Of a stretch of 64,000 nt of DNA, positions 1 to 64,000 are shown piece after piece. Every line of letters starts with the position of its first letter. The stretch's first letter is position 1. A program made the translations under genes and the position numbers. The DNA lies in the NCBI RefSeq assembly GCF_000003815.2, contig NC_049985.1, positions 15,113,507 through 15,177,506 on the forward strand. The letters run 5' to 3'. This stretch comes from Branchiostoma floridae (taxonomy: Eukaryota; Chordata; Leptocardii; Amphioxiformes; Branchiostomatidae). Under the pieces are notes generated by a model. It worked only from the letters and a program-made list of their open reading frames with translations. It did no database searches and had not been told where the DNA came from.

Positions 1-2640
1 GCTGGTGCAGTAAATGTCATAAAGTAATATCTATATTTCCTGAATCCCCTTTCTTTATGTGCGCTGTAACGTAGCTTCTTTGGCTCACCAGTGGATAGCT
101 AGCGATCGTGTTTATGACAAGGAATCTAGCAGTTTCTCATTTTCCACTGGAAAACCTACAGCATTTATTATTACGGGACGTAATCTTTTATTGTACTTCT
201 CAGTCTGTCGAATAAACCCTGTCGGTCGTATCACGATCAGTGGAATTCGAAGAATACCATTTTCAATATCACAGCAATATCTAATAAGTCTAGGATGACA
301 CATAAACTAACCTCGTAAGCGATTTTATAGTTTACAATGAGAGGGAAGTGTCATAGGCCCTGCCCTGTGTGATTGCCAAAAGCTTTGATACTAAAATTAT
401 ATGGAACAGTCTACCACCAGACATACGCACAGCTCCAACTCTGGCTTCCTTTAAGCGGCTCTTAAAGTAACAGAAACGACCACAACGAATGGACTCGAAT
501 CATGTAGCTCTCAATCTTATGTATTTTGTACCTTATTATAATGTGTACCAAATATGTGTATAGACTTATAAGGACGTGAAAATTAACGTGAATTGCACAG
601 TTATACATTTTATCTGACCCTTATCTCTTCCCTTATAACCTAAACTTTCAAACTAAAAACAAACAAACTGTAGCTTTGAATTGAAAGGTTCTTGATTCTA
701 TGTACAGTCAGTGTTTTCGGGATGTTGTTTGGGTTGATGTCGGTATCTGCATCTGTAGTTACTTGAGTGTATGTACTGTCAGGATAGTGACAGGGAGTGA
801 GTGTGACGATGACCGCAATTGCAAAGGTCAGACTTACCGTAAAGGAGCAGCTCAGAGGTGGTAGAAATAGTCACTAATCAAGATTAACCTGTTTAACTTA
901 AAATCAAAATTCAATGGATAGGATGTTTGCAAGTAGGCGAGAAAATATAGGATGCACATAAAAGACAAAGCAGTGATGACGATATATGTTTGAAATGTAT
1001 AATTGCCTAGCTCGTTCGCCTGGATTTCCAAAACGATAATTTGTGTCTGTAATTGCTTGCAGTGCCTTAATGAGGCTTATGATTAAACTGATGATCCTAA
1101 TACTCGGTGTGACGATATTGCAGCATTCGCACAGAAATTTACTGTCTAGTTTTGCTAGTCATATGTAACGGCTACTTGTCACTTACAATAACATGATGTA
1201 TTAAATTCTCTATATCAATATTCCCTTGAAGGGCTCAAGTACATGTACAAAGTCACTACATTGCAAAATGTGACCTGATGGCGCTCTGGTTGACAGCTTT
1301 CACTACTCGGTAACAAAGCAAGACATATCGAGGGAAATAAGAACCTGTCATGTTTGCCTGTCGCTATACAGAGGTGTTTCATGACTTAGATTTAAGGATA
1401 TAGAATTCGTTTAGTATTGATTTTGGACGTCAACAGATGCCAAGCTGCCTTTATGGATAAAAATGTGTACGTAAATACGTGCGCTTGCAGTTGCCAACTG
1501 CACAATGAAAGAAGCATATATCAAGTTCTTTACTCGTAAAGTTGGCATACATCTTTGCTAGCATTGCTCGCATCGGCGAGCTATCATCGTGTAGCACCTC
1601 AAGGGGAATTATCTTGGCATCGTTAGTGTTTTTACATGACTGATTGCGGTCTACATTTTCAAGGAGTCTACATTTTCAAGTTTTCTTCTTGTGGGTAGCC
1701 GTACACTAATCATGATATTTTTTTCGTAATCTCGCGTTAGCAGCCGACTTGTCGACGCCGCAGCAATGCAGTTCAAAGGACCAGGGGAGCTGTATCTATA
1801 TTTACGAGTGTTCCAGGGCCCTACAGAGCATGATCTATGCCTCACCTCCCAGCGTACTAGATTTACCAGGCGGCTGTTTTCTACTCGCCTGGCTGTCATT
1901 TACCTTCTCGGTGATCTCCCTCACGCCCCCGTCTGTATATTCAACTTGCCTGGAGTGAGATTCAACTCCCACTCGGCTGCCAAGACAAATTCCCCGGAGA
2001 GTCTATACAAATCAGAATTTCTCCCAGCCGGAGAGATTGATAGCAACAGAACGAATATGCACAGGGCAGGGGGCGGAATACTGGCTGGTCAACGTCAGAT
2101 GACATGCTAAAAGTAGCTTAGTATTACCATAAACGTCAAAGATGCTGATGGCAAAATAATTTTAGGCCATTACTAGAAGCAGATTAAGTGTACATACACA
2201 ACTATCTGAGTTCGTACTGACGTAAATGTTCTGAAAGTGAATGTTAAGTCGTAGACATGACAGTATTATGGCACAGCGTACGATAACCATTAGCTACCCA
2301 TAGCTATCTGAGCCCCATCAATTTTCTTCAAGTGAATATTTAATCATAATCTTAAAAATATTGTGGAGCATCCCCAACATTGCACACTGTTAAATGCTAC
2401 TAAAATATAGCAGAGAACGTTCATCTAAAAGTATTCAAAGGTATTCAAACGTATAAAGGAGCTTTTCAGGCCCACCAGTTCAACTTGCTGACAACCGGTT
2501 TTCTGTGTACCATCACAGTACGGAGAAGACTTACAGCCAGCTGTATGCATTTTTACATGGGAACGATAAAAAGCAATTTGTTGCACAATGTCAGTTGTAT
2601 AGCCCACTAGATACAAGTTTACTGTTGCCGTGTTGCCTCC
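1..2640. other. Intergenic, no host gene recognised
   Basis: Apart from the retrotransposon remnant at 375-470, I see no coding exon with splice signals and no known domain here. Open frames of up to 114 codons (around 1766-2110) lack recognisable protein features and overlap open frames on the other strand. Confidence 0.5.
375..470 (+). mobile_element. 3' end of a non-LTR retrotransposon reverse transcriptase (remnant)
   Basis: A 31-codon open stretch ending in TAA reads as the C-terminal tail of CR1/L2-type reverse transcriptase ORFs. It contains WNSLPPDIRTAPTLASFKRL, which matches the pattern WNSLSSQLRSARTLSQFKRL at the end of the larger element at 60410-61435. No intact reverse transcriptase precedes it, so it is a dead, strongly 5'-truncated copy. 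Its 3' UTR probably continues into about 471-660. Confidence 0.6.
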
Positions 2641-2716
2641 GACCTGCTCTATAATTGATGAAACTGCTGACCATCAACCTTTTCGTACCGTACCGGCAAC
2701 TTTACTACCTCGAAAT

Positions 2717-3036
2717 GAATGGACAACAAAGCACGTACAAAGAAGCAGAACTGGACAGTACACAAATCAACGTATTTGCCGTTTCCAGAAAACTATTATC
2801 AGATTTACATAAAACTCTCACCTTGGATGTTGTTCTGCGTGACTGCAAGACTTGTATCTGCTGCAGAAGCTGATGAGTGGACAACAAAGCACACACAAGA
2901 CGCAGAACTAGACAGTACAGAAATCAACGTAATTGCCGTTTACAGAAAATCATTTTTAGGTTTACAGAAGACTCTCACATTGGATGTTGTTCTGCGGGAC
3001 TGCAAGACGCGTGCCTGCTGCAGAAGCTGATGAGGA
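2717..3036 (+). repeat. Two-copy tandem duplication (~160 bp unit)
   Basis: Positions 2717-2876 and 2877-3036 are diverged head-to-tail copies. Both start with a GGACAACAAAGCAC motif and end with a CTGCAGAAGCTGATGAG motif. In one frame each unit reads ELDST-INV-AV and ends in LTLDVVLRDCKT, two variable residues, CCRS and a stop. Many of the differences between units are synonymous or conservative, so the units may derive from duplicated coding sequence, but I do not recognise the protein. Confidence 0.6.
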
Positions 3037-3690
3037 GAATCCGCTCTTCAACAGCGAGCTCTCCGTATCATGGGCACCAGGTGGCGCTCACGATGACATC
3101 ACTGCAAGCCAGTGGGGGAACGCCAACAAGTTATTCTGAGCAACGCGCACATGCGTACAAACAGACTTGACCATGATTAGCTTCCTCCAGGGTGAATGGC
3201 TTGCTGGGTTCGATAAGAGCCAGGTAAAGCTCTACCCGATCACTCGCATGGACACGGTAGTTTTTCATTGGCTTAGGAAGATATCATTGCTGGCCAAGCC
3301 TTTTACTCTAAGATAACGTCAGATTTATCGCAAAGCCTGGTGTATTTCAAAGAACACCCCCACCTTCTAGCAGAATTTTCTGTCTTCCTGAAGAGGAGAA
3401 TACATCTATTGATCTATTATGCAAAGCATGCAGTTTGTTGTACAGACGTACGATTAATCCATAATGTGTCAGTGAACTATTGGATGTCTTCGAACTCTGT
3501 CATTGATAGATGAGAGAGCACGCTGTTGCGTAGACGCTACTGGCTAACGTTTGTTAATGTTCCGGCCAGGTGGTCACGAAAAACATATGTCATAATCTTA
3601 AGGTACATGTTCTTTATCTCTGCGTTGTTTCGCCCTCCTTTCAAGTGGCCCGATTTAAGTAATATTCAAATAGATGCAGAAAGGCAAAAA
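3037..3690. other. Intergenic, nothing recognised
   Basis: Unique-looking AT-rich sequence. I see no open frame with protein-like features and no repeat shared with the rest of the window. Confidence 0.5.
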
Positions 3691-3699
3691 CGTAACGTT

Positions 3700-3893
3700 T
3701 CTTTTCAAAACTAGGGCCCGACCAGGCAGCTTTCTGGAACGAAAGGTACGATATAAAAGACAACAAACTACACAAGACGTAAAGAGAATAGTCGTGGACA
3801 TTATTTGTGTATATTGTACGTATATTTTTCTATTTTTCGTTTCCACAAACAGCCCGGTCGGGCCCCTGTTTGGAAATGTGACGTTATCCTAAA
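3700..3893 (+). repeat. Interspersed repeat, ~195 bp, with GC-rich ends
   Basis: The segment starts near an AGGGCCCGACC motif and ends with CAGCCCGGTCGGGCCCCTG followed by GGAAATGTGACGTTA. A second copy lies at about 42722-42985 and shares the ACACAAGACGTAAA, GAATAGTCGT and TTTCCACAAACAGCCCG blocks. A fragment of the GC-rich end recurs inverted at about 17408-17460. The family is present at least three times in the window and its class is unknown. Confidence 0.65.
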
Positions 3894-6366
3894 CAGTGAG
3901 CCTTTGCTCTGCGGAACCCTGAGTTTGAGAAAGCATTACGAATTTGCCTTTCTTCATCTGTTTGGAGAATAGGACATTATCTACCATCCTACTGCACCAT
4001 TTGAAATGGAAACGACATTTAAAAATGTACCAAATGAAAGGAAACACCAAAAATATAAACCAACAAAATACATAAAAAACTGCCAAAGCCACTGGTCTAG
4101 TATTAGTATTACTTCATAGGTTCTGCTCTTCTAGTGCTATGCATGTGGTTGATTTCCCCAGCCTTCATTTCTTTGAATTGCAACCTTCATTTCTTTGATA
4201 CAAAGAAGCCAAGATACCCCTGTCAATAGAAGATGAAACACGTACTACAGGAGACCCCGCAATTGTGACCTACGGTAAGCCAACTGCTACGCACAGTCTG
4301 TAAGTGATGTCTTACCCTTGGGGCCATATCTGTTTTTGCTTGATCATTTCTCTATGCTCTCCACCGTTGACCCATCTCGTGGCTACAATATATCAATCTG
4401 TTCAGGTCTCTGCTTTCTGTTTAAGTTTGATAGACTTTTCGTGGCGACAAGTTTGGCTTGTTTAGTGAATTACTTTGGCACAATTGCGTAGGGTCAACAT
4501 TTGTATGTATTGCAAGCATCTTTTCTCGTGATAGGGCTTTCGGCCTTATTATCTAAAACTGTCGTCATGAATACTATAGCAGTTTGGGAACGTTGCGAAT
4601 GTCATATTGAATTATCAATTCATATCTACGTTGATTTAATGATATATAGTATGTATACTAAAGACGTGAATGATTTGAATGTCGTGCTTAACAACAGGTC
4701 TAGTTTCGTGTACTAACCAGCAAGCAAAGTATATTTTCTAGACCTGTAGACCATTTGGTTCGAATCTAGATGGAGTAAGTCAGGTTATACCTTTTAAAAG
4801 AGTATCACTACTTTTACTTCCGCGTTGGCAAAACAGATGTGTGCTTTTGTTGAGAGTGTCTTGACAACAATAGCTGGTATGGCTGTATAGAAGATTTAGA
4901 AGCGAAAGTCCCTCTATGTCACAAGGGGTCGCATATGGTGGTGTACCCAGCATTGAAAAGTGTGAACATTTGACGATGAAATCCATCACGTTTCCAAAGA
5001 GCGTTTCCGTCTCATAAACAGTTTCTTGCCATTTCAAAGGGTGGCAGTGCCATATCGCTGATAGGTCGCCAGATATACAGACATAGATTTTTTGAAGCTG
5101 AAAAGAAGCAAAACAGATATAATAAGCAAGATTTTTGATTTACAAATATACGCCAGTATTGTAAAATTGTAATACAAAGTAGAGGAATTTATCGAATGCT
5201 AAAACTCTGCAGCCTGATATTGCATTCGCTTATGATATGGTCCGCCATATTGACCAATGATGTCATCAAATAGCATAAATAATGAATGATGAATCATGGA
5301 TGTTACATAATATTATATCAGGTGTTAGTTTTATAGGAAAATTAGTGTAGTTCAGCAAAAAAACATTGAAGCCCATTGTTTCAACCGAAATTATCAAATT
5401 TTGTAAAATACACCTCTCAGAAATCTATTGCCATGGCAGCACGGAAAAATAACAAACTAACATTATGATTATAAAATTATTGCCAACAAGATTTAGAAAT
5501 AGCTGCGAAGTTTGGTAGTCATTACACGTTGCTCGGCAGTCACACGACGTTAAAGTTGGCTAAGGCACCTTTAGCCCCCCCGCTATGTGGCCATTTCGAA
5601 TGACAACGACGGTTTACACTATGAAAATTAGCATCGTCTAAGAGTAACTTACTTGGGTGAACCTAACAAACGACACATTCCGATGTCCTGGGAGGTTCAG
5701 TGACCTCGCTTACATCTCGTCATCTGCCCAACCATGTGTACTCTGCTCACATCACACCACTCTAAAACCTATTACTCCGACCTAACCACGTTTTTACTCA
5801 ATCACATGTAAGAACTTGTGATCTTGTAAAAGCTCTGTAAACCACGGACAATCTTTCCGTGCAATCACCTCCAAAGCTTTTTAGCGGATTCACCGTTAAA
5901 AGTAATGCTGGTCAACCGTGAGAAATCCTAGATTACCTGAGTTTACTTTGGACTTCATGGGAGTTTTGATTCTGTGGCAGATAAGGTCAGCGCAAGGCCT
6001 GACAAAGGCCTAGGCTTTTATTTGAAACATAATAGTCATCCAAACCATATCAAGTATATGATGTTAGCACGTATGTATAGCAGGAATAGGGTAGGTTGAA
6101 CCTCATCTCGTTTGAGAACCTAATACATTAATCCATAAGAGTCCTCTTGGTGTGCTTGACGCGTCCTTGTTGCGTTGGTAGCCAATTGAAAAATAATCAG
6201 CGTCCACCCAGCTAGAACATGGCCTGTTTTAGCACCTCTCACCCTACGTACAAAAACGCTTTTGTTGAATTGAATCAAACTTCGAACTTGTAAAATGAAC
6301 CAGGCTGCAACGTTATTTGAGCGGCAATACAGGCTGAATAATGACTTTGAAATGCAGTTTACTCAG
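3894..6366. other. Intergenic, nothing recognised
   Basis: No coding exon, RNA gene or clear repeat was found. At 4160-4205 a CTTCATTTCTTTGA motif is directly repeated. The rest appears unique. Confidence 0.5.
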
Positions 6367-9300
6367 TGCGTAGGTGTGCCTATAGAGAACGCTACCAGTA
6401 CTCCGCGTTAGAAATATAGACTAAGGAATGAGAAAGACTGGGGTAAAGATTTTCTTACAGGAAATGCCCCTTGAGTCTAGCCAGGGGTGTGTAGTGATTT
6501 CACACCGCAGGAAAGTAGAAGTTAAGCTGGCAGGAGCAAAATGGATCTTTACTTGGACAATGAGACAGCGTCATAGGCGATAGCTTGAGCAATGTATCAT
6601 GTAGGTCAATTACATAGTTTACGTAAGCTCAATTTACATCTGTAGCAAAGTATTTGGCAGCAATTTTAAATCCAACATCAAGGCAATCAATGGCCCGACG
6701 TCAAGGTTCGTAACTCTTTTTAGAAAACCTGTCTTACATGTGTCCTTCCCGTAAATACATGAACCAACTTGAAGGTAACCACTGCCTACATTTGTCCGTA
6801 GTTGACACTACATCTAGAGGGCACAAAAGTCGTTGCCCTCTGAAAATGGGTCTTTTATTGTGCTTTATGAGTGTAACTGTGACGCAAGTCTACAGCCTTT
6901 AATATTCATTTTTGGTTCGTCAAAGGTTTGGTAACCAGCCAAGCTACATCAATGTGGGTGTAATGGCTTCGGTCCAAGCCGTTTAATGACTGCTCTATGG
7001 TGAGCATAACTGAGAGCATCAAGGAAGCAAATGCTCTTTACAGGGTTACCCAGCACGTTAACTAGAAGGATAAAGAATTGCAGAAGAAAAGACTACTATA
7101 GAGGCGTTATCTTAAGGTTCGCAAGAGAATGATATGCCAGCGACTGGACTACTCGAGCAAAACCACTACAACATCTCACATAAACAGAGTCGCTGAGACG
7201 AGTACGAAGCACTCAGGATACAACTAATGTGTGTTCTCCATCTCTCGGGGACTCAAAATGAATTAGAGATACACGTTCAAATACCTCTGGGGTTGGACTT
7301 GTAATTACGATCTTCCTGCCAAAGAACTACTTGCGGAACACCACATGTAGATTATACATCACCAAATCCCTGACGGCCGATGGCATGCCGCAGTTACATG
7401 AGTGTCGAATTGCACTTCAAGAGACAGTTCGAACTATATGGTTGTATTACCCTTGCCAAGAACGTTATGGCTTAGGCTTTGGGGACATATGTAGTATAAC
7501 TCGGGAAAGTGTGAATGTATCCTTTTGATTCATGTAGTTGGTAGGTGGGTACGAGGTGGGTTCAAGTTCGACAATGGGCCTTCTACTGGCTTTATATAAC
7601 ACTGAAGCGGAACTTCTACCTTTGCCGTTATTTCCACAGATATATTTGTATCATCTACCGTTAATCATTTTCAGTAGGTTTTTTTTTGGTAGCCGAACAC
7701 TATTTCCAATTTGAGCCTTGCCAGAAATGTTCGTATGACATGTGATTGTCATATAGATGCTAGCGTCCTAAGCCTGTATGACACACGGAAGGACATTGAC
7801 TCCTCCGGCTGGTGAGTGACACAGAGTGCACTTAACTAAAAGAAGCAGCAAGTCCAAATGGTCCCTGAACCTGGTTTACATCTATTTCCGTCTGCCGCCA
7901 TTTTGTCTGTCGCCATTTTGACCGCGGGGTCATTTCACTGCAGCCGTCTAAAATCAAACTGTGGCCTAGGTTAGATCTACCTACGTAGGTGTGCCTACAT
8001 AGAGAGCTCAAAGTTTTCAAAGTTTGAAATATGTCTAGACTTACAACCTTACGAATGAGAGCAAATGCTTAACTAGGGCGTGTAATAATTTCCGTCGGTA
8101 GCAGGAGCGTAGAAACACAATGGATATCTTGTATTTGTCACTTTAGTTGGCAGGAACAAAATAACGTTGACTTGGGCAATGAGACAGCTTCGTTACAGAG
8201 GCTATAGTTGAGCAATGTAGCATGCAGTTCAGTCATGCAGTTTATGTAAGCGCAATCACATTCGCAGACTAGTATTTGACAGCAATTGCAGCGTCCCACA
8301 TCAATACAATCACTCTTCCGACGTCAAGGTTCTTAATTCTCTCTAGAAAACCTGTCTGACATGTGCCCGATAGTTGAGCAATGTATCATGTACGTAGTTC
8401 AGTCATGTAGTTTACGTAAGCGCAATTCACATTCGCAGACTAGTATTTGACAGCAATTGCAATGTCCCACATCAATACAATCACTCTTCCGACGTCAAGT
8501 ACTAGTATCTTAATTCTCCCTGGAAAACATGTCTTACATGTGCCCGAAGGCTTCCTAAACATGTATGAAGCAAGGTAGCCCCTGTCAACCGTTGGCTGTA
8601 GTTGACACTAGAGGACACAAAAGTCATTGCCTCTGAAAATGAGTCTTGAATTGTGCTTTGTGAGTTTGAACAAGAGTGACGCAAGTCTGTGGTCTTTAAC
8701 CTTCATGTCTGGTTCGTTAAAGGCTTGGTTACCAGCCAGGCTATATGGATGTAATGGCTTCAGTCCAAGCCGTGTAATGACTGCTCTATGGTGAGCATAA
8801 CTGAGAGCATCAAGGAGGCAAAGGCTCTTAACAAGATCTAGACTACCCAGCATGTTGAATAGGAGGATAAGGAATTGCAGAGGGAAAGACTATAAACCAG
8901 AGGCGTTATGTTAAGGTACGATGGGGAATAATATGGTACCAACTACTCGAGCAACATCACTACCACATCTTACATCAACTGAGTCGCCGAGACGAGTACG
9001 AAACACTGATGAGTGTGTGTGTGTGCATGTTCTTCTCTCGGGGACTCAATTGATTGGAGATGTACGTTTGAACGTCTCTAGGGCTGGACTTGTAATTTCA
9101 AGATTCCTGCCAAAGGACTACTTGCGGATACTTGCAGATCATGTATCAACAAATCCCTTACGGCCGATGGCAAGTTGCACTTCAAGAGACTTCTGACAGC
9201 TTCAACTATATGGTCGTATTACCCTTGCCAAGAAGGTTATGGCTGGATTAACAATTAGGGGCCGTTTGTTGATAACTTATGAAGATGTGAATGGATCCTT

Positions 9301-9795
9301 ATTTGGTAGGTGGGTACGAGTCGAAACAAAAAACGAAGTTCAAGTCAGAAAATGGGCCTTCTAGTGGCTTTCTATAACACTGAACTTGTACGTTTGCAAT
9401 TATTTCCATAGATATATTTATATCATCTACAATTAAACGTTTTCGGTAGTTTTTGGTAACCGAATACTCGAATACTATTTTTGAATTTAGCCTTATCCTA
9501 GAAAAAGCTGCCGACATTATTCGTATGGCATGTAATTGCCATATACATGTAGGTGTCAACGTCTAAGCTTGTCTGATACACGGAAATGTATTGTTATTAC
9601 CTATTACTCTGGCACTATAGTCGCCGGTGAACGACTCGAAGTGCACATTACTAAAGGAAGCAGTAAGTCCAAAGGGTTCCTGAACTTGGTTTACATCTAC
9701 GTCCGTCTTCCGCCATTTTGTCTACTTCCATTTTGAAAGCGGGCCATTTCAATGCGGCCGCCTAAAACCAAGTCCTGGCCTAGGTTAGATCGTGG
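6367..9795 (+). repeat. Large tandem duplication (units ~1.6 and ~1.8 kb)
   Basis: Copy 1 runs from about 6367 to 7983 and copy 2 from about 7984 to 9795. Both begin at CGTAGGTGTGCCTA and end with a block containing CCGCCATTTTGTCT and GGCCTAGGTTAGATC. Shared landmarks include GGGCACAAAAGTCGTTGCC (6819) against GGACACAAAAGTCATTGCC (8610), and the Ser/Arg-like open frames near 7330 and 9100. Copy 2 also has an internal duplication of about 165 bp (8205-8372 and 8373-8545), which explains its greater length. No protein domain was recognised, so this is a segmental tandem duplication of unknown origin. Confidence 0.75.
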
Positions 9796-9837
9796 CCAGT
9801 GTAAAGCATTGTTTCAGTGGCACCTTTTTCACAGATA

Positions 9838-9840
<3 letters not shown>

Positions 9841-9898
<58 letters not shown>
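9841..9898 (+). repeat. (AC)n microsatellite
   Basis: 29 uninterrupted AC dinucleotides immediately follow the end of the tandem duplication. Confidence 0.95.
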
Positions 9899-9902
<4 letters not shown>

Positions 9903-11090
9903 CAGTCGATATATTTACTAAGGACATTTCTTTTTATACAACTAGAGTTCCATGACCTCAAATATTCGCCTAATGATGAGAACCATTTCGAGTGCCGCAT
10001 GACATGTTTCTCATCAATTATGCAGATCGGGTCTCATTTGCATAAACAATTTCAGTTGATCATTTTTCTATGGGAGTCATACTGTAGCAAAGAAGGTTGT
10101 TAGAGCAGAATCAAACTTGACCTTCTTTTTCTAGACCCCTACCCACCCACATACCAAATATCGATAGGATCAATGCTCAGCTTCTACAGTCATGCTGTAC
10201 ACACACAAAAGCAGAACCCAAAAGGCAATTGCAACCTTATTGATGGGCATAATTGTTACACTTTCATTAATATGCAAATTATGTTTTTTGTGCTCAAGAA
10301 TGTGTTTGCCACATGAATACCAAAGGATCACTGAACGTAAATTCGGCCATATTGGTGGTGGTCTCCGTCTCTATTTTATTCCATCTCCGTTTATTCTGCC
10401 CTTTAGTAAACCCCTTGGCCACCCAACTTTATTTAGTACATGCCTCATTCTTCTAATGGATAGAACATAAAAGTTTGGATGACGAGTGAAATGTTCTGAC
10501 GGGAACTATACGGCTCACAATGTCTTACAGAGAGACTACTGCGATGCGCTAACATGGGTCTGTAAGCTTGAGGAATGAACCCCCTCTACTTTATACATAT
10601 TCTCTTTTAAAAGAGTTAACACTTCGTGTAAGCTGGCTAAATGCATGAGCGATGTTCAGCATCCAGTCCAAACGCCCGTTAAAAGAGCATTGGGACATTG
10701 CTAACGTAAACAAATGTCCACAGATGTCCCAAACCACAGCATAGCAGATGACCAATTCTCGGTAAGACGAGGACTGTCACCCATACAGATTAGAATTTAG
10801 TAGAACGGGCGGAGTTAGAATACTTGACTCAACTTGACTCAACTTGCTAACATTCTTCCCCTCGATTATTCACTCGGTATTCTCTGGGCGTTTTACAAAT
10901 TCAGCATAGTTATTCTCCGCACTACAACATACCGATACTAAGTACTCTGTTATGTCATCTGTTAAGTAGATCAAACGCGTATAAGAGAAAATGTGGAATG
11001 GCATTACTGTATGTACGTACAAATAATCAGCTATTCTCACAAGTATCCTACTCTATGCTATAGTCAAAACTGCTCAAGAAAGACACTCGG
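9899..11090. other. Intergenic, nothing recognised
   Basis: No gene or clear repeat was found. There is a short direct repeat of ACTTGACTCA near 10820-10845. Confidence 0.45.
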
Positions 11091-11109
11091 GGGGGGGGGA
11101 GGGGGGCCG

Positions 11110-11496
11110 ATACATCTGGTCTATCTGGACAGGTGTCAATGGGAAAACCATTACACATTAAAACTGGAAGACATAACCACACTCCTCTGGAACAATAAAT
11201 ATCGTAATCTAGATAACGTTAGAACGGTCATCACAATTATAGATTTCAAGAAAGCATTTGATTCCATTGATAAGAATGTCATATTTCCTATTCTCCGCCA
11301 CAATGGCGTTTCGTCCACCATTGTCAATGCCATTAGTGTACTTTGCAACAACTAAAAAAACGCTGTTATGGTGGGTGGTAACATCTCCGATCCATTTCAA
11401 GTCACCACAGGTGTACTGCAGTGTGATGTTCTTGCCCGCTTCTTGTCCATTGTGCTCATTGACTTCCTAATGAAAAGTTCGACAGAAGACAAATAA
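11110..11496 (+). mobile_element. Degenerate non-LTR reverse transcriptase fragment (RTE-like)
   Basis: After a G-rich run (11091-11106) one frame reads VITIIDFKKAFDSIDKNVIF, the A-box of a reverse transcriptase palm with the first catalytic Asp. It continues as GVSSTIVNAISVL and then, after an in-frame TAA at 11353-11355, as PFQVTTGVLQCDVLARFLSI. Intact relatives have GVLQGD-LAPFLFI at this point, so two conserved residues (G to C and P to R) are also lost. The YADD box is missing, so the copy is truncated and dead. The clade assignment is tentative. Confidence 0.65.
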
Positions 11497-11499
11497 GCG

Positions 11500-12074
11500 A
11501 GAAGAAGTTGAATTTTCTTAGTAGAATATGATTGTGTTGGTAGACATTGTATACATGCTTATTTTATGTATCTGTCAACTATTCTTTTGTTGCGACCTAC
11601 ACTTAACCAAGTGAGTACATTATGTACATGGTCTTCATTTATTCATTCCTTAAAAAGTGGTCAAATTTTCCATCTGACACTAGACTACATCTGCGGCGCT
11701 GTGATACAAATAGTTTTACCTGCCAGACAACATGAGAACTTTCAAACCACTTGACTCGAGAAAAGCCACCCTATTTCTGACTTCTCGCTCCCAGACACAG
11801 AGGCCATTAAACAGCGTCTCACAGACAGATAAACCCATCCATCCCTCCATTATCTACCCGGAACGGAAAGTACAACTGGCAGTAAAGTTTGGCAGTAACT
11901 CAACAACAGTAAGACGTCGAGTTAGTGCAAAGCACGAAAACGGATATCCCAGTGAAAGAGCGACTTCCCGTCGGTTAGAGACGCAGTTCGATCATATCGC
12001 ATCAGAAAAGTCACCAAAGCACTTTTCGTCGGTGCCACAATGACGATCTTATGGACATGCTTTTAGTTTGTCGG
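11500..12074. other. Intergenic, nothing recognised
   Basis: The longest open frame (11732-12043, plus strand) is Ser/Arg/Thr-rich, has no recognisable domain and no splice context. I see nothing else. Confidence 0.45.
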
Positions 12075-12084
12075 AGCATAGCCA

Positions 12085-13560
12085 CAGAAGTTGGCCAGTT
12101 TAGAAATTTGAGAGACTTTCTGAGGAACAAAGAGCATTCACTGTAGATACAGTTCAAGACCTTGACCTTAGCTACAAAGTAACTGACGTATATTGGAGGC
12201 CTATTGAGACTCTATAGTGGAGGATAAAGGTAAGATTTGATATGGACAATGTTGTGCTGTGTTGCAGAAGAAACACCGACCACGTAATCGACATTCCCTC
12301 GATACCTTTCAACACTTCTTGTAACACGATCGCAAAGTTCGTGGTATCGGCTGGCCGAGTGATACCCATCTGTATTCGGCAACTGTCTTCCGGGAAATGA
12401 AATCAACCAAATTGTGACTTCTAGGAAACGGTTTCGATTCCAAGAAAATGGAATATAAAAATGTTTCAATACACTTTACAATTGAAACCGTTCCTGGAAA
12501 TCACAACTTTGTTGATATCAGTTCCTGGAAAGCTGTTGAATAGCCAGCCCAAAGGTGGTCTCTGGTCACACGGAATGCATTGCTCTATATATAACCCTAA
12601 CTGGGACAGGTTCAGTTCAGGCCTAGGGAAAAAGAATGAATGAATGTTTTTGGTTCCCCTACCGACCCTAGCAAAACCTGCCGACCATAGCCTTCTTTCT
12701 GGTCCCCCATGCCACTGGAAAGGTATAGCCTCCACCAGGCCGTCCTACTAGGGTACAAGGATAGTAGAATTCGGGAAATGGGCCAGAGGGTTTTAGTCCA
12801 CGCTTAGGTTAATGTTCCCCTCCGAAGGCTGCGCGACTGGCCAACTCCTCTTGTAGCAAAAGTCCCACAAAAGTTAACCGGTTTAGAAATTTGAGAGACT
12901 TTCTGAGGAACAAAGAGCATTCACTGTAGATACAGTTCAAGACCTTGACCTTAGATACGAAGTAACTGACGTATATTGGAGGCCTATTGGGACTCTATAG
13001 TGGATGATAAAGGTAAGATTTGACATGGACAATGTTGTGTAGTGCTGCAGAACAAAACATTGGCTACGTAATCGACATTCCCTCGATACCTTTGAACGCT
13101 TCTTGTAACACGATCACAAAGTTAATGGTACCGGCCGGCAAAGTGTCACCAGTACTGAACTTGTTTTTCAGGGAAAGAAATTAACCAAATCGTGACTTGA
13201 AGATTTTCCAATTACACCGTTCCTGGAAATCACAATTTTGTTGATTTTATTTCCTGGAAAGCGGCTGAAAAGTCAACCCTAAGGTGATCTTTGGTCACAC
13301 GGAATGCATTGCACTTAATATAGCCTAAGTGGGACAGGTTCAGCTAAGGCCTAGATGAAAAGAATGACGTATTTATGGTTACCCGACCGACCCCCATGCC
13401 ACTAGAAATGGATAACCTCCACCAGGCCGTCCTACTGGGGTACGAGGATAGTAGAATTGGGGAAATTTGCCAGGGGAGTCAGTCCACGCTAAGGTAAATA
13501 TTCCGCCTCCAGAGGCTGCGAGGTCGGCCAACTCCTCTTGTAGCAAAAGTCCCCTCTCAA
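12085..13560 (+). repeat. Tandem duplication (units ~785 and ~690 bp)
   Basis: Copy 1 (about 12085-12870) and copy 2 (about 12871-13560) share long near-identical blocks, for example TTTAGAAATTTGAGAGACTT at 12099 and 12886, GACGTATATTGGAGGCCTAT at 12184 and 12967, and the end block CCAACTCCTCTTGTAGCAAA at 12841 and 13525. Copy 2 has lost about 100 bp. The divergence suggests an old event. No domain was recognised. Confidence 0.75.
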
Positions 13561-14390
13561 ACTATTCTCGCTGAAATAGTCAGCGTATAGATCTCGAGAG
13601 TCTTGTAGGAAATAAGGACGGGACATGAAGTTTTCGATGTGACATCTTGTTGATGAAAACTTTGTCGAAACGTTTTCCAACATGCTAGTCTCATTTCTGT
13701 CTACGAGGCCCTTAATAGTTCAATATAATTTTGAAAATACCAGTGTCCTGGTACATTCAGTTTTGCATTATCAAACTGCATATGTTGGATTACTTCGTTT
13801 GAAATTTCAAAAAGGAAAGTAATAAAAAAAGATAATCCATACCTACCAACCCTAATTATTTTTGTACTGAAATAGGAAACAAATGTTTTGCTACGCCGAA
13901 AAGGAATTTTATATTTTATGGACCCTTTCCACAAAATAGACTCCCTAGCCCAGAAGCGAATATAAATACGCCTGTGCAGTATCTTTTTTCCTCGGAAAAG
14001 TCACAATTTGTACCACTTCATTTCAGTCAATGTGTGTTAAGTTATGCATGGTACAGAATGCTAACATCCTCACAGTGCGGGTATCTAATCCATCTTCCAA
14101 CAAATTCCTTTTCCCAACCGCCTTATCTTCTTTAGCTTAGCTATCGTCTTATCTTAAGAAATGTCTTGCGTCTTTGTTTATTTAATTACAATTAATCCTG
14201 TTACGCAGAGGCGGTGTGACAATTTCAGGAATTACAATATGAACACTTTGCTTTGTGATAAAATTATCAGCGCAACATCTATAATGATTGCCAGCTTTAT
14301 TAGAACGTTCTCCCGCAATATGAAAAAGAGATTAAGTGCTGTACGGCTCTACTCAACCGCAGAGAGAAGTTGTGTCTCAAAGAAATTAAG
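13561..14390. other. Intergenic, nothing recognised
   Basis: AT-rich sequence without a supportable gene. Short open frames have no known features. Confidence 0.4.
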
Positions 14391-14399
14391 TCTAAGGCT

Positions 14400-15275
14400 A
14401 TACTGATTTGATAATATGGATGACATCCTCTTCTCAAAATCCCTCTTCTAAACTTGATGCGAGCGTGCGAAAAAGGCAACGTTTGAGTTATCATGAAAAT
14501 TTTACTAATGGCTTATCAACCGGAATATGGTATATATGCCCTACCTATTAACAACAAAGTATAAATACCTAGTGCCTAACAGGTTAACACTCTTGATTTC
14601 AACAGTCTTCCTGAATCAGCCCACATCCATCTACAATTAAAGGGTTCACCCTTCTTGTCATATGATACAAACAGCACAATTTTAAACTTATATTGTACAT
14701 GTATATACTTTTGTCCACCTTTTTAACCATCTTTTTGTTTTGTTACCACCTACTAAACCCTTCAATCAATAACTTGTTACACTATATGTATCTTGGACTA
14801 CCCAAATCATTTATAACTTGTTGTGAATTGCTTTTTATTGATAATGTTATTCTATTTGTCTTTATATAGTCAGTTGCAATGTTTTTTTGAGAGGTGATTT
14901 AGTATGTTGCTAAAGTTCACCGTCTCTCTGTCCTGTACTGTACTTTGTTGATCATTGAAAAAACATGGTATATACCAAATACATGTAATAGATTAATATA
15001 TCTTTCTATATTTTCTTCTTTGCTAGTTGCTCAGGACTCGAAATACAGTTTGTGCAAGGACTAAGATTAGTACAAAATCTTTTACGTTTTTTAGGCAAAT
15101 TACGACATTAGTATACGTTTCCCTGTATCCTTTTGCGATGTATGTCATATATTTGCTCATTTTTTCTGCTTCTTTGTACGAAAAACCATACAGTCGCAAA
15201 CTTTGTTTTGAAACGGACGACAATTGACTCTCGCGCGAATGCCATCCATATCATCAAGTCAGTGTGGGTTGACTT
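14400..15275. mobile_element. TIR element, ~0.87 kb, non-autonomous
   Basis: The left end (14403 onward, CTGATTTGATAATATGGATG) matches the reverse complement of the right end (CTGACTTGATGATATGGATG, about 15240-15265), so the segment is bounded by inverted repeats. Next to the left end is a GATGCGAGCGTGCG motif that recurs near 49590 and, altered, near 21525, beside similar GGATG-CATCC ends. The interior is AT-rich with no transposase. It looks like a member of a DNA-transposon-derived family also seen at 21490-22130 and 49560. Confidence 0.55.
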
Positions 15276-15510
15276 TTGAAGATTGGGATAGATGCATAAA
15301 CTGATCGTGGCAAATGAATCCATATTTTCTGTAAATAATTACCTGTAAGTATTTAGTTCTTGCAACACAATGATCAAATTTAGTAATCAGCTACACCAGA
15401 AAGCGTGACAGAGTGACATAGGATTCCAGTTATCGCCGATTCAGGCATTTATCTTTAAAAACAACAAATCTAGAACCTGGCTTGAGTAAAGTTATTAGCT
15501 CTTAAGTTAA

Positions 15511-15835
15511 AGGCCCAATCTAGACACTGTTTTACCGATATCTGTGGAGATATCGATAACGGGAGGGATCTGGAACGTTGGCTGCAGGGCACCTGTGGCG
15601 CTTGCAGTCATAAACAGCTATATAGCCTAATGAGCCCGCGTCGGGACGCGTCTACACGCGCGCGGAAGTTGTCGGGGACCCCTGCTAAGCTATCGGTAAG
15701 CTATTGGGCGAATGCTCCGGAACTTTCAGGAGAAATTCTGCCGATATCTTTATGGCGATATGGCAGTTCCATCTAGACGCTGATAAAAAGCTGTCGTCGA
15801 GAGGTTGTCGGCACGCAGATATCTAGAAAGAACAT
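15511..15835 (+). mobile_element. MITE copy (uninterrupted relative of the 57585 element)
   Basis: It begins AGGCCCAATCTAGACACTG and runs through TGCAGTCATAAACAGCTATA, CTAATGAGCC and TTCCATCTAGACGCTGA to GTTGTCGGC and GCAGATATC. All of these blocks occur in the same order in the element at 57585-59296, which is split there by a retroposon. The right terminal repeat is eroded in this copy. It has no coding capacity. Confidence 0.75.
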
Positions 15836-17404
15836 GGTCTGTAACTTTTTGTCCGATGTCTGAGACCATTTGAGCATGTATTTATACAGAGGCATAAGTT
15901 GAAGAATTGTGCTATTGGGGTAAATTATCGTCCACGTCTACCTCAAGAATAGCGTACGTAGTACGTTGGTTAAGGCGCATTTACACGAGAGGTAGAATAA
16001 GCCGGAATGCCGTTAGACTAAAGATTCTTTGTATATTCCTGGGTATCGAAGTACATTCTAGAAATTCTCACAGCATTACAGTTTAATATTTGTGACCATT
16101 CTTGTGACCGTACCGAATGTCGAGCCCAGTTGAAGAATACCTCTTCAACTGTTTTAAGAACATCGATCAGAAAACATGCACATAAGACAGAAAGCACTCA
16201 ATTAGTTTAATGTCGGAGAAGGCAGATGCGGTGTTGCTGAAACGTAAGCGGCTACAGAACTCACTACAATAGTCCATACTCATATAAGTGTAACGTCTGT
16301 TGACCACGAACTTGGGAAGGGGCCAATTTGCAACCACTACACAGCACAATCGATGTCGGCAACATCACAGCCTTTTTTTAAACTAATTTTTATATTTTTT
16401 GGCAACAATTTGCTCAGAAGGTTTACTTTTCTGCTAGGAAAGATAGGATAATGTGTATTTTATAAAATTTGGTCACAATTTGTGACCTATGTCACGTTTT
16501 GTAATTGACCCCTGACCCCTGAATGCTTTCTCACTGACTGAACTAACACCGTAAAGTCTGGCTTCGTATTGGCTGAAGAACTGAAATTTGAAAAGTACTT
16601 AAAAGTACTTCAAATGATTATTTTACAGGGGTTAACCATGTAATGAAAATTTCATTTGGTGCATGGTACAGCCTCGTGAACGTGCCACATCGTCAAGATA
16701 ATCTCCCGTTAATCCCGTTATACGGCGTACTTAATGTCGGAATAAGTCATTATATCGAAAACCTTTTATCTTCTCTAAGAAAATTGGTTCGCACCTCTCT
16801 TTGCTTCCTTACTAGTAAGTATGTTAGCTGAAGACAGCATGTTATCAGCGGCGGTAATTCCATAATGAATACAGTTTCTAAAGACAGTTAAGAATGCTAT
16901 TCATCATGATTACCTGCTTCATATGAACGCGAAATTTCCTGGGCAGCAAGACGATATAGCTAGAGATTTTTAATTAGTATGCAAATCCGTTTTGATACGA
17001 CTTTATGAACATCAGAAAGACATGATTGTATAAGGTAGCCATACAGTTGCCGCAGGGTGCAAGATGTTTGTCTAAACTTTGTCCATCTAAAAGCGTATCT
17101 TAGAAGATTCGACAACCTTTCTAAGGCTGACAGTGAATTGATCGTAGTTTCTAACCAACAGCACTCCGTGAAAGTTAATTTTCAGGGCAGAACCTTTGCA
17201 CAGTTAGCTAAAAGGGTTCACGATTTGAAGACTCGTTTTTAGGACCTTCTTTTGGCCAGGTTCCACCTACAAGGTGTCTAGAATAGTACCATTAAACTAA
17301 AAGCATGTCTGTCTTTGATGTTGAATATTCACCGCAAAGAACCTACGCGTTGATTGACCAGCATTCATCGGCGTCTATTCCTGAATCTAAAGATACACCG
17401 GCAC
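15836..17404. other. Intergenic, nothing firm
   Basis: An open frame of 61 codons at 17057-17242 has protein-like composition (LIVVSNQQHSVKVNFQG) and lies downstream of a possible AG acceptor, but I cannot link it to another exon or a family. I see nothing else. Confidence 0.35.
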
Positions 17405-17407
17405 CCT

Positions 17408-17560
17408 GTTAAGCTAACGTCACATTTCCACAAAGGGGCCCGGCCGGCCGGGTAGGTTAGGGGCTGATTATTTGCACTTTCGGGCGGGGCCAAGTGAGAC
17501 CCCCGGTGCCTGCCGGGCTAATTTGGGGCTCGGTAGGTGCCAGGGGCCCGGGCAGGAAAA
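17408..17560. repeat. GC-rich repeat fragment (CCCGGCCGGCCGGG core)
   Basis: AACGTCACATTTCCACAAA followed by GGGGCCCGGCCGG is the reverse-orientation end of the repeat at 3700-3893 and 42722-42985. It continues into G-rich sequence with short GGGGC and GGGGCC motifs. Confidence 0.5.
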
Positions 17561-18466
17561 TACGCCGAATCCAAGCCGTCAACTTATCATGAACACATCA
17601 GCAGGGCCCTGGACGGTACCCTTTGGTCATGTGACGTAGGCCTTATGATTACTCGTCTTCGCATCGGTACCTGCAGCCTATAGTCTGTTTCGTCGTAACT
17701 TAGTTACGAGTTACCAGCTGGGGGCGAGTACAAGCTTCCCGGCATGTATTCTTTTCCCGGCACTTTTCCTTTCGCGACATATTTTCCTTCCTGGCGTATT
17801 CTCTACCCCCCCCCCCCAGAAAAAAAAATTACGACAATGCCCCCAGAGACGCCGGTGAAGGGGGCTAGTTACAGTCCTTCTTGTAGCTGCGGGTGCCGAT
17901 GAGCAAGCATTCCTCACTATTTGCTCCACTGCCCAAACTTTGCCATTCAACGTTCACGCCACCTCGACAGACTTGAAAGTTTCAACATTCCTGTGTTAGA
18001 TGTTGGTTAATTTTGGTTGACTTTGGTTAATTTATTACTGAAATATTCCCCCTTGCTATCGTCTAAAATCAATACTCAAATTCTTGTCATATCTCACATT
18101 ATCTACTTGAAACCAAACGTTTTCATAACTGATTTAGTATTTTCACCTTCATATATTAACCAATGTCAGTTGTTTTTCTGTTTTCTGTACATCAGACGTT
18201 CCCGTTTGCATGTTTTCTATCATATGTCATGCATCATGTTTTGTCTTGTGGTGCCATTAATATAAGCCAATTTGCTTGAGCGTGGCACCAATGTGTATTT
18301 CCTATTTGTTGTAAAACAAAATGCAGGTATTGTAGATTAGAAGAATTTCTCAAGAAATAAACCTTAAAGTTTGAGGCTACGATAGTTTGTTGACCCGAGC
18401 TGACAGTTTGCTTAAAACCAAACCATGTATTCTATGACACGTGTATGTCCCAATGGACTTGTAACT
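17561..18466. other. Intergenic, nothing recognised
   Basis: Contains a short C-run and A-run (17809-17828). I see no gene. Confidence 0.4.
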
Positions 18467-18654
18467 ATTCCTTGGTAATCTACAAACAGATTTTGCGGTG
18501 GCATAAGGTAGTGTCATAAGCTGGGAAAGGAGCTTAGCCGGCAAAGGAGTTCATTGGCCCTCCCCGCTTTCGCGGTGGGCATTGTCAACTCCTTCCCCAG
18601 CTTATGACACTATGTTATGCCACCGCAAGATCTGTTTGGAGACTAATTCCTTGG
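18467..18654. mobile_element. Foldback MITE with 9-bp target duplication
   Basis: A 170-bp near-perfect palindrome (18476-18645) has ends TAATCTACAAACAG and CTGTTTGGAGACTA and long matching arms (GCGGTGGCATAA, GTGTCATAAGCTGGG). It is flanked on both sides by ATTCCTTGG (18467-18475 and 18646-18654). A 9-bp duplication and long arms are typical of Mutator-type elements, although the superfamily is inference. A one-arm relic of the same family lies at about 41535-41605. Confidence 0.85.
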
Positions 18655-19464
18655 CAAATTCGGTGTCTGCCTGACTAACCCTGGCTATATGGTGAATAAT
18701 CTGCCATGGAAAGGCTCACCACAGGGGTTTATTTACCTTATTTTACCGAATTCTACTAATTTATTCCCCCTAAAAAGGCTTGGTGGTGGCGGATTACAGC
18801 CAGAAAAGCTTTCTATTGTTATCTATATGCTTCCGACTGATATTTCACAGAGCTCATATTAAATAGGAAAATAAAGACGTTTATGATCGTCTTACGGACA
18901 GTGCGAATTCTAATGATAATGGTAGCCTCTGGCTGCTGAAGATATGGTAATCCTATTTGTATAGAGCGCCGCTGTCGGTTTGGAACCATATGATTGGTGC
19001 TTTCAATGTCATTCACGTGTGACAGTTTCTAACAGGATTCACTGACAATGCCGGCGACACTTTCAAAACTTTCCAGATTAACTGCTCTCTGCAAATAACA
19101 GAAGCATCTTAAGATCTTCCAAGCACTTGCGTAAGACGACGTTTACCCATCCCTCGGGATGACAGCTTCTTGTGTGATGAGAAAAGTTGATTTTACTTAA
19201 TGGCTTGGCAGGTGTGTGTGAAAGTGCATCAGGGTACTTATGAAGATAGAGATGTTCTTTTGGCAAAGATACCCCGAAGCTCATTTTCTTCTGAAAGGAT
19301 GACAGCACACGCTTTTAATGCAGATCGACTCTGAATGAAAATCTTTTCTTTAAGCCAAGCAAAAGTTTGAGGAGTTCGACGACCGGCAACCAACTAACTC
19401 TAGGAGCCACACACATACATACATACATGCATTATCGACCAGAGGCTGGGACCAGGCTAGAACA
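18655..19464. other. Intergenic, nothing recognised
   Basis: No gene or repeat is supported beyond a short (ACAT)n tract at 19410-19427. Confidence 0.4.
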
Positions 19465-19676
19465 TATTGTAAATGCAGAAATGTTCGCGGTGGATTAATG
19501 TTCTCGGTTTTCGCGGCGGCCGTTTCACTGCGAATTTAAAATCACCGCGAACATTTTTCCATAACAGTAAGAGACTGCAGTGCATGGTGCTACCGCGAAA
19601 TTAAAACCACCGCGAAAAGTCCATTTTCCCGCTACCGCGAAATTAAATCCCCGCGAACTTAAATGCATTTACAGTA
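19465..19676. mobile_element. MITE rich in CGCGAA / TTCGCG motifs
   Basis: The left end ATTGTAAATGCAGAAATG pairs with the right end CTTAAATGCATTTACAGTA as imperfect terminal inverted repeats. Between them are at least six CCGCGAA or TTCGCGG motifs, so the element folds back. TA on the right flank fits a TA target site. A fragment with GCTGTAAATGCATTTAC occurs near 62276. Confidence 0.7.
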
Positions 19677-21489
19677 TTTCACTCCATACAGCCCTATTTA
19701 ACATTGTTTCTTCTGAGTTCTCAAAATCAATACCAGAGTCTCTAGTTCAAGTGTTCGTAAAAGTATAACTTCTGCAATGTATACCCGACCACTCGGTTTC
19801 CATAGGAGAACGGACGAAACTATCTCCACATAAGTATTCCACAATCCAAGCAGAGGTTGGTGGGGAAGATTGTGACCTTTTTCTCATATTTCCCGTTTTC
19901 CGTTGGCACTCCCCACCAACGGACAATTCGGTACCCACCGGACGATTCAGCCCTAAGATGATCAAGTTGACTCGGTACCTACGTAGCAGGGACCATTCGG
20001 CACCTAAGTTATTTCCTTCGCCAAAAAGGTTTTGTTTTTAGTTATGCGTATATGTAAGGTATGGCATAGAAGACTGCAAAATACACAACAAGTAACAAAA
20101 TTCGTTCTTTATCACTGAAATTCGTTGAGTATCTTTCGAACCCCGCAATGCCGCAAGCGTGCCCCACGTCCGGTGAGAGTGCACGTTTAGTCCTTGCTCT
20201 CTTCAAAAGGAATACAACCTTACATTGCTGCTCAATCTATATAATGCTGTTTCTGGTCTTTGCCACATTTTTGATCTTACTCTAATTGTTGAAGTTTGTT
20301 TTTGACGTCTTTTATGCGTTTTGTCGGACTCTCTATTGTGTCAAGGTTTTTGTTTGTCAAACTGAAGACGCCAAAAACCAGCCGCAACCTTACCTCTGAT
20401 TGGAGAGAACGATTGTCTGATACTCTCTGTCTATTGATAGCGACCCTCAGAAATAACACAGGCGTAAATGGAGATGGTGTTTTATTCTGAAGATATAACA
20501 TCCTAGATTACAGCAAAAGCGATGTAACAATATACTGTTGTTGCTTCGAACAAAAGTCTATGTTTTATCACACCGCCCATGGCGCGTAGTTATTACTTTC
20601 TTTAGGATGAATCATAAATGTTATTACGTTAACAAGACAGGAGATCTGGGGAGATTATCTTGAAATGTCCGCTCGTCCTGTTTATGACAGCCCGGGGCAA
20701 ACGGTCTGTCAGACATATTGGAGATTATATTACGGATAAAACTTCAGATAATGTCTCGCGCGAGCGACATCATCATTTTCCGTAGACTATACGGTTGTGC
20801 CTTATCGACAGGACGCTTATCAATGTTCCAACTTCGTCCAAATTTCAGGTGATTTAGTATACATATATAAAACCAGGGTCCAGAAACCAAAAATATGCAA
20901 GTTGGTGTGAATATGGCGAAAATGCAAGAAAATTTATTATGGGCTGAAATTGAGATACCTCAATATTCATACCTTTTCTAGAATGCACTGGACTGCATGT
21001 GTGACACATTCGGTTTTTTTAGAGAACATGTCTCAATTTCTCAGTTATGCCGCCAGACTATTGGGAATTCGGTTAAAGGTTTGATAAAAAAACAAGAACA
21101 AAATAACAAAGCTAAAACTACATGCAACACTTCGAATAGAAAAATAGACATACAAATTCGGTTATGGTTTGATATACAACTGTTTGATAAAATAACTAAG
21201 AACAAAAGCTGCAACTACATGAAACACATATCATAGAAAAATAGACATAACTTCTGTCTACCGTTATGATTGAAGCTCATCTATGTCGGTAGGAATCACA
21301 GTACAATGCTGATCTTTCGTTCCTCAAAGGTATAAACGGATGAAATTCTCGCGAGTTTACGTTCTGAAGTGGTTGGTCATCAGTATTGATCCTGAAGAAG
21401 GCGACAGTGGTCGTTGAAAATTCGATCCGTGTATACCTTTGTGTTGGACGAAAGTTCAGTATTGTATTATTCTGTCTACCGTCTTACTA
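19677..21489. other. Intergenic with degenerate interspersed repeats
   Basis: Stretches at 19838-19925 and 20370-20410 carry the CCAAGCAGAGGTTGG and reverse-strand CTCCAATCAGAGGTAAGG motifs of the repeat family described at 30357-30489. The rest shows no gene. Confidence 0.4.
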
Positions 21490-22135
21490 TCACATTATGG
21501 ATGACATCCTCTGGAGACCCCAAAACTAATGCGTGCTGGCGAAAAAAAAAAAGATCCAGCAAATTTTTTTTAAAGTGCTGCTAAACCACGGGACTGAACA
21601 TCCAGACCATTCTTTCCCAAACTTCGTTTGTTTTATGTTCACCACCAGTAATACTGTAAGCTATAAGACACAGTCTTTGCCATTTCAATCATGTCTGTAT
21701 TGCCATTTTTGTTTAAAGAATGAAGTTATGAACAAGGCCGCTGTGGCCCCATGCCCTGACTATGTGTCCCTGACCCAGGAGAGTAGGTCCTCCGGTAAGA
21801 ATGAAATCCTGATTGACATGGGGTGACATGTGGCCACATTGTTTGTTATTTTTAGAACAAGTCAAAATCAATGCGCGCGTAGCCTGGATACAATCCGGGT
21901 AGTAGTTCGCTCCTATGTTCACTTCCGCTACTCTGGACCAGCAGAGAAGCGACTGTATATAGTGTATGATAAATGTTAGCGATAGAAGCGACTGTATATA
22001 GTGTATGATACATGACAGAGCTAGAAGCGATAGTGCATAATTAACGTCGGAAAGAACTACTTTCCGAATGGTACCCAGACTAATACGCGCGCGGATGCCA
22101 CCCATAAAATCAAGTCAGTGTGGCATAATCAGTTC
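21490..22135. mobile_element. TIR element, ~0.64 kb, non-autonomous
   Basis: The left end (TATGGATGACATCC, 21499 onward) pairs with the reverse complement of the right end (TATGGGTGGCATCC, about 22090-22106, then ACTGACTTGA on the outside). It is the same family as the element at 14400-15275. Inside, GAAGCGACTGTATATAGTG is tandemly repeated (21951 and 21986) with a third degraded unit, which produces a repetitive open frame on the minus strand that I do not regard as a gene. Confidence 0.5.
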
Positions 22136-22700
22136 TAACACTCCATCTGATTGTCTGTTGGATGCTTCTGTACGTGATTGTCATGTGCAAGTTCGTCAAT
22201 GACAGGTTTATGTCCTGGCAACATTTCAAGTCGGCACCCGGCCGGGACAAACTTCAGCACAGCATCGTTTCCTCGTCCTGAAAGAACATAAAGTCACATT
22301 TATGATCCATAGTTATCGTTATGTTCAGCCAAATCCGTACATTTCTACTCAACACTTTAACTCAAATCTCTCTTTCGCATCAGGCAAACTCACGACATCC
22401 GTGCGTTTTGTGATTCATGACAATAATTTGAATAGTCGCAGATGGCTGGACTCAGCACGTATAAATGCGCATCAGTGTAACATACAGGGAACTGAATGTC
22501 AAGGACTGCATACGTAAGACATATAGGTGATGTATCTTTCTTCCAAAAATGACACAACTTGAAGTAGAAACTATTTCGATTTCTCTGATTGCATTGGACT
22601 TAGATGGCATCGTTCGAAGCCTCGGAATGATCAGTATAAAACAAAGTATGGACATGGAATTTTAAAATCCCATGGAATCCCAATTGGAAGTAAACGAGTC
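22136..22700. other. Intergenic, nothing recognised
   Basis: No supportable gene or repeat. Confidence 0.4.
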
Positions 22701-23700
22701 AGAACAAGGAGGTTGAAAGAGGGACTTTCAACCTCCTTGGTCAGAAATAACAACGTCTTGAGCTCTATGGAGAAACGTTGGTTATGCCTGACGTAACGTT
22801 TTTTTTTCCATTTTGGTGATATTAGCCCTTACTGTATGGACATAGAATTAAGAAAATCCCTCAGAAGAACATTGCCAAGTAAACGCGACAGAAATAACAA
22901 CGTCTTGCGCCTTTATGAAGAAAAATTGGCAAACCTGACGTAACCTTTTGTGTTTCATAATGATTCCTTTTTCTAGTTTGGAAATAAGCCCTTACTCTTA
23001 TGAACATAGAACTAAGAAAAGCCATTAAAAGAGGAAGTGATTATAAACGAGGCAGAAATAACACCGTCTGACGCCTTTATAAAGAAACATCGGCAAGACC
23101 TTACGTAACTCTTTTTGTTTGAATCCCCTTTCGAGTTTGGAAATAAGCCCTTACTCTAATGGACATAGAATAAAGAAAGCCCTTTAGGAGAGCAAGCAAA
23201 TGAGGCAGAAATACCACCGTCTGACGCCTTTATAAAGAAACATTGGCAAAACCTGAAGTAACTCGTTTTGTACTTTTCCTAGTTTGCAGATAAGCCTTTG
23301 ATCTTTTGGACATAGCATTAAGAAAATCCCTTAGAAGAGGGAGTTAAGAGGCAGAAATAACGGCTTTCGCCTTTATGAGGGAAGAAACGTCGGCAAAACC
23401 TGACGTAACTCTTTTTGTTTTAATACTTCCAGTTTAGAAATAAGCCTCTACTCTAATGGACACATAATTAAGAAAATCCTTCAGAAGAGGCAGTAACAAT
23501 AAAGCTGTACGCCTTTATGAAGGAAGAAATATCGGCAAGACCTGACGTAACTCTTTGTNNNNNNNNNNNNNNNNNNNNNNNNNNNNNNNNNNNNNNNNNN
23601 NNNNNNNNNNNNNNNNNNNNNNNNNNNNNNNNNNNNNNNNNNNNNNNNNNNNNNNNNNGTTCGGAGAAAGCCCTTACTCTCGACATGAATCCAGTGCAAA
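22701..23700 (+). repeat. Satellite-like tandem array, ~150-165 bp unit, broken by a gap
   Basis: At least five units start near AAGCCCTTACTCTAATGGAC (about 22825, 22985, 23145, 23292, 23443, with another after the gap at about 23673). Each contains GGCAGAAATAAC, GCCTTTATAAAGAAAC and CCTGACGTAACTC in order. The 100-N gap at 23559-23658 falls inside the array, so the true copy number is unknown. A perfect 14-bp hairpin stem (AAGGAGGTTGAAAG) precedes the array at about 22708-22739. Confidence 0.85.
23559..23658. other. Assembly gap (100 N)
   Basis: A run of exactly 100 N, probably a placeholder length, inside the tandem array. Confidence 0.99.
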
Positions 23701-24430
23701 TGGTCTCTACCTTATCGTAATCGCCAACGGCGTTTCCCCCTAAAATCCCTCAATCCTTTCATCTGTACCCGCCTTATCACCAAAACAACGTCTTTGCCAA
23801 ACTTTTGCCAAGCTATGAATACACTCAGAACTCCTAAAACATTTTAATTGCTAGCTGTGAAGACGGACGTCCTCATGTATTAAGGCGACCTCCTATTGAT
23901 TTCTATAGCATCGGGAGTCGTGACTGCTGGTTACCCAATTAGTGTATCTGCCCTGCGGCAGAGGATGTCAGTGTAGGTCGCCGGGCGTATTACCATCAAG
24001 TCGTAAAAATAACCGCCGTACGTACGCATAATCACCGTATTTGCATCTTTAAAAACAAGTGAAATGGCATAGGAATCGGCTGACTGCACAATCAATGCTT
24101 TCCCTAGAGGTGCAATTTGCGAGCAAGTATTCTTTTATTCACATACATATGTATTCTGACAACTCACTGAACTTTTTTTATATTCGTTAGCTGATTCCTG
24201 CTGGATTTGTTCGATGAAGAGACATAAGTTCAAACTAGGGCACTTCTTCTGTGTCAACTTGAACCAATCGATGTGATATAGATGCAGTACATTTGGCACT
24301 GATGGCCGTTGTTCTCCTGGAAAGGGTCCAAGAAGGGTAAACCGTATTGATTAGTGGTCAAGTTCTCAATCACATGTACATAAAGACATCTTTGTGAAGG
24401 GGGTTGACCTCGCTATTAAGGAGCAGGCAG
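23701..24430. other. Intergenic, nothing recognised
   Basis: No gene or repeat is supported. Confidence 0.4.
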
Positions 24431-24439
24431 ATGGAATTT

Positions 24440-24740
24440 CGTGTGTACGCGTGTGTGTGCGTGTATCTCTGTGCGTGTGTGTGCGTATGTGTGCGAGTGC
24501 GTGTGGTGTCTGTGTGTACGAGTATGTGCGTGCGTGCGCGTGAGTAGGTGTGTGTGCGTACGTGTGTCTGTGTGTTCGTGTGTGTGCGCGCACGTGTGCG
24601 TACGTGCGTCTGTGTGATTGTGTGTACGTACGTGCGTGTGTGTCTGTGTGTGTGTGTTTGTGTGTGTCTGTGTGTGCTTGTGTGTATGTTTGTGTGTGTG
24701 TGTCTGTGTGCGTATGCGTGTGTGTTTGCGTGTGTGTAAA
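24440..24740 (+). repeat. TG-rich simple sequence
   Basis: Interrupted (TG)n with TGCG, TGTC and TACG variants. Open frames of Cys/Val (plus strand) or His/Thr (minus strand) through it are artefacts of the repeat. Confidence 0.95.
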
Positions 24741-25163
24741 ACTGTAATGTTGATTACCCATTTTGTTGACAGCCTATCTTTATTATTCATGACCTCAGAA
24801 TCCCATGGAACGCGCTAATTGGCCGGGAGGACTTGCCGGTGTCAATCAAAATGTCTTCCCCTGTCAAAACATTGTCCCAACACTGCTTGGGGGTCTCTCA
24901 ATTATATACATGAGATGGGAGAAGTGCGTTACGGCACTCCTGGGGCTTGGTAATTCTATGCAGTAGTCTGAGTGGATTTGGGATGGAGGGATGCGCTGTA
25001 AAGTCCTGAATTGCCCTGCAATCGTGATAACCACATTTTATGAATCCACGTATGTGTATTCACATGGCTCTTTCACGTACTTCAAGCCAAGTTAGTTAAC
25101 GAATGACTTTTGATCTTCAATGTGCCTCCCGAAACGTTTACAAAATAGTATCAATTTTCTTGG
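24741..25163. other. Intergenic, nothing recognised
   Basis: No gene or repeat is supported. Confidence 0.4.
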
Positions 25164-25558
25164 CTTCTCTCTAGTCTCTACCAGATCCGNNNNNNNNNNN
25201 NNNNNNNNNNNNNNNNNNNNNNNNNNNNNNNNNNNNNNNNNNNNNNNNNNNNNNNNNNNNNNNNNNNNNNNNNNNNNNNNNNNNNNNNNCCTCATTCGTC
25301 CACACCAAGGAGTTAATTTTCTTCGCCCCTCTTTCGTCTCTACCAGACTCTCGATCGCGGGTAACTCGTAGAAATGGAACACATAGAGAGGAATATAACC
25401 GGCCAGGGAACAGCTCGCGATCCTAGGGATTCCACAGACTCCGTAGATCGCGTGCTGTTCCCTGGCCGGTTATAATCCTCTGGCCGGCTTACTCCTCTAT
25501 TTGTTCCATTTCTACGATTTTTCCAGCGATCCGGAGTCTGGTAGAGACTACTTCTCTC
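25164..25558. mobile_element. Foldback element with TAGTCTC ends, contains a gap
   Basis: It is bounded by TAGTCTCTACCAGATCCG (25172) and CCGGAGTCTGGTAGAGACTA (ending 25550) and flanked by CTTCTCTC on both sides (25164-25171 and 25551-25558). Internally CCGGCCAGGGAACAGC (25400-25415) pairs with GCTGTTCCCTGGCCGG (25454-25469). A second TCTCTACCAGACTC copy at 25335 shows that the left arm is partly duplicated. The same family is at 36670-36930. A 100-N gap (25190-25289) lies inside. Confidence 0.75.
25190..25289. other. Assembly gap (100 N)
   Basis: A run of 100 N within the foldback element, probably a placeholder. Confidence 0.99.
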
Positions 25559-26495
25559 AGAGAGAAAGAAAAAATTCGTTTCGCACGATTTCTTACATCT
25601 ACGTTTATGAAGGTTAGACATGCAGATAAACAATCTCTACAATCGGAAAAAAATTCAGAAGGTTACTTCCGAACGATTCGAGTGACATGCATTACACTTC
25701 TTCGTTCTTCAGCGTTACTAGAATTTCCTATATTCTTCAAAACGCGTACAAAATTCATGGCTTCTCTGACATATGATCTACCTAATATATTATGATATGC
25801 CGGTCTCAATTTCCAGTCATATCTGTCATTCTCAGGTTGATATAGACATCCCCTAGAGGTCGTCGCTGAAAGGTATATGTAAACATTACAACTGATATCT
25901 CCTGTAACTCAATTCACAAGCGTTACTGTCGCAAAAGAGTCGTTAACAAAGGGCAAAGATAATCCCAGAAAAAGCAGTCCGCTTTACTCGTTCGTCTTTT
26001 AACTGCTATAGGCCGTCGGTGAATACCAAACGCAGACAAACCGATGAATGTTGAAAAGGTCAGAGGATACATTTACTTTATCTGAGATGCTTCAGTCCAG
26101 GGCTGAGTCTGGATAGCATCCAGAAAGGGGACGAAGGTTTCCTTTTCTTCAAGGTGCGGTGGTTAAGATACCGCAGGGTGACGAAGGAAGGTTAAATCGT
26201 TTAGGTGTGTGTCTTTCAGTTTGTTTTCCTCTGGCTATTCTTTAAGGATCTTCAATGGCAGATGTGTGAATATGGCGCGAAGGGCACAGAGGTAACCGAC
26301 CGCGTCACTTATCAACAACTGTGTGGTTAGAACACTGAAGTTTTTTTTTACAACTTCAACTTTTCTTAAAGTGAGAAATATATCGTTCTGATCGGTTTAT
26401 ATCTTAAACAGTATGTAAAGACGACAAACTCATTAGGAGATGGCATGTAATAGTGAGTCTTATGTCAGTAATGTATTCAAATCTTGAGCGTCATT
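25559..26495. other. Intergenic, nothing recognised
   Basis: No gene or repeat is supported. Confidence 0.4.
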
Positions 26496-26499
26496 CTTT

Positions 26500-26772
26500 G
26501 CGTGTGTGTGTTTGTGTGTGTGTGTGTGTGTATGTGTGTCTGTCTGAATGTGTCTGTGTCTGTGTGTGTCTGTGTGTGTGTGTGTCTGTGTGTGCCTGTC
26601 TGTGTCAGCGTGAGTAGGTGTGTGTTTGTTCATGTGTCTGTGTGTGTGTGTGTGTGTGTGTGTCTATGTGCGTATGTGTGTGTGTCTGCGTGTGTGTCTG
26701 TCTGTGTGTGTCTATGTGCGTTTGTGTGTGTCTATTTGTGTTTGTCTGTGTGTGTGTGTTTGTGTATGTCAC
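26500..26772 (+). repeat. TG-rich simple sequence
   Basis: Interrupted (TG)n with TGTC and TATG variants. The Cys/Val-rich frames across it are not genes. Confidence 0.95.
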
Positions 26773-27410
26773 TTTGTATTTTCGATGGAGCCGAAAAATT
26801 ATTAGCTTCGTTTAACTCTCTTTCTGCAAGTATTACAGTGTTTCTTAGCCCATGTTCAACAGTCTCTCCCTGTAGGAGACTAGTACTAGTTGCGGTTATT
26901 ACGCGGGTAGCTAGAAGCTAGATTCAGTCATACCGACTTCCTCTCTCCTCTATATCTTCTAAAACACTCAGCCTTCATTTTCATGCCTCCTACTATCCGT
27001 ACCTTCCATGCCCACAGGTCTTTTGTTATCTAACTCTGATCAAACTATTGGAGGCGAGCCAGGTCACGTAATGGTGCTGCGCTCCTGAAGAAAGCTGCGT
27101 TATACAGTAACGAGTGACAATGATAAAAGGGGTCAAATGTCCCATCTTACCAGGATGTTTTAAAACCGATGGTGAATGTATACTACACTTAGTGTCAGTA
27201 TATACTTTGCCTTGCAATTTTGTAGTTACGACTCATTCAAAATTTGTAACCTTAGCACTTTGCAAAGGGAAACGAAAAGATTTAGAGTTTAACGTCTTTT
27301 CCTTATCTCTTGCTTCGGGATAAAAAAAGCATTAGCGACAGACTTCTGTATTTTAGCAGGTCTTCAAAGTCCAGCATAAAACAGTAGTTAGTATTGCTAG
27401 ACTGTCTAGT
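26773..27410. other. Intergenic, nothing recognised
   Basis: No gene or repeat is supported. Part of this stretch may be 3' flank of the minus-strand gene that ends at 27998. Confidence 0.4.
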
Positions 27411-27415
27411 ACTAA

Positions 27416-27652
27416 AACCGTGTAGGAGTTAAGAACGTCATACGATTCACCGGGGAGTGACAACTTTGTCACTTTGGATGAACATTCCATGTTTATTCCA
27501 CACCTACACGTAGCTAGGTACAGATAATACCGTCTTAAAACCGTGTAGGAGTCTGGAACGTCATACGATTGCACCGGGGAGTCACAACTTTGTCACTTTG
27601 GATGAAACAACGTTTATCCCACACCTACGCGTAGGACGCACAGAGAATACTG
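27416..27652 (+). repeat. Two-copy tandem duplication (~120 bp)
   Basis: Units at about 27416-27533 and 27537-27652 share ACCGTGTAGGAGT, AACGTCATACGATT, ACAACTTTGTCACTTTGGAT and CCACACCTAC in order. Confidence 0.85.
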
Positions 27653-27907
27653 TTTAACAGTCCAATCCCTTATTGTCGCTTAGCTCCTAAATACTAAAAT
27701 AGCAATGGTCAAAGGTTGTAATACACATAATGTTTTTGCCAGTATCTATTTTTTCATGTCCCGGTGTCTTCATCCCAAAGTGGTGAAAATCATACGACTT
27801 GTCCTGTGATCCTAGGCTGTAGCTTTGTGATACTCATTTGTCTTTACTTGTGAAATTATCAATTATATTATGTACATGCATGTGAACTAGACGATAGGTT
27901 TTAGTGA

Positions 27908-27922
27908 TGTTAAGTTTGTGTA

Positions 27923-27984
<62 letters not shown>
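27908..27984 (+). repeat. (TG)n microsatellite in 3' UTR position
   Basis: A long, nearly pure TG run ends 13 bases before the stop codon of the minus-strand CAP gene. In the transcript it would be a (CA)n tract right after the stop. Confidence 0.9.
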
Positions 27985-27985
<1 letters not shown>

Positions 27986-27997
27986 CTTTCTGAGAGC

Positions 27998-30900
27998 TCA
28001 CCTCCGACGTTTCACGACTGCCAGGCCAACTATGCTTACAAGTAACGTCGCTGCTCCCAGTACGGCGAAGACTACAGTCAGGCCCGCGGTCCTCTCGCTA
28101 GCCCGGTCCTCTTCTACTGTTGCCCTCTCCACACCCTCGATGGGGGCTCCGATGATGTCCTCTATTTCACCTCTGTGTTCTTCCAGTACCTTGATGAGTG
28201 TTGATTGGTCCAGAAATAACCTGGTCTCGTTATCTGCAAAGAAAATGTCTGTATAAATGTTTTGCAACAGTAATCAACTGCAAACAAACTTTCAAAGTTC
28301 TCACAAACAAAATATAGTGTGATAATTTACTTTAAAAGTATGGAGCGAGTAATATCCAAGCAGATCTATCAGGCGGCAAAGACTATATTCTAAAATGGGC
28401 TAAACAGTATTCAATTAGCCATTGGGAGCGAAGTATTTTCTCCTTTGTTTGTTTGTCTTCGTCTGTATATTGTCCGTTTTCAGTTTCGTGGTCACCCAAG
28501 AATGATACATATTTTCATTAAATTCCTGCAGTCCAGTAGGAGAGAGTCTTTGTCTCAACCGCATAATTTACTTACCAAATCCTACGTCATCCGTATGGCG
28601 AATGCCAATTGGTGGGTCAAGAGATCTCGCGGGAAAATTCAAGTCTCGCCTTGCACGAGAGTTGGTCAGGGTCTCGTCGGCGCACATCTCGTTGTTCTCG
28701 CGAGGCGTGGCGAGAAGCATGACCTTCAGCAGAGGAGGGGTCACTTCTGGGTAGCCAGCTCCCACGTGGATGTCGTCCTCGGTGACAAATTCTAACTGAG
28801 CAGAACTGGGCGTCAAAACATGAAGAGATCCAGATTTAGAAAATAATGATAATAATTTCAACCTTGCCGATTTCCCTTGGGGCAATGCGACTACTAGAAC
28901 CTACTAGCGAATTTGAACTGTAGTGTTATCATTCACTACACAGACATAAAAAACTGCAAGACCAAAAATACAAGATATTCTTTTCACCAATACTTCGCTA
29001 AACTATACTGAAAAAAGAGAGTGCATAAATGATACCAAAGACAATGTAACGTATGGAATCTAGTCTTTTTTTATGTATTAGCTCCCAAGACCACAAATTG
29101 AAATGTTGCCAATTTTGTTTGACTATTGCAAGCTGCAATATACACTCCAAGATCATACTTTTAGGGATCATTTCTATAGTATGTGACCCGTGCATTCTCA
29201 CGGAAACGTGAACGCACGCAGGAGCCACGATGACGAGCGGTAGCGTTCCCTTCTGAGCGCGAAGCGGGTCGGGAGTGGTGCCCCTGGGGTACCGGGTTCC
29301 CGGCCATTGATGACCGTTCCTGTCCCTCTTACGGAGGGCCTGGAGGAAGGGCACGCATTCTGAGTGGTTTCATTATTTAATATCAAAGAAAACCTTAGGA
29401 AACCGACCGCCAGACTATGCGACGCCAATGCACAACAATTGCAAGGAAGTATCATTTAAAGTACTAGTCAATGATTGTTCAGATCTAGACAAAAACGACT
29501 ATGCGACGCCAATGTACTATAGCTATTGCAAGGAAAAAGCGTTATTCAAAGCACTGTTTAAGGATTGTTCAAAAGAAATTGCATGATCTATTACAGATGC
29601 TTCAATGGTATACCTAAATATAACACATAAAATTACTTATTCAGCATTACTTGACGCGAACCACGGAAATGTTAACTATATGAGGCATTACTAAGCTTCA
29701 TGACGACCAAATAGGCAGACAACGATCCAGAGGAGGTGTCCCAGAAGTAGAACGTACATGCGACATAGGCCGACTGACACTTCCGGCATGTCATCTCTCT
29801 TGGTCAATTTGTACCATTTTGCTGCTCAACTTTGGAGTCTGGCATTTCTAGAGAGTAGAGACTATGTTTTCGTCTTTTGGCTAGTCAGGGATAGTTTAAG
29901 AAAAGTCCTGTGTAGCTTACTAACGTTATCATAAAGACTCACGATTTCTTCTCCTGACCGTACGGACAGCACAGACTGAACCGGACGGTACAGTACTTGT
30001 TGATAACTCTGGAAACAGCCTTCTTCAAAAGTCTCTCTGCCTTGTGCCACTAAAAATATCATAATGGTTCCCGTGTTAACGCATAACAAGACTGTATCTT
30101 CAAACATGGTATGTGAAGTGCAATTTCTGCTGAACACAATAATCTTAAATATACCCACCCCAAAAGGTCATTATTAGAATGCTATGGACATAAGATGAAA
30201 CGTCTGGTCAAAATTGCTGATAAGATATACCTGAGACGCCGCCATGCGGATGTTGATGATAACGCCGAATTTGACCTCCGCTCTGCTTTCTGGAAGGTGC
30301 AAGAAGTGATGTTTTACAAAAGTGGGAACGAGGAAGGTGTTGTGTGCACAATTTGTACTACTCTCCAAGCAGAGGTTCAGCTCCGGATGTTTTAGGCATT
30401 TCAGAAAACGGTACAAAACAGAAAGCGCCCGATAAAAACACATAAAAAATGTAAGAAAACATCCTAAGCCACTGCTTGGAGAGTAGACTACATATTTTAA
30501 AAAAACGGTACAAGGTAGAGAAACCCCCAATAAAAACGCCGAAAAAAACTCATAAAACAACCGGGGTCGAACCTCTGTTTGGATAGTACAATATTATTGT
30601 ATAAGCGTGGTTTGGATATTGGATGTATGCTGAGTTAACTTACTTTGACACAGTGCTCCGTAGTAGTTATCCGTGCACTGACATCTGCAGATTTTCTTGA
30701 GAATTCCTCCATTTTGACAGATCATTCCAGCGCACGGTGGAGGGCGCGCCGTGGTTACCACAGGTCCAGACGTCGTCTGCCTGTTACTCACGGCACTTCC
30801 GCTAGATGTCGCTACTGCCTTGCTAACAGCACTCGTTGATGTAGCGGTTTCTATTGCTGATGTAGCGTCTATCTCGCCGTCGGGGGACGGTTTCGGCATG

Positions 30901-33900
30901 GCAGCCTTACAGGAAGCTGGGACATCTGTAAAACAGGGTGAAAGATCCAAAATATATTACCAAGTAGCCTACTTGAGGGAACAGTACTACTTCTTGATGG
31001 AACATTACTGAAGCATTATGCCAGTTATTCCTTTGTCAAAAGGTGCCTCGTAAGGGAACATAAGAACGTACAAGATAAAAATAGTTCTAGTGAGCACTGA
31101 CCTGATTAGAAGACTTACCTTTGAATTTAGTACAAAGTCTGCAGTTGGTGTCTTGCTCAGCATTTGCAAACTCTGTAAAAGTAAAGAACAATACTTGTGC
31201 ATGCAAGCAAAAAACAAACAAACACAAAGGCATGTAATTTTTTTAAATGATGGTAGATCGCCCGTACTTTCATGTTGGCTAATAACTGTTACAGCTCTCT
31301 CTATCTCTCCCTCTCTGTCTCTGTGTATGTTACCCTTTTTCGCTCTCTCGCTCTCTTTCTCTGTCTCTCCCTCTCCGTCTCTCTATATATCTACCTCTCT
31401 CTTTTTCGGCTTCTCTCTCTCTCTCTCTCTGTTATCTTCTCAATCATTAGTATAACTTTAATTAGTTTACAGGCCCTCCTGACCTTCCAACGTAAGGAAA
31501 TAGCGACAGTCTACTACTTACTGCACTTCCCACACATTTCCCTGCACCCCTCGATGACTGCCGCTAGGCGGCCACACACGGCGGGTCCATACCAGCCGGG
31601 ATTACAGTAACACAACTGGTGCTTGTTCTGGCATGGCGCTGGGGAGACAAGGATGAGTAAGTCGTAAAGCGTTTGATGGGTTTTAAAAGGGAAAGACGTA
31701 AAATATTTGCAGTACCTTCTATTTAAGCTTCAGAGAGTATCGTATGAGTCATCATCTGACGACAGCTGTATGCAACCTACTCGTGACACATAATTACACA
31801 ACAATATCAATGTATCAAAGTATGACACTTGCATATACGATTCTTAACAGCATCGATATATTAGCGATTCAAAATAATATCAGTTTTCTACCTACCTCCA
31901 CAGTTGGTACCGTCCCAACCATCTGGGCATGCGCAGGAGCAGTCGGTTTCGTTGAGAATCCCGCCATTCTGACACCGCAGTGCGCACTCTGTTGATGAAC
32001 AAGAATTCAAAGTTTGTGTAATTGAGCCCGGTTTTAAAGAGTTCACTCAAAGACAGAGACCCAGAGAGAGAAAGGCAGTAAATTTAGTTGGTATGACGTC
32101 ATAATGGAAGAGAAGAAGATACTCACCACAACCACTGTCTTCTGGTGCGCATGCGTCAACTAAGGAAGCGAAATAATAGAAAAATCGTGTCATTGCGTAA
32201 ATCTCAGAAGATAATATAACATTGGTGTCTACAAGCAGGTTATACGCTACACATCTATTTTGAAAATGTTTTACAACCTGTTATAACAACGCTCTATTTT
32301 TCACAGAAAAGTATGTTGAATTTAGCATTAGTGTCAGTATGTTCAAAGATTTACTTTCTTACAGCTTTCTTTTAACAGCGTTTTTGCCAGTTATCTACTC
32401 TCCATAGGCAAATGGCTCACCACATAGCCCGTCCTTACACCACCCCTTCTCTGACGCGCATGTCTGACAAGCTGATCCTGTGACGTATGGTCTCATGCCT
32501 GCATAGTTCCCCCTATAAAACACGATAAGACACAAGACACGTCATCATCGTCTTATCATAATATATACGGCCGAGGAAAGGTAGGTAAAAACCATGCATA
32601 TGGTAACAAAACTTCAGTAATGAGAAACAGAGATACCTATATTTGACGTTTAGCAGTTCACTGTGTGCAACGTGTGATACAGCCTTCAAGTAAAATTTAT
32701 AAATCAGCGATATTCCAAACGAATTCAAACGCACGGGCAAAGCTAAATGTAAACCACTGGAAAGAAAAATCAACTCTTCTTGTGTCCACGTCTAGCAAAG
32801 AAATAGATATAGAAAAACAACAACAAAGTCAACATACAAGAACAGTATGCATGATCTGTTCTACATAACATAACGGGTTACAAAAGAAGCCGCTAGGGGG
32901 CCAAAATCTCATCGTTTTCAGGCCGGTCTCATGATCATCAATACCTACCCACATACAAAATATCATATCAATACAATCCATTCAGGCGTTCTCGAGTTAT
33001 GCTGGTCTTCTACAAACACACAAACAAACGCTACCCAAACTATTACCTTCTTGCCGAAGGTAAAGATTAACTACTCACCCAGGTCCGTAGTTACACGTCA
33101 GTAGGTAGGCATTAGTAATGCTACTGCCTATAACAGTGGGGCAGAACGCCAAGCCACATCCAATCGCGTGCGACCTCCCCCACATCAGCTGTAAATAAGT
33201 AAACGAAAACAATAAACAGTGAGACGATGGCAGGGTAACGGTTATAGAATTTGAAAATAAAGGTGTGACATGATTGGCTATGAGCACCTGTGTGTAGTGG
33301 CCGCAAACCTTGTCATGCGCACAGGAGGCACTGTCGTAATTGTAGTATGACACCTCGTTGTACCAAGCCTGGAAAATATAGAAGAAAATACATATTGTTA
33401 TCACTTCCATTTTAATGAGACAAAACTACACTGTTGATGGTTTAGATACATTGTCAATTTTTTTATTCGTAGATCTTATTNNNNNNNNNNNNNNNNNNNN
33501 NNNNNNNNNNNNNNNNNNNNNNNNNNNNNNNNNNNNNNNNNNNNNNNNNNNNNNNNNNNNNNNNNNNNNNNNNNNNNNNNNNNNNNNNNNNNNNNNNNNN
33601 NNNNNNNNNNNNNNNNNNNNNNNNNNNNNNNNNNNNNNNNNNNNNNNNNNNNNNNNNNNNNNNNNNNNNNNNNNNNNNNNNNNNNNNNNNNNNNNNNNNN
33701 NNNNNNNNNNNNNNNNNNNNNNNNNNNNNNNNNNNNNNNNNNNNNNNNNNNNNNNNNNNNNNNNNNNNNNNNNNNNNNNNNNNNNNNNNNNNNNNNNNNN
33801 NNNNNNNNNNNNNNNNNNNNNNNNNNNNNNNNNNNNNNNNNNNNNNNNNNNNNNNNNNNNNNNNNNNNNNNNNNNNNNNNNNNNNNNNNNNNNNNNNNNN

Positions 33901-34729
33901 NNNNNNNNNNNNNNNNNNNNNNNNNNNNNNNNNNNNNNNNNNNNNNNNNNNNNNNNNNNNNNNNNNNNNNNNNNNNNNNNNNNNNNNNNNNNNNNNNNNN
34001 NNNNNNNNNNNNNNNNNNNNNNNNNNNNNNNNNNNNNNNNNNNNNNNNNNNNNNNNNNNNNNNNNNNNNNNNNNNNNNNNNNNNNNNNNNNNNNNNNNNN
34101 NNNNNNNNNNNNNNNNNNNNNNNNNNNNNNNNNNNNNNNNNNNNNNNNNNNNNNNNNNNNNNNNNNNNNNNNNNNNNNNNNNNNNNNNNNNNNNNNNNNN
34201 NNACAAACAAACAAACAAACAAACATGAAAATAAATCTTTGCTGAGGTAGCGACACCTGCATAGCTCCATGAATGGACGATCCCTGAGTTCACGTCGTCC
34301 CCAGCCACAAGTTCTGCCCCACCCAGCTGAATGGTGAACGGTCCCTGTGAGGCTGTCCGTGGTCCCATGTGCACCTCTCCGACCACTCCTGAGCCATGCT
34401 CGCCAGTTCCTCGTGCCACAACTATACATTCAGAAGAAGCGGTTGTTAAAATAAGCAATATTTTAAAGTTTACAACGTTTATCAACACTGAAAGTTTCAC
34501 CTCCATATAAACTTGACGCTAGGGGGCCAGAATCTAACTATTTCAAGGTCTCATGAAGATGCGCCTTGTTCAATGATAATATACAAATTCAGGCATTCTC
34601 ATACACAATTATAATACACGCATGCACAAACGCACACACACATAGACACCCACCCACACGCGAACACCCACATACAAACACACACACTCGAACGCACAGA
34701 GAGAAAAAGGCGGGCAAACAGACAGACAG

Positions 34730-34761
<32 letters not shown>

Positions 34762-34823
34762 ACATACACACACACACACAGAGACACATATACACACACG
34801 CGCACACACAAACACGAACGCAC

Positions 34824-34857
<34 letters not shown>

Positions 34858-37800
34858 GAACGCATGTATCCAAAAACAATTGCATCTTGGATCATCTTGG
34901 CGAAGGTATGACTATGAAACACTCACACGAGCTTACTCCTTGTATTAAAGTGTTTGCAATTGCGCACGCGCGCAAAGGACCCACGGCTCACTACGCATAC
35001 ATCGCTTCCAAAGGACTGCAACTATTATCAGACTTCTAGCCACACTTATCCACGGATCAGACGGATTAACTTCAGACACGATAGATATCAGTGGCGGGTG
35101 CCAGACCACATTAGCGACAAGATAACATGAAATATGGAATGGCAAGTGTTGTTATGTCATTATCTTTAATGGACAGAGCTATGCGACTGACCTACATCTA
35201 TTGTATATGATCATATTATATCCTTCTATGTGATATATGCGCCGCGTTAGTATGGCATTCCAAAAGCCATTAAGACTTTTGAGAAGGACGATTCAGAGAT
35301 GTGATTTTCTCCTCTGTATTGTCATAAAGGATAAAAGAAAGACAGCGAAGCATAACAAAATCGCAGTCCTGAAAAATTTCACGTATGCATTTCAGGCTTA
35401 CAATAAGACCCAACTTAATTACAGGTGAGGAGCTGTAGTCAGAAGTAAGATTGTACAGACAGAGATGGTTATCTTACCTATCGTTCCACTGTTCTGCCAG
35501 GTGTTCGTACTAATCTAATATCTCTTATCTGATTGGTTTACTACCTACCCTACTTCAGTATAATATGCAACAATGAACAGTCACGCTACTGTAACACCGA
35601 CATGTTGGGAACTGGCCATGGGGTAAGGGGTGTCAAGCATACTCTCCAAGCAGAGGTACGGCTCCGGCTGTTTTTGACATGTTTGGGGCGTTTTTATACC
35701 GGTCGCGAGACATAAAGAAATCGTTGCAAAATGGAAAGCCCGATTCACAGTTTGATCCACACAAAGATGAGCCAGACAGGTTTTTGGTACCACCGAGACG
35801 GACAAGTGCTATCATTTTTTTTAATTAGCAGGAACCAAAGTTTATCCTAATCTATGATAACCAGTTGTTACGCACAACTTTCCTACTATAATCACGTCAC
35901 TAAGTTTCATTCCATTGACCTGGCCGTTTGGTCCGTTATTATGAAAGGGAAGGGATAGTAATATAGATATATAAAACATCAAAAATTTCCACTAAAAATT
36001 GGTTTACAGGTGAAGCATACCACAGAATTTGACAGAGCGCTCAACGAATTCATGGATGAAAACTTCAGGCTTTGTTAATAATTTCCTTTTCTTTATTTGA
36101 GGTAATATTCAGCTAACTTTTCCGAAATGACTATGCAAATTGCATGGGTGGAAATGCGACACTTTCTGGCCACGCTCGTTAGTGACAACCACCTCGATTT
36201 ATTAATCAGTAGCAACTGGCATACCTATTCGACACAGGTCTGGATTTTTCGCCCTGATAATGGACTAATTGACAATCAGAATGATGACATATATAACTTT
36301 TGGCTTCTGTTAGGGCCACATTTCCAAATTGTGGCAGCCCGAACTATTTGATGAGGTGAAAAAAAATTTAAAAAAAAAACCTCCTTGGAAATGTGCAAAG
36401 ATTATGGTCATGGTCCACTTTCTTACGTTTCGTAAACTTTGTTTGGTTGTCTTTTATATTATGCTGTTCGTCCCCACAGAGTGTACAATGTGACCACAGC
36501 TAGATCCCGAAATGGAACACTTACTTGCATTTCGAAAACACTTAAATCCGACCGTCTGGCCGAATATCAATAGGAGACTTTGGCCGAGTTAAGTATAAAA
36601 GCCTGGGAGGAGTTGATTGGCCTAGCTAGGAGTGAACTGATCGGCAGGTGGATAGTTATAGGTGGATAGTAGTCTCAACCAGTCTCNNNNNNNNNNNNNN
36701 NNNNNNNNNNNNNNNNNNNNNNNNNNNNNNNNNNNNNNNNNNNNNNNNNNNNNNNNNNNNNNNNNNNNNNNNNNNNNNNNNNNNNNCATCGCTGGAAAAA
36801 TGGTAGCAATGGAACAAATCGACGAGTAAGCAAAATGTTGAATGTCCGCTCATTTGGCTAAATACGGCTCTATCCTATATCTGTTACATTTCTACGATTT
36901 TTCCAGCGATCCGGAGTCTGGTAGAGACTAGGTGGATAGCTGGATAGACTGCAAAAGACTGACTGAAATCCCATAGCAACTTATTTGTCCCTATGTGGCC
37001 AAATTCTTATTTTTTCCATCCAGCTGACACGTCTGCACGGAGACTACTGACACAAACTGTTTGAGATTTTAGTCTCGGAAAACAACGGATTTTTGACAGC
37101 CATTACAATAATGACATATCAGTAAAGCGCGGCCCTTGGAAGCTGTTCATATGGCCGACATCATGTAGGTGAGAATTGAACTTCAGTCCATAAAACACAC
37201 AATCATACCGCACCCTTGGGTCCCCTCGGTCAGGAAATTACTACACTCTACAGCCGTATAAAACTTGCCTGTTTCCTCTGGTATTTCAAGGGAAAAGAGG
37301 CTATCGTAATTAGCGACGATGTGCCAAATATCTGTGATTCAAAGACAGGAAACAGTAATTTTCTTTACAGCGATGCTTTCAAGTGCAGAGACCACACAGT
37401 CACAACATCTCTAAGTAATTGTCCTTACAGAATGTCCCCATTTTGAGGAAATCTTTGGCTTTGTACAAAATCCTTCTTCCAGATCTAGATATCCTCGTTG
37501 TATTGGACGAAATGACACATACGAAAACCAAGGAGAAAACCATACATTCATAAGACTCATAACAAGGGATGCCATCTCAGATCAAGGATTCACAAGGCCA
37601 AAGATCAAAATACTTTTCCTGTGCAACTTGAGAAGTCAAGGAACTACTACGTAAAAAGAAATACAAAATTAAACCGTACTTACCATATATTCCATGTTAG
37701 AAGCTGGTGGCTCGGCGCCATTGCGTAGCTCGTTGTGCTTATCCACGATGATACCGAGCTCTTCCCGAGTGAGTTCCGGGGCTGCTCGCTTTGTGACCGG

Positions 37801-37959
37801 CCTGGAATCTCGTTGCTCTGGCCCTTGGCCGAATGCATCAGGACCTGAAGTACTTTGTAATGTTACCTGACTAGAGACTTGGACCAAACCTTGAGACTCG
37901 CTGCTGCATATGTGAAACAATATTCCCCAAACAGCGAAAAGTCTGGCCACAGATGACAT
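27998..37959 (-). CDS. CAP-domain, EGF-like, single-pass membrane protein (13 exons; in-frame TGA in exon 2)
   Basis: Exons: 37684-37959, 34257-34421, 33288-33368, 33079-33188, 32421-32512, 32127-32159, 31896-31988, 31522-31638, 31119-31172, 30644-30925, 29943-30049, 28576-28795, 27998-28233. All introns are GT-AG and phases agree throughout, giving 621 residue positions. Signal peptide about 1-20; Lys-Arg at 57-58 is a possible processing site. The CAP domain spans about 69-222, with both family signatures: GHYTQLMWGRS across exons 3/4, and LLTCNYGPGGNY across exons 4/5. Then come Cys-rich segments: an EGF-like module about 254-282 (CQNGGIL, C-x-C-x-C), an EGF-like/Cys-rich unit about 286-322, a Thr/Ser-rich stalk, and a second EGF-like module about 404-433. 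Residues 435-590 are unassigned. A membrane span (about 593-617) is followed by KRRR. Family knowledge: CAP proteins are extracellular; function varies. Codon 136 is TGA. Confidence 0.85.
30357..30489. repeat. Short inverted-repeat element (CTCTCCAAGCAGAGGT ends)
   Basis: ACTCTCCAAGCAGAGGTTC at 30359 is mirrored by CCACTGCTTGGAGAGTAG near 30470-30487. Single-end relatives occur at 35640 (ACTCTCCAAGCAGAGGTACG), 38760, about 19838, 39095 and, inverted, about 20395. It lies in the intron between exons 10 and 11 of the CAP gene. Confidence 0.65.
31293..31430 (+). repeat. CT-rich simple sequence
   Basis: An interrupted (CT)n / (CTCTGT)n tract in the intron between exons 8 and 9 of the CAP gene. 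Confidence 0.85.
33481..34202. other. Assembly gap (722 N) in an intron
   Basis: It separates exons 2 and 3 of the CAP gene. An (ACAA)n tract at 34203-34224 borders it. The non-round length suggests an estimated size. A small exon could be missing here. Confidence 0.99.
34290..34292 (-). other. In-frame TGA inside the CAP domain exon
   Basis: Exon 2 of the CAP gene starts at a TATAG acceptor in phase 0 and reads a typical CAP core (ELASMAQEWSERC, FSWVGQNLW). It then hits TGA at codon 136 and continues in the same frame with TQGSSIHGAMQ to a CAG/GTGTCG donor, joining AWYNEV in exon 3. Sequence on both sides is CAP-like, so the frame is right. Options are a sequencing error, a null allele, readthrough, or use of the GTGAAC donor just upstream (ACGAC/GTGAAC) together with an exon hidden in the 722-N gap. 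Confidence 0.8.
34612..34862 (+). repeat. CA- and GA-rich simple sequence
   Basis: Mixed (CA)n, (CACA)n and (GACA)n tracts in intron 1 of the CAP gene. His/Thr frames through it are artefacts. Confidence 0.95.
36661..36939. mobile_element. Foldback element with TAGTCTC ends and 9-bp target duplication, contains a gap
   Basis: The ends TAGTCTCAACCAG (36670) and GGAGTCTGGTAGAGACTA (ending 36930) are flanked by GGTGGATAG on both sides (36661-36669 and 36931-36939). CATCGCTGGAAAAAT at 36787 pairs with ATTTTTCCAGCGAT near 36898. It is the same family as 25172-25550. The 100-N gap 36687-36786 sits inside. It lies in intron 1 of the CAP gene. Confidence 0.8.
36687..36786. other. Assembly gap (100 N)
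   Basis: A placeholder run of 100 N within the foldback element. Confidence 0.99.
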
Positions 37960-39864
37960 TGTTGAGTCAAGGAGGTTGGTTGAGTGTACAAGTTGACAGG
38001 ATCACACTTGCGGAGGATGGCGGTTTTGTTGTGGTGTCCCGGTTTGGCTACGACACCGGAAATGACGATGGTTGGACAGAATGCTTGAAGGCGTGTTGCT
38101 TTGAAAAAACCCGGAGGTCATAAAAATTCACTGCCATGGTAACGGACCAAACAGTGTGAATCAGCAGACGTGGTAACTACTGAATGACGAGCTAAGTTCA
38201 GTCGACATGACTCCATTGGTTACAAGTAAAAGAATGTTTGAACTATTAATTCGTACATTTCCTCTTTATGTAGCCTTCCTTTTCTCAAATCAAGTTATGC
38301 TTAACAGTTAACATTCAGGTCATACTATCGAATGTTACGAATTAAGGGGTTATTTAAAGACTAGAAATACGATTGCAAACTGAACAAAAACTAAACGCAT
38401 ATGCTGTTGCAATTGCCAAAGAAAACTATTAGTAAAAGTGTTACAGTGGAGTTCAAGTGTAGAGTGGGGTCCGACCTTTTGGCGTTGTCGTTAGCGAAGT
38501 CAGGTTTGTGAGCTGGCTGCCCGGGTTCGAATCCCGGGAGCCAGGAGACCAATAAAACCTCATTGTTCCAACATAATACATTTTTCATGTCTCTTCAATA
38601 GAAAAAAGCAACAACTCATAATTAAGAAATACGACATCAAACAGAATACTTTTGAACTTTTGTACTACTATTGTAGGTGGAGATGACACATGAAAGTTAC
38701 TCCAGTGTTGAAAAAGATGTAATTTGTTGTAACATCTGTCTCGTCGAATAAAGAGATTACTCTCCAAGCAAAGGTTGAATCGCGCAGATATAGCAGATCC
38801 TGTCTGGTGAATGTAATGGGACCTGAGATATTTCACTTGATTGGCAGGAATGAGGTGCGTAATTATAGGTTTGGTGTTTATCAACTGGAGAGAGATACTT
38901 ATCGGTGAAATGTAATCCGACAAAAAAACACTTGTCTGAACTTTCTTGCTGTCGGCATAGTTTCTGTCATCATGTCTGGCGTTCATTTGAGGGAGGGGGT
39001 GTGTGTTCTTATATGTGGAAGGTCGTCGAGCGTGTGTCGACATGGCCTTCGTGGCATAAGAACTTGGCCCATATGTGCAGTTACAGTACACTCCGGTCAG
39101 AGGTTGGTGGGAAAGATGGAAAGATCCCGTTTTCTGTCGGGGATTGCGGACAAAAAAAGGGAGATATGGTAGATAGTATTAGCTTGGATAGTAGCCCATA
39201 TGATATGTTGAAAATCGCTAATCAGCGCCCCCCCCCTCCAAAAAATAATTGGTATCCCACCACAACTTACAGTTCAGCAATTAAACCTTGCGTTTTGTAC
39301 AAACCCAGAAATCTGTCTATTTCATACACTGTGACAATGTCAACAATACAAGAAGTATATCAGTTTCACCATAGCAGCTTTAATGCACTTTTAAAACATG
39401 GAAGAAAAGATGGAAAGTCTGAACATATAGTGATGCGAAAATGACACAAAATTGTCTGATAAAATAACAAATATATCAACATCTTGTGTATCATACGTCC
39501 CAGCACTGCCATTCTTCATGAAGACTAATAAAACGGTCACTACATGCCATTGTGTACAATTCCTTGAGTAAAACAGAGTGGTGATTATATCACGGCAGAG
39601 TGTTGTATAAAGATATACCAGGAGAAAAGACAATACTATCATAAAGCAAAACCCGTCTTTGGAAGACATGTACAGACGTTGGCAAATTTATGGCAGCTGA
39701 ATGCAATCATGCGGAAAGACAGCATGTACATATTATCGGAGACGAAAGTCATTGAGTACACGGTCCGTACAAACTGTACCATTCACCAATGCACAAAAGA
39801 AACAACTTACAGATACTGTGAGATTTTAGCTTGAGGGTTAACGGAATCAAGAGCACGTGTTAGA
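37960..39864. other. Between the two minus-strand genes: upstream region of the CAP gene
   Basis: Holds the upstream region of the CAP gene (no TATA box evident), a tRNA-like SINE fragment (38480-38549) and CTCCAAGCA-type repeat ends at 38760 and 39095. The 39.2-39.86 kb part is probably 3' UTR or flank of the VWA gene. The 179-codon plus-strand frame at 38905-39444 has no recognisable feature. Confidence 0.45.
38480..38549 (+). repeat. tRNA-derived SINE-like fragment
   Basis: Has an A-box-like GGCGTTGTCGTTAGCGAAG and a textbook B box (GGTTCGAATCC) within a T-arm hairpin, CCCGGGTTCGAATCCCGGG, ending GAGCCAGGAGAC. A related unit lies inverted at about 44565-44650 and shares GAGCCAGGAGAC. A complete cloverleaf is not evident, so this is read as a SINE head rather than a tRNA gene. 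Confidence 0.55.
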
Positions 39865-42800
39865 TCACGGAAAATCTAAATCGTCGTATGGAAAGCGTCC
39901 TGGGCCTCTGCCGAAGCCTCTGCCGAAGCCTCTGCCTTCATGTCGCCCCCTTTCGTGGCCTCGACCTCCGTGACCATTTTCACGACGTCGGCCCCAGGAA
40001 TGAAACTCCGGATCCTCTGTAGCTTCTTCTTCGAAACTGTCGTCCTCTTCCGAACTCTCCTCTTCCTCCGAACTCTCGTCCTCCTCCGAGCTCTCGTCTT
40101 CCTCCGAGCTCTCGTCCTCCTCTGAACTCTCTTCTTCCTCCGAACTCTCCTCCTCCTCCGAACTCTCCTCTTCCTCCGAACTCTCCTCTTCCTCCGAACT
40201 CTCGTAATCCTCCGAACTCTCGTCCTCCTCCGAGCTCTCGTCTTCCTCCGAGCTCTCCTCCTCCTCCGAACTCTCCTCTTCTTCCGAACTCTCCTCCTCC
40301 GAAGAACTCTCCTCTTCCTCCGAACTCTCCTCTTCCTCCGAACTCTCCTCTTCCTCCGAACTCTCCTCTTCCTCCGGCGTATCGTCGTCCTCCTCCTCTC
40401 GACTGACTTCAACTTCCTCCCCGTCTTGAGGAGTTTGTCCTTCCTCTCCGAGTTCTCCGAGACGCAGGGACAGAGCTAGAGGAGCAACCGGACCGAGCTC
40501 GGCACTCCCCGGGACAGGGATTGGCTGGAGGATCTGGTAGTCATGACGACGCTGCGCCAGAGGTGCCCGGATGTCGGCGGACCTGAGCAGAAATCGTGAT
40601 GAGCCGTCTGGAGGAAGCCTGCTGACCGAAGCGATGGGACGTGACGGTTGGCGAACCAGAGTGACGTCAGGGCGAATCTCCTCCACTGGGCGGATAAAGT
40701 CCACGTCTAGATCAGCTGGTTTACCTGGATTTAAGCAAATAAAAAATATAACGTAAGATTTGCAAAATAAAAACGATAGGCGAGGGCTACAAGCACAGAC
40801 GTTTATACATACATTCAATGTACAAGAAAAATAGTTTACCACACTAGCTACTAACAGTCCTAATGGAGTTTCATTGGAGAGGGGGTGGGGAATTCACTCT
40901 CCGTACGTACCCCAGGAAGGCCTGGTGGGGGCTAGAAAAACTACCAGAGCAGCTGCAAAACTTAACAAACAAATGATCCAACCGCTTATAACCGACACAA
41001 GTGCGTAGCTATAGGACACGAACGGTACCGAAAATTACCGAGGACGTACCGAATTTCGAGTGTAGAAACACGACGGCGTCGTCGATGACTCGGGACATGG
41101 CCCTGTAGCTGTCGGAGTAGAAGAGGTGCTCGGGAACCGGCTCGGAGACAATATCGTGTAGCTCCTGCTCGTTCACGGACGAGCCAACAGCGAAGGCGAA
41201 AATCTCACAGTCCGGACCTTAAAAGACCAAAAAGGCAGTATTAGTATAATTGTAAGATACACAGTCAAGATTTCTAAAACTTATATGTATGACACTGATT
41301 TTTTTTCTATTATAAGGACAGGGATGGTAAGCTCCTCTGGCAGGCTGAATAAAGTTTCTAAACTTGAACTATGCGGCTCCTGACTAGATGTCTTACTGAG
41401 AGATGACTGTGATGTGATGGATGTCGGTGAGCTAAGGAATGAGTCCACTCTGCTACATCTAGTAAGCTCCATTTTTCCTAATCTCCAACCAGATCCACGG
41501 TGCGTAATATATAGTATCAAACTTACCGGTGCCCTTAGCCGGCTATACTCCTTGGTCAGCTTTGTTACTATCTTATGGCACCGTAGGATCTGATTGGAGA
41601 TTACATTTTTCCCTTGGGAAAGGCATGCGCAATTCAAAACATCTACCAGTATTTCCCCGCTCGACTCTGGTGAAAATGAATAAGCCGGAGGTCCCTTATT
41701 TGAGAACACGTTAGAGATCCCTTGGAAGGCCGTGAATTAGGCTAATCAAACTGTACAGCCCGGTCTTACGTAGCTGGTATTTGCTGTACAAAACGGATGT
41801 GTTACACCCAATGTGATTTACTAGTTATACACAACAAACCGAGACCTCGCTGTACTCACCTTCGATAGAATCCTTGAGCGCGTCGGCAGCAGGTCTGGGG
41901 CTCCCTCCCACGTTAGACTTCCCGTCCGTGATGAGGAACAGGATCTTGGCGGCGGCAGGCCTGGACCCAGCCGTGCTCACAAACACGTCATCCTTGGCCA
42001 TGTTCAGGGCAACGGCAGTAGCCGTGGAACCACCTGTAGAATGAATGGAAGATTCTTTTGTTAGGAACTTTTAGCGCGGTCAAAATTGTCGTAGGCCGTC
42101 TCACGATTTTAATATCGCAGTATTTTCTAGCAGGCTGTTACAGAACCAAGCACTGACAAGTGATCTTAGTCTATGTCGTCACGTTGCTAGAATAATGGAT
42201 CTGAAATGCCCAGTTAACGGAAAGGCTGCATGAAAATGTACAGTAACCCCTTTACCATGTGTCTAATCGGCAGAAAGAAATAAACCCAAGCCAAAAATCT
42301 TGCAGAAGAACATTTCTTTAGAAGTATAATGATTAAAAAGAAGGTCGCAGGCTCGTGGTTGAGTCTACACATACATTGTGAGTTGATTAGAACATTTTAA
42401 CTGTTATCTCAATTAACATGTTAAGTTTCTTGTCGTTATACTGACTTTCGTAGGCGATATCCCCGATGGCAGACAGCACGGCAGCCCGGCTGGTGTGGGC
42501 GTTAAAGTCGAACTCCACTCGCGTCTTGCCCTCGTCTGAGAAGGACACCCCCGCCACTCGGGTGTTCGCTGGGTCGATCGGGGCCGGGAAGATTTCAAGC
42601 AGGCTCTGTAATGTAGCACCACGACAAAAATCAATATATATTCAGTACTTTATACAATAAGACAGATTGCGTTCCTCATATTGGAATCAAACAATAGCAA
42701 TCAAGTAAGGTATACTTCTCATTTCCAAACGTCCGGGCAACTTTCGGGAACGTAGCCTGGATACCAGACCCCAGGCCAATCTGATATTTTTAAGATCGGG

Positions 42801-45036
42801 CTGGGGTCTGGTATCCAGGCTTTCGGGAACAAAAAGTATGATATAAAAGACACCTACTACACAAGACGTAAATAGAATAGTCGTAGGCATTATCTGCGTA
42901 CATTTTCATATATACATTTCAATTTTTTCGTTTCCACAAACAGCCCGACCGGGCCCCGGTTTGGGAATGTGACGTAGGCCTAAATAGGACCTCTCTGGTA
43001 TCAGAGAACGGACTCCAATGTAATGCAAGATTTTTATTTTATCTTACAATTCCTCTTTCTCGAGTGAAGGGTTTCAATGGGTCTTCAAGAAAATGTGACA
43101 AGAGCAAATGTTTTGTATACCATGTCCTGTGCCGATTCACGCATTTATAAAACCGCCCTGACTACATAGATTTCGTACAGAAGGCAACTTTTTTTCTTCT
43201 GTCCAACTTTATTTTTCGCACACTTGCATCAGTTTTGCAGTGCCCACAGCATGTCGGGCATATAATGAAGTCGAAATACAGTATTGTTGACTATCCTGCA
43301 TCATCAACAATCAATGCAAAGGGACGCTACGTACCTGTACGTCTTCCTTTGCCCGGTCGAAGTTGCCCGGTCCGACGCTGCCACTTTTGTCGAAGACGAA
43401 GACCATGTCGATAACCATAGGCTCTTCATCGTCTGCTGCCTGGAACCCCCTGCGGCCGACCTTGTTCAGAAAACCTCTCGCCAAGGCGGTCAGAGTCTGT
43501 TCGCGTGTAGGAGTGCCACCTAGCGACATAAACACGAAAAGCAGCCGTCAGATACAACCCTATGGATTTGTTTGACAAAAACGCCTTTATGCTTCCAGAA
43601 TTAGCAGCTAGGGGGCTCAAGCTTATGTCACTTCTTCCCGAGTACACGAGCTAACAACTACTACCCAAAATCGCGACCATAGCGTATCAAGAACACGAGA
43701 TATTATACCCGGAAGTTCCACTGCACTACCAAGGGAAGCCACTGTGTGGTCCAAAATCATTTCCAGATTTTGTTACACCCTAACAAGGACATTATATAAT
43801 GTCCTTGACCCTACCAACATACCAAGTATGAAACTAATCCCTCCAGCCGTTCATAAGTTATCTTGTACACAGGCAGACAGACAAACGCAAGTGAAAATGT
43901 AACCTCCATGATTATTTCATGGAGGGAATAAGTCCCCACTTTACAAAAGGAAAGAAGAAAAGAAAGAAGGGCCACCGAATGAATGACCAAGATGGCCCTA
44001 ATAGTTACATCATTATAAGGTGACGTCACTCACATTGTTGTTTCTCCTCCCGGAGTGGCGGGCAGCACCTGTCATGTTCCAGCATATTCTGCACCACCTG
44101 CCGGGTCCGGTACACCGTGCTGCACCCAAATATGGACGTCTTTGGACTCCAACTACTCCACTCCGACACCTGCAGGTCAACCGCACATAAGCGACAACAC
44201 AACATGGACTTATTAAAACGTAATCTTGCGGATACGTGACGTCAGTAATTGGTCGAAAGGGCCATGAAGTTTATTTTAGAAAAAAGATATTGGTGGGCGT
44301 CATAGACAACACAACGTGTTTACGGCATACACTGTATAAAACAAACAAACAAACAAATTTTCCTTTACCAATGACGTTGAAAAGTTTTAGTTCAAAAACA
44401 ATAAAAGTATATTCAAACTGAATGAATAAGTGCAGGAAAGAATTGATACGCATACACGAATGAATGGACGAATGGACGGAAGGACGAAATAATGAACATG
44501 TCAATACGATGAACAGAAGAATGAAAGAACGAACAAATAGACGAATTGAAAGAAAGGGCGAGTAGAAACAGTCTCCTGGCTCTCGAGAATCGACCCCCCT
44601 CTCAGTTCACAACCCAGTGCCGCTAACCGCTGCGCCAAAAGTTCGGTTGCTGGCGCTTGAATCCCACTGTTACAGGATAAATGCATGACAAATTGCCTAC
44701 TCATAGCCTGATTAAATCTCGCTTATAGCAGCCCGCCAAACATTCGGAGGGGCCAGTTACAGCCCTGGACAGCGGAGTTTGTGTTACACAGACTAGCCTA
44801 CTCACCCTGCACAAGCTAGCGAGGAAGTCTGTACAGGAGCCGTGATCGACTGGAGGCCGGAGGATGGGTCCATCCGGGGGTATCCTCCTCGCCAGGGTAC
44901 TAGTATCCTCCAGCCCATGGTACAGGTTCAGGTAGCCCGAGGTCCGGGGACCCTGGGGCGGGGCAGGGCCCTGGGGTCTGGCGACCGAGGCTACCACCAG
45001 GGTAAGTGTCGCCAACACCACAGAAAGGCTAGGCAT
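39865..45036 (-). CDS. Secreted VWA protein with TSP1-like segment, acidic (E/D)ESSEE repeats and basic Gly/Arg tail (7 coding exons)
   Basis: Exons: 44806-45036, 44034-44169, 43335-43519, 42446-42605, 41860-42033, 41050-41217, 39865-40724. GT-AG introns and matching phases give 637 aa. Signal peptide 1-19 (VVLATLTLVVASVA), then a Pro-rich stretch and two Cys near 65-75. Residues 78-123 (VSEWSSWSPKTSIFGC, then CC and C) resemble a TSP1 repeat with some Cys missing. The VWA domain spans about 157-350 with a full MIDAS: DKSGS (166-170), T241 in SGSTAT, D274 in LITDGKS; so metal-dependent ligand binding is likely by family knowledge. Residues 453-592 are mostly (E/D)ESSEE hexapeptides; 593-637 are Gly/Arg/His-rich and end YDDLDFP. 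All repeat serines sit in S-x-E sites, the pattern used by the secretory kinase Fam20C. Probably extracellular matrix; the exact role is unknown. Confidence 0.88.
40039..40378 (-). repeat. Coding 18-bp minisatellite, (E/D)ESSEE repeats
   Basis: About 18 imperfect copies of an 18-bp unit encode E-E-E-E-S-S with occasional D, Y or an extra S. It lies in the last exon of the VWA gene. Codon variants (GAG/GAA, GAC/GAG) differ between units, so the array is not freshly expanded. Copy number may vary between alleles. Confidence 0.9.
42722..42985 (+). repeat. Second copy of the 3700-3893 repeat, split by a palindromic insertion
   Basis: Collinear with the repeat at 3700-3893 through ACACAAGACGTAAA, GAATAGTCGT and TTTCCACAAACAGCCCG, except for the 69-bp insertion at 42752-42820. 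It lies in the intron between coding exons 3 and 4 of the VWA gene. Confidence 0.75.
42742..42830. mobile_element. Tiny palindromic element (69 bp) with 10-bp target duplication
   Basis: TTTCGGGAAC occurs on both sides (42742-42751 and 42821-42830). The element has perfect 20-bp inverted ends, GCCTGGATACCAGACCCCAG and its complement, around a loop of about 27 bases. A longer diverged member is at 51867-51963. It is inserted into an older repeat, which gives their relative age. Confidence 0.85.
44562..44652 (-). repeat. tRNA-derived SINE-like fragment
   Basis: On the minus strand, GGCGCAGCGGTTAGCGGC resembles an A box and GGGTCGATTCTCG a B box. It ends GAGCCAGGAGAC like the unit at 38480-38549. 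It lies in the intron between coding exons 1 and 2 of the VWA gene. Confidence 0.5.
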
Positions 45037-45410
45037 GTTGATTCCTTTAGAAAGAGAGAAATAAGTTCGATTCATAATTATAAGATTTAACTTTGCAAAA
45101 TAGATCATGTACGGTAATGTAAAACTGTAATTATACACAATAAACACAAAAATTCATTTCGGACATTGGCAAAGTTTGAATTTAGGGAAAACACACATAT
45201 ATTTAGTAGGCTGCAACTTTTCAGACAACCAGTATTCTTCCATCTTGCCCCCATCGCAAGCTAGGCCCTTATGCATATGCATATGGAACAGTCCTCTGCA
45301 TATCTGATTTAGACAGGATAATACCCCAGTAAACTATACAATAAACTTTTCCAAATACGACATACATTTAGTTACTGCAAGAAAAGTAACAGTGAAATTG
45401 TTCAACTTAC

Positions 45411-45450
45411 TTCGTCGCAAACGTCCTCTGCGATAGAAAATCGAGGTTTG
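45411..45450 (-). other. Probable non-coding first exon of the VWA gene
   Basis: It lies about 30 nt downstream of the TATA box and ends at GACGAA/GTAAGTTG, a strong donor. The likely partner acceptor is CTTTCTAAAG/GAATC at 45045, eight bases before the start codon at 45036. The start of this exon is inferred from TATA spacing. Confidence 0.5.
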
Positions 45451-45473
45451 ACCGTTCCCCTGTTTTGTGAGCT

Positions 45474-45481
45474 CTTTTATA
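45474..45481 (-). promoter_or_regulatory. TATA box of the VWA gene
   Basis: TATAAAAG on the minus strand within GGGGTATAAAAGAGCTC, correctly spaced upstream of a putative first exon with a consensus donor. A focused TATA promoter fits a tissue-restricted gene. Confidence 0.6.
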
Positions 45482-45599
45482 CCCCTGTATACGGCGTACA
45501 CAACAGGAAGTAGGGCCTTGGATGACGACCGGAAGTACAGAGAACAAACCGAGAAACTGCACCTACAGCGGATCATTCGTTACCCGTTATGATTCTGAG

Positions 45600-48500
45600 A
45601 AGTCAAAATCAGAGAACGTCATTTTAGTCCATATTATCAGATAGATCTTTATTGCATGTGATTTTTAATTCCATTTAAATCTTTTTATTTAACATATAAC
45701 TGCTAAGGTTGTTGCTATGTTGGCAGTAAAAGCTAGGAGGTTGGTAAACCGTAAAGGCAGGGAAGTTAACTTGTTAAGATCCGTGGTAAAAGCGAAGTCA
45801 TGTTATTGTCAGTTAAAGTATATGAAAAGTAATGGTCAATCATTTTTTAAGGATGTTAAGGGGTTAACTACTACAATATGACCTAATAAAGTTCTCAGTA
45901 AATCTTTATGAACACTGCAACACGTAATCTTGAGTTATCAGGGATGTTAAGGGGCTAACTTCAACATATGACCTGATAAAGTTCGCAGTTAATCTTTCTG
46001 TGCACTTCAACACGTAACATAAATGTCATGTTTTGCAGTGCGACCTTGTTTGTATTGCGGTCATTGACCCCTAATTTGCATGGCAAGACGCCAAGGTCAA
46101 ACTCCCTACTGCTTCGCTATGTTACTTCCGGTCACCTTCTCGACTGGTACATGTAACTGACCCCTCCCAATACAAATCCACTGCATGGTATTCTGTGATA
46201 TACGCAATATTTGACCCAACCTACAAGGAAATGTCATTTCACAACGTTAGAAGTAATAAACAACTGTCTCCAGTCAGTACTAACTTTGATGGGGAGAAAA
46301 TATACTTGTATGTGCGCTTTGTTCAATAACTTTCCATCATATCATACAACTCGGGTAAGCATTCACAATACACAAATTTGAATAGTGGTAAAGTCCTACC
46401 TGGAAATCTCTTGTTGGACACCGAATTGTCATAAAACTGTTTAATTTGAAAAAAAAAGAATCAAGTAAAGCACGCTTTTCATATCAACAATATATTATCC
46501 AGGTCAGGACATATGTTATCAAGTTAACATTTCACAAAGGATTTAGGTATATCTTTTTCTCACAATATACATTACATATGCAGTGAAACGTCCAATGTTT
46601 ATAACCAAATAGCTTTCATCAAGACAAACCATAATGTAATGTGTCAATCTTGAGGAAAAAAGGATACATTGGTCAATGAAAAAAGGATCCATTGACTCTT
46701 ACACCTCATCATAATGTCTCGTTGTCAAGTTGCCTACATGACATTCATTTTTGTGCTACCAATCCTTGTTCCAACCAGTTATTCATGTGCAATATAGTAT
46801 ATTGTGGATAACATGAATTGAAAGTGTACATCTCACAATTATACATGATATAGTTGCTGATTTGTACAGTTCAAACAGAACACAACAAAAACATACAGTG
46901 CTTTGGGATTGCTGTACATGATTTACTGCATAGAAAATCATTTGTATCAACTACAAAACATTCTACAGAATTACAACAAGATTCAACTTATACGAAACTG
47001 CTATATTGCACAATATGGAATAATGTACTGATAGAAGGACTGCTACAATGTACAAGCGTCCATAACAAACAAAAAATTATGTTAACTTTACATGTGCATG
47101 TACACGACAATAGCTGCCTGAAGCGATGTTGTATCATGCAAGCTGAAATTCAAATTCATATGCATCAATGGCTATATGATATCTTCATACACCATCGAGG
47201 TTTAAATGGCCCAGGTTTTGGGTGACCATGGGAGCTGGGAGCATTTTTCATGGAATCCTTACATCTAATGTTTTTATCCAATGCAGCAAGGTATTGTAGC
47301 GGCCATGTTGGTATAGACTGTTCCCACATTCTAATACTGCAAAATAATTTAGCATGGGCTTCAATACCTATGCAGACATGGCTAGAGCTGCAAAAGACCA
47401 AAATCTATGGTAGAAAACCATTCACAACGTTGACAGCAGCAACTTTGTTAATTTCTGTATCTGAATCTATAAAGCCAGTATAACCACCCTTTTGCATAAC
47501 ACTCTGACAGGTCTAAGGTAAGACATGTATTGTGTTACAGCTTGCAGTGTTTTGCATGGGATCAATCCTGTAGAATCATTTTTGTTATTTGGCTTTGTTA
47601 TTGTACTTCATGATCAACTCCAAATACAGAACTAACATTTTGTGTCATGTTGCACCTCATGAGCGTTTCAGTTTCAGACACCACCTAATGCCTGGTCTGT
47701 CACCTTTATCCATGGGGTAACCAATATTCATTGTTCTTAAACAAAGGGTATTCAAGGGATATCAGGTCGATAGATGATGGTTTCAAATAATTTTTTAAAT
47801 ATTTTGAACGTATTACAATTCAAAACCACCATCTGTCGACTTGTTATCCCTGAAAACCCTATTTTTGAAAACAACAGATACAGGGTTCTCCAGGAATAAA
47901 GGTTCATTATCATTATATCCTCATCTTTGCTATTTTCCCTGATTCTGCTTTACCAACATGACCTTACAAGCTCATTCACCATTCCAAGTGTGCATGACAA
48001 AGTTCAAACATGAAGTCCCATGTCCAGAATAGTTCTCATCGCAACCAATTTGCACAACGATGTCCAGATTTGTTCTGTTTATGTCTCTGGGGCCTTCATC
48101 TTTCACATATTACCCACAATTCATATCACTGCACATGTGTACTCCGAATGGTGAACAAGCTTATTAATATGCTAACTGTTCCTGGGGTCATCAACAATAC
48201 ATCCAAATATAATATTTTACTATACATCAGCAAAGAGAGGGTTAAACAATGCTCCAGTCTAGTGGTCATATCATACATTGAAATGGTATATACAGCGTTT
48301 GATATACTACATGTAGTGATTGTAGTCCCTCATATATATCACAATATAACGTATTCATTATGTTGGTACCGTAAATTTGCTTACTTTCACTGAGGTGTTA
48401 TTTTGTGGTAGAAGTTAGAAGGGGAAAGGAGACAACTGTAGTGTTTCAAACTTGTGGATGAGACCATTCTGTGGTATGATAATTTCGAAATCCAGACACC

Positions 48501-48697
48501 TTATATCATAATATCTTTCGAAATGCATACATCTCATATCATATCTTTTGAAATGCATACACTTCATATCATAATATCTATAAGGGACTTAATGCACCAT
48601 CTCATATCATACTATTTATAATGTATTGAATACACTTTTGACAACTACAGTGTTTTCTGTGTTGCTACACAGTCGTCAGTTACAGTGTCCACAGAGT
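45600..48697. other. Between VWA gene promoter and TMEM60 stop: no gene seen
   Basis: AT-rich unique sequence. Part is probably the 3' UTR of TMEM60 (minus strand). A near-duplicated block, AAGGATGTTAAGGGGTTAACT (45850) and GGGATGTTAAGGGGCTAACT (45940), repeats with about 90 bp spacing and is followed each time by TATGACCT-ATAAAGTTC. An ATATCATATC-type repeat occurs at 48500-48620. No exon was recognised. Confidence 0.45.
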
Positions 48698-49093
48698 TTA
48701 GTCATTTCTCAAACGCAGTAAGAAACTTCTGAAGATGTCCCCAGCCACGCAGAGCAGGAAACCCCATAGCGGCAGGAAGGCCAGGTAGAACGGGATCCCC
48801 TGGAAATACTGTAGCTTTAGACACAACGCCATCTGGAATCCAAGCTTCAACATCATGACCAGCAAGTACCACAGTTTCTTCCTCATGGTGACGTCATCTG
48901 TGTCGTAGCCATTCCGACAATGTCTGATCATCCGAAGGGCCAGCATGGCGAGAATGATAGCGTCGAAGGCCCACAGGGGGACGAAGATGATGAACCAGTT
49001 CCAGCCGGTCCCCCCGTCCAGTCTCAGGACGAGCAGAATGAGGAAAAACAATGTCATGAGCCATGTAAACAGTACACGGTGAACCAGCGCCAT
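48698..49093 (-). CDS. TMEM60: TMEM60-like four-span membrane protein
   Basis: Single coding exon, 131 aa, close to the 133 aa of vertebrate TMEM60. The start MALVHRVLFTWLM aligns with the start of the family, and the ATG has a good context (AAAATGG). The open frame extends 24 codons upstream to another ATG, but that part does not look conserved. Four hydrophobic segments lie at about 6-25, 31-52, 73-93 and 100-122. Family hallmarks are visible: TWLMTLFFLILLVLRLD, WNWFIIFVPLWAFD, KLWYLLVMMLKL, and a late FLPLWGFL. The protein belongs to the TMEM185/TMEM60 superfamily and its molecular function is unknown. It faces away from the ornithine carrier gene. Confidence 0.9.
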   Translation of the reverse strand: MALVHRVLFTWLMTLFFLILLVLRLDGGTGWNWFIIFVPLWAFDAIILAMLALRMIRHCRNGYDTDDVTMRKKLWYLLVMMLKLGFQMALCLKLQYFQGIPFYLAFLPLWGFLLCVAGDIFRSFLLRLRND

Positions 49094-50850
49094 TTTGGAT
49101 CGACGAACGTTCGTCGGTGTTTTGTCCACTTGTATCACCAATATATCGCCACTTGTGCGTTCCAATCTAAGGTAGGTCCTCTTCTCTTTACGTCAGTATC
49201 CATTGTGGCACATTTAAGGTTGTTAGAACTTCCTTGGATGCTCGGAAAATAGGTGAGTGCATCTTTCCGTCAGTAGGAGCGACTCCATGTCTATCATCAT
49301 CATCATTTTTCTATGGACAAGTTCACTTTGTAGACGGGGGTGAAATTTTTTTACTATTATATTTCTGTTATTTTTACAAATTTTACTATTTCATCCTCAT
49401 TTAAAACACTTTATCTTATATATTATTACACTGCTATATTATTGACTTTGATATTAGATGTATTTCGTCTAAATTTAGACCCTTTCATTCTTCAATCACC
49501 CCTGTTTTGACGGTGATCTTTCCCCATGTTAGTACTTAGGCCATGTTGATTTCATTATATGGATGGCATCCACTGGGATCCCAAAACTAATGCGAGCGTG
49601 CGAAAAAAAACCTTTGGCAAAAAAGTTGCCTTCATTTAAGCGGTCATAAGGGTGGAACAAATGGTATAACAAAACAATAGATTCATACTATCACATCTTA
49701 CATTTTGGAAGGCTTCGCTCTCTACAAAAAGGAAAACTCGAACAACATTGTAAAGCGTATAGTCGGTATACTCAAGACTCTCCAGTCCTTTTCTGGTGTT
49801 GCCAACTGTTGGTCTATTTTTTTTGCAATATAGGGCACAAATTTACTCCATTTCATGGTCGAAAACTTTTTTTTTGAATGGATAAAACTTGTTGCGCACA
49901 CGAAACAAGTCAGGGTAGCTTAGTGGGGTATTGTGCGTTGATATTATTGTCTGTTAGTCACAAGATTAGTACCAGAAAATCGTATAATATATCATATATC
50001 ATCTTGGAGAGTTGGATGGTTACGGAACATGTGTCTATTAAACCAAGGACGTTAGTAAACCAAGGACGTTATACTAACGTCCTTGGTCTAACCAGTTTTT
50101 TTTTTTTTTCATCTCCAATGAACCATTCAATCCTTGTCTGGCTCATTGTCTGCAGGAGAAAGTCTGTCTCAATTTTGCCATTCACTCACTCGTTTTTTTT
50201 AGCTTCAAGATCGTGCGATTACTGTATGCCGCTTCCAAAATCCTTCTTCTCAGTAGCCTACCGTGAAATATTGGCTTGCTGTGTCCAACCCGTCCAATCC
50301 CGCCTGTGGTGACGCATTGCCAAGCAGTGCCTTTATTTCTTTTGTGAGTATTCTGGAAGTAACCTAAGGTTAACTGTTTAGCCATAGCCAAAACTATAGG
50401 GCTCGTATCATGGCCAATAGCGGTACCATATCAGTAACCAACTGAGTAAACACCGGAGCTTGATTGAGGGCTGGTTCGCGATTTTCAACATAGGGTAAGG
50501 TTGTGTGTGTGTGTACATGTGTTTTTTTTAAATGCTGGATAAGGGACTTTGTGACAAAACTCCCTTTCCTAGCAAAAAGAACATTAACCAGGGCGCGAAA
50601 TACTTATTTTTCTGCCTGCAGGTAACATTGAAAATTACCTGCAACACTCTTAATTCAGGAAGTATGGATCATACAAGAATTATTCAGCAACCATTGCTAT
50701 TTTTATTCTTTATAGGTGATAACACATGATGGTGGTAACGCAGCCATTTGATTTCATTCTCGCAGCCGTTTGAGTTAGAAATAACGTTAGACAAATCAGA
50801 CAACTCCGTTTAGCATCTGCTCGGAGACACCGGAGATGGAAAGACCGCAT
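49094..50850. other. Between TMEM60 and the carrier gene
   Basis: Holds the TMEM60 5' region, a GGATGGCATCC / ATGCGAGCGTGCG end of the TIR family seen at 14400 and 21490 (49560-49610), and a hairpin with CCAAGGACGTTA arms at 50040-50087. No exon was recognised. Confidence 0.45.
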
Positions 50851-50867
50851 GATCGCGTCCTCAGAGC

Positions 50868-51059
50868 TCAACCAATCAGAGTGCTGAACGGAATGACAGG
50901 TGGCAGGCAGGGTTTCCCAATTGTGACGTCATGGGGTCACCCCGAGTTCATTTCGTTCTCACCTCTGTACATACGTTTGTAAGTCACAACTAAGATGTCA
51001 TGTTTCGCCAACAGCAAGTATTTCATCGAACTGATCGTCTATCGACAGGTTTCATCAGG
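50868..51059 (+). promoter_or_regulatory. Probable promoter and non-coding first exon of the ornithine carrier gene
   Basis: AACCAATCAGAG (a CCAAT box, about 50869) and TGACGTCA (a CRE-like site, about 50922) precede a short transcribed-looking stretch. This ends at CATCAG/GTTAGTG (51059), a fair donor. The best acceptor before the start codon is TCTTTTCCAG at 56369. An upstream ATG at 50996 would open a short frame that stops soon after that junction. No transcript evidence is available, so the assignment is inference. Confidence 0.4.
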
Positions 51060-52602
51060 TTAGTGTGATAGCTCAGAATAGTTTAGCTGCAATTTGGTAG
51101 CTTCCTACTTAGCATTTTACGTGATTTATGGTTCTTAAGGGGGAGGGGGGCGATTGGCCGGGCATTGCATCATGCACCCGGTACCCGGCGCGGCACAAAC
51201 CGGCTGATAGTGATACCCTTCCCAGGCCAGATATTTCGAGTCGCTGATGATGAGGTCATAGAAGTGGTTCTCTATGGTATCATTGATTCTCGTGGCTTGC
51301 AAAGGTATGGAACATTCATATTCTTTTAACAGATTTTGATGACAAATACTAGAATTTAAGAAAAAGGGGTGTTTTAATACTAGTTTCTTGATTTCTGTAA
51401 AGGTAGATCGAGTGGAGTAGAACAGAGCAGAGTAGAGTAGCATAATTTAATAATGGCTAGCCTGTGGTTGCATAAGCACGAGAGTGAGATTCAAGTTCAT
51501 GCACTTCTTGTGCAGTGAATGGTTTATTAACATATGCAGTATTGGTTGATGGAATGTTATTGATAAAGAAAAGAAAAGAAAAGGAAGGGAATTGGGGAAA
51601 CCTAGTCCTATGTCCCCTAGGAATCATCAGTGGGATCCTTGATGAGATAATCATAATTGACAAAATTACTGCCTCTTAACCAATGCCATTGATATATGAT
51701 ATATAATTGTGTCTTTAAGTCTAAATGAATTAAGGAAAACTTGCAATCAAATTGGTTTGACTTTGTCAGTAATCCAGGTCAAACTCAAAGGAACCCTGAA
51801 ATGTATTTAGACCAAATTTGCATGTCATAGATTGATTACAACATCTCCCCACTCCCCCAGTGAGGCTAGCCTAGTGGATACCAGACCCTAGCCCGATCTC
51901 AAAAATATCTATCGTGTGGGGATGGATATTTTTGACATTGGCTTTGGTCTGGTATCCAGGCTACATTGACTGAGGTCCCCATAGGGTCACGGGCAAACTG
52001 GGGCAAAGGTAACAGACATGCTGCAGGCTTCAAGGCCTCACATTTTTGGAGTCTAGACTTTTTTCTACTGATATTCTCTTGCAATAGAGGTGTTAGATAA
52101 AACTATCAGCTATGAACACTTAGTGACTTCACTTGTGTGTCAATTTTTATTCTATTCTGTTTTCACAATGAATTTCACTTAAACATTTTGATTGCATCAT
52201 GTATCTGTCATATAATCAATAATTTGGAAACACATTCTCCTGCTGTTCCAACTATTCAAATTCTAACCAAATTTAAGATTAACATGATTTGGAGAGACAA
52301 ATTTTCTCAAGATGGATAATCACCCAGTGTGGATGGTGTGCTATGTTCTCCCTCTGGATGTATATATATCATGATATATATATATATAGGCCTGCCAACA
52401 TACAAATTCAGTGTTCATATATAGAGAGAACTTGGCACCACCCCTTTTCTCCCTGCTGGTCACAAGGGGTGTATCACGTGCATGCTGCAGGTGTTACCTT
52501 TTGTTGGCCAGTTCTATTTGCACCTGTTAGTGATAGGTCTATATAACTGTCAAATGTAGCACTGTGGTAAACACTTCAAAAGGTACACACGTCTATGCAC
52601 CC
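51060..52602. other. Carrier gene intron 1 (first part)
   Basis: Apart from the palindromic element at 51867-51963 and an (AT)n tract at 52370-52388, nothing was recognised. Confidence 0.4.
51867..51963. mobile_element. Palindromic element, same family as 42752-42820
   Basis: The left arm TAGCCTAGTGGATACCAGAC and right arm GTCTGGTATCCAGGCTA are inverted copies. Inner AAAAATATC and GATATTTTT pair as well. It is 97 bp and non-coding. Confidence 0.8.
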
Positions 52603-53757
52603 TTAAAGGAAAGCATCAGAAAATCTTCAATTCATTATTTTCCAGTAGTTTACTCATTAAAAAGTTGATTTACGTCAATTTTTACATTAATCCGCCCAAT
52701 ATGACCCTGTAGACACGTTTGAACTTCGCGCTCTCCTCCCCTCTCCCGCCGCGCTGGACGATGACGTAATGGCCTCGTTCTGATTGCCTGCGCGCTGACG
52801 TCACAAATCAGAATTGAAACTTCTGGCCATGCCAGCCATTTTGCTCGGTGAACCTCGGTCCCTTCGGCGGGAAATCACACCGCCATTCTGGAAGCCAGTC
52901 CGTTGTTGTTGACAATTAACTTCGTGGACCTGTAAGTCGCGTTGTGAGCTGTCTACGAAGCCATAGTCCCCGGGAGACTGAACATGAATTAGCTTGTCTG
53001 CAGCGGGTGAACCGCGCGGCGACGGGACGAAATCAAAACAATGGTTTTTGGGGAGGTTCACGCACCGTGCCATTCTGGACTATTACAAGAGCGAGTTCGG
53101 GTCAGTTCTTACCTTCTCCTTTCCGAACAGCACAGTGATAATTACACGTAAGCTTCCACGACTTTTGGTTGAATTCACAGTTGTAGACCTCGTTTGTTCT
53201 ACTGACAACATACCCTTGATCGCTACATATCGAACAACCCCCTTTTCGCGCCGAAACAGATAGCACCACAACGATCGTGCGAGTTACGCCTCGCCTCTCA
53301 ATTTATTTTCTGTTTCTCGGGTAAATTATCTGGACTGGTCGGCTTTTCAATCATGTAGCTTTGGCGGAGATTGCTGGGGGTTCATTCAAAACAAATCACG
53401 GACTCTGAAACGAAGCCGACATTTCGCGCCATTCACAATGCCGGCCTGTGTTGTATGTAAAAACAACAATGCTGTATGTATGTTTCGGCGCGGAAGGGGG
53501 ATCGTTCGATATGTAGCGATCAAGGGTATGTTGTCAGAGAATGATTTTTTTTAATGTCCCTGCCAGTTGGACAATTGTGAATTCAACCAAAATTCGTGGA
53601 AGCTTACGTGTAATTATCGCTGTGCTGTCCGGAAAGGAGAAGGTAAGAACTGACCCGAACTCGCTCTTGTAATAGTCCAGAATGGCACGGTGCGTGAACC
53701 TCCCCCACCACCATTGTTTTGATTTCGTTCCGTCGCCGCGCGGTTCACACGCAGGCA

Positions 53758-55430
53758 AGCTTATTATATTTCAGCCATCAGCCATACATAGTATGGTGAA
53801 ATATATTGTATTCGTAATGTTTCTTTCTTTCTTTCTTTCTCCTGTCAAATCTTCAAAGTGATTCATCTCCGCCATTCTTGGACCGAATGACCTGAAATTT
53901 GGCACAAGGGTAGAGTGGGCCAATACCCAAATGTGTTTTTTACATTTTTTTCATATCTGCTCCTTAAAAGATTTTATTAAGGTTTTATTGCAACTTTTGG
54001 ACCAAAACTGTATAATTTGGCCCCCTGTACCATTGTATTACATCCAAATGACCTGAAATTTGGGACAGATGTGCCCTAGATACTTATTCAAAGGATCCAT
54101 GTATAATATTTGGCATAAATCACTTCAAAATGGCTCTATAAGGAGGTTTTTGTGGGAGAGTTTTGGATATGTGAGGTTGAAGTGCCGAGGTCAACGACCT
54201 CTAGGTCATTCTGGTGTGTCAGGGCCACAGGTGTGCCAGGTAGATCCAATTGTCTACCTACCTTCCTAGTCCATAGACATCCAGGTGGTTGGGGGACAAG
54301 GTAAATCCAATTAATAATAATAAAGTAAAGTTTATTGCAAATTCATGCCCATTGGGCTAATTGCAAGAAAAGAATGACTAATTACATGAGATGAATAAAT
54401 GTGGTCTGAATACATGTAGATAAACTAAATTCTAGCATACACATATTAAGTGGATGAATATACACACGATACATAATGGGGTACTAAGTCTACGTAACTA
54501 TTACAGGGTTTGACTTCTACTATGTGACCCCGACGTGACCAGCCAATGAGGGAGCTGATTTTGCTGGAAGAGTCCATTGTTGGACAGGGGGTGTTTTTTT
54601 AAATTTACTTTTAGACTTTGGTGATTATGCCAATGCTCTTTTTAGCGGAAGTGTTTTTGCACTGAACCAATTGACATAAGATTACTACTGGGACAGTCCA
54701 TTTTTACACATAGGGGGGATTTTTTAGACTTTCAGTTTTGGACATGGGTGATGATTCTGAATTCCATTTGTTGAATGGAAGTTGACCCCCACCTGAAGAC
54801 TACACATGAGAAGGAATCGGCAGCCAATCAGCAAGCCTGGTGTTATCTGGAAGAGTCCATTCATGCACGGGGAACTTTATTAAAATTCAGTTTTGAACTG
54901 GGTTGCTTATTATACAAAAGGCCATGTACTGTGAGTATTTCTGGACTTGTCTATTGACAATTTTAAACAGGGTGTGCCGGGAGATTCCATTCTTCGATGA
55001 AGGGGGTATTTTTTTAAATTCATTTTGTGGACTTTGGTGATTATGTCCATGTCCTATTTTAGCTGATGTATTTTTGGATCGCTCCACTCTACATAGGGGT
55101 ATAACAGGAAGAGTCGATTCTTGCACAGAGGTTTTTTTTAAATATGGTTTTGGACGGCTGATGATTCAAAATTCCATTTCTTAGCGGAAGTGTTATTGGA
55201 GTCGTCTATTTTACCTTTCTACATGGGGTGCACTTGAAGAGTCCATTCTTGAAGGGGTTTTTGTAAGATTCATTTTTGCTCATAAGTGTGATTAGTAGTT
55301 AGAAGTCATTTTAAGCAGAAGTGTTCCATTTTTGCACATAGGTGATTTTGAAACAGTCTATTGTTACATGAGGAGGGAGATGGCTGAAATATGCTGTATT
55401 TGCTCTCAAGCAAATGTCGGCCTTTCTAGT
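53758..55430 (+). mobile_element. Insertion inside the right arm of the palindrome, with internal tandem repeats
   Basis: This sequence interrupts the right arm between AGGCAAGCT and TTCATGTTCAG, which are adjacent in the mirrored left arm. Near its ends ATATTTCAGCCATC (53766) and GATGGCTGAAATAT (ending 55392) form inverted repeats. It contains a (CTTT)n tract (53821-53840), two CGAATGACCTGAAATTTGG-like blocks (53884 and 54046), a possible non-LTR 3' tail (54310-54380) and the tandem array below. No gene was found. Confidence 0.6.
54555..55385 (+). repeat. Degenerate tandem repeats, ~100-190 bp unit
   Basis: Recurring order of AGAGTCCATTCTTGCAC, a GGGGGT(T)n tract, AATTCATTTT, GGACTTTGGTGATTATG and TTTTAGCGGAAGTGTTTTTG, about six diverged times. 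The spacing is irregular. Confidence 0.55.
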
Positions 55431-55810
55431 TCATGTTCAGTCTCCCGGGGACTATGGCTTCGTAGACAGCTCACAATGCGACTTACAGGTCCACGAAAGT
55501 AATTTTCAATGACAACAAACTGAACTCCAGAATGGCGGGGTGATTATTTACCGCTGAGAGGACCGAGGTTCACCGAGCAAAATGGCTGGCTAGAAGTTTC
55601 GGATCCGTGACGTCATACAATCTCAGACGATCAGAACGAGGCCATTACGTCATCGGCCAGCGCGGCGGGGAGAGGAGGAGAGCGCGAAGTTCAAACGTGT
55701 CTACAGGGTCATATTAGGCGGATCAATGTAAAAATTGACGTACATCAACTTTTTAATGAGTAAACTACTGGAAAATAAAGAATTGAAAATTTTCTGATGC
55801 TGTCCTTTAA

Positions 55811-56369
55811 CAAAGCCACAGACAAACTGATGTAGAAGCCACAGACAAACTGATATATACATGTCTAGTATGTACCACTAAAAAAAAAACCCGTCTAGAA
55901 CAAGATATCAAAACCAGAAGTTCTGCTTCAGTACCTTAGAAAGCCACAAGGAGGATCATCATCAAACTTGACCTTTGTTTTCCCCACCCCCACCCACCAA
56001 CCCAAAAATTTCATAAGGATCCATCCACAGTTTCTAGAGTCATGCTGTCCCCAAACTGTCAGACACGCAGACAAACAAGCACAGCCTTCTTGACAAAGAT
56101 AATATTGTTATCCTCTGTGAGTCCTTTGATGTAAAATTTGCATACGTTGCAGGTAAAGAGGTCAAAGGTTAGAGGAATTATTGTAGAAATACATTTTCCC
56201 ACAGACATATGTACATGTGATGTGTTGTTCTCACAGTAGTGTGCCTCTGTCTACTGGTACTTCTCTCATTAGACGTGATATCTAAATTCTTGATTCTAGC
56301 TATTGGAAAACCTTTTTCTTAAAATGTATCTTTCATGTCATTACAATGATGTTCTCTGTTCTTTTCCAG
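55811..56369. other. End of carrier intron 1
   Basis: Nothing was recognised beyond the acceptor at 56368-56369 (TCTTTTCCAG). Confidence 0.4.
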
Positions 56370-56451
56370 TGATGTGTATTAGCTGACACTAGCTGTGTCC
56401 CTGCCATTTTGCTATCCCTTTGTGCTGTCTTACTGTACCATATAGAACAGC

Positions 56452-59400
56452 ATGGAGAACGTGCCAGCAGCATTTCCAGCCACCAGCATCATGTGGCAGG
56501 GTTTCTCTGACTTCAGCGCAGGGGCCATGGGTAGGTTCTAGTCTGAACAATATCTGTCTTACAATAAGGGTGTAAAACCGGTGTTCTTCAACAGATCTTC
56601 TCAGTGTCACCGACAAAATGTAATGGAAGCTACTTAAAACTTCTGACTGTTTCCAAAATCATATCGAGTTTCTTGAGTAATTGCTATCTACCATGTCAAG
56701 TGTATTTTGGTGAAGTTTAAAATGGTTTGTGTCAACAGCAAAGGGATACTGGTAACCAAACATAGCACACACAAAGTTGGACAAAGCAATAAAAAAACAC
56801 CACGATAACCTGAAATATTGAATTTTAGTTTTAAAACATTGGGTGAATTGTCTAAAACTACATTCTGATAATCTAAAAAAAATGGATACTTTGTCAATTT
56901 TCCTTTTTACTTCCCAAAATCATGACCATATCTCCTCCTCCAATCCCACAGGTGGCACAGCATGTGTTTTTGCGGGCCAACCGCTGGACACAGTCAAGGT
57001 TAAACTACAGACATTCCCTACAATGTACCGTGGTGCTATAGACTGCTTGGTACAGACTGTAAAAGAGGAAAGACTTCCTGGTCTCTACTCGGGAACGGTA
57101 CCAGCGCTCGCCGCCAACATTGCAGAAAATGCCCTTTTGTTCGCCTTTTATGGACTTTGTCAAAAAGTGGTGCAGTACACCAGTGGTTTGGACAATGTCA
57201 ACAACCTGAGGTAAGTGTCTGATCCATCTGGTCAAAGTTTCCTCTTTCCATCGTACCACAGCCATTAAACACTACCAACCAAGTTTTTGGCATAACTTTG
57301 TCGTACATTGTCAGCGTGACACAGCGTAACAGTAACACATACTAGTATATAATTCGCAGATGTTGAAATAAGTGCAATTTCTTCTACGTTAATTGTTACT
57401 GTAGCTCATGTACACCATATGAAGTTAAAGTGCAGAATCAATTTTATATGTCTACATACATGTTGCAATATGTTTGCACAAGGGGTTTAACCCTCTTGAT
57501 TTGCACAGTGATGAAAGGTTTATTGGATTGACTCAAATGTTATAAGGACTGCAATTTCACTAGACAGAAATCCCGGAGGGACCATTTAGGCCCAATCTAG
57601 ACACAGTTTTTACCAATATCTGTGGAGATGTCGGGAGGTATCTGGATCGTTGGGGTCAGGACACCAGTGGTGCTTGCAGTCATAAACTTTTTTTTTTTTT
57701 TTTTAATTTTTTAAATTTTCAAACTTTATTAACATTTACATAACAATACATTCACATAACAATCAGATAACATTATAATACATAAAAGTAGTTGTGATCA
57801 GACTGTATCACCTTACAAGGCTATTTCTATACTATTATTTACCCTGTTCTTAAAATACGCAAAGTTTGGTTTCATGTTTTTCACATAACATAGGTATATA
57901 CAGTATTTCGCCAAGAGAATATAATATATAAGTGTGGCACTGGCAGTACGATGACAGCATACACCATACACAATCAAATTTTCATCCAGCACTATATCTT
58001 GGTTTTCGTAGCTCCTCCACCAAAGACAGAATTGCTTCCAAAAAATTTTAACCTCTTTGCAGTTCACAAATAAATGTACTATGGTATGTTTTTCCTTACA
58101 GTTATTGCATCGGTCGTTTTTTACTAGATTTGTTTTTTTTAACCAGCTGTTTGTAGGTAGGAAATGGTGAATTATCTTGTACTGAAAATATTGCAAATTG
58201 GTTTCTTTAGTGACAAAAAAGGCGGTAGTATAAACTTTCTCGATGTTGTCTTTGCCAATTTTACGTATGATTTCGTTTTCTCTAGTGGGTGGTACAACTT
58301 GTTTTTCTATAAGGGTATCGTATATCTGCTTACATGTTGTTGTGAGGGGATGGATTCTCTCCGTGTATTCAATGATATTTTTAGAGGCGCACTTTTTTCC
58401 ATTGTTTTTTATATTATCTTTCCAATTTTTTGGTATTGCCGCTTTTATAGAATTGTAATTCAATATTTGTCTTGAATTCATGGTCAAACCATATAAATTG
58501 TGTAGGTCTTTGTTTGTAAGAAAAGATCCATCCTCGTACAACAAATCATTCAGATAGATAATTCCGGCATCTATCCAGATTTTGTAATATATCGGTGCAT
58601 TCTTTACTAAAATAAATCTATTGTTCCACAAAACTTGCGAACATATTTGTCTGTGTGTTTTGGGTTCGTATCCCATCACTTCTTCCCATGCAACTAAAAC
58701 ATCTTTGTAAAATAGGGGCATGTCGTTAAGATCTAACTGAGAAGTAGCGTAATTGCATCGGAAAATCAAGAAACCTCCCCATCTTGCAAACAAGTACTCT
58801 TTTTCTTTTGATGGGTCCATTACAAATCTTTTAATCCATATGGCTTTTAAGGCCTTGTTCATTACATTAAAATCGATCATTTTAAGTCCACCTTGACATT
58901 TTTTGCCAATCAGAGTTTTCATTTTTACTTTTGGAGGTTTCTCTCGCCAGATATACTTGAATATGTATTCGTTTACTTGTTGTCATAAACAGTTATATAT
59001 ATATATCGTTTACTTGCAGTCATAAACAGTTATATAGCCTAATGAGCCTGCGTTAAATGCTAATGAGCCCTCCCGAAGTCGTGACGCATCTACATGCATG
59101 CGGAAGTTGTCGGGACCCCTGCTAAGCTATAGGGGACCCCTGCAAACTATCGATAGAATGCTCCGGACCTTTCGGGAGAAATTTTGCCGATATCTTAATG
59201 GCGATATTGTAGTTCCATCTAGACGCTGAAAAAAAGCTGTCTGCGAGAGGTTGTCGGCTCGCAGATATCGGGAAAAACTGTGTCTAGATTGTGCCTAAAA
59301 ATTGGATTTAATTTTAAGTGAGCCTTGATTTTATAACTGGAATAAGATTCACAATGTTAAAAGCTGGCTTAAAAGACAGCAAAACATGCAAAACATGGTG

Positions 59401-62400
59401 CTTAAGGTGTGATACATGTATTTGCAATATGTCAAGAATTGAAAAGTTGGTGATGAAGCTCTTATGTGTTGTTTGTTTGCAGTGCTCTACAGAGTGCTAC
59501 AGCAGGATCTATGGCAGCGTTCTTCTCATCCATTGGACTCTGTCCAACAGAGCTAGTCAAGTGTCGTCTGCAGGCCATCAAAGAGATGGCAGCTGAGGGG
59601 AGAGTGGCAACAGCAAACATGTAAGAATTGAACAGTGTGATATATGGGTGTGGGGAGGGGGGCATTGACTGGACAGTTGGGGGTTGAGTCTCATATAAGC
59701 TTCAAGTTCAAAATCTCCCCCACGTACTCAAACACACATAGACACATGTATAAACACACACACACACACACTCACAATAAGTCCAGACAAAATTATACCA
59801 TTTTAGAATGCCATCAACCTTTTGATAGTACATTGTATTGAAATTCATTGCTTCATTGCTCACAGTATACACTAGTATATGTAACATGTGTAGCTTATTT
59901 AGCACCAGTAACTGTTTAACATGTTAGACTAACACGCATGCGTATATTCAGTTTCAGTTTATTTATTTATCCAGGAAAATACATCGCCTTCTGGCGTTTT
60001 TCAATACCTCCTGGGAGGCCGGGAGACCCCAACATAAATTAACACAAAATCACAACAACTGAATCAAAATTGACATCAAAGGTCAAACTTAAATAACTAA
60101 ACGTCAGGTGTCAACTATTTACAATACAAATAACTCAGGATAACTTAATATAATAATGGTAATGATAATAACAATAATAACACATTCAGGCAGTGGATCA
60201 ACTTAAAATCAAAGTAACGAAAAGTGGAATTTGCATATCAATGTGTCGCTGGTCGGGCAGTGTTTGTTTCAAAGTTGATTTGCAAATGAAAAATAACAGA
60301 AGAGAACATAAATGTCAGTCTTAGCATCAAAACATAATACAGAAATCAAACAAAAGAATCCACTGTGATATGACAGGAACTAAAGTTAAAATATATACAT
60401 TCAGAATCCTTAGTCCTGGTCATACAATCGTTTAAACTGTGACAGTGTCCTCGCAGATCTTAATTGGGACGACAGGGAATTCCAGAGCACCGCCCCTGAG
60501 TATGAAAAAGCTTTCTTTCTATATTCAGATTTAGCTTTAGGCAGCAGGAGTCCACCTTGTGATCTAAGACGGGTATTATGTGTGTGTATTTCTGAGAGTT
60601 GGGAGAACAATGCAGTAAGATGGGGAGGGGTCATGCCGTTAAGTGCCTTGAAAACGAGCGTTGCCTTACTTCTTTTATGTACATCAACTATTTGGACCCA
60701 TCCAAGACTACGTAAGACATTTGATGTAGAAGTATGGCGATCGTACCCCATGATCACGCGACCAGCTCTAGTTTGGAGTTTCTGTAGTTTATCCAGACTT
60801 CCTTTACCCCCTTGATCCCAGACAGTGCTGCAATACTGTATGTGTGGGAGAAATAGGGCTTTGTAAATTGTGAGCAGCGCCTCTCTATCCAGGTAGTGTT
60901 TAAGGTACTTCATTATTCCGATTATTTGAGCTAGCTTCTTGTTAAGATGATCACAGTGATCATGCCACTTTAACATGTTGTCAATAATGACTCCAAGATA
61001 CTTGAATTTATCAACTTGGTCAAGAGTAGTGCCAGCTAAAGTAATATCTAATTCAGTGTTAATGTCGTTTGCTCTTGACGAACCCACTAACATCGTTTTA
61101 CATTTCGTGGGGTTTAACGACAATTTGTTAGCCGCAAACCACTGGGAAAGTCTGGCTGAGTCGCTCTGGATGGCCTGCTCAATTGCCTGTACATTGCGTG
61201 CCGCGAAGTAAATTATCGTATCGTCGGCATACAGTGCAATCTTACAGAGTTGCATGCAATTTGGTAAGTCATTCACATATATAATAAACAGAAGTGGGCC
61301 TAATATTGACCCTTGAGGGACTCCACAGGTTACGTGACGTAGGTTATATGACGTAGCAAGAGACGCCCAAGAGAGACCCTGCACAGATAAGACGTCTGTG
61401 CAGAGACCTGAAGAATAAACAGCTTGAAAGTGCATACTGGCCTGGTGTCATCCTGATGGATTCCTACCTAGAGGTAGAAGGACGGTCCGAGAACAGATAG
61501 GACGTGTCGCAGTATACACTTACTGTTTCATGCCAAACTTACTATTGACTTCCATTTGCTTCTACAAACTGCACAAGAAGACCACTTAGGGCACACATAA
61601 AATCTGGTCTATGTGGACAGGTGGTCATTATCTATGATTCTTTTAAGAATCATTTATCAACCACCTGTCCATTAAAATGGATTAAATGCATTAAAATGAT
61701 TGTGTCAATGGGGAAAACTATCTAAGAGACCACAAAAAAGTGGTCCTATTTTCCAGCTGGTCCTTATGTAGATGTGGTAACTAATACAGGTTTGACTGTG
61801 TTCTTTGCCCATCTATAGTGGACCATGGGGAATGACCAAACAGATCGTACGGCAGGAGGGATTCCGAGGCCTGTTCCAGGGGATGACCAGCACCTGGGCA
61901 CGAGAAATGCCCGGATATTTTTTCTTCTTCGGAGGCTACGAGCTGAGCAGAAAGCTGCTGACCCCTGCCGGCAAGACTAAGGATGATCTTGGTTAGCATG
62001 AATGTCATATATACAATGTATGTGCACTACTGTAACAGTGCTATACAAGAGTGCATTGTTTATTTATTTATCCATTAAGTTTCTCCAAATACAGTGGAAA
62101 GTATGGCAGAACAGGTGTTTCTTGTTAGCAAGGCTGCCATATTATTGGCTTAAAACCAACTATATATCAAATAATGCTAAGTATGTTGTACTAAACCACC
62201 TTGCTGGCTCATACCTTTAAGGATGCTGTGATGCAAAACATGTACAGAAAAATTCTGGTGCTTTTATACTGTATGCTGTAAATGCATTTACTTTTGTGGT
62301 GGTTTGATATCACAGTAGATCTAGAAGGTAAAAGGTTTTTTTTGCAATGTTTGAAGTTTACAGATGAAACTATCCTGTAATGCAGTAGAATCATAAATTA

Positions 62401-63774
62401 ACTCGGCGTTATCAATATCAATTTGAGATAAGAGGTCACACAAAAACTACAAAAGTTAAACGGTTGCAAAAGTTTCAGATTTACAACAACATTATGTCAG
62501 TTTGAATTTTCAACATATATAGAATGAGGTTTCAAATCCAGCACCTCAGAACTATTCTAGCCTGTGTTTACACAATCTCTCACTAGCGTTAATGACCCCC
62601 TACCCTGGAGGTGGCAACTTTAAGGCCGGCCGCAGCTTTAAGGAGCACAGGTTTAGTCAGGCTAACAAAATTCTAACTGCAATATTGAGGTCAACTTTTA
62701 TCCATCGATATTGACACCTGCACCTTCCCATGTCCAGGACCAATGCGGCTGATACTGTGTGGCGGAGTAGCAGGGTCGTGTCTGTGGGCCTCCATATACC
62801 CCATAGATGTGGTCAAGTCTCGTATCCAGGTGTACTCCCTGGCAGGCAGGCAGGCAGGATTCATGGCTGTCTTCTTAAAGATCCTCAGGAACGAAGGTCA
62901 GATTCGTTTTTTTTTTTTTTTGTTTGTATATTTTGCATAACTGTTAAATCACCTTTAGGTGTAACACACCAGCTTTGTTAATTTAAAAGTATAAGCTGCG
63001 TAAGGCTGGACTTTAAAGTTCATTCCTCTCACACCAAGATGGATCCTACTCTTTTTCTGGTGGGATCTTTAATGCTTGAGGCGTGCTGTCCTCAAACATA
63101 TAGGACCTCTAGCTTTCTATCACATCCAAGAGGCCCTCCCTACTCATCTTTACCTGAGCCAAATACAGTAGGTGCCTTTCACCTTTAGCTTCTTTGTCAA
63201 TAACTCTCACCTTTAGATTCTTTGTCAGTAACTCTACCCGCAAGACCATATTGAATCATTCTCAAAGCTTCAAAACGTCATTGTTTTCTAACACCATCGC
63301 TAGCTTAGTAGCACAAATTTGGTGCCACAGGGCTATCTAAAAAGTGAGGTTAAGCAATGTTTACCTGTTCACAAGGCCAATACATTTTGTGGGTTGTAAT
63401 TAACCAGAGCATTGTAAAGAGGTTATTGACAGTACTGTTCAAACAATGCTCAACTAAGTATAACTGTGATACTGTAACAGCAAACACTTGGGTTGCCAAA
63501 TCTTGTTTAACCTTTTTCAGCACCCTACTAGTACAGGCGTATTTCAGATAAAGGTTTGTGTTCATTAGATGGGAACCTCATTAATTGTTGATGGTTTAGC
63601 CATGCCCATATTTGGTGTTCATACAAACCTTTGTCTCCCACAGGTGTTCGTGCCTTGTTCAGTGGGATAGGACCATGTCTCATACGGACGTTCCCTGCCA
63701 ATGGTGCTCTGTTCATTGCCTACGAGTACTCAAGGAAATCCCTGTTACAGATCGGAGAAAGCTTTGGATTGTAG
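56452..63774 (+). CDS. SLC25A15: Mitochondrial ornithine carrier (SLC25A15/ORC type), six coding exons
   Basis: Exons: 56452-56530, 56952-57210, 59483-59620, 61819-61991, 62738-62896, 63644-63774. All introns are GT-AG with matching phases, giving 312 aa (vertebrate ORC1 is about 301). Three carrier repeats each show the P-x-D/E-x-x-K signature: PLDTVKVKLQ in repeat 1, CPTELVKCRLQ in repeat 2, YPIDVVKSRIQ in repeat 3. ORC-like blocks include GGTACVFAGQ, TFPTMYRG, ANIAENALLFAFYG, REMPGYFFFFGGYELSRKLL and FPANGALFIAYEYSRK. Known role of the family: exchange of ornithine, citrulline and other basic amino acids across the inner mitochondrial membrane for the urea cycle and arginine metabolism. 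The start is set by an upstream in-frame TAG and an AGCATGG context. Assignment to ORC1 rather than its paralogue ORC2 is by likelihood; the two cannot be separated here. Confidence 0.92.
57585..59296 (+). mobile_element. MITE split by a retroposon
   Basis: The left end AGGCCCAATCTAGACACAG and the complement of the right end, AGGCACAATCTAGACACAG, form terminal inverted repeats of about 35 bp. The interior matches the copy at 15511-15835. The reading is interrupted from 57688 to 58981 by the L1-like insertion, followed by a short local duplication of GCAGTCATAAACAGTTATAT. TA borders the ends. Confidence 0.8.
57688..58981 (-). mobile_element. 5'-truncated L1/Tx1-like LINE with poly(A) tail
   Basis: On the minus strand an intact 369-codon frame (57813-58922), with open sequence before it (YIFKYIWREKPPKV), matches the C-terminal part of L1-type ORF2: KTLIGKKCQGGLKMIDF, KALKAIWIKRF, and a terminal Cys/His motif CNNCKEKHTIVHLFVNC. 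The reverse transcriptase and endonuclease regions are absent. A poly(A) tail appears as T-run 57688-57705. GTCATAAAC duplicates (57679-57687 and 58982-58990) are the target site duplication. The undamaged frame suggests a recent insertion. It lies in the carrier intron after coding exon 2. Confidence 0.85.
59945..61440 (-). mobile_element. 5'-truncated CR1/L2-like non-LTR retrotransposon with partial reverse transcriptase
   Basis: A minus-strand frame of 341 codons (60410-61435) begins just before the reverse transcriptase motif GVPQGSILGPLLFIIYVND. It carries the catalytic box ALYADDTIIYF, then FKYLGVIIDNMLKWHDH, and a C-terminal thumb region ending WNSLSSQLRSARTLSQFKRL. The 5' half of ORF2, including the endonuclease, is missing. 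The 3' UTR runs to about 59945 and ends in an ATAAATAAACTGAAACTGAA-like tail. The frame is intact where present. It lies in the carrier intron after coding exon 3. Confidence 0.85.
61600..61800. repeat. MITE-like inverted-repeat sequence
   Basis: GTGGACAGGTGGTC-AT and ACCACCTGTCCATT are inverted around ATTCTTTTAAGAATCAT, followed by GACCACAAAAAAGTGGTCC. A similar TGGTCTATCTGGACAGGTGT phrase occurs at 11117. Boundaries are uncertain. Confidence 0.45.
61992..62737. other. Carrier intron, nothing firm
   Basis: A GCTGTAAATGCATTTAC fragment at about 62276 resembles the end of the MITE at 19465. I see nothing else. Confidence 0.4.
62897..63643. other. Carrier last intron, nothing recognised
   Basis: Starts with a T-run (62908-62922). 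A TCACCTTTAG-TTCTTTGTCA phrase is directly repeated at 63178 and 63208. No exon was seen. Confidence 0.4.
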
Positions 63775-64000
63775 TAAAACTGTGGAAATTGTGCGACAAC
63801 TCAGTTGTCAATCAAGATTGAGATTTGTGGACTTTTGTGTATGATTTTTAAATGGATGAACTGGTCACTGAGTGTTACATATTCAGAGCACAACACTGGG
63901 GTGTATAAGGATGTCAGCAATGTGTATTTGATACTTTGCAAAATGCACAGATTTTGTATACAATGTATTTGGAGGGATTCTTTTTTTTTTATCACAATGA
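63775..64000 (+). other. 3' UTR of the carrier gene
   Basis: Sequence after the TAG stop. No AATAAA is visible before the window ends, so the transcript end is not resolved. Confidence 0.5.

Follow-up and report, generated by a model that had tools for sequence, protein, structure and literature searches.

A stretch of 64,000 nucleotides from the genome of Branchiostoma floridae (hereinafter, the window) contains a gene for a 637-residue protein that combines, in this order, a signal peptide (recognized by eye), a weak TSP1-like segment, a VWA domain, a linker, a repeat of 19 Ser-Ser-acidic units and a Gly/Arg/His tail. At the level of sequence, the gene is confirmed as a single open, in-phase gene with coding composition and, in the predicted gene structures, the linker, the repeat and the basic tail are what separates it from a sister gene in the same genome. 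We propose, giving this reading about an even chance, that the product could be a polyanion anchored in the matrix, phosphorylated by Fam20C and able to bind calcium and water.

Gene structure and the VWA head

The protein is encoded by seven minus-strand coding exons that are joined in frame between positions 45036 and 39865 (Table 1), with the start codon at 45036 and the stop codon, at 39867-39865, being the only stop in the spliced frame. All six introns have GT-AG boundaries, the frame is unbroken throughout, and the GC content of the coding exons is 57-64% compared to 38-43% in the introns. The in-frame junctions, the open frame and the coding-like GC bear out the original prediction that the VWA exons and the repeat exon belong to a single gene. 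The gene structure is predicted from the sequence; the chance that exon 7 comes from a different gene through an error of the gene model is slight, given that its acceptor is in phase, its 860 nt are open and coding-like in GC, and the predicted last exon of the sister gene is likewise entered in phase 1, right after the matching Phe-Gly. Upstream of the start codon, the octamer in Table 1 recurs within the window, so that it is by position alone that its reading as a TATA box is supported; AATAAA is absent from approximately 1 kb downstream of the stop codon.

Table 1. Features of the gene and their positions in the window.
Feature	Position	Strand	Remarks
Possible TATA box TATAAAAG	45474..45481	-	octamer 7x in window, both strands
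Possible 5' UTR exon donor GAA|GTAAGT	45405..45413	-	putative
Matching acceptor TTTCTAAAG for putative 5' UTR exon	45053-45045	-	just ahead of start codon; putative
Coding exon 1: start codon, signal peptide aa 1-19 (by eye), Pro-rich N-terminal stretch, C68, C76	44806..45036	-	
Coding exon 2: TSP1-like segment, aa 76-125, extending into exons 1 and 3	44034..44169	-	PF19028, under curated cut-off
Coding exon 3: VWA start, MIDAS DKSGS (D166, S168, S170)	43335..43519	-	
Coding exon 4: VWA	42446..42605	-	
Coding exon 5: VWA, MIDAS T241 and D274	41860..42033	-	
Coding exon 6: VWA end	41050..41217	-	
Coding exon 7, 860 nt: linker, Ser/Glu repeat, Gly/Arg/His tail, stop	39865..40724	-	phase 1 entry
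Ser-Ser-acidic repeat, aa 469-586, 19 SS/SF starts, steps mostly 6 residues	40021..40374	-	coordinates from exon table
Gly/Arg/His tail, aa 593-637	39868..40002	-	12-bp exact tandem repeat, 2.8 copies, at 39904-39936
Possible polyadenylation signal ATTAAA	39379..39384	-	putative

The signal peptide, a hydrophobic run with cleavage likely after A19, makes secretion likely, as originally predicted; past it, no strong hydrophobic segment is present (the best 19-residue mean, 1.3, lies within the VWA domain). The VWA domain (PF00092) spans residues 160-338 and is recognized by Pfam with E=1.1e-38 and a score of 133.7 bits, well over the cut-off (23.8). Its MIDAS is complete (D166, S168, S170, T241, and D274), as judged from reading of the sequence and from its alignment with the I domain of integrin alpha-M, using the residues that we take to form the MIDAS in that domain. 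A full MIDAS (DxSxS, T, D) is required for metal-dependent ligand binding and is not a defining feature of VWA domains. With a Pfam match over the cut-off and all five residues in place, the predicted VWA domain with an intact MIDAS stands. The nearest PDB chains by sequence are those of mussel proximal thread matrix protein 1, integrin alpha-M and collagen VI, all adhesion and matrix proteins. A tandem VWA cluster in the window was considered and rejected: the first 460 residues gave eight matches, namely, the seven exons of the gene itself (E up to 2e-26) and noise (E=1.9).

TSP1 domains are characterized by a six-cysteine pattern and a WSxW start. The segment at residues 76-125 matches TSP1_spondin (PF19028) with E=4.1e-5, but its 24.2 bits fall short of the curated cut-off (41 bits), and its sole match in PDB (E up to 10) is a weak one, to F-spondin (E=0.21). 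The cysteines of this region (C68, 76, 93, 112, 113, and 123) are all kept in the sister gene (6/6), which itself scores 25.5 bits with PF19028. Given the sub-threshold score and the F-spondin E-value, we treat this region as a divergent TSP1-like segment and not as a certified TSP1.

The acidic repeat and the sister gene

At the DNA level, the repeat is an array of 18 bp x 18.2 copies with 89% matches (40049-40376, TRF). We counted 19 SS/SF starts at residues 473-581, where approximately 18 (E/D)ESSEE units had originally been estimated; one of the units is irregular and the last one is decayed, and both serines are retained in 18 of the 19. The best 40-residue stretch of the array consists entirely (100%) of S/D/E, compared to 47.5% for the best stretch elsewhere in the six frames of the window, which places the array far beyond chance. 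The acidic block as a whole (residues 457-592) includes 87 acidic residues and 1 basic residue, and residues 461-592 are entirely free of K, R and H. The claim that the repeat is rich in S-x-E, the Fam20C motif, is well borne out: this motif accounts for 36 of the 38 serines in residues 469-592, in contrast to 4 of 43 before this region and 0 of 1 after it, and the acidic block 457-592 contains 37 S-x-E serines altogether. The kinase cannot be identified from this motif by itself because 37 of the 38 serines in residues 469-592 also have an acidic residue at +3 (CK2-like).

With respect to the kinase, the genome encodes the Fam20 domain at two loci, one Fam20C-like and the other Fam20B-like: the piece on C13 is nearest to human FAM20C (1.3e-20, versus 2.3e-5 for xylosylkinase), and for the piece on C8 the nearest is xylosylkinase. 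The presence of the Fam20C-like locus implies that the proposed kinase is available. Both Fam20B and Fam20C have been reported in Branchiostoma, which is described as retaining Fam20C, a gene that tunicates appear to have lost (PMC5865150). The substrates on which Fam20C is reported to act include caseins (PMC7948968) and MEPE (PMC7422707). Alternatively, the acidic block might be an un- or sparsely phosphorylated hydrated spacer, in which only the charge of Glu/Asp matters functionally and the serines act as solubilizing filler. The bare block already has a charge of -86 (calculated as -160 with every S-x-E serine phosphorylated), and phosphorylation of the serines is only predicted; however, the retention of both serines in nearly all units, their placement in S-x-E and the Fam20C-like locus argue against this reading, which we consider unlikely.

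The 17 in-register units show 24 base differences, 23 of these at third codon positions; 14 silent differences were observed versus 5.8 expected (P=5e-5, an optimistic value because tandem copies share ancestry). Eight of the nine residue-changing codons replace Glu with Asp, leaving the charge unchanged, and seven of these eight, several of which are probably copies of one event, are at unit positions 5 or 6, clear of the +2 Glu of either serine. The bias to third positions does not prove which strand is coding because the opposite-strand frame SSSSEL shows the same bias (23 of 24 differences silent); a stop at 40205 interrupts that frame, the gene frame is uninterrupted, and one further plus-strand frame across the array is likewise stop-free.

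The origin of the repeat or the linker from another gene was considered and rejected for the places searched. The 117-residue linker query matched itself (E=2.2e-69) and one place with E=9.8. The repeat and tail query matched itself and 24 other places (best E=6e-8) among the 150 of 1188 candidates that were scored, so that absence elsewhere holds for these 150; the four of these 24 matches that were inspected by eye were compositional or unrelated. One of these four was a frame rich in Lys, Glu and Ser, and another resembled a transposase. No match was detected in E. coli genomes, and a literature search with the letters of the repeat found none.

The sister gene (G000:C8:12586974-12583265, minus strand) is located on another contig of the same 513 Mb genome and encodes 326 aa. 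The heads of the two proteins are identical at 171 of 280 aligned residues (61%; aa 68-352). The sister has seven coding exons of identical layout and phases, the last one being entered in phase 1, along with a signal-peptide-like start, the six cysteines of the TSP1-like region and a VWA domain with the MIDAS motif. In contrast, it lacks the linker, the repeat, the Gly/Arg tail and C299, and its predicted last exon encodes merely a 20-residue acidic, Ser/Asp/Tyr-rich tail. No tandem repeat was found at its locus and, in 19.8 kb, no 40-residue stretch exceeds 40% S/D/E, the best one being the sister's own tail. Thus, the repeat appears to be a module of one copy rather than part of a shared core, the head does not need it, and the tail gives the impression of a calcium-binding extension of an otherwise ordinary matrix protein; the direction of the change between the sisters is what we infer. 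The absence of the repeat from the sister, the 89% matches of the 18-bp array and the exact 12-bp repeat in the tail would also be compatible with drift, whereby a purine-rich minisatellite expanded within one sister's last exon, and the resulting disordered tail is functionless in itself but tolerated. The bias of unit differences to third positions, with the charge kept, makes this rather unlikely, even if this point is not decisive given that tandem copies are not independent and the opposite frame is equally biased.

Predicted function and alternatives

Under the preferred proposal, that of an anchored phospho-polyanion, the gene product would be a secreted matrix protein whose TSP1-like and VWA head docks, via the MIDAS metal ion, on an extracellular ligand, most plausibly a collagen or some other protein of the matrix. 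A Golgi Fam20C-type kinase would phosphorylate many of the 37 S-x-E serines, shifting the charge from -86 to up to about -160, and the resulting extended phosphorylated brush would bind calcium, magnesium and water, providing an anchored calcium-buffering, hydrating polymer in a soft, unmineralized matrix or secretion. Secretion, phosphorylation, ion binding, the ligand and the tissue are all steps that we infer. The rival readings are not mutually exclusive, and the likelihoods given to them here do not add up to one.

As originally stated, no named family with this order of parts was found in Pfam or in searches of an open-licence paper library. The best PDB match is the mussel byssus proximal thread matrix protein 1 (4cn8, E=9e-24 over two VWA domains), a comparison limited to the matched chain, which contains two VWA domains. 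The TRAP/MIC2 adhesins of apicomplexans also combine VWA and TSP1, in the reversed order and with a membrane anchor, a transmembrane segment and a cytoplasmic tail; a MIC2 chain is among the PDB matches (4okr, E=5.6e-10), but the present protein lacks any strongly hydrophobic stretch beyond its signal peptide. The serine clusters with acidic residues can be likened, by description, to those of the SIBLING/MEPE ASARM and the caseins, which, to our knowledge, have no VWA head. Proteins of the SIBLING/SCPP class are small, disordered products of a vertebrate gene cluster without a folded adhesion domain, and the present protein, with its VWA domain, falls outside this class.

The SSEE units are similar to casein-type phosphate centers. 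This similarity, together with the reported link between the phosphorylation of ASARM peptides and mineralization inhibition (PMC7422707), would suit a mineralization inhibitor or a calcium phosphate sequestering protein, casein-like or akin to the phosphorylated MEPE ASARM; however, the VWA head suggests fixation in the matrix over a soluble chelator, and we regard this possibility as improbable. The presence of acidic and basic low-complexity blocks on the same chain also brings to mind a coacervating adhesive or granule protein, in which the acidic repeat and the basic tail phase-separate, alone or with a partner. The tail (residues 593-637; 10 K/R, 6 D/E, 4 His, and 13 Gly) indeed has a positive net charge, as predicted, but, at +4, is less basic than claimed. 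The strong opposite-charge self-association that had been envisaged is not borne out because a +4 tail cannot balance a block of -86 (or -160 if fully phosphorylated). With a charge ratio of approximately 20 to 1, any condensation would need a basic partner or divalent ions, making coacervation quite improbable. Very improbable, finally, is a role in a mineral matrix like that of molluscan Pif or the SIBLING proteins of vertebrates, with the repeat binding or nucleating mineral. The analogy is with the molluscan shell matrix proteins Pif/BMSP, described as having a signal peptide and a VWA domain, to which Pif adds a charged low-complexity C-terminal region (PMC11291548). However, Pif, which binds calcium carbonate crystals, is also reported to contain chitin-binding and partial laminin G domains (PMC11291548), neither of which was detected in the present protein (Pfam, E up to 0.1), and amphioxus skeletons are described as cartilaginous only (PMC7719703). 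Mineral binding is suggested by resemblance only, and calcium buffering, gel formation or mineralization inhibition would fit at least as well.

Tentatively, we can envisage that, in a chordate without a mineral skeleton, one VWA sister, independently of the secretory phosphoproteins of vertebrates, carries a casein-like phosphoserine polymer on which Fam20C acts. If true, this would mean that anchored phospho-polyanions arose in a soft chordate matrix without mineral, as calcium-bridged gels or mineralization inhibitors. A strong candidate substrate in the lancelet could help define the role of Fam20C before bones and teeth. Furthermore, should the repeat prove to be phosphorylated, the two sisters would represent a natural pair, with and without a phospho-acidic module on the same head, which would let one ask what phospho-acidic modules do where mineral is absent.

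Structure of the gene and its product

On sequence reading, the seven coding exons of the VWA gene form a single gene: every intron is GT-AG, the reading frame is unbroken across the exons (entry phases 0, 1, 0, 1, 1, 1 for exons 2-7) and the product is 637 residues long. GC content is 57-64% in the exons and 38-43% in the introns, with 41% for the whole window. Furthermore, the gene may begin with a non-coding exon, given TATAAAAG upstream of it, a possible 5′ UTR donor and an acceptor ahead of the start codon. One of the introns contains an inverted repeat that resembles a mobile element of the small palindromic type.

With respect to the protein, aa 1-19 look by eye like a signal peptide. 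A segment with a match to the spondin-type TSP1 profile under the curated Pfam cut-off (aa 76-125, E=4.1e-5), with six cysteines within aa 68-123, precedes a VWA domain (aa 160-338, E=1.1e-38) that has 5/5 positions of the metal site (MIDAS), as judged from the sequence and alignment to a solved chain. By sequence, the nearest solved chains to this domain are mussel proximal thread matrix protein 1, integrin alpha-M and collagen VI. The linker (aa 349-456), searched against the genome within a 117-residue query, gave no significant match besides itself. It leads to an acidic block (aa 457-592; 87 acidic residues, 1 basic) and a tail (aa 593-637) with 13 Gly, 10 Arg/Lys, 4 His and 6 acidic residues. 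No N-glycosylation sequon was found in the 637 residues.

Features of the window and of other loci in the same genome
Feature	Position	Strand	Remarks
VWA gene	45036-39865	minus	coding exons
TATAAAAG	45481-45474	minus	inferred; upstream of VWA gene
Possible 5′ UTR donor	45413-45405	minus	putative
Acceptor	immediately upstream of VWA start codon	minus	putative
ATTAAA	~480 bases beyond VWA stop	minus	inferred
Inverted repeat	42754-42821		29-bp arms (93% complementary), 10-bp spacer
Probable neighbouring gene	38001-27998	minus	by eye from ORF lists: CAP-like exons (37.7-38.0, 33.1-33.4 kb), EGF-like exons (31.9, 31.5, 30.7 kb), hydrophobic segment near 28.0 kb; first exon without Pfam match
EGF_2 match in that gene	30594-30956		sole Pfam match here; under cut-off
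U3 small nucleolar RNA	29149-29368	plus	full-length; 158 bits vs gathering score 34; within span of the probable neighbouring gene
TMEM185-like gene, piece	48698-49192	minus	
Mitochondrial carrier gene, piece	56822-57214	plus	
Retroelement pieces	57813-58982, 60410-61447	minus	zf-RVT and RVT_1
Sister gene	G000:C8:12586974-12583265	minus	
VWA match clusters	G000:C2:13018476-13086962, C12:14821764-14905766, C16:12156957-12213446		
Lys/Glu/Ser-rich repeats (locus L038)	G000:C9:22226927-22227310		638-residue open frame

The Ser-Ser-acidic repeat

In DNA the repeat consists of 18.2 copies of an 18-bp unit (TRF), corresponding in protein to 19 SS/SF starts spaced mostly by six residues; one step is irregular and the final unit has decayed. 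Units at 492 (irregular) and 581 (decayed) were excluded beforehand, and the 17 in register were compared. Third codon positions hold 23 of the 24 base differences from the consensus; 14 differences are silent, against 5.8 expected were the same base changes placed randomly (P=5e-5, tandem copies not being independent), and 8/9 residue-changing codons turn Glu into Asp. This pattern favours upkeep of charge and serine. Substitutions alone cannot pick the strand, because in the opposite-strand frame SSSSEL 23/24 differences are silent; the strand is fixed by continuity with the VWA exons and by a stop at 40205 that interrupts SSSSEL. One other plus-strand frame is stop-free over the array but has 0 or 1 silent differences. 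The open frame at L038 is related to the repeat in composition but differs in repeat unit.

A sister gene with a short tail

Used as a query against the genome, the 297-residue TSP1-VWA head yielded 91 matches with E no higher than 1e-6 among the 132 of 177 candidates that were scored. Five are the gene's own exons, and five more, matching exon by exon at 52-68% identity, lie at a single locus (C8:12.5836-12.5862 Mb). The rest match through VWA at 27-39% identity, and many of these are clustered on contigs C2, C12, C16 and C192. Large clusters of VWA matches on C2, C12 and C16 include many that span almost the entire domain within a single open frame, and some have identical scores, which suggests recent tandem duplication.

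The sister gene on C8 has seven exons with the same phases (GC 48-64%; introns 40-41%) and a 326-residue product identical to the window protein at 171/280 aligned residues over aa 68-352 of the latter. The two share VWA (4.6e-42 in the sister) and TSP1_spondin (1.6e-5, under cut-off) matches in Pfam; the six TSP1-region cysteines are retained and C299 is absent. The last sister exon encodes GSSFSTSDDEYDYDYGFFRR, its first Gly coming from a split codon, followed by a stop, and neither a tandem repeat nor a long acidic stretch was found in the vicinity; thus, the two genes differ in having or lacking the long tail. Either tail could represent the older state; since the short sister tail is also Ser- and Asp-rich, the long repeat may be an outgrowth of a small acidic tail of this kind.

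Predicted phosphorylation and function

The Fam20C profile gave seven exon matches in the genome, at two loci. By comparison with PDB, based on one exon per locus, the C13 piece is closest to FAM20C (1.3e-20 vs 2.3e-5 for glycosaminoglycan xylosylkinase) and the C8 piece to xylosylkinase, i.e. Fam20B (7.7e-17 vs 2.8e-9 for FAM20C). These two predicted loci agree with the listing of both kinases for Branchiostoma in PMC5865150. According to PMC12650399, FAM20C differs from CK2 and the other widespread acidophilic kinases in preferring an acidic residue at +2. Within aa 469-592, Glu occupies +2 for 36/38 Ser and an acid +3 for 37/38; therefore, FAM20C-type and CK2-type motifs both fit.

We propose that the window protein is a matrix-anchored phospho-polyanion, a reading drawn from sequence: the head would dock in a MIDAS-dependent manner, the repeat would be phosphorylated in the Golgi, and the resulting brush, carrying roughly -160 charges at most, would bind calcium and water. 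The self-association through opposite charges envisaged in the original prediction is quantitatively weak, with a +4 tail facing a -86 acidic block. Only resemblance points to a mineral role here, and the same chemistry suits mineral inhibition or plain calcium buffering.

Pif proteins, as described in PMC11291548, have in common with the window protein a signal peptide, VWA and a charged low-complexity end, but possess further domains not found in the latter. No published account of this architecture was found in the accessible open-licence literature. A modular secreted VWA protein with a charged low-complexity tail is a known kind; this combination of parts and the sister-gene pair are new.
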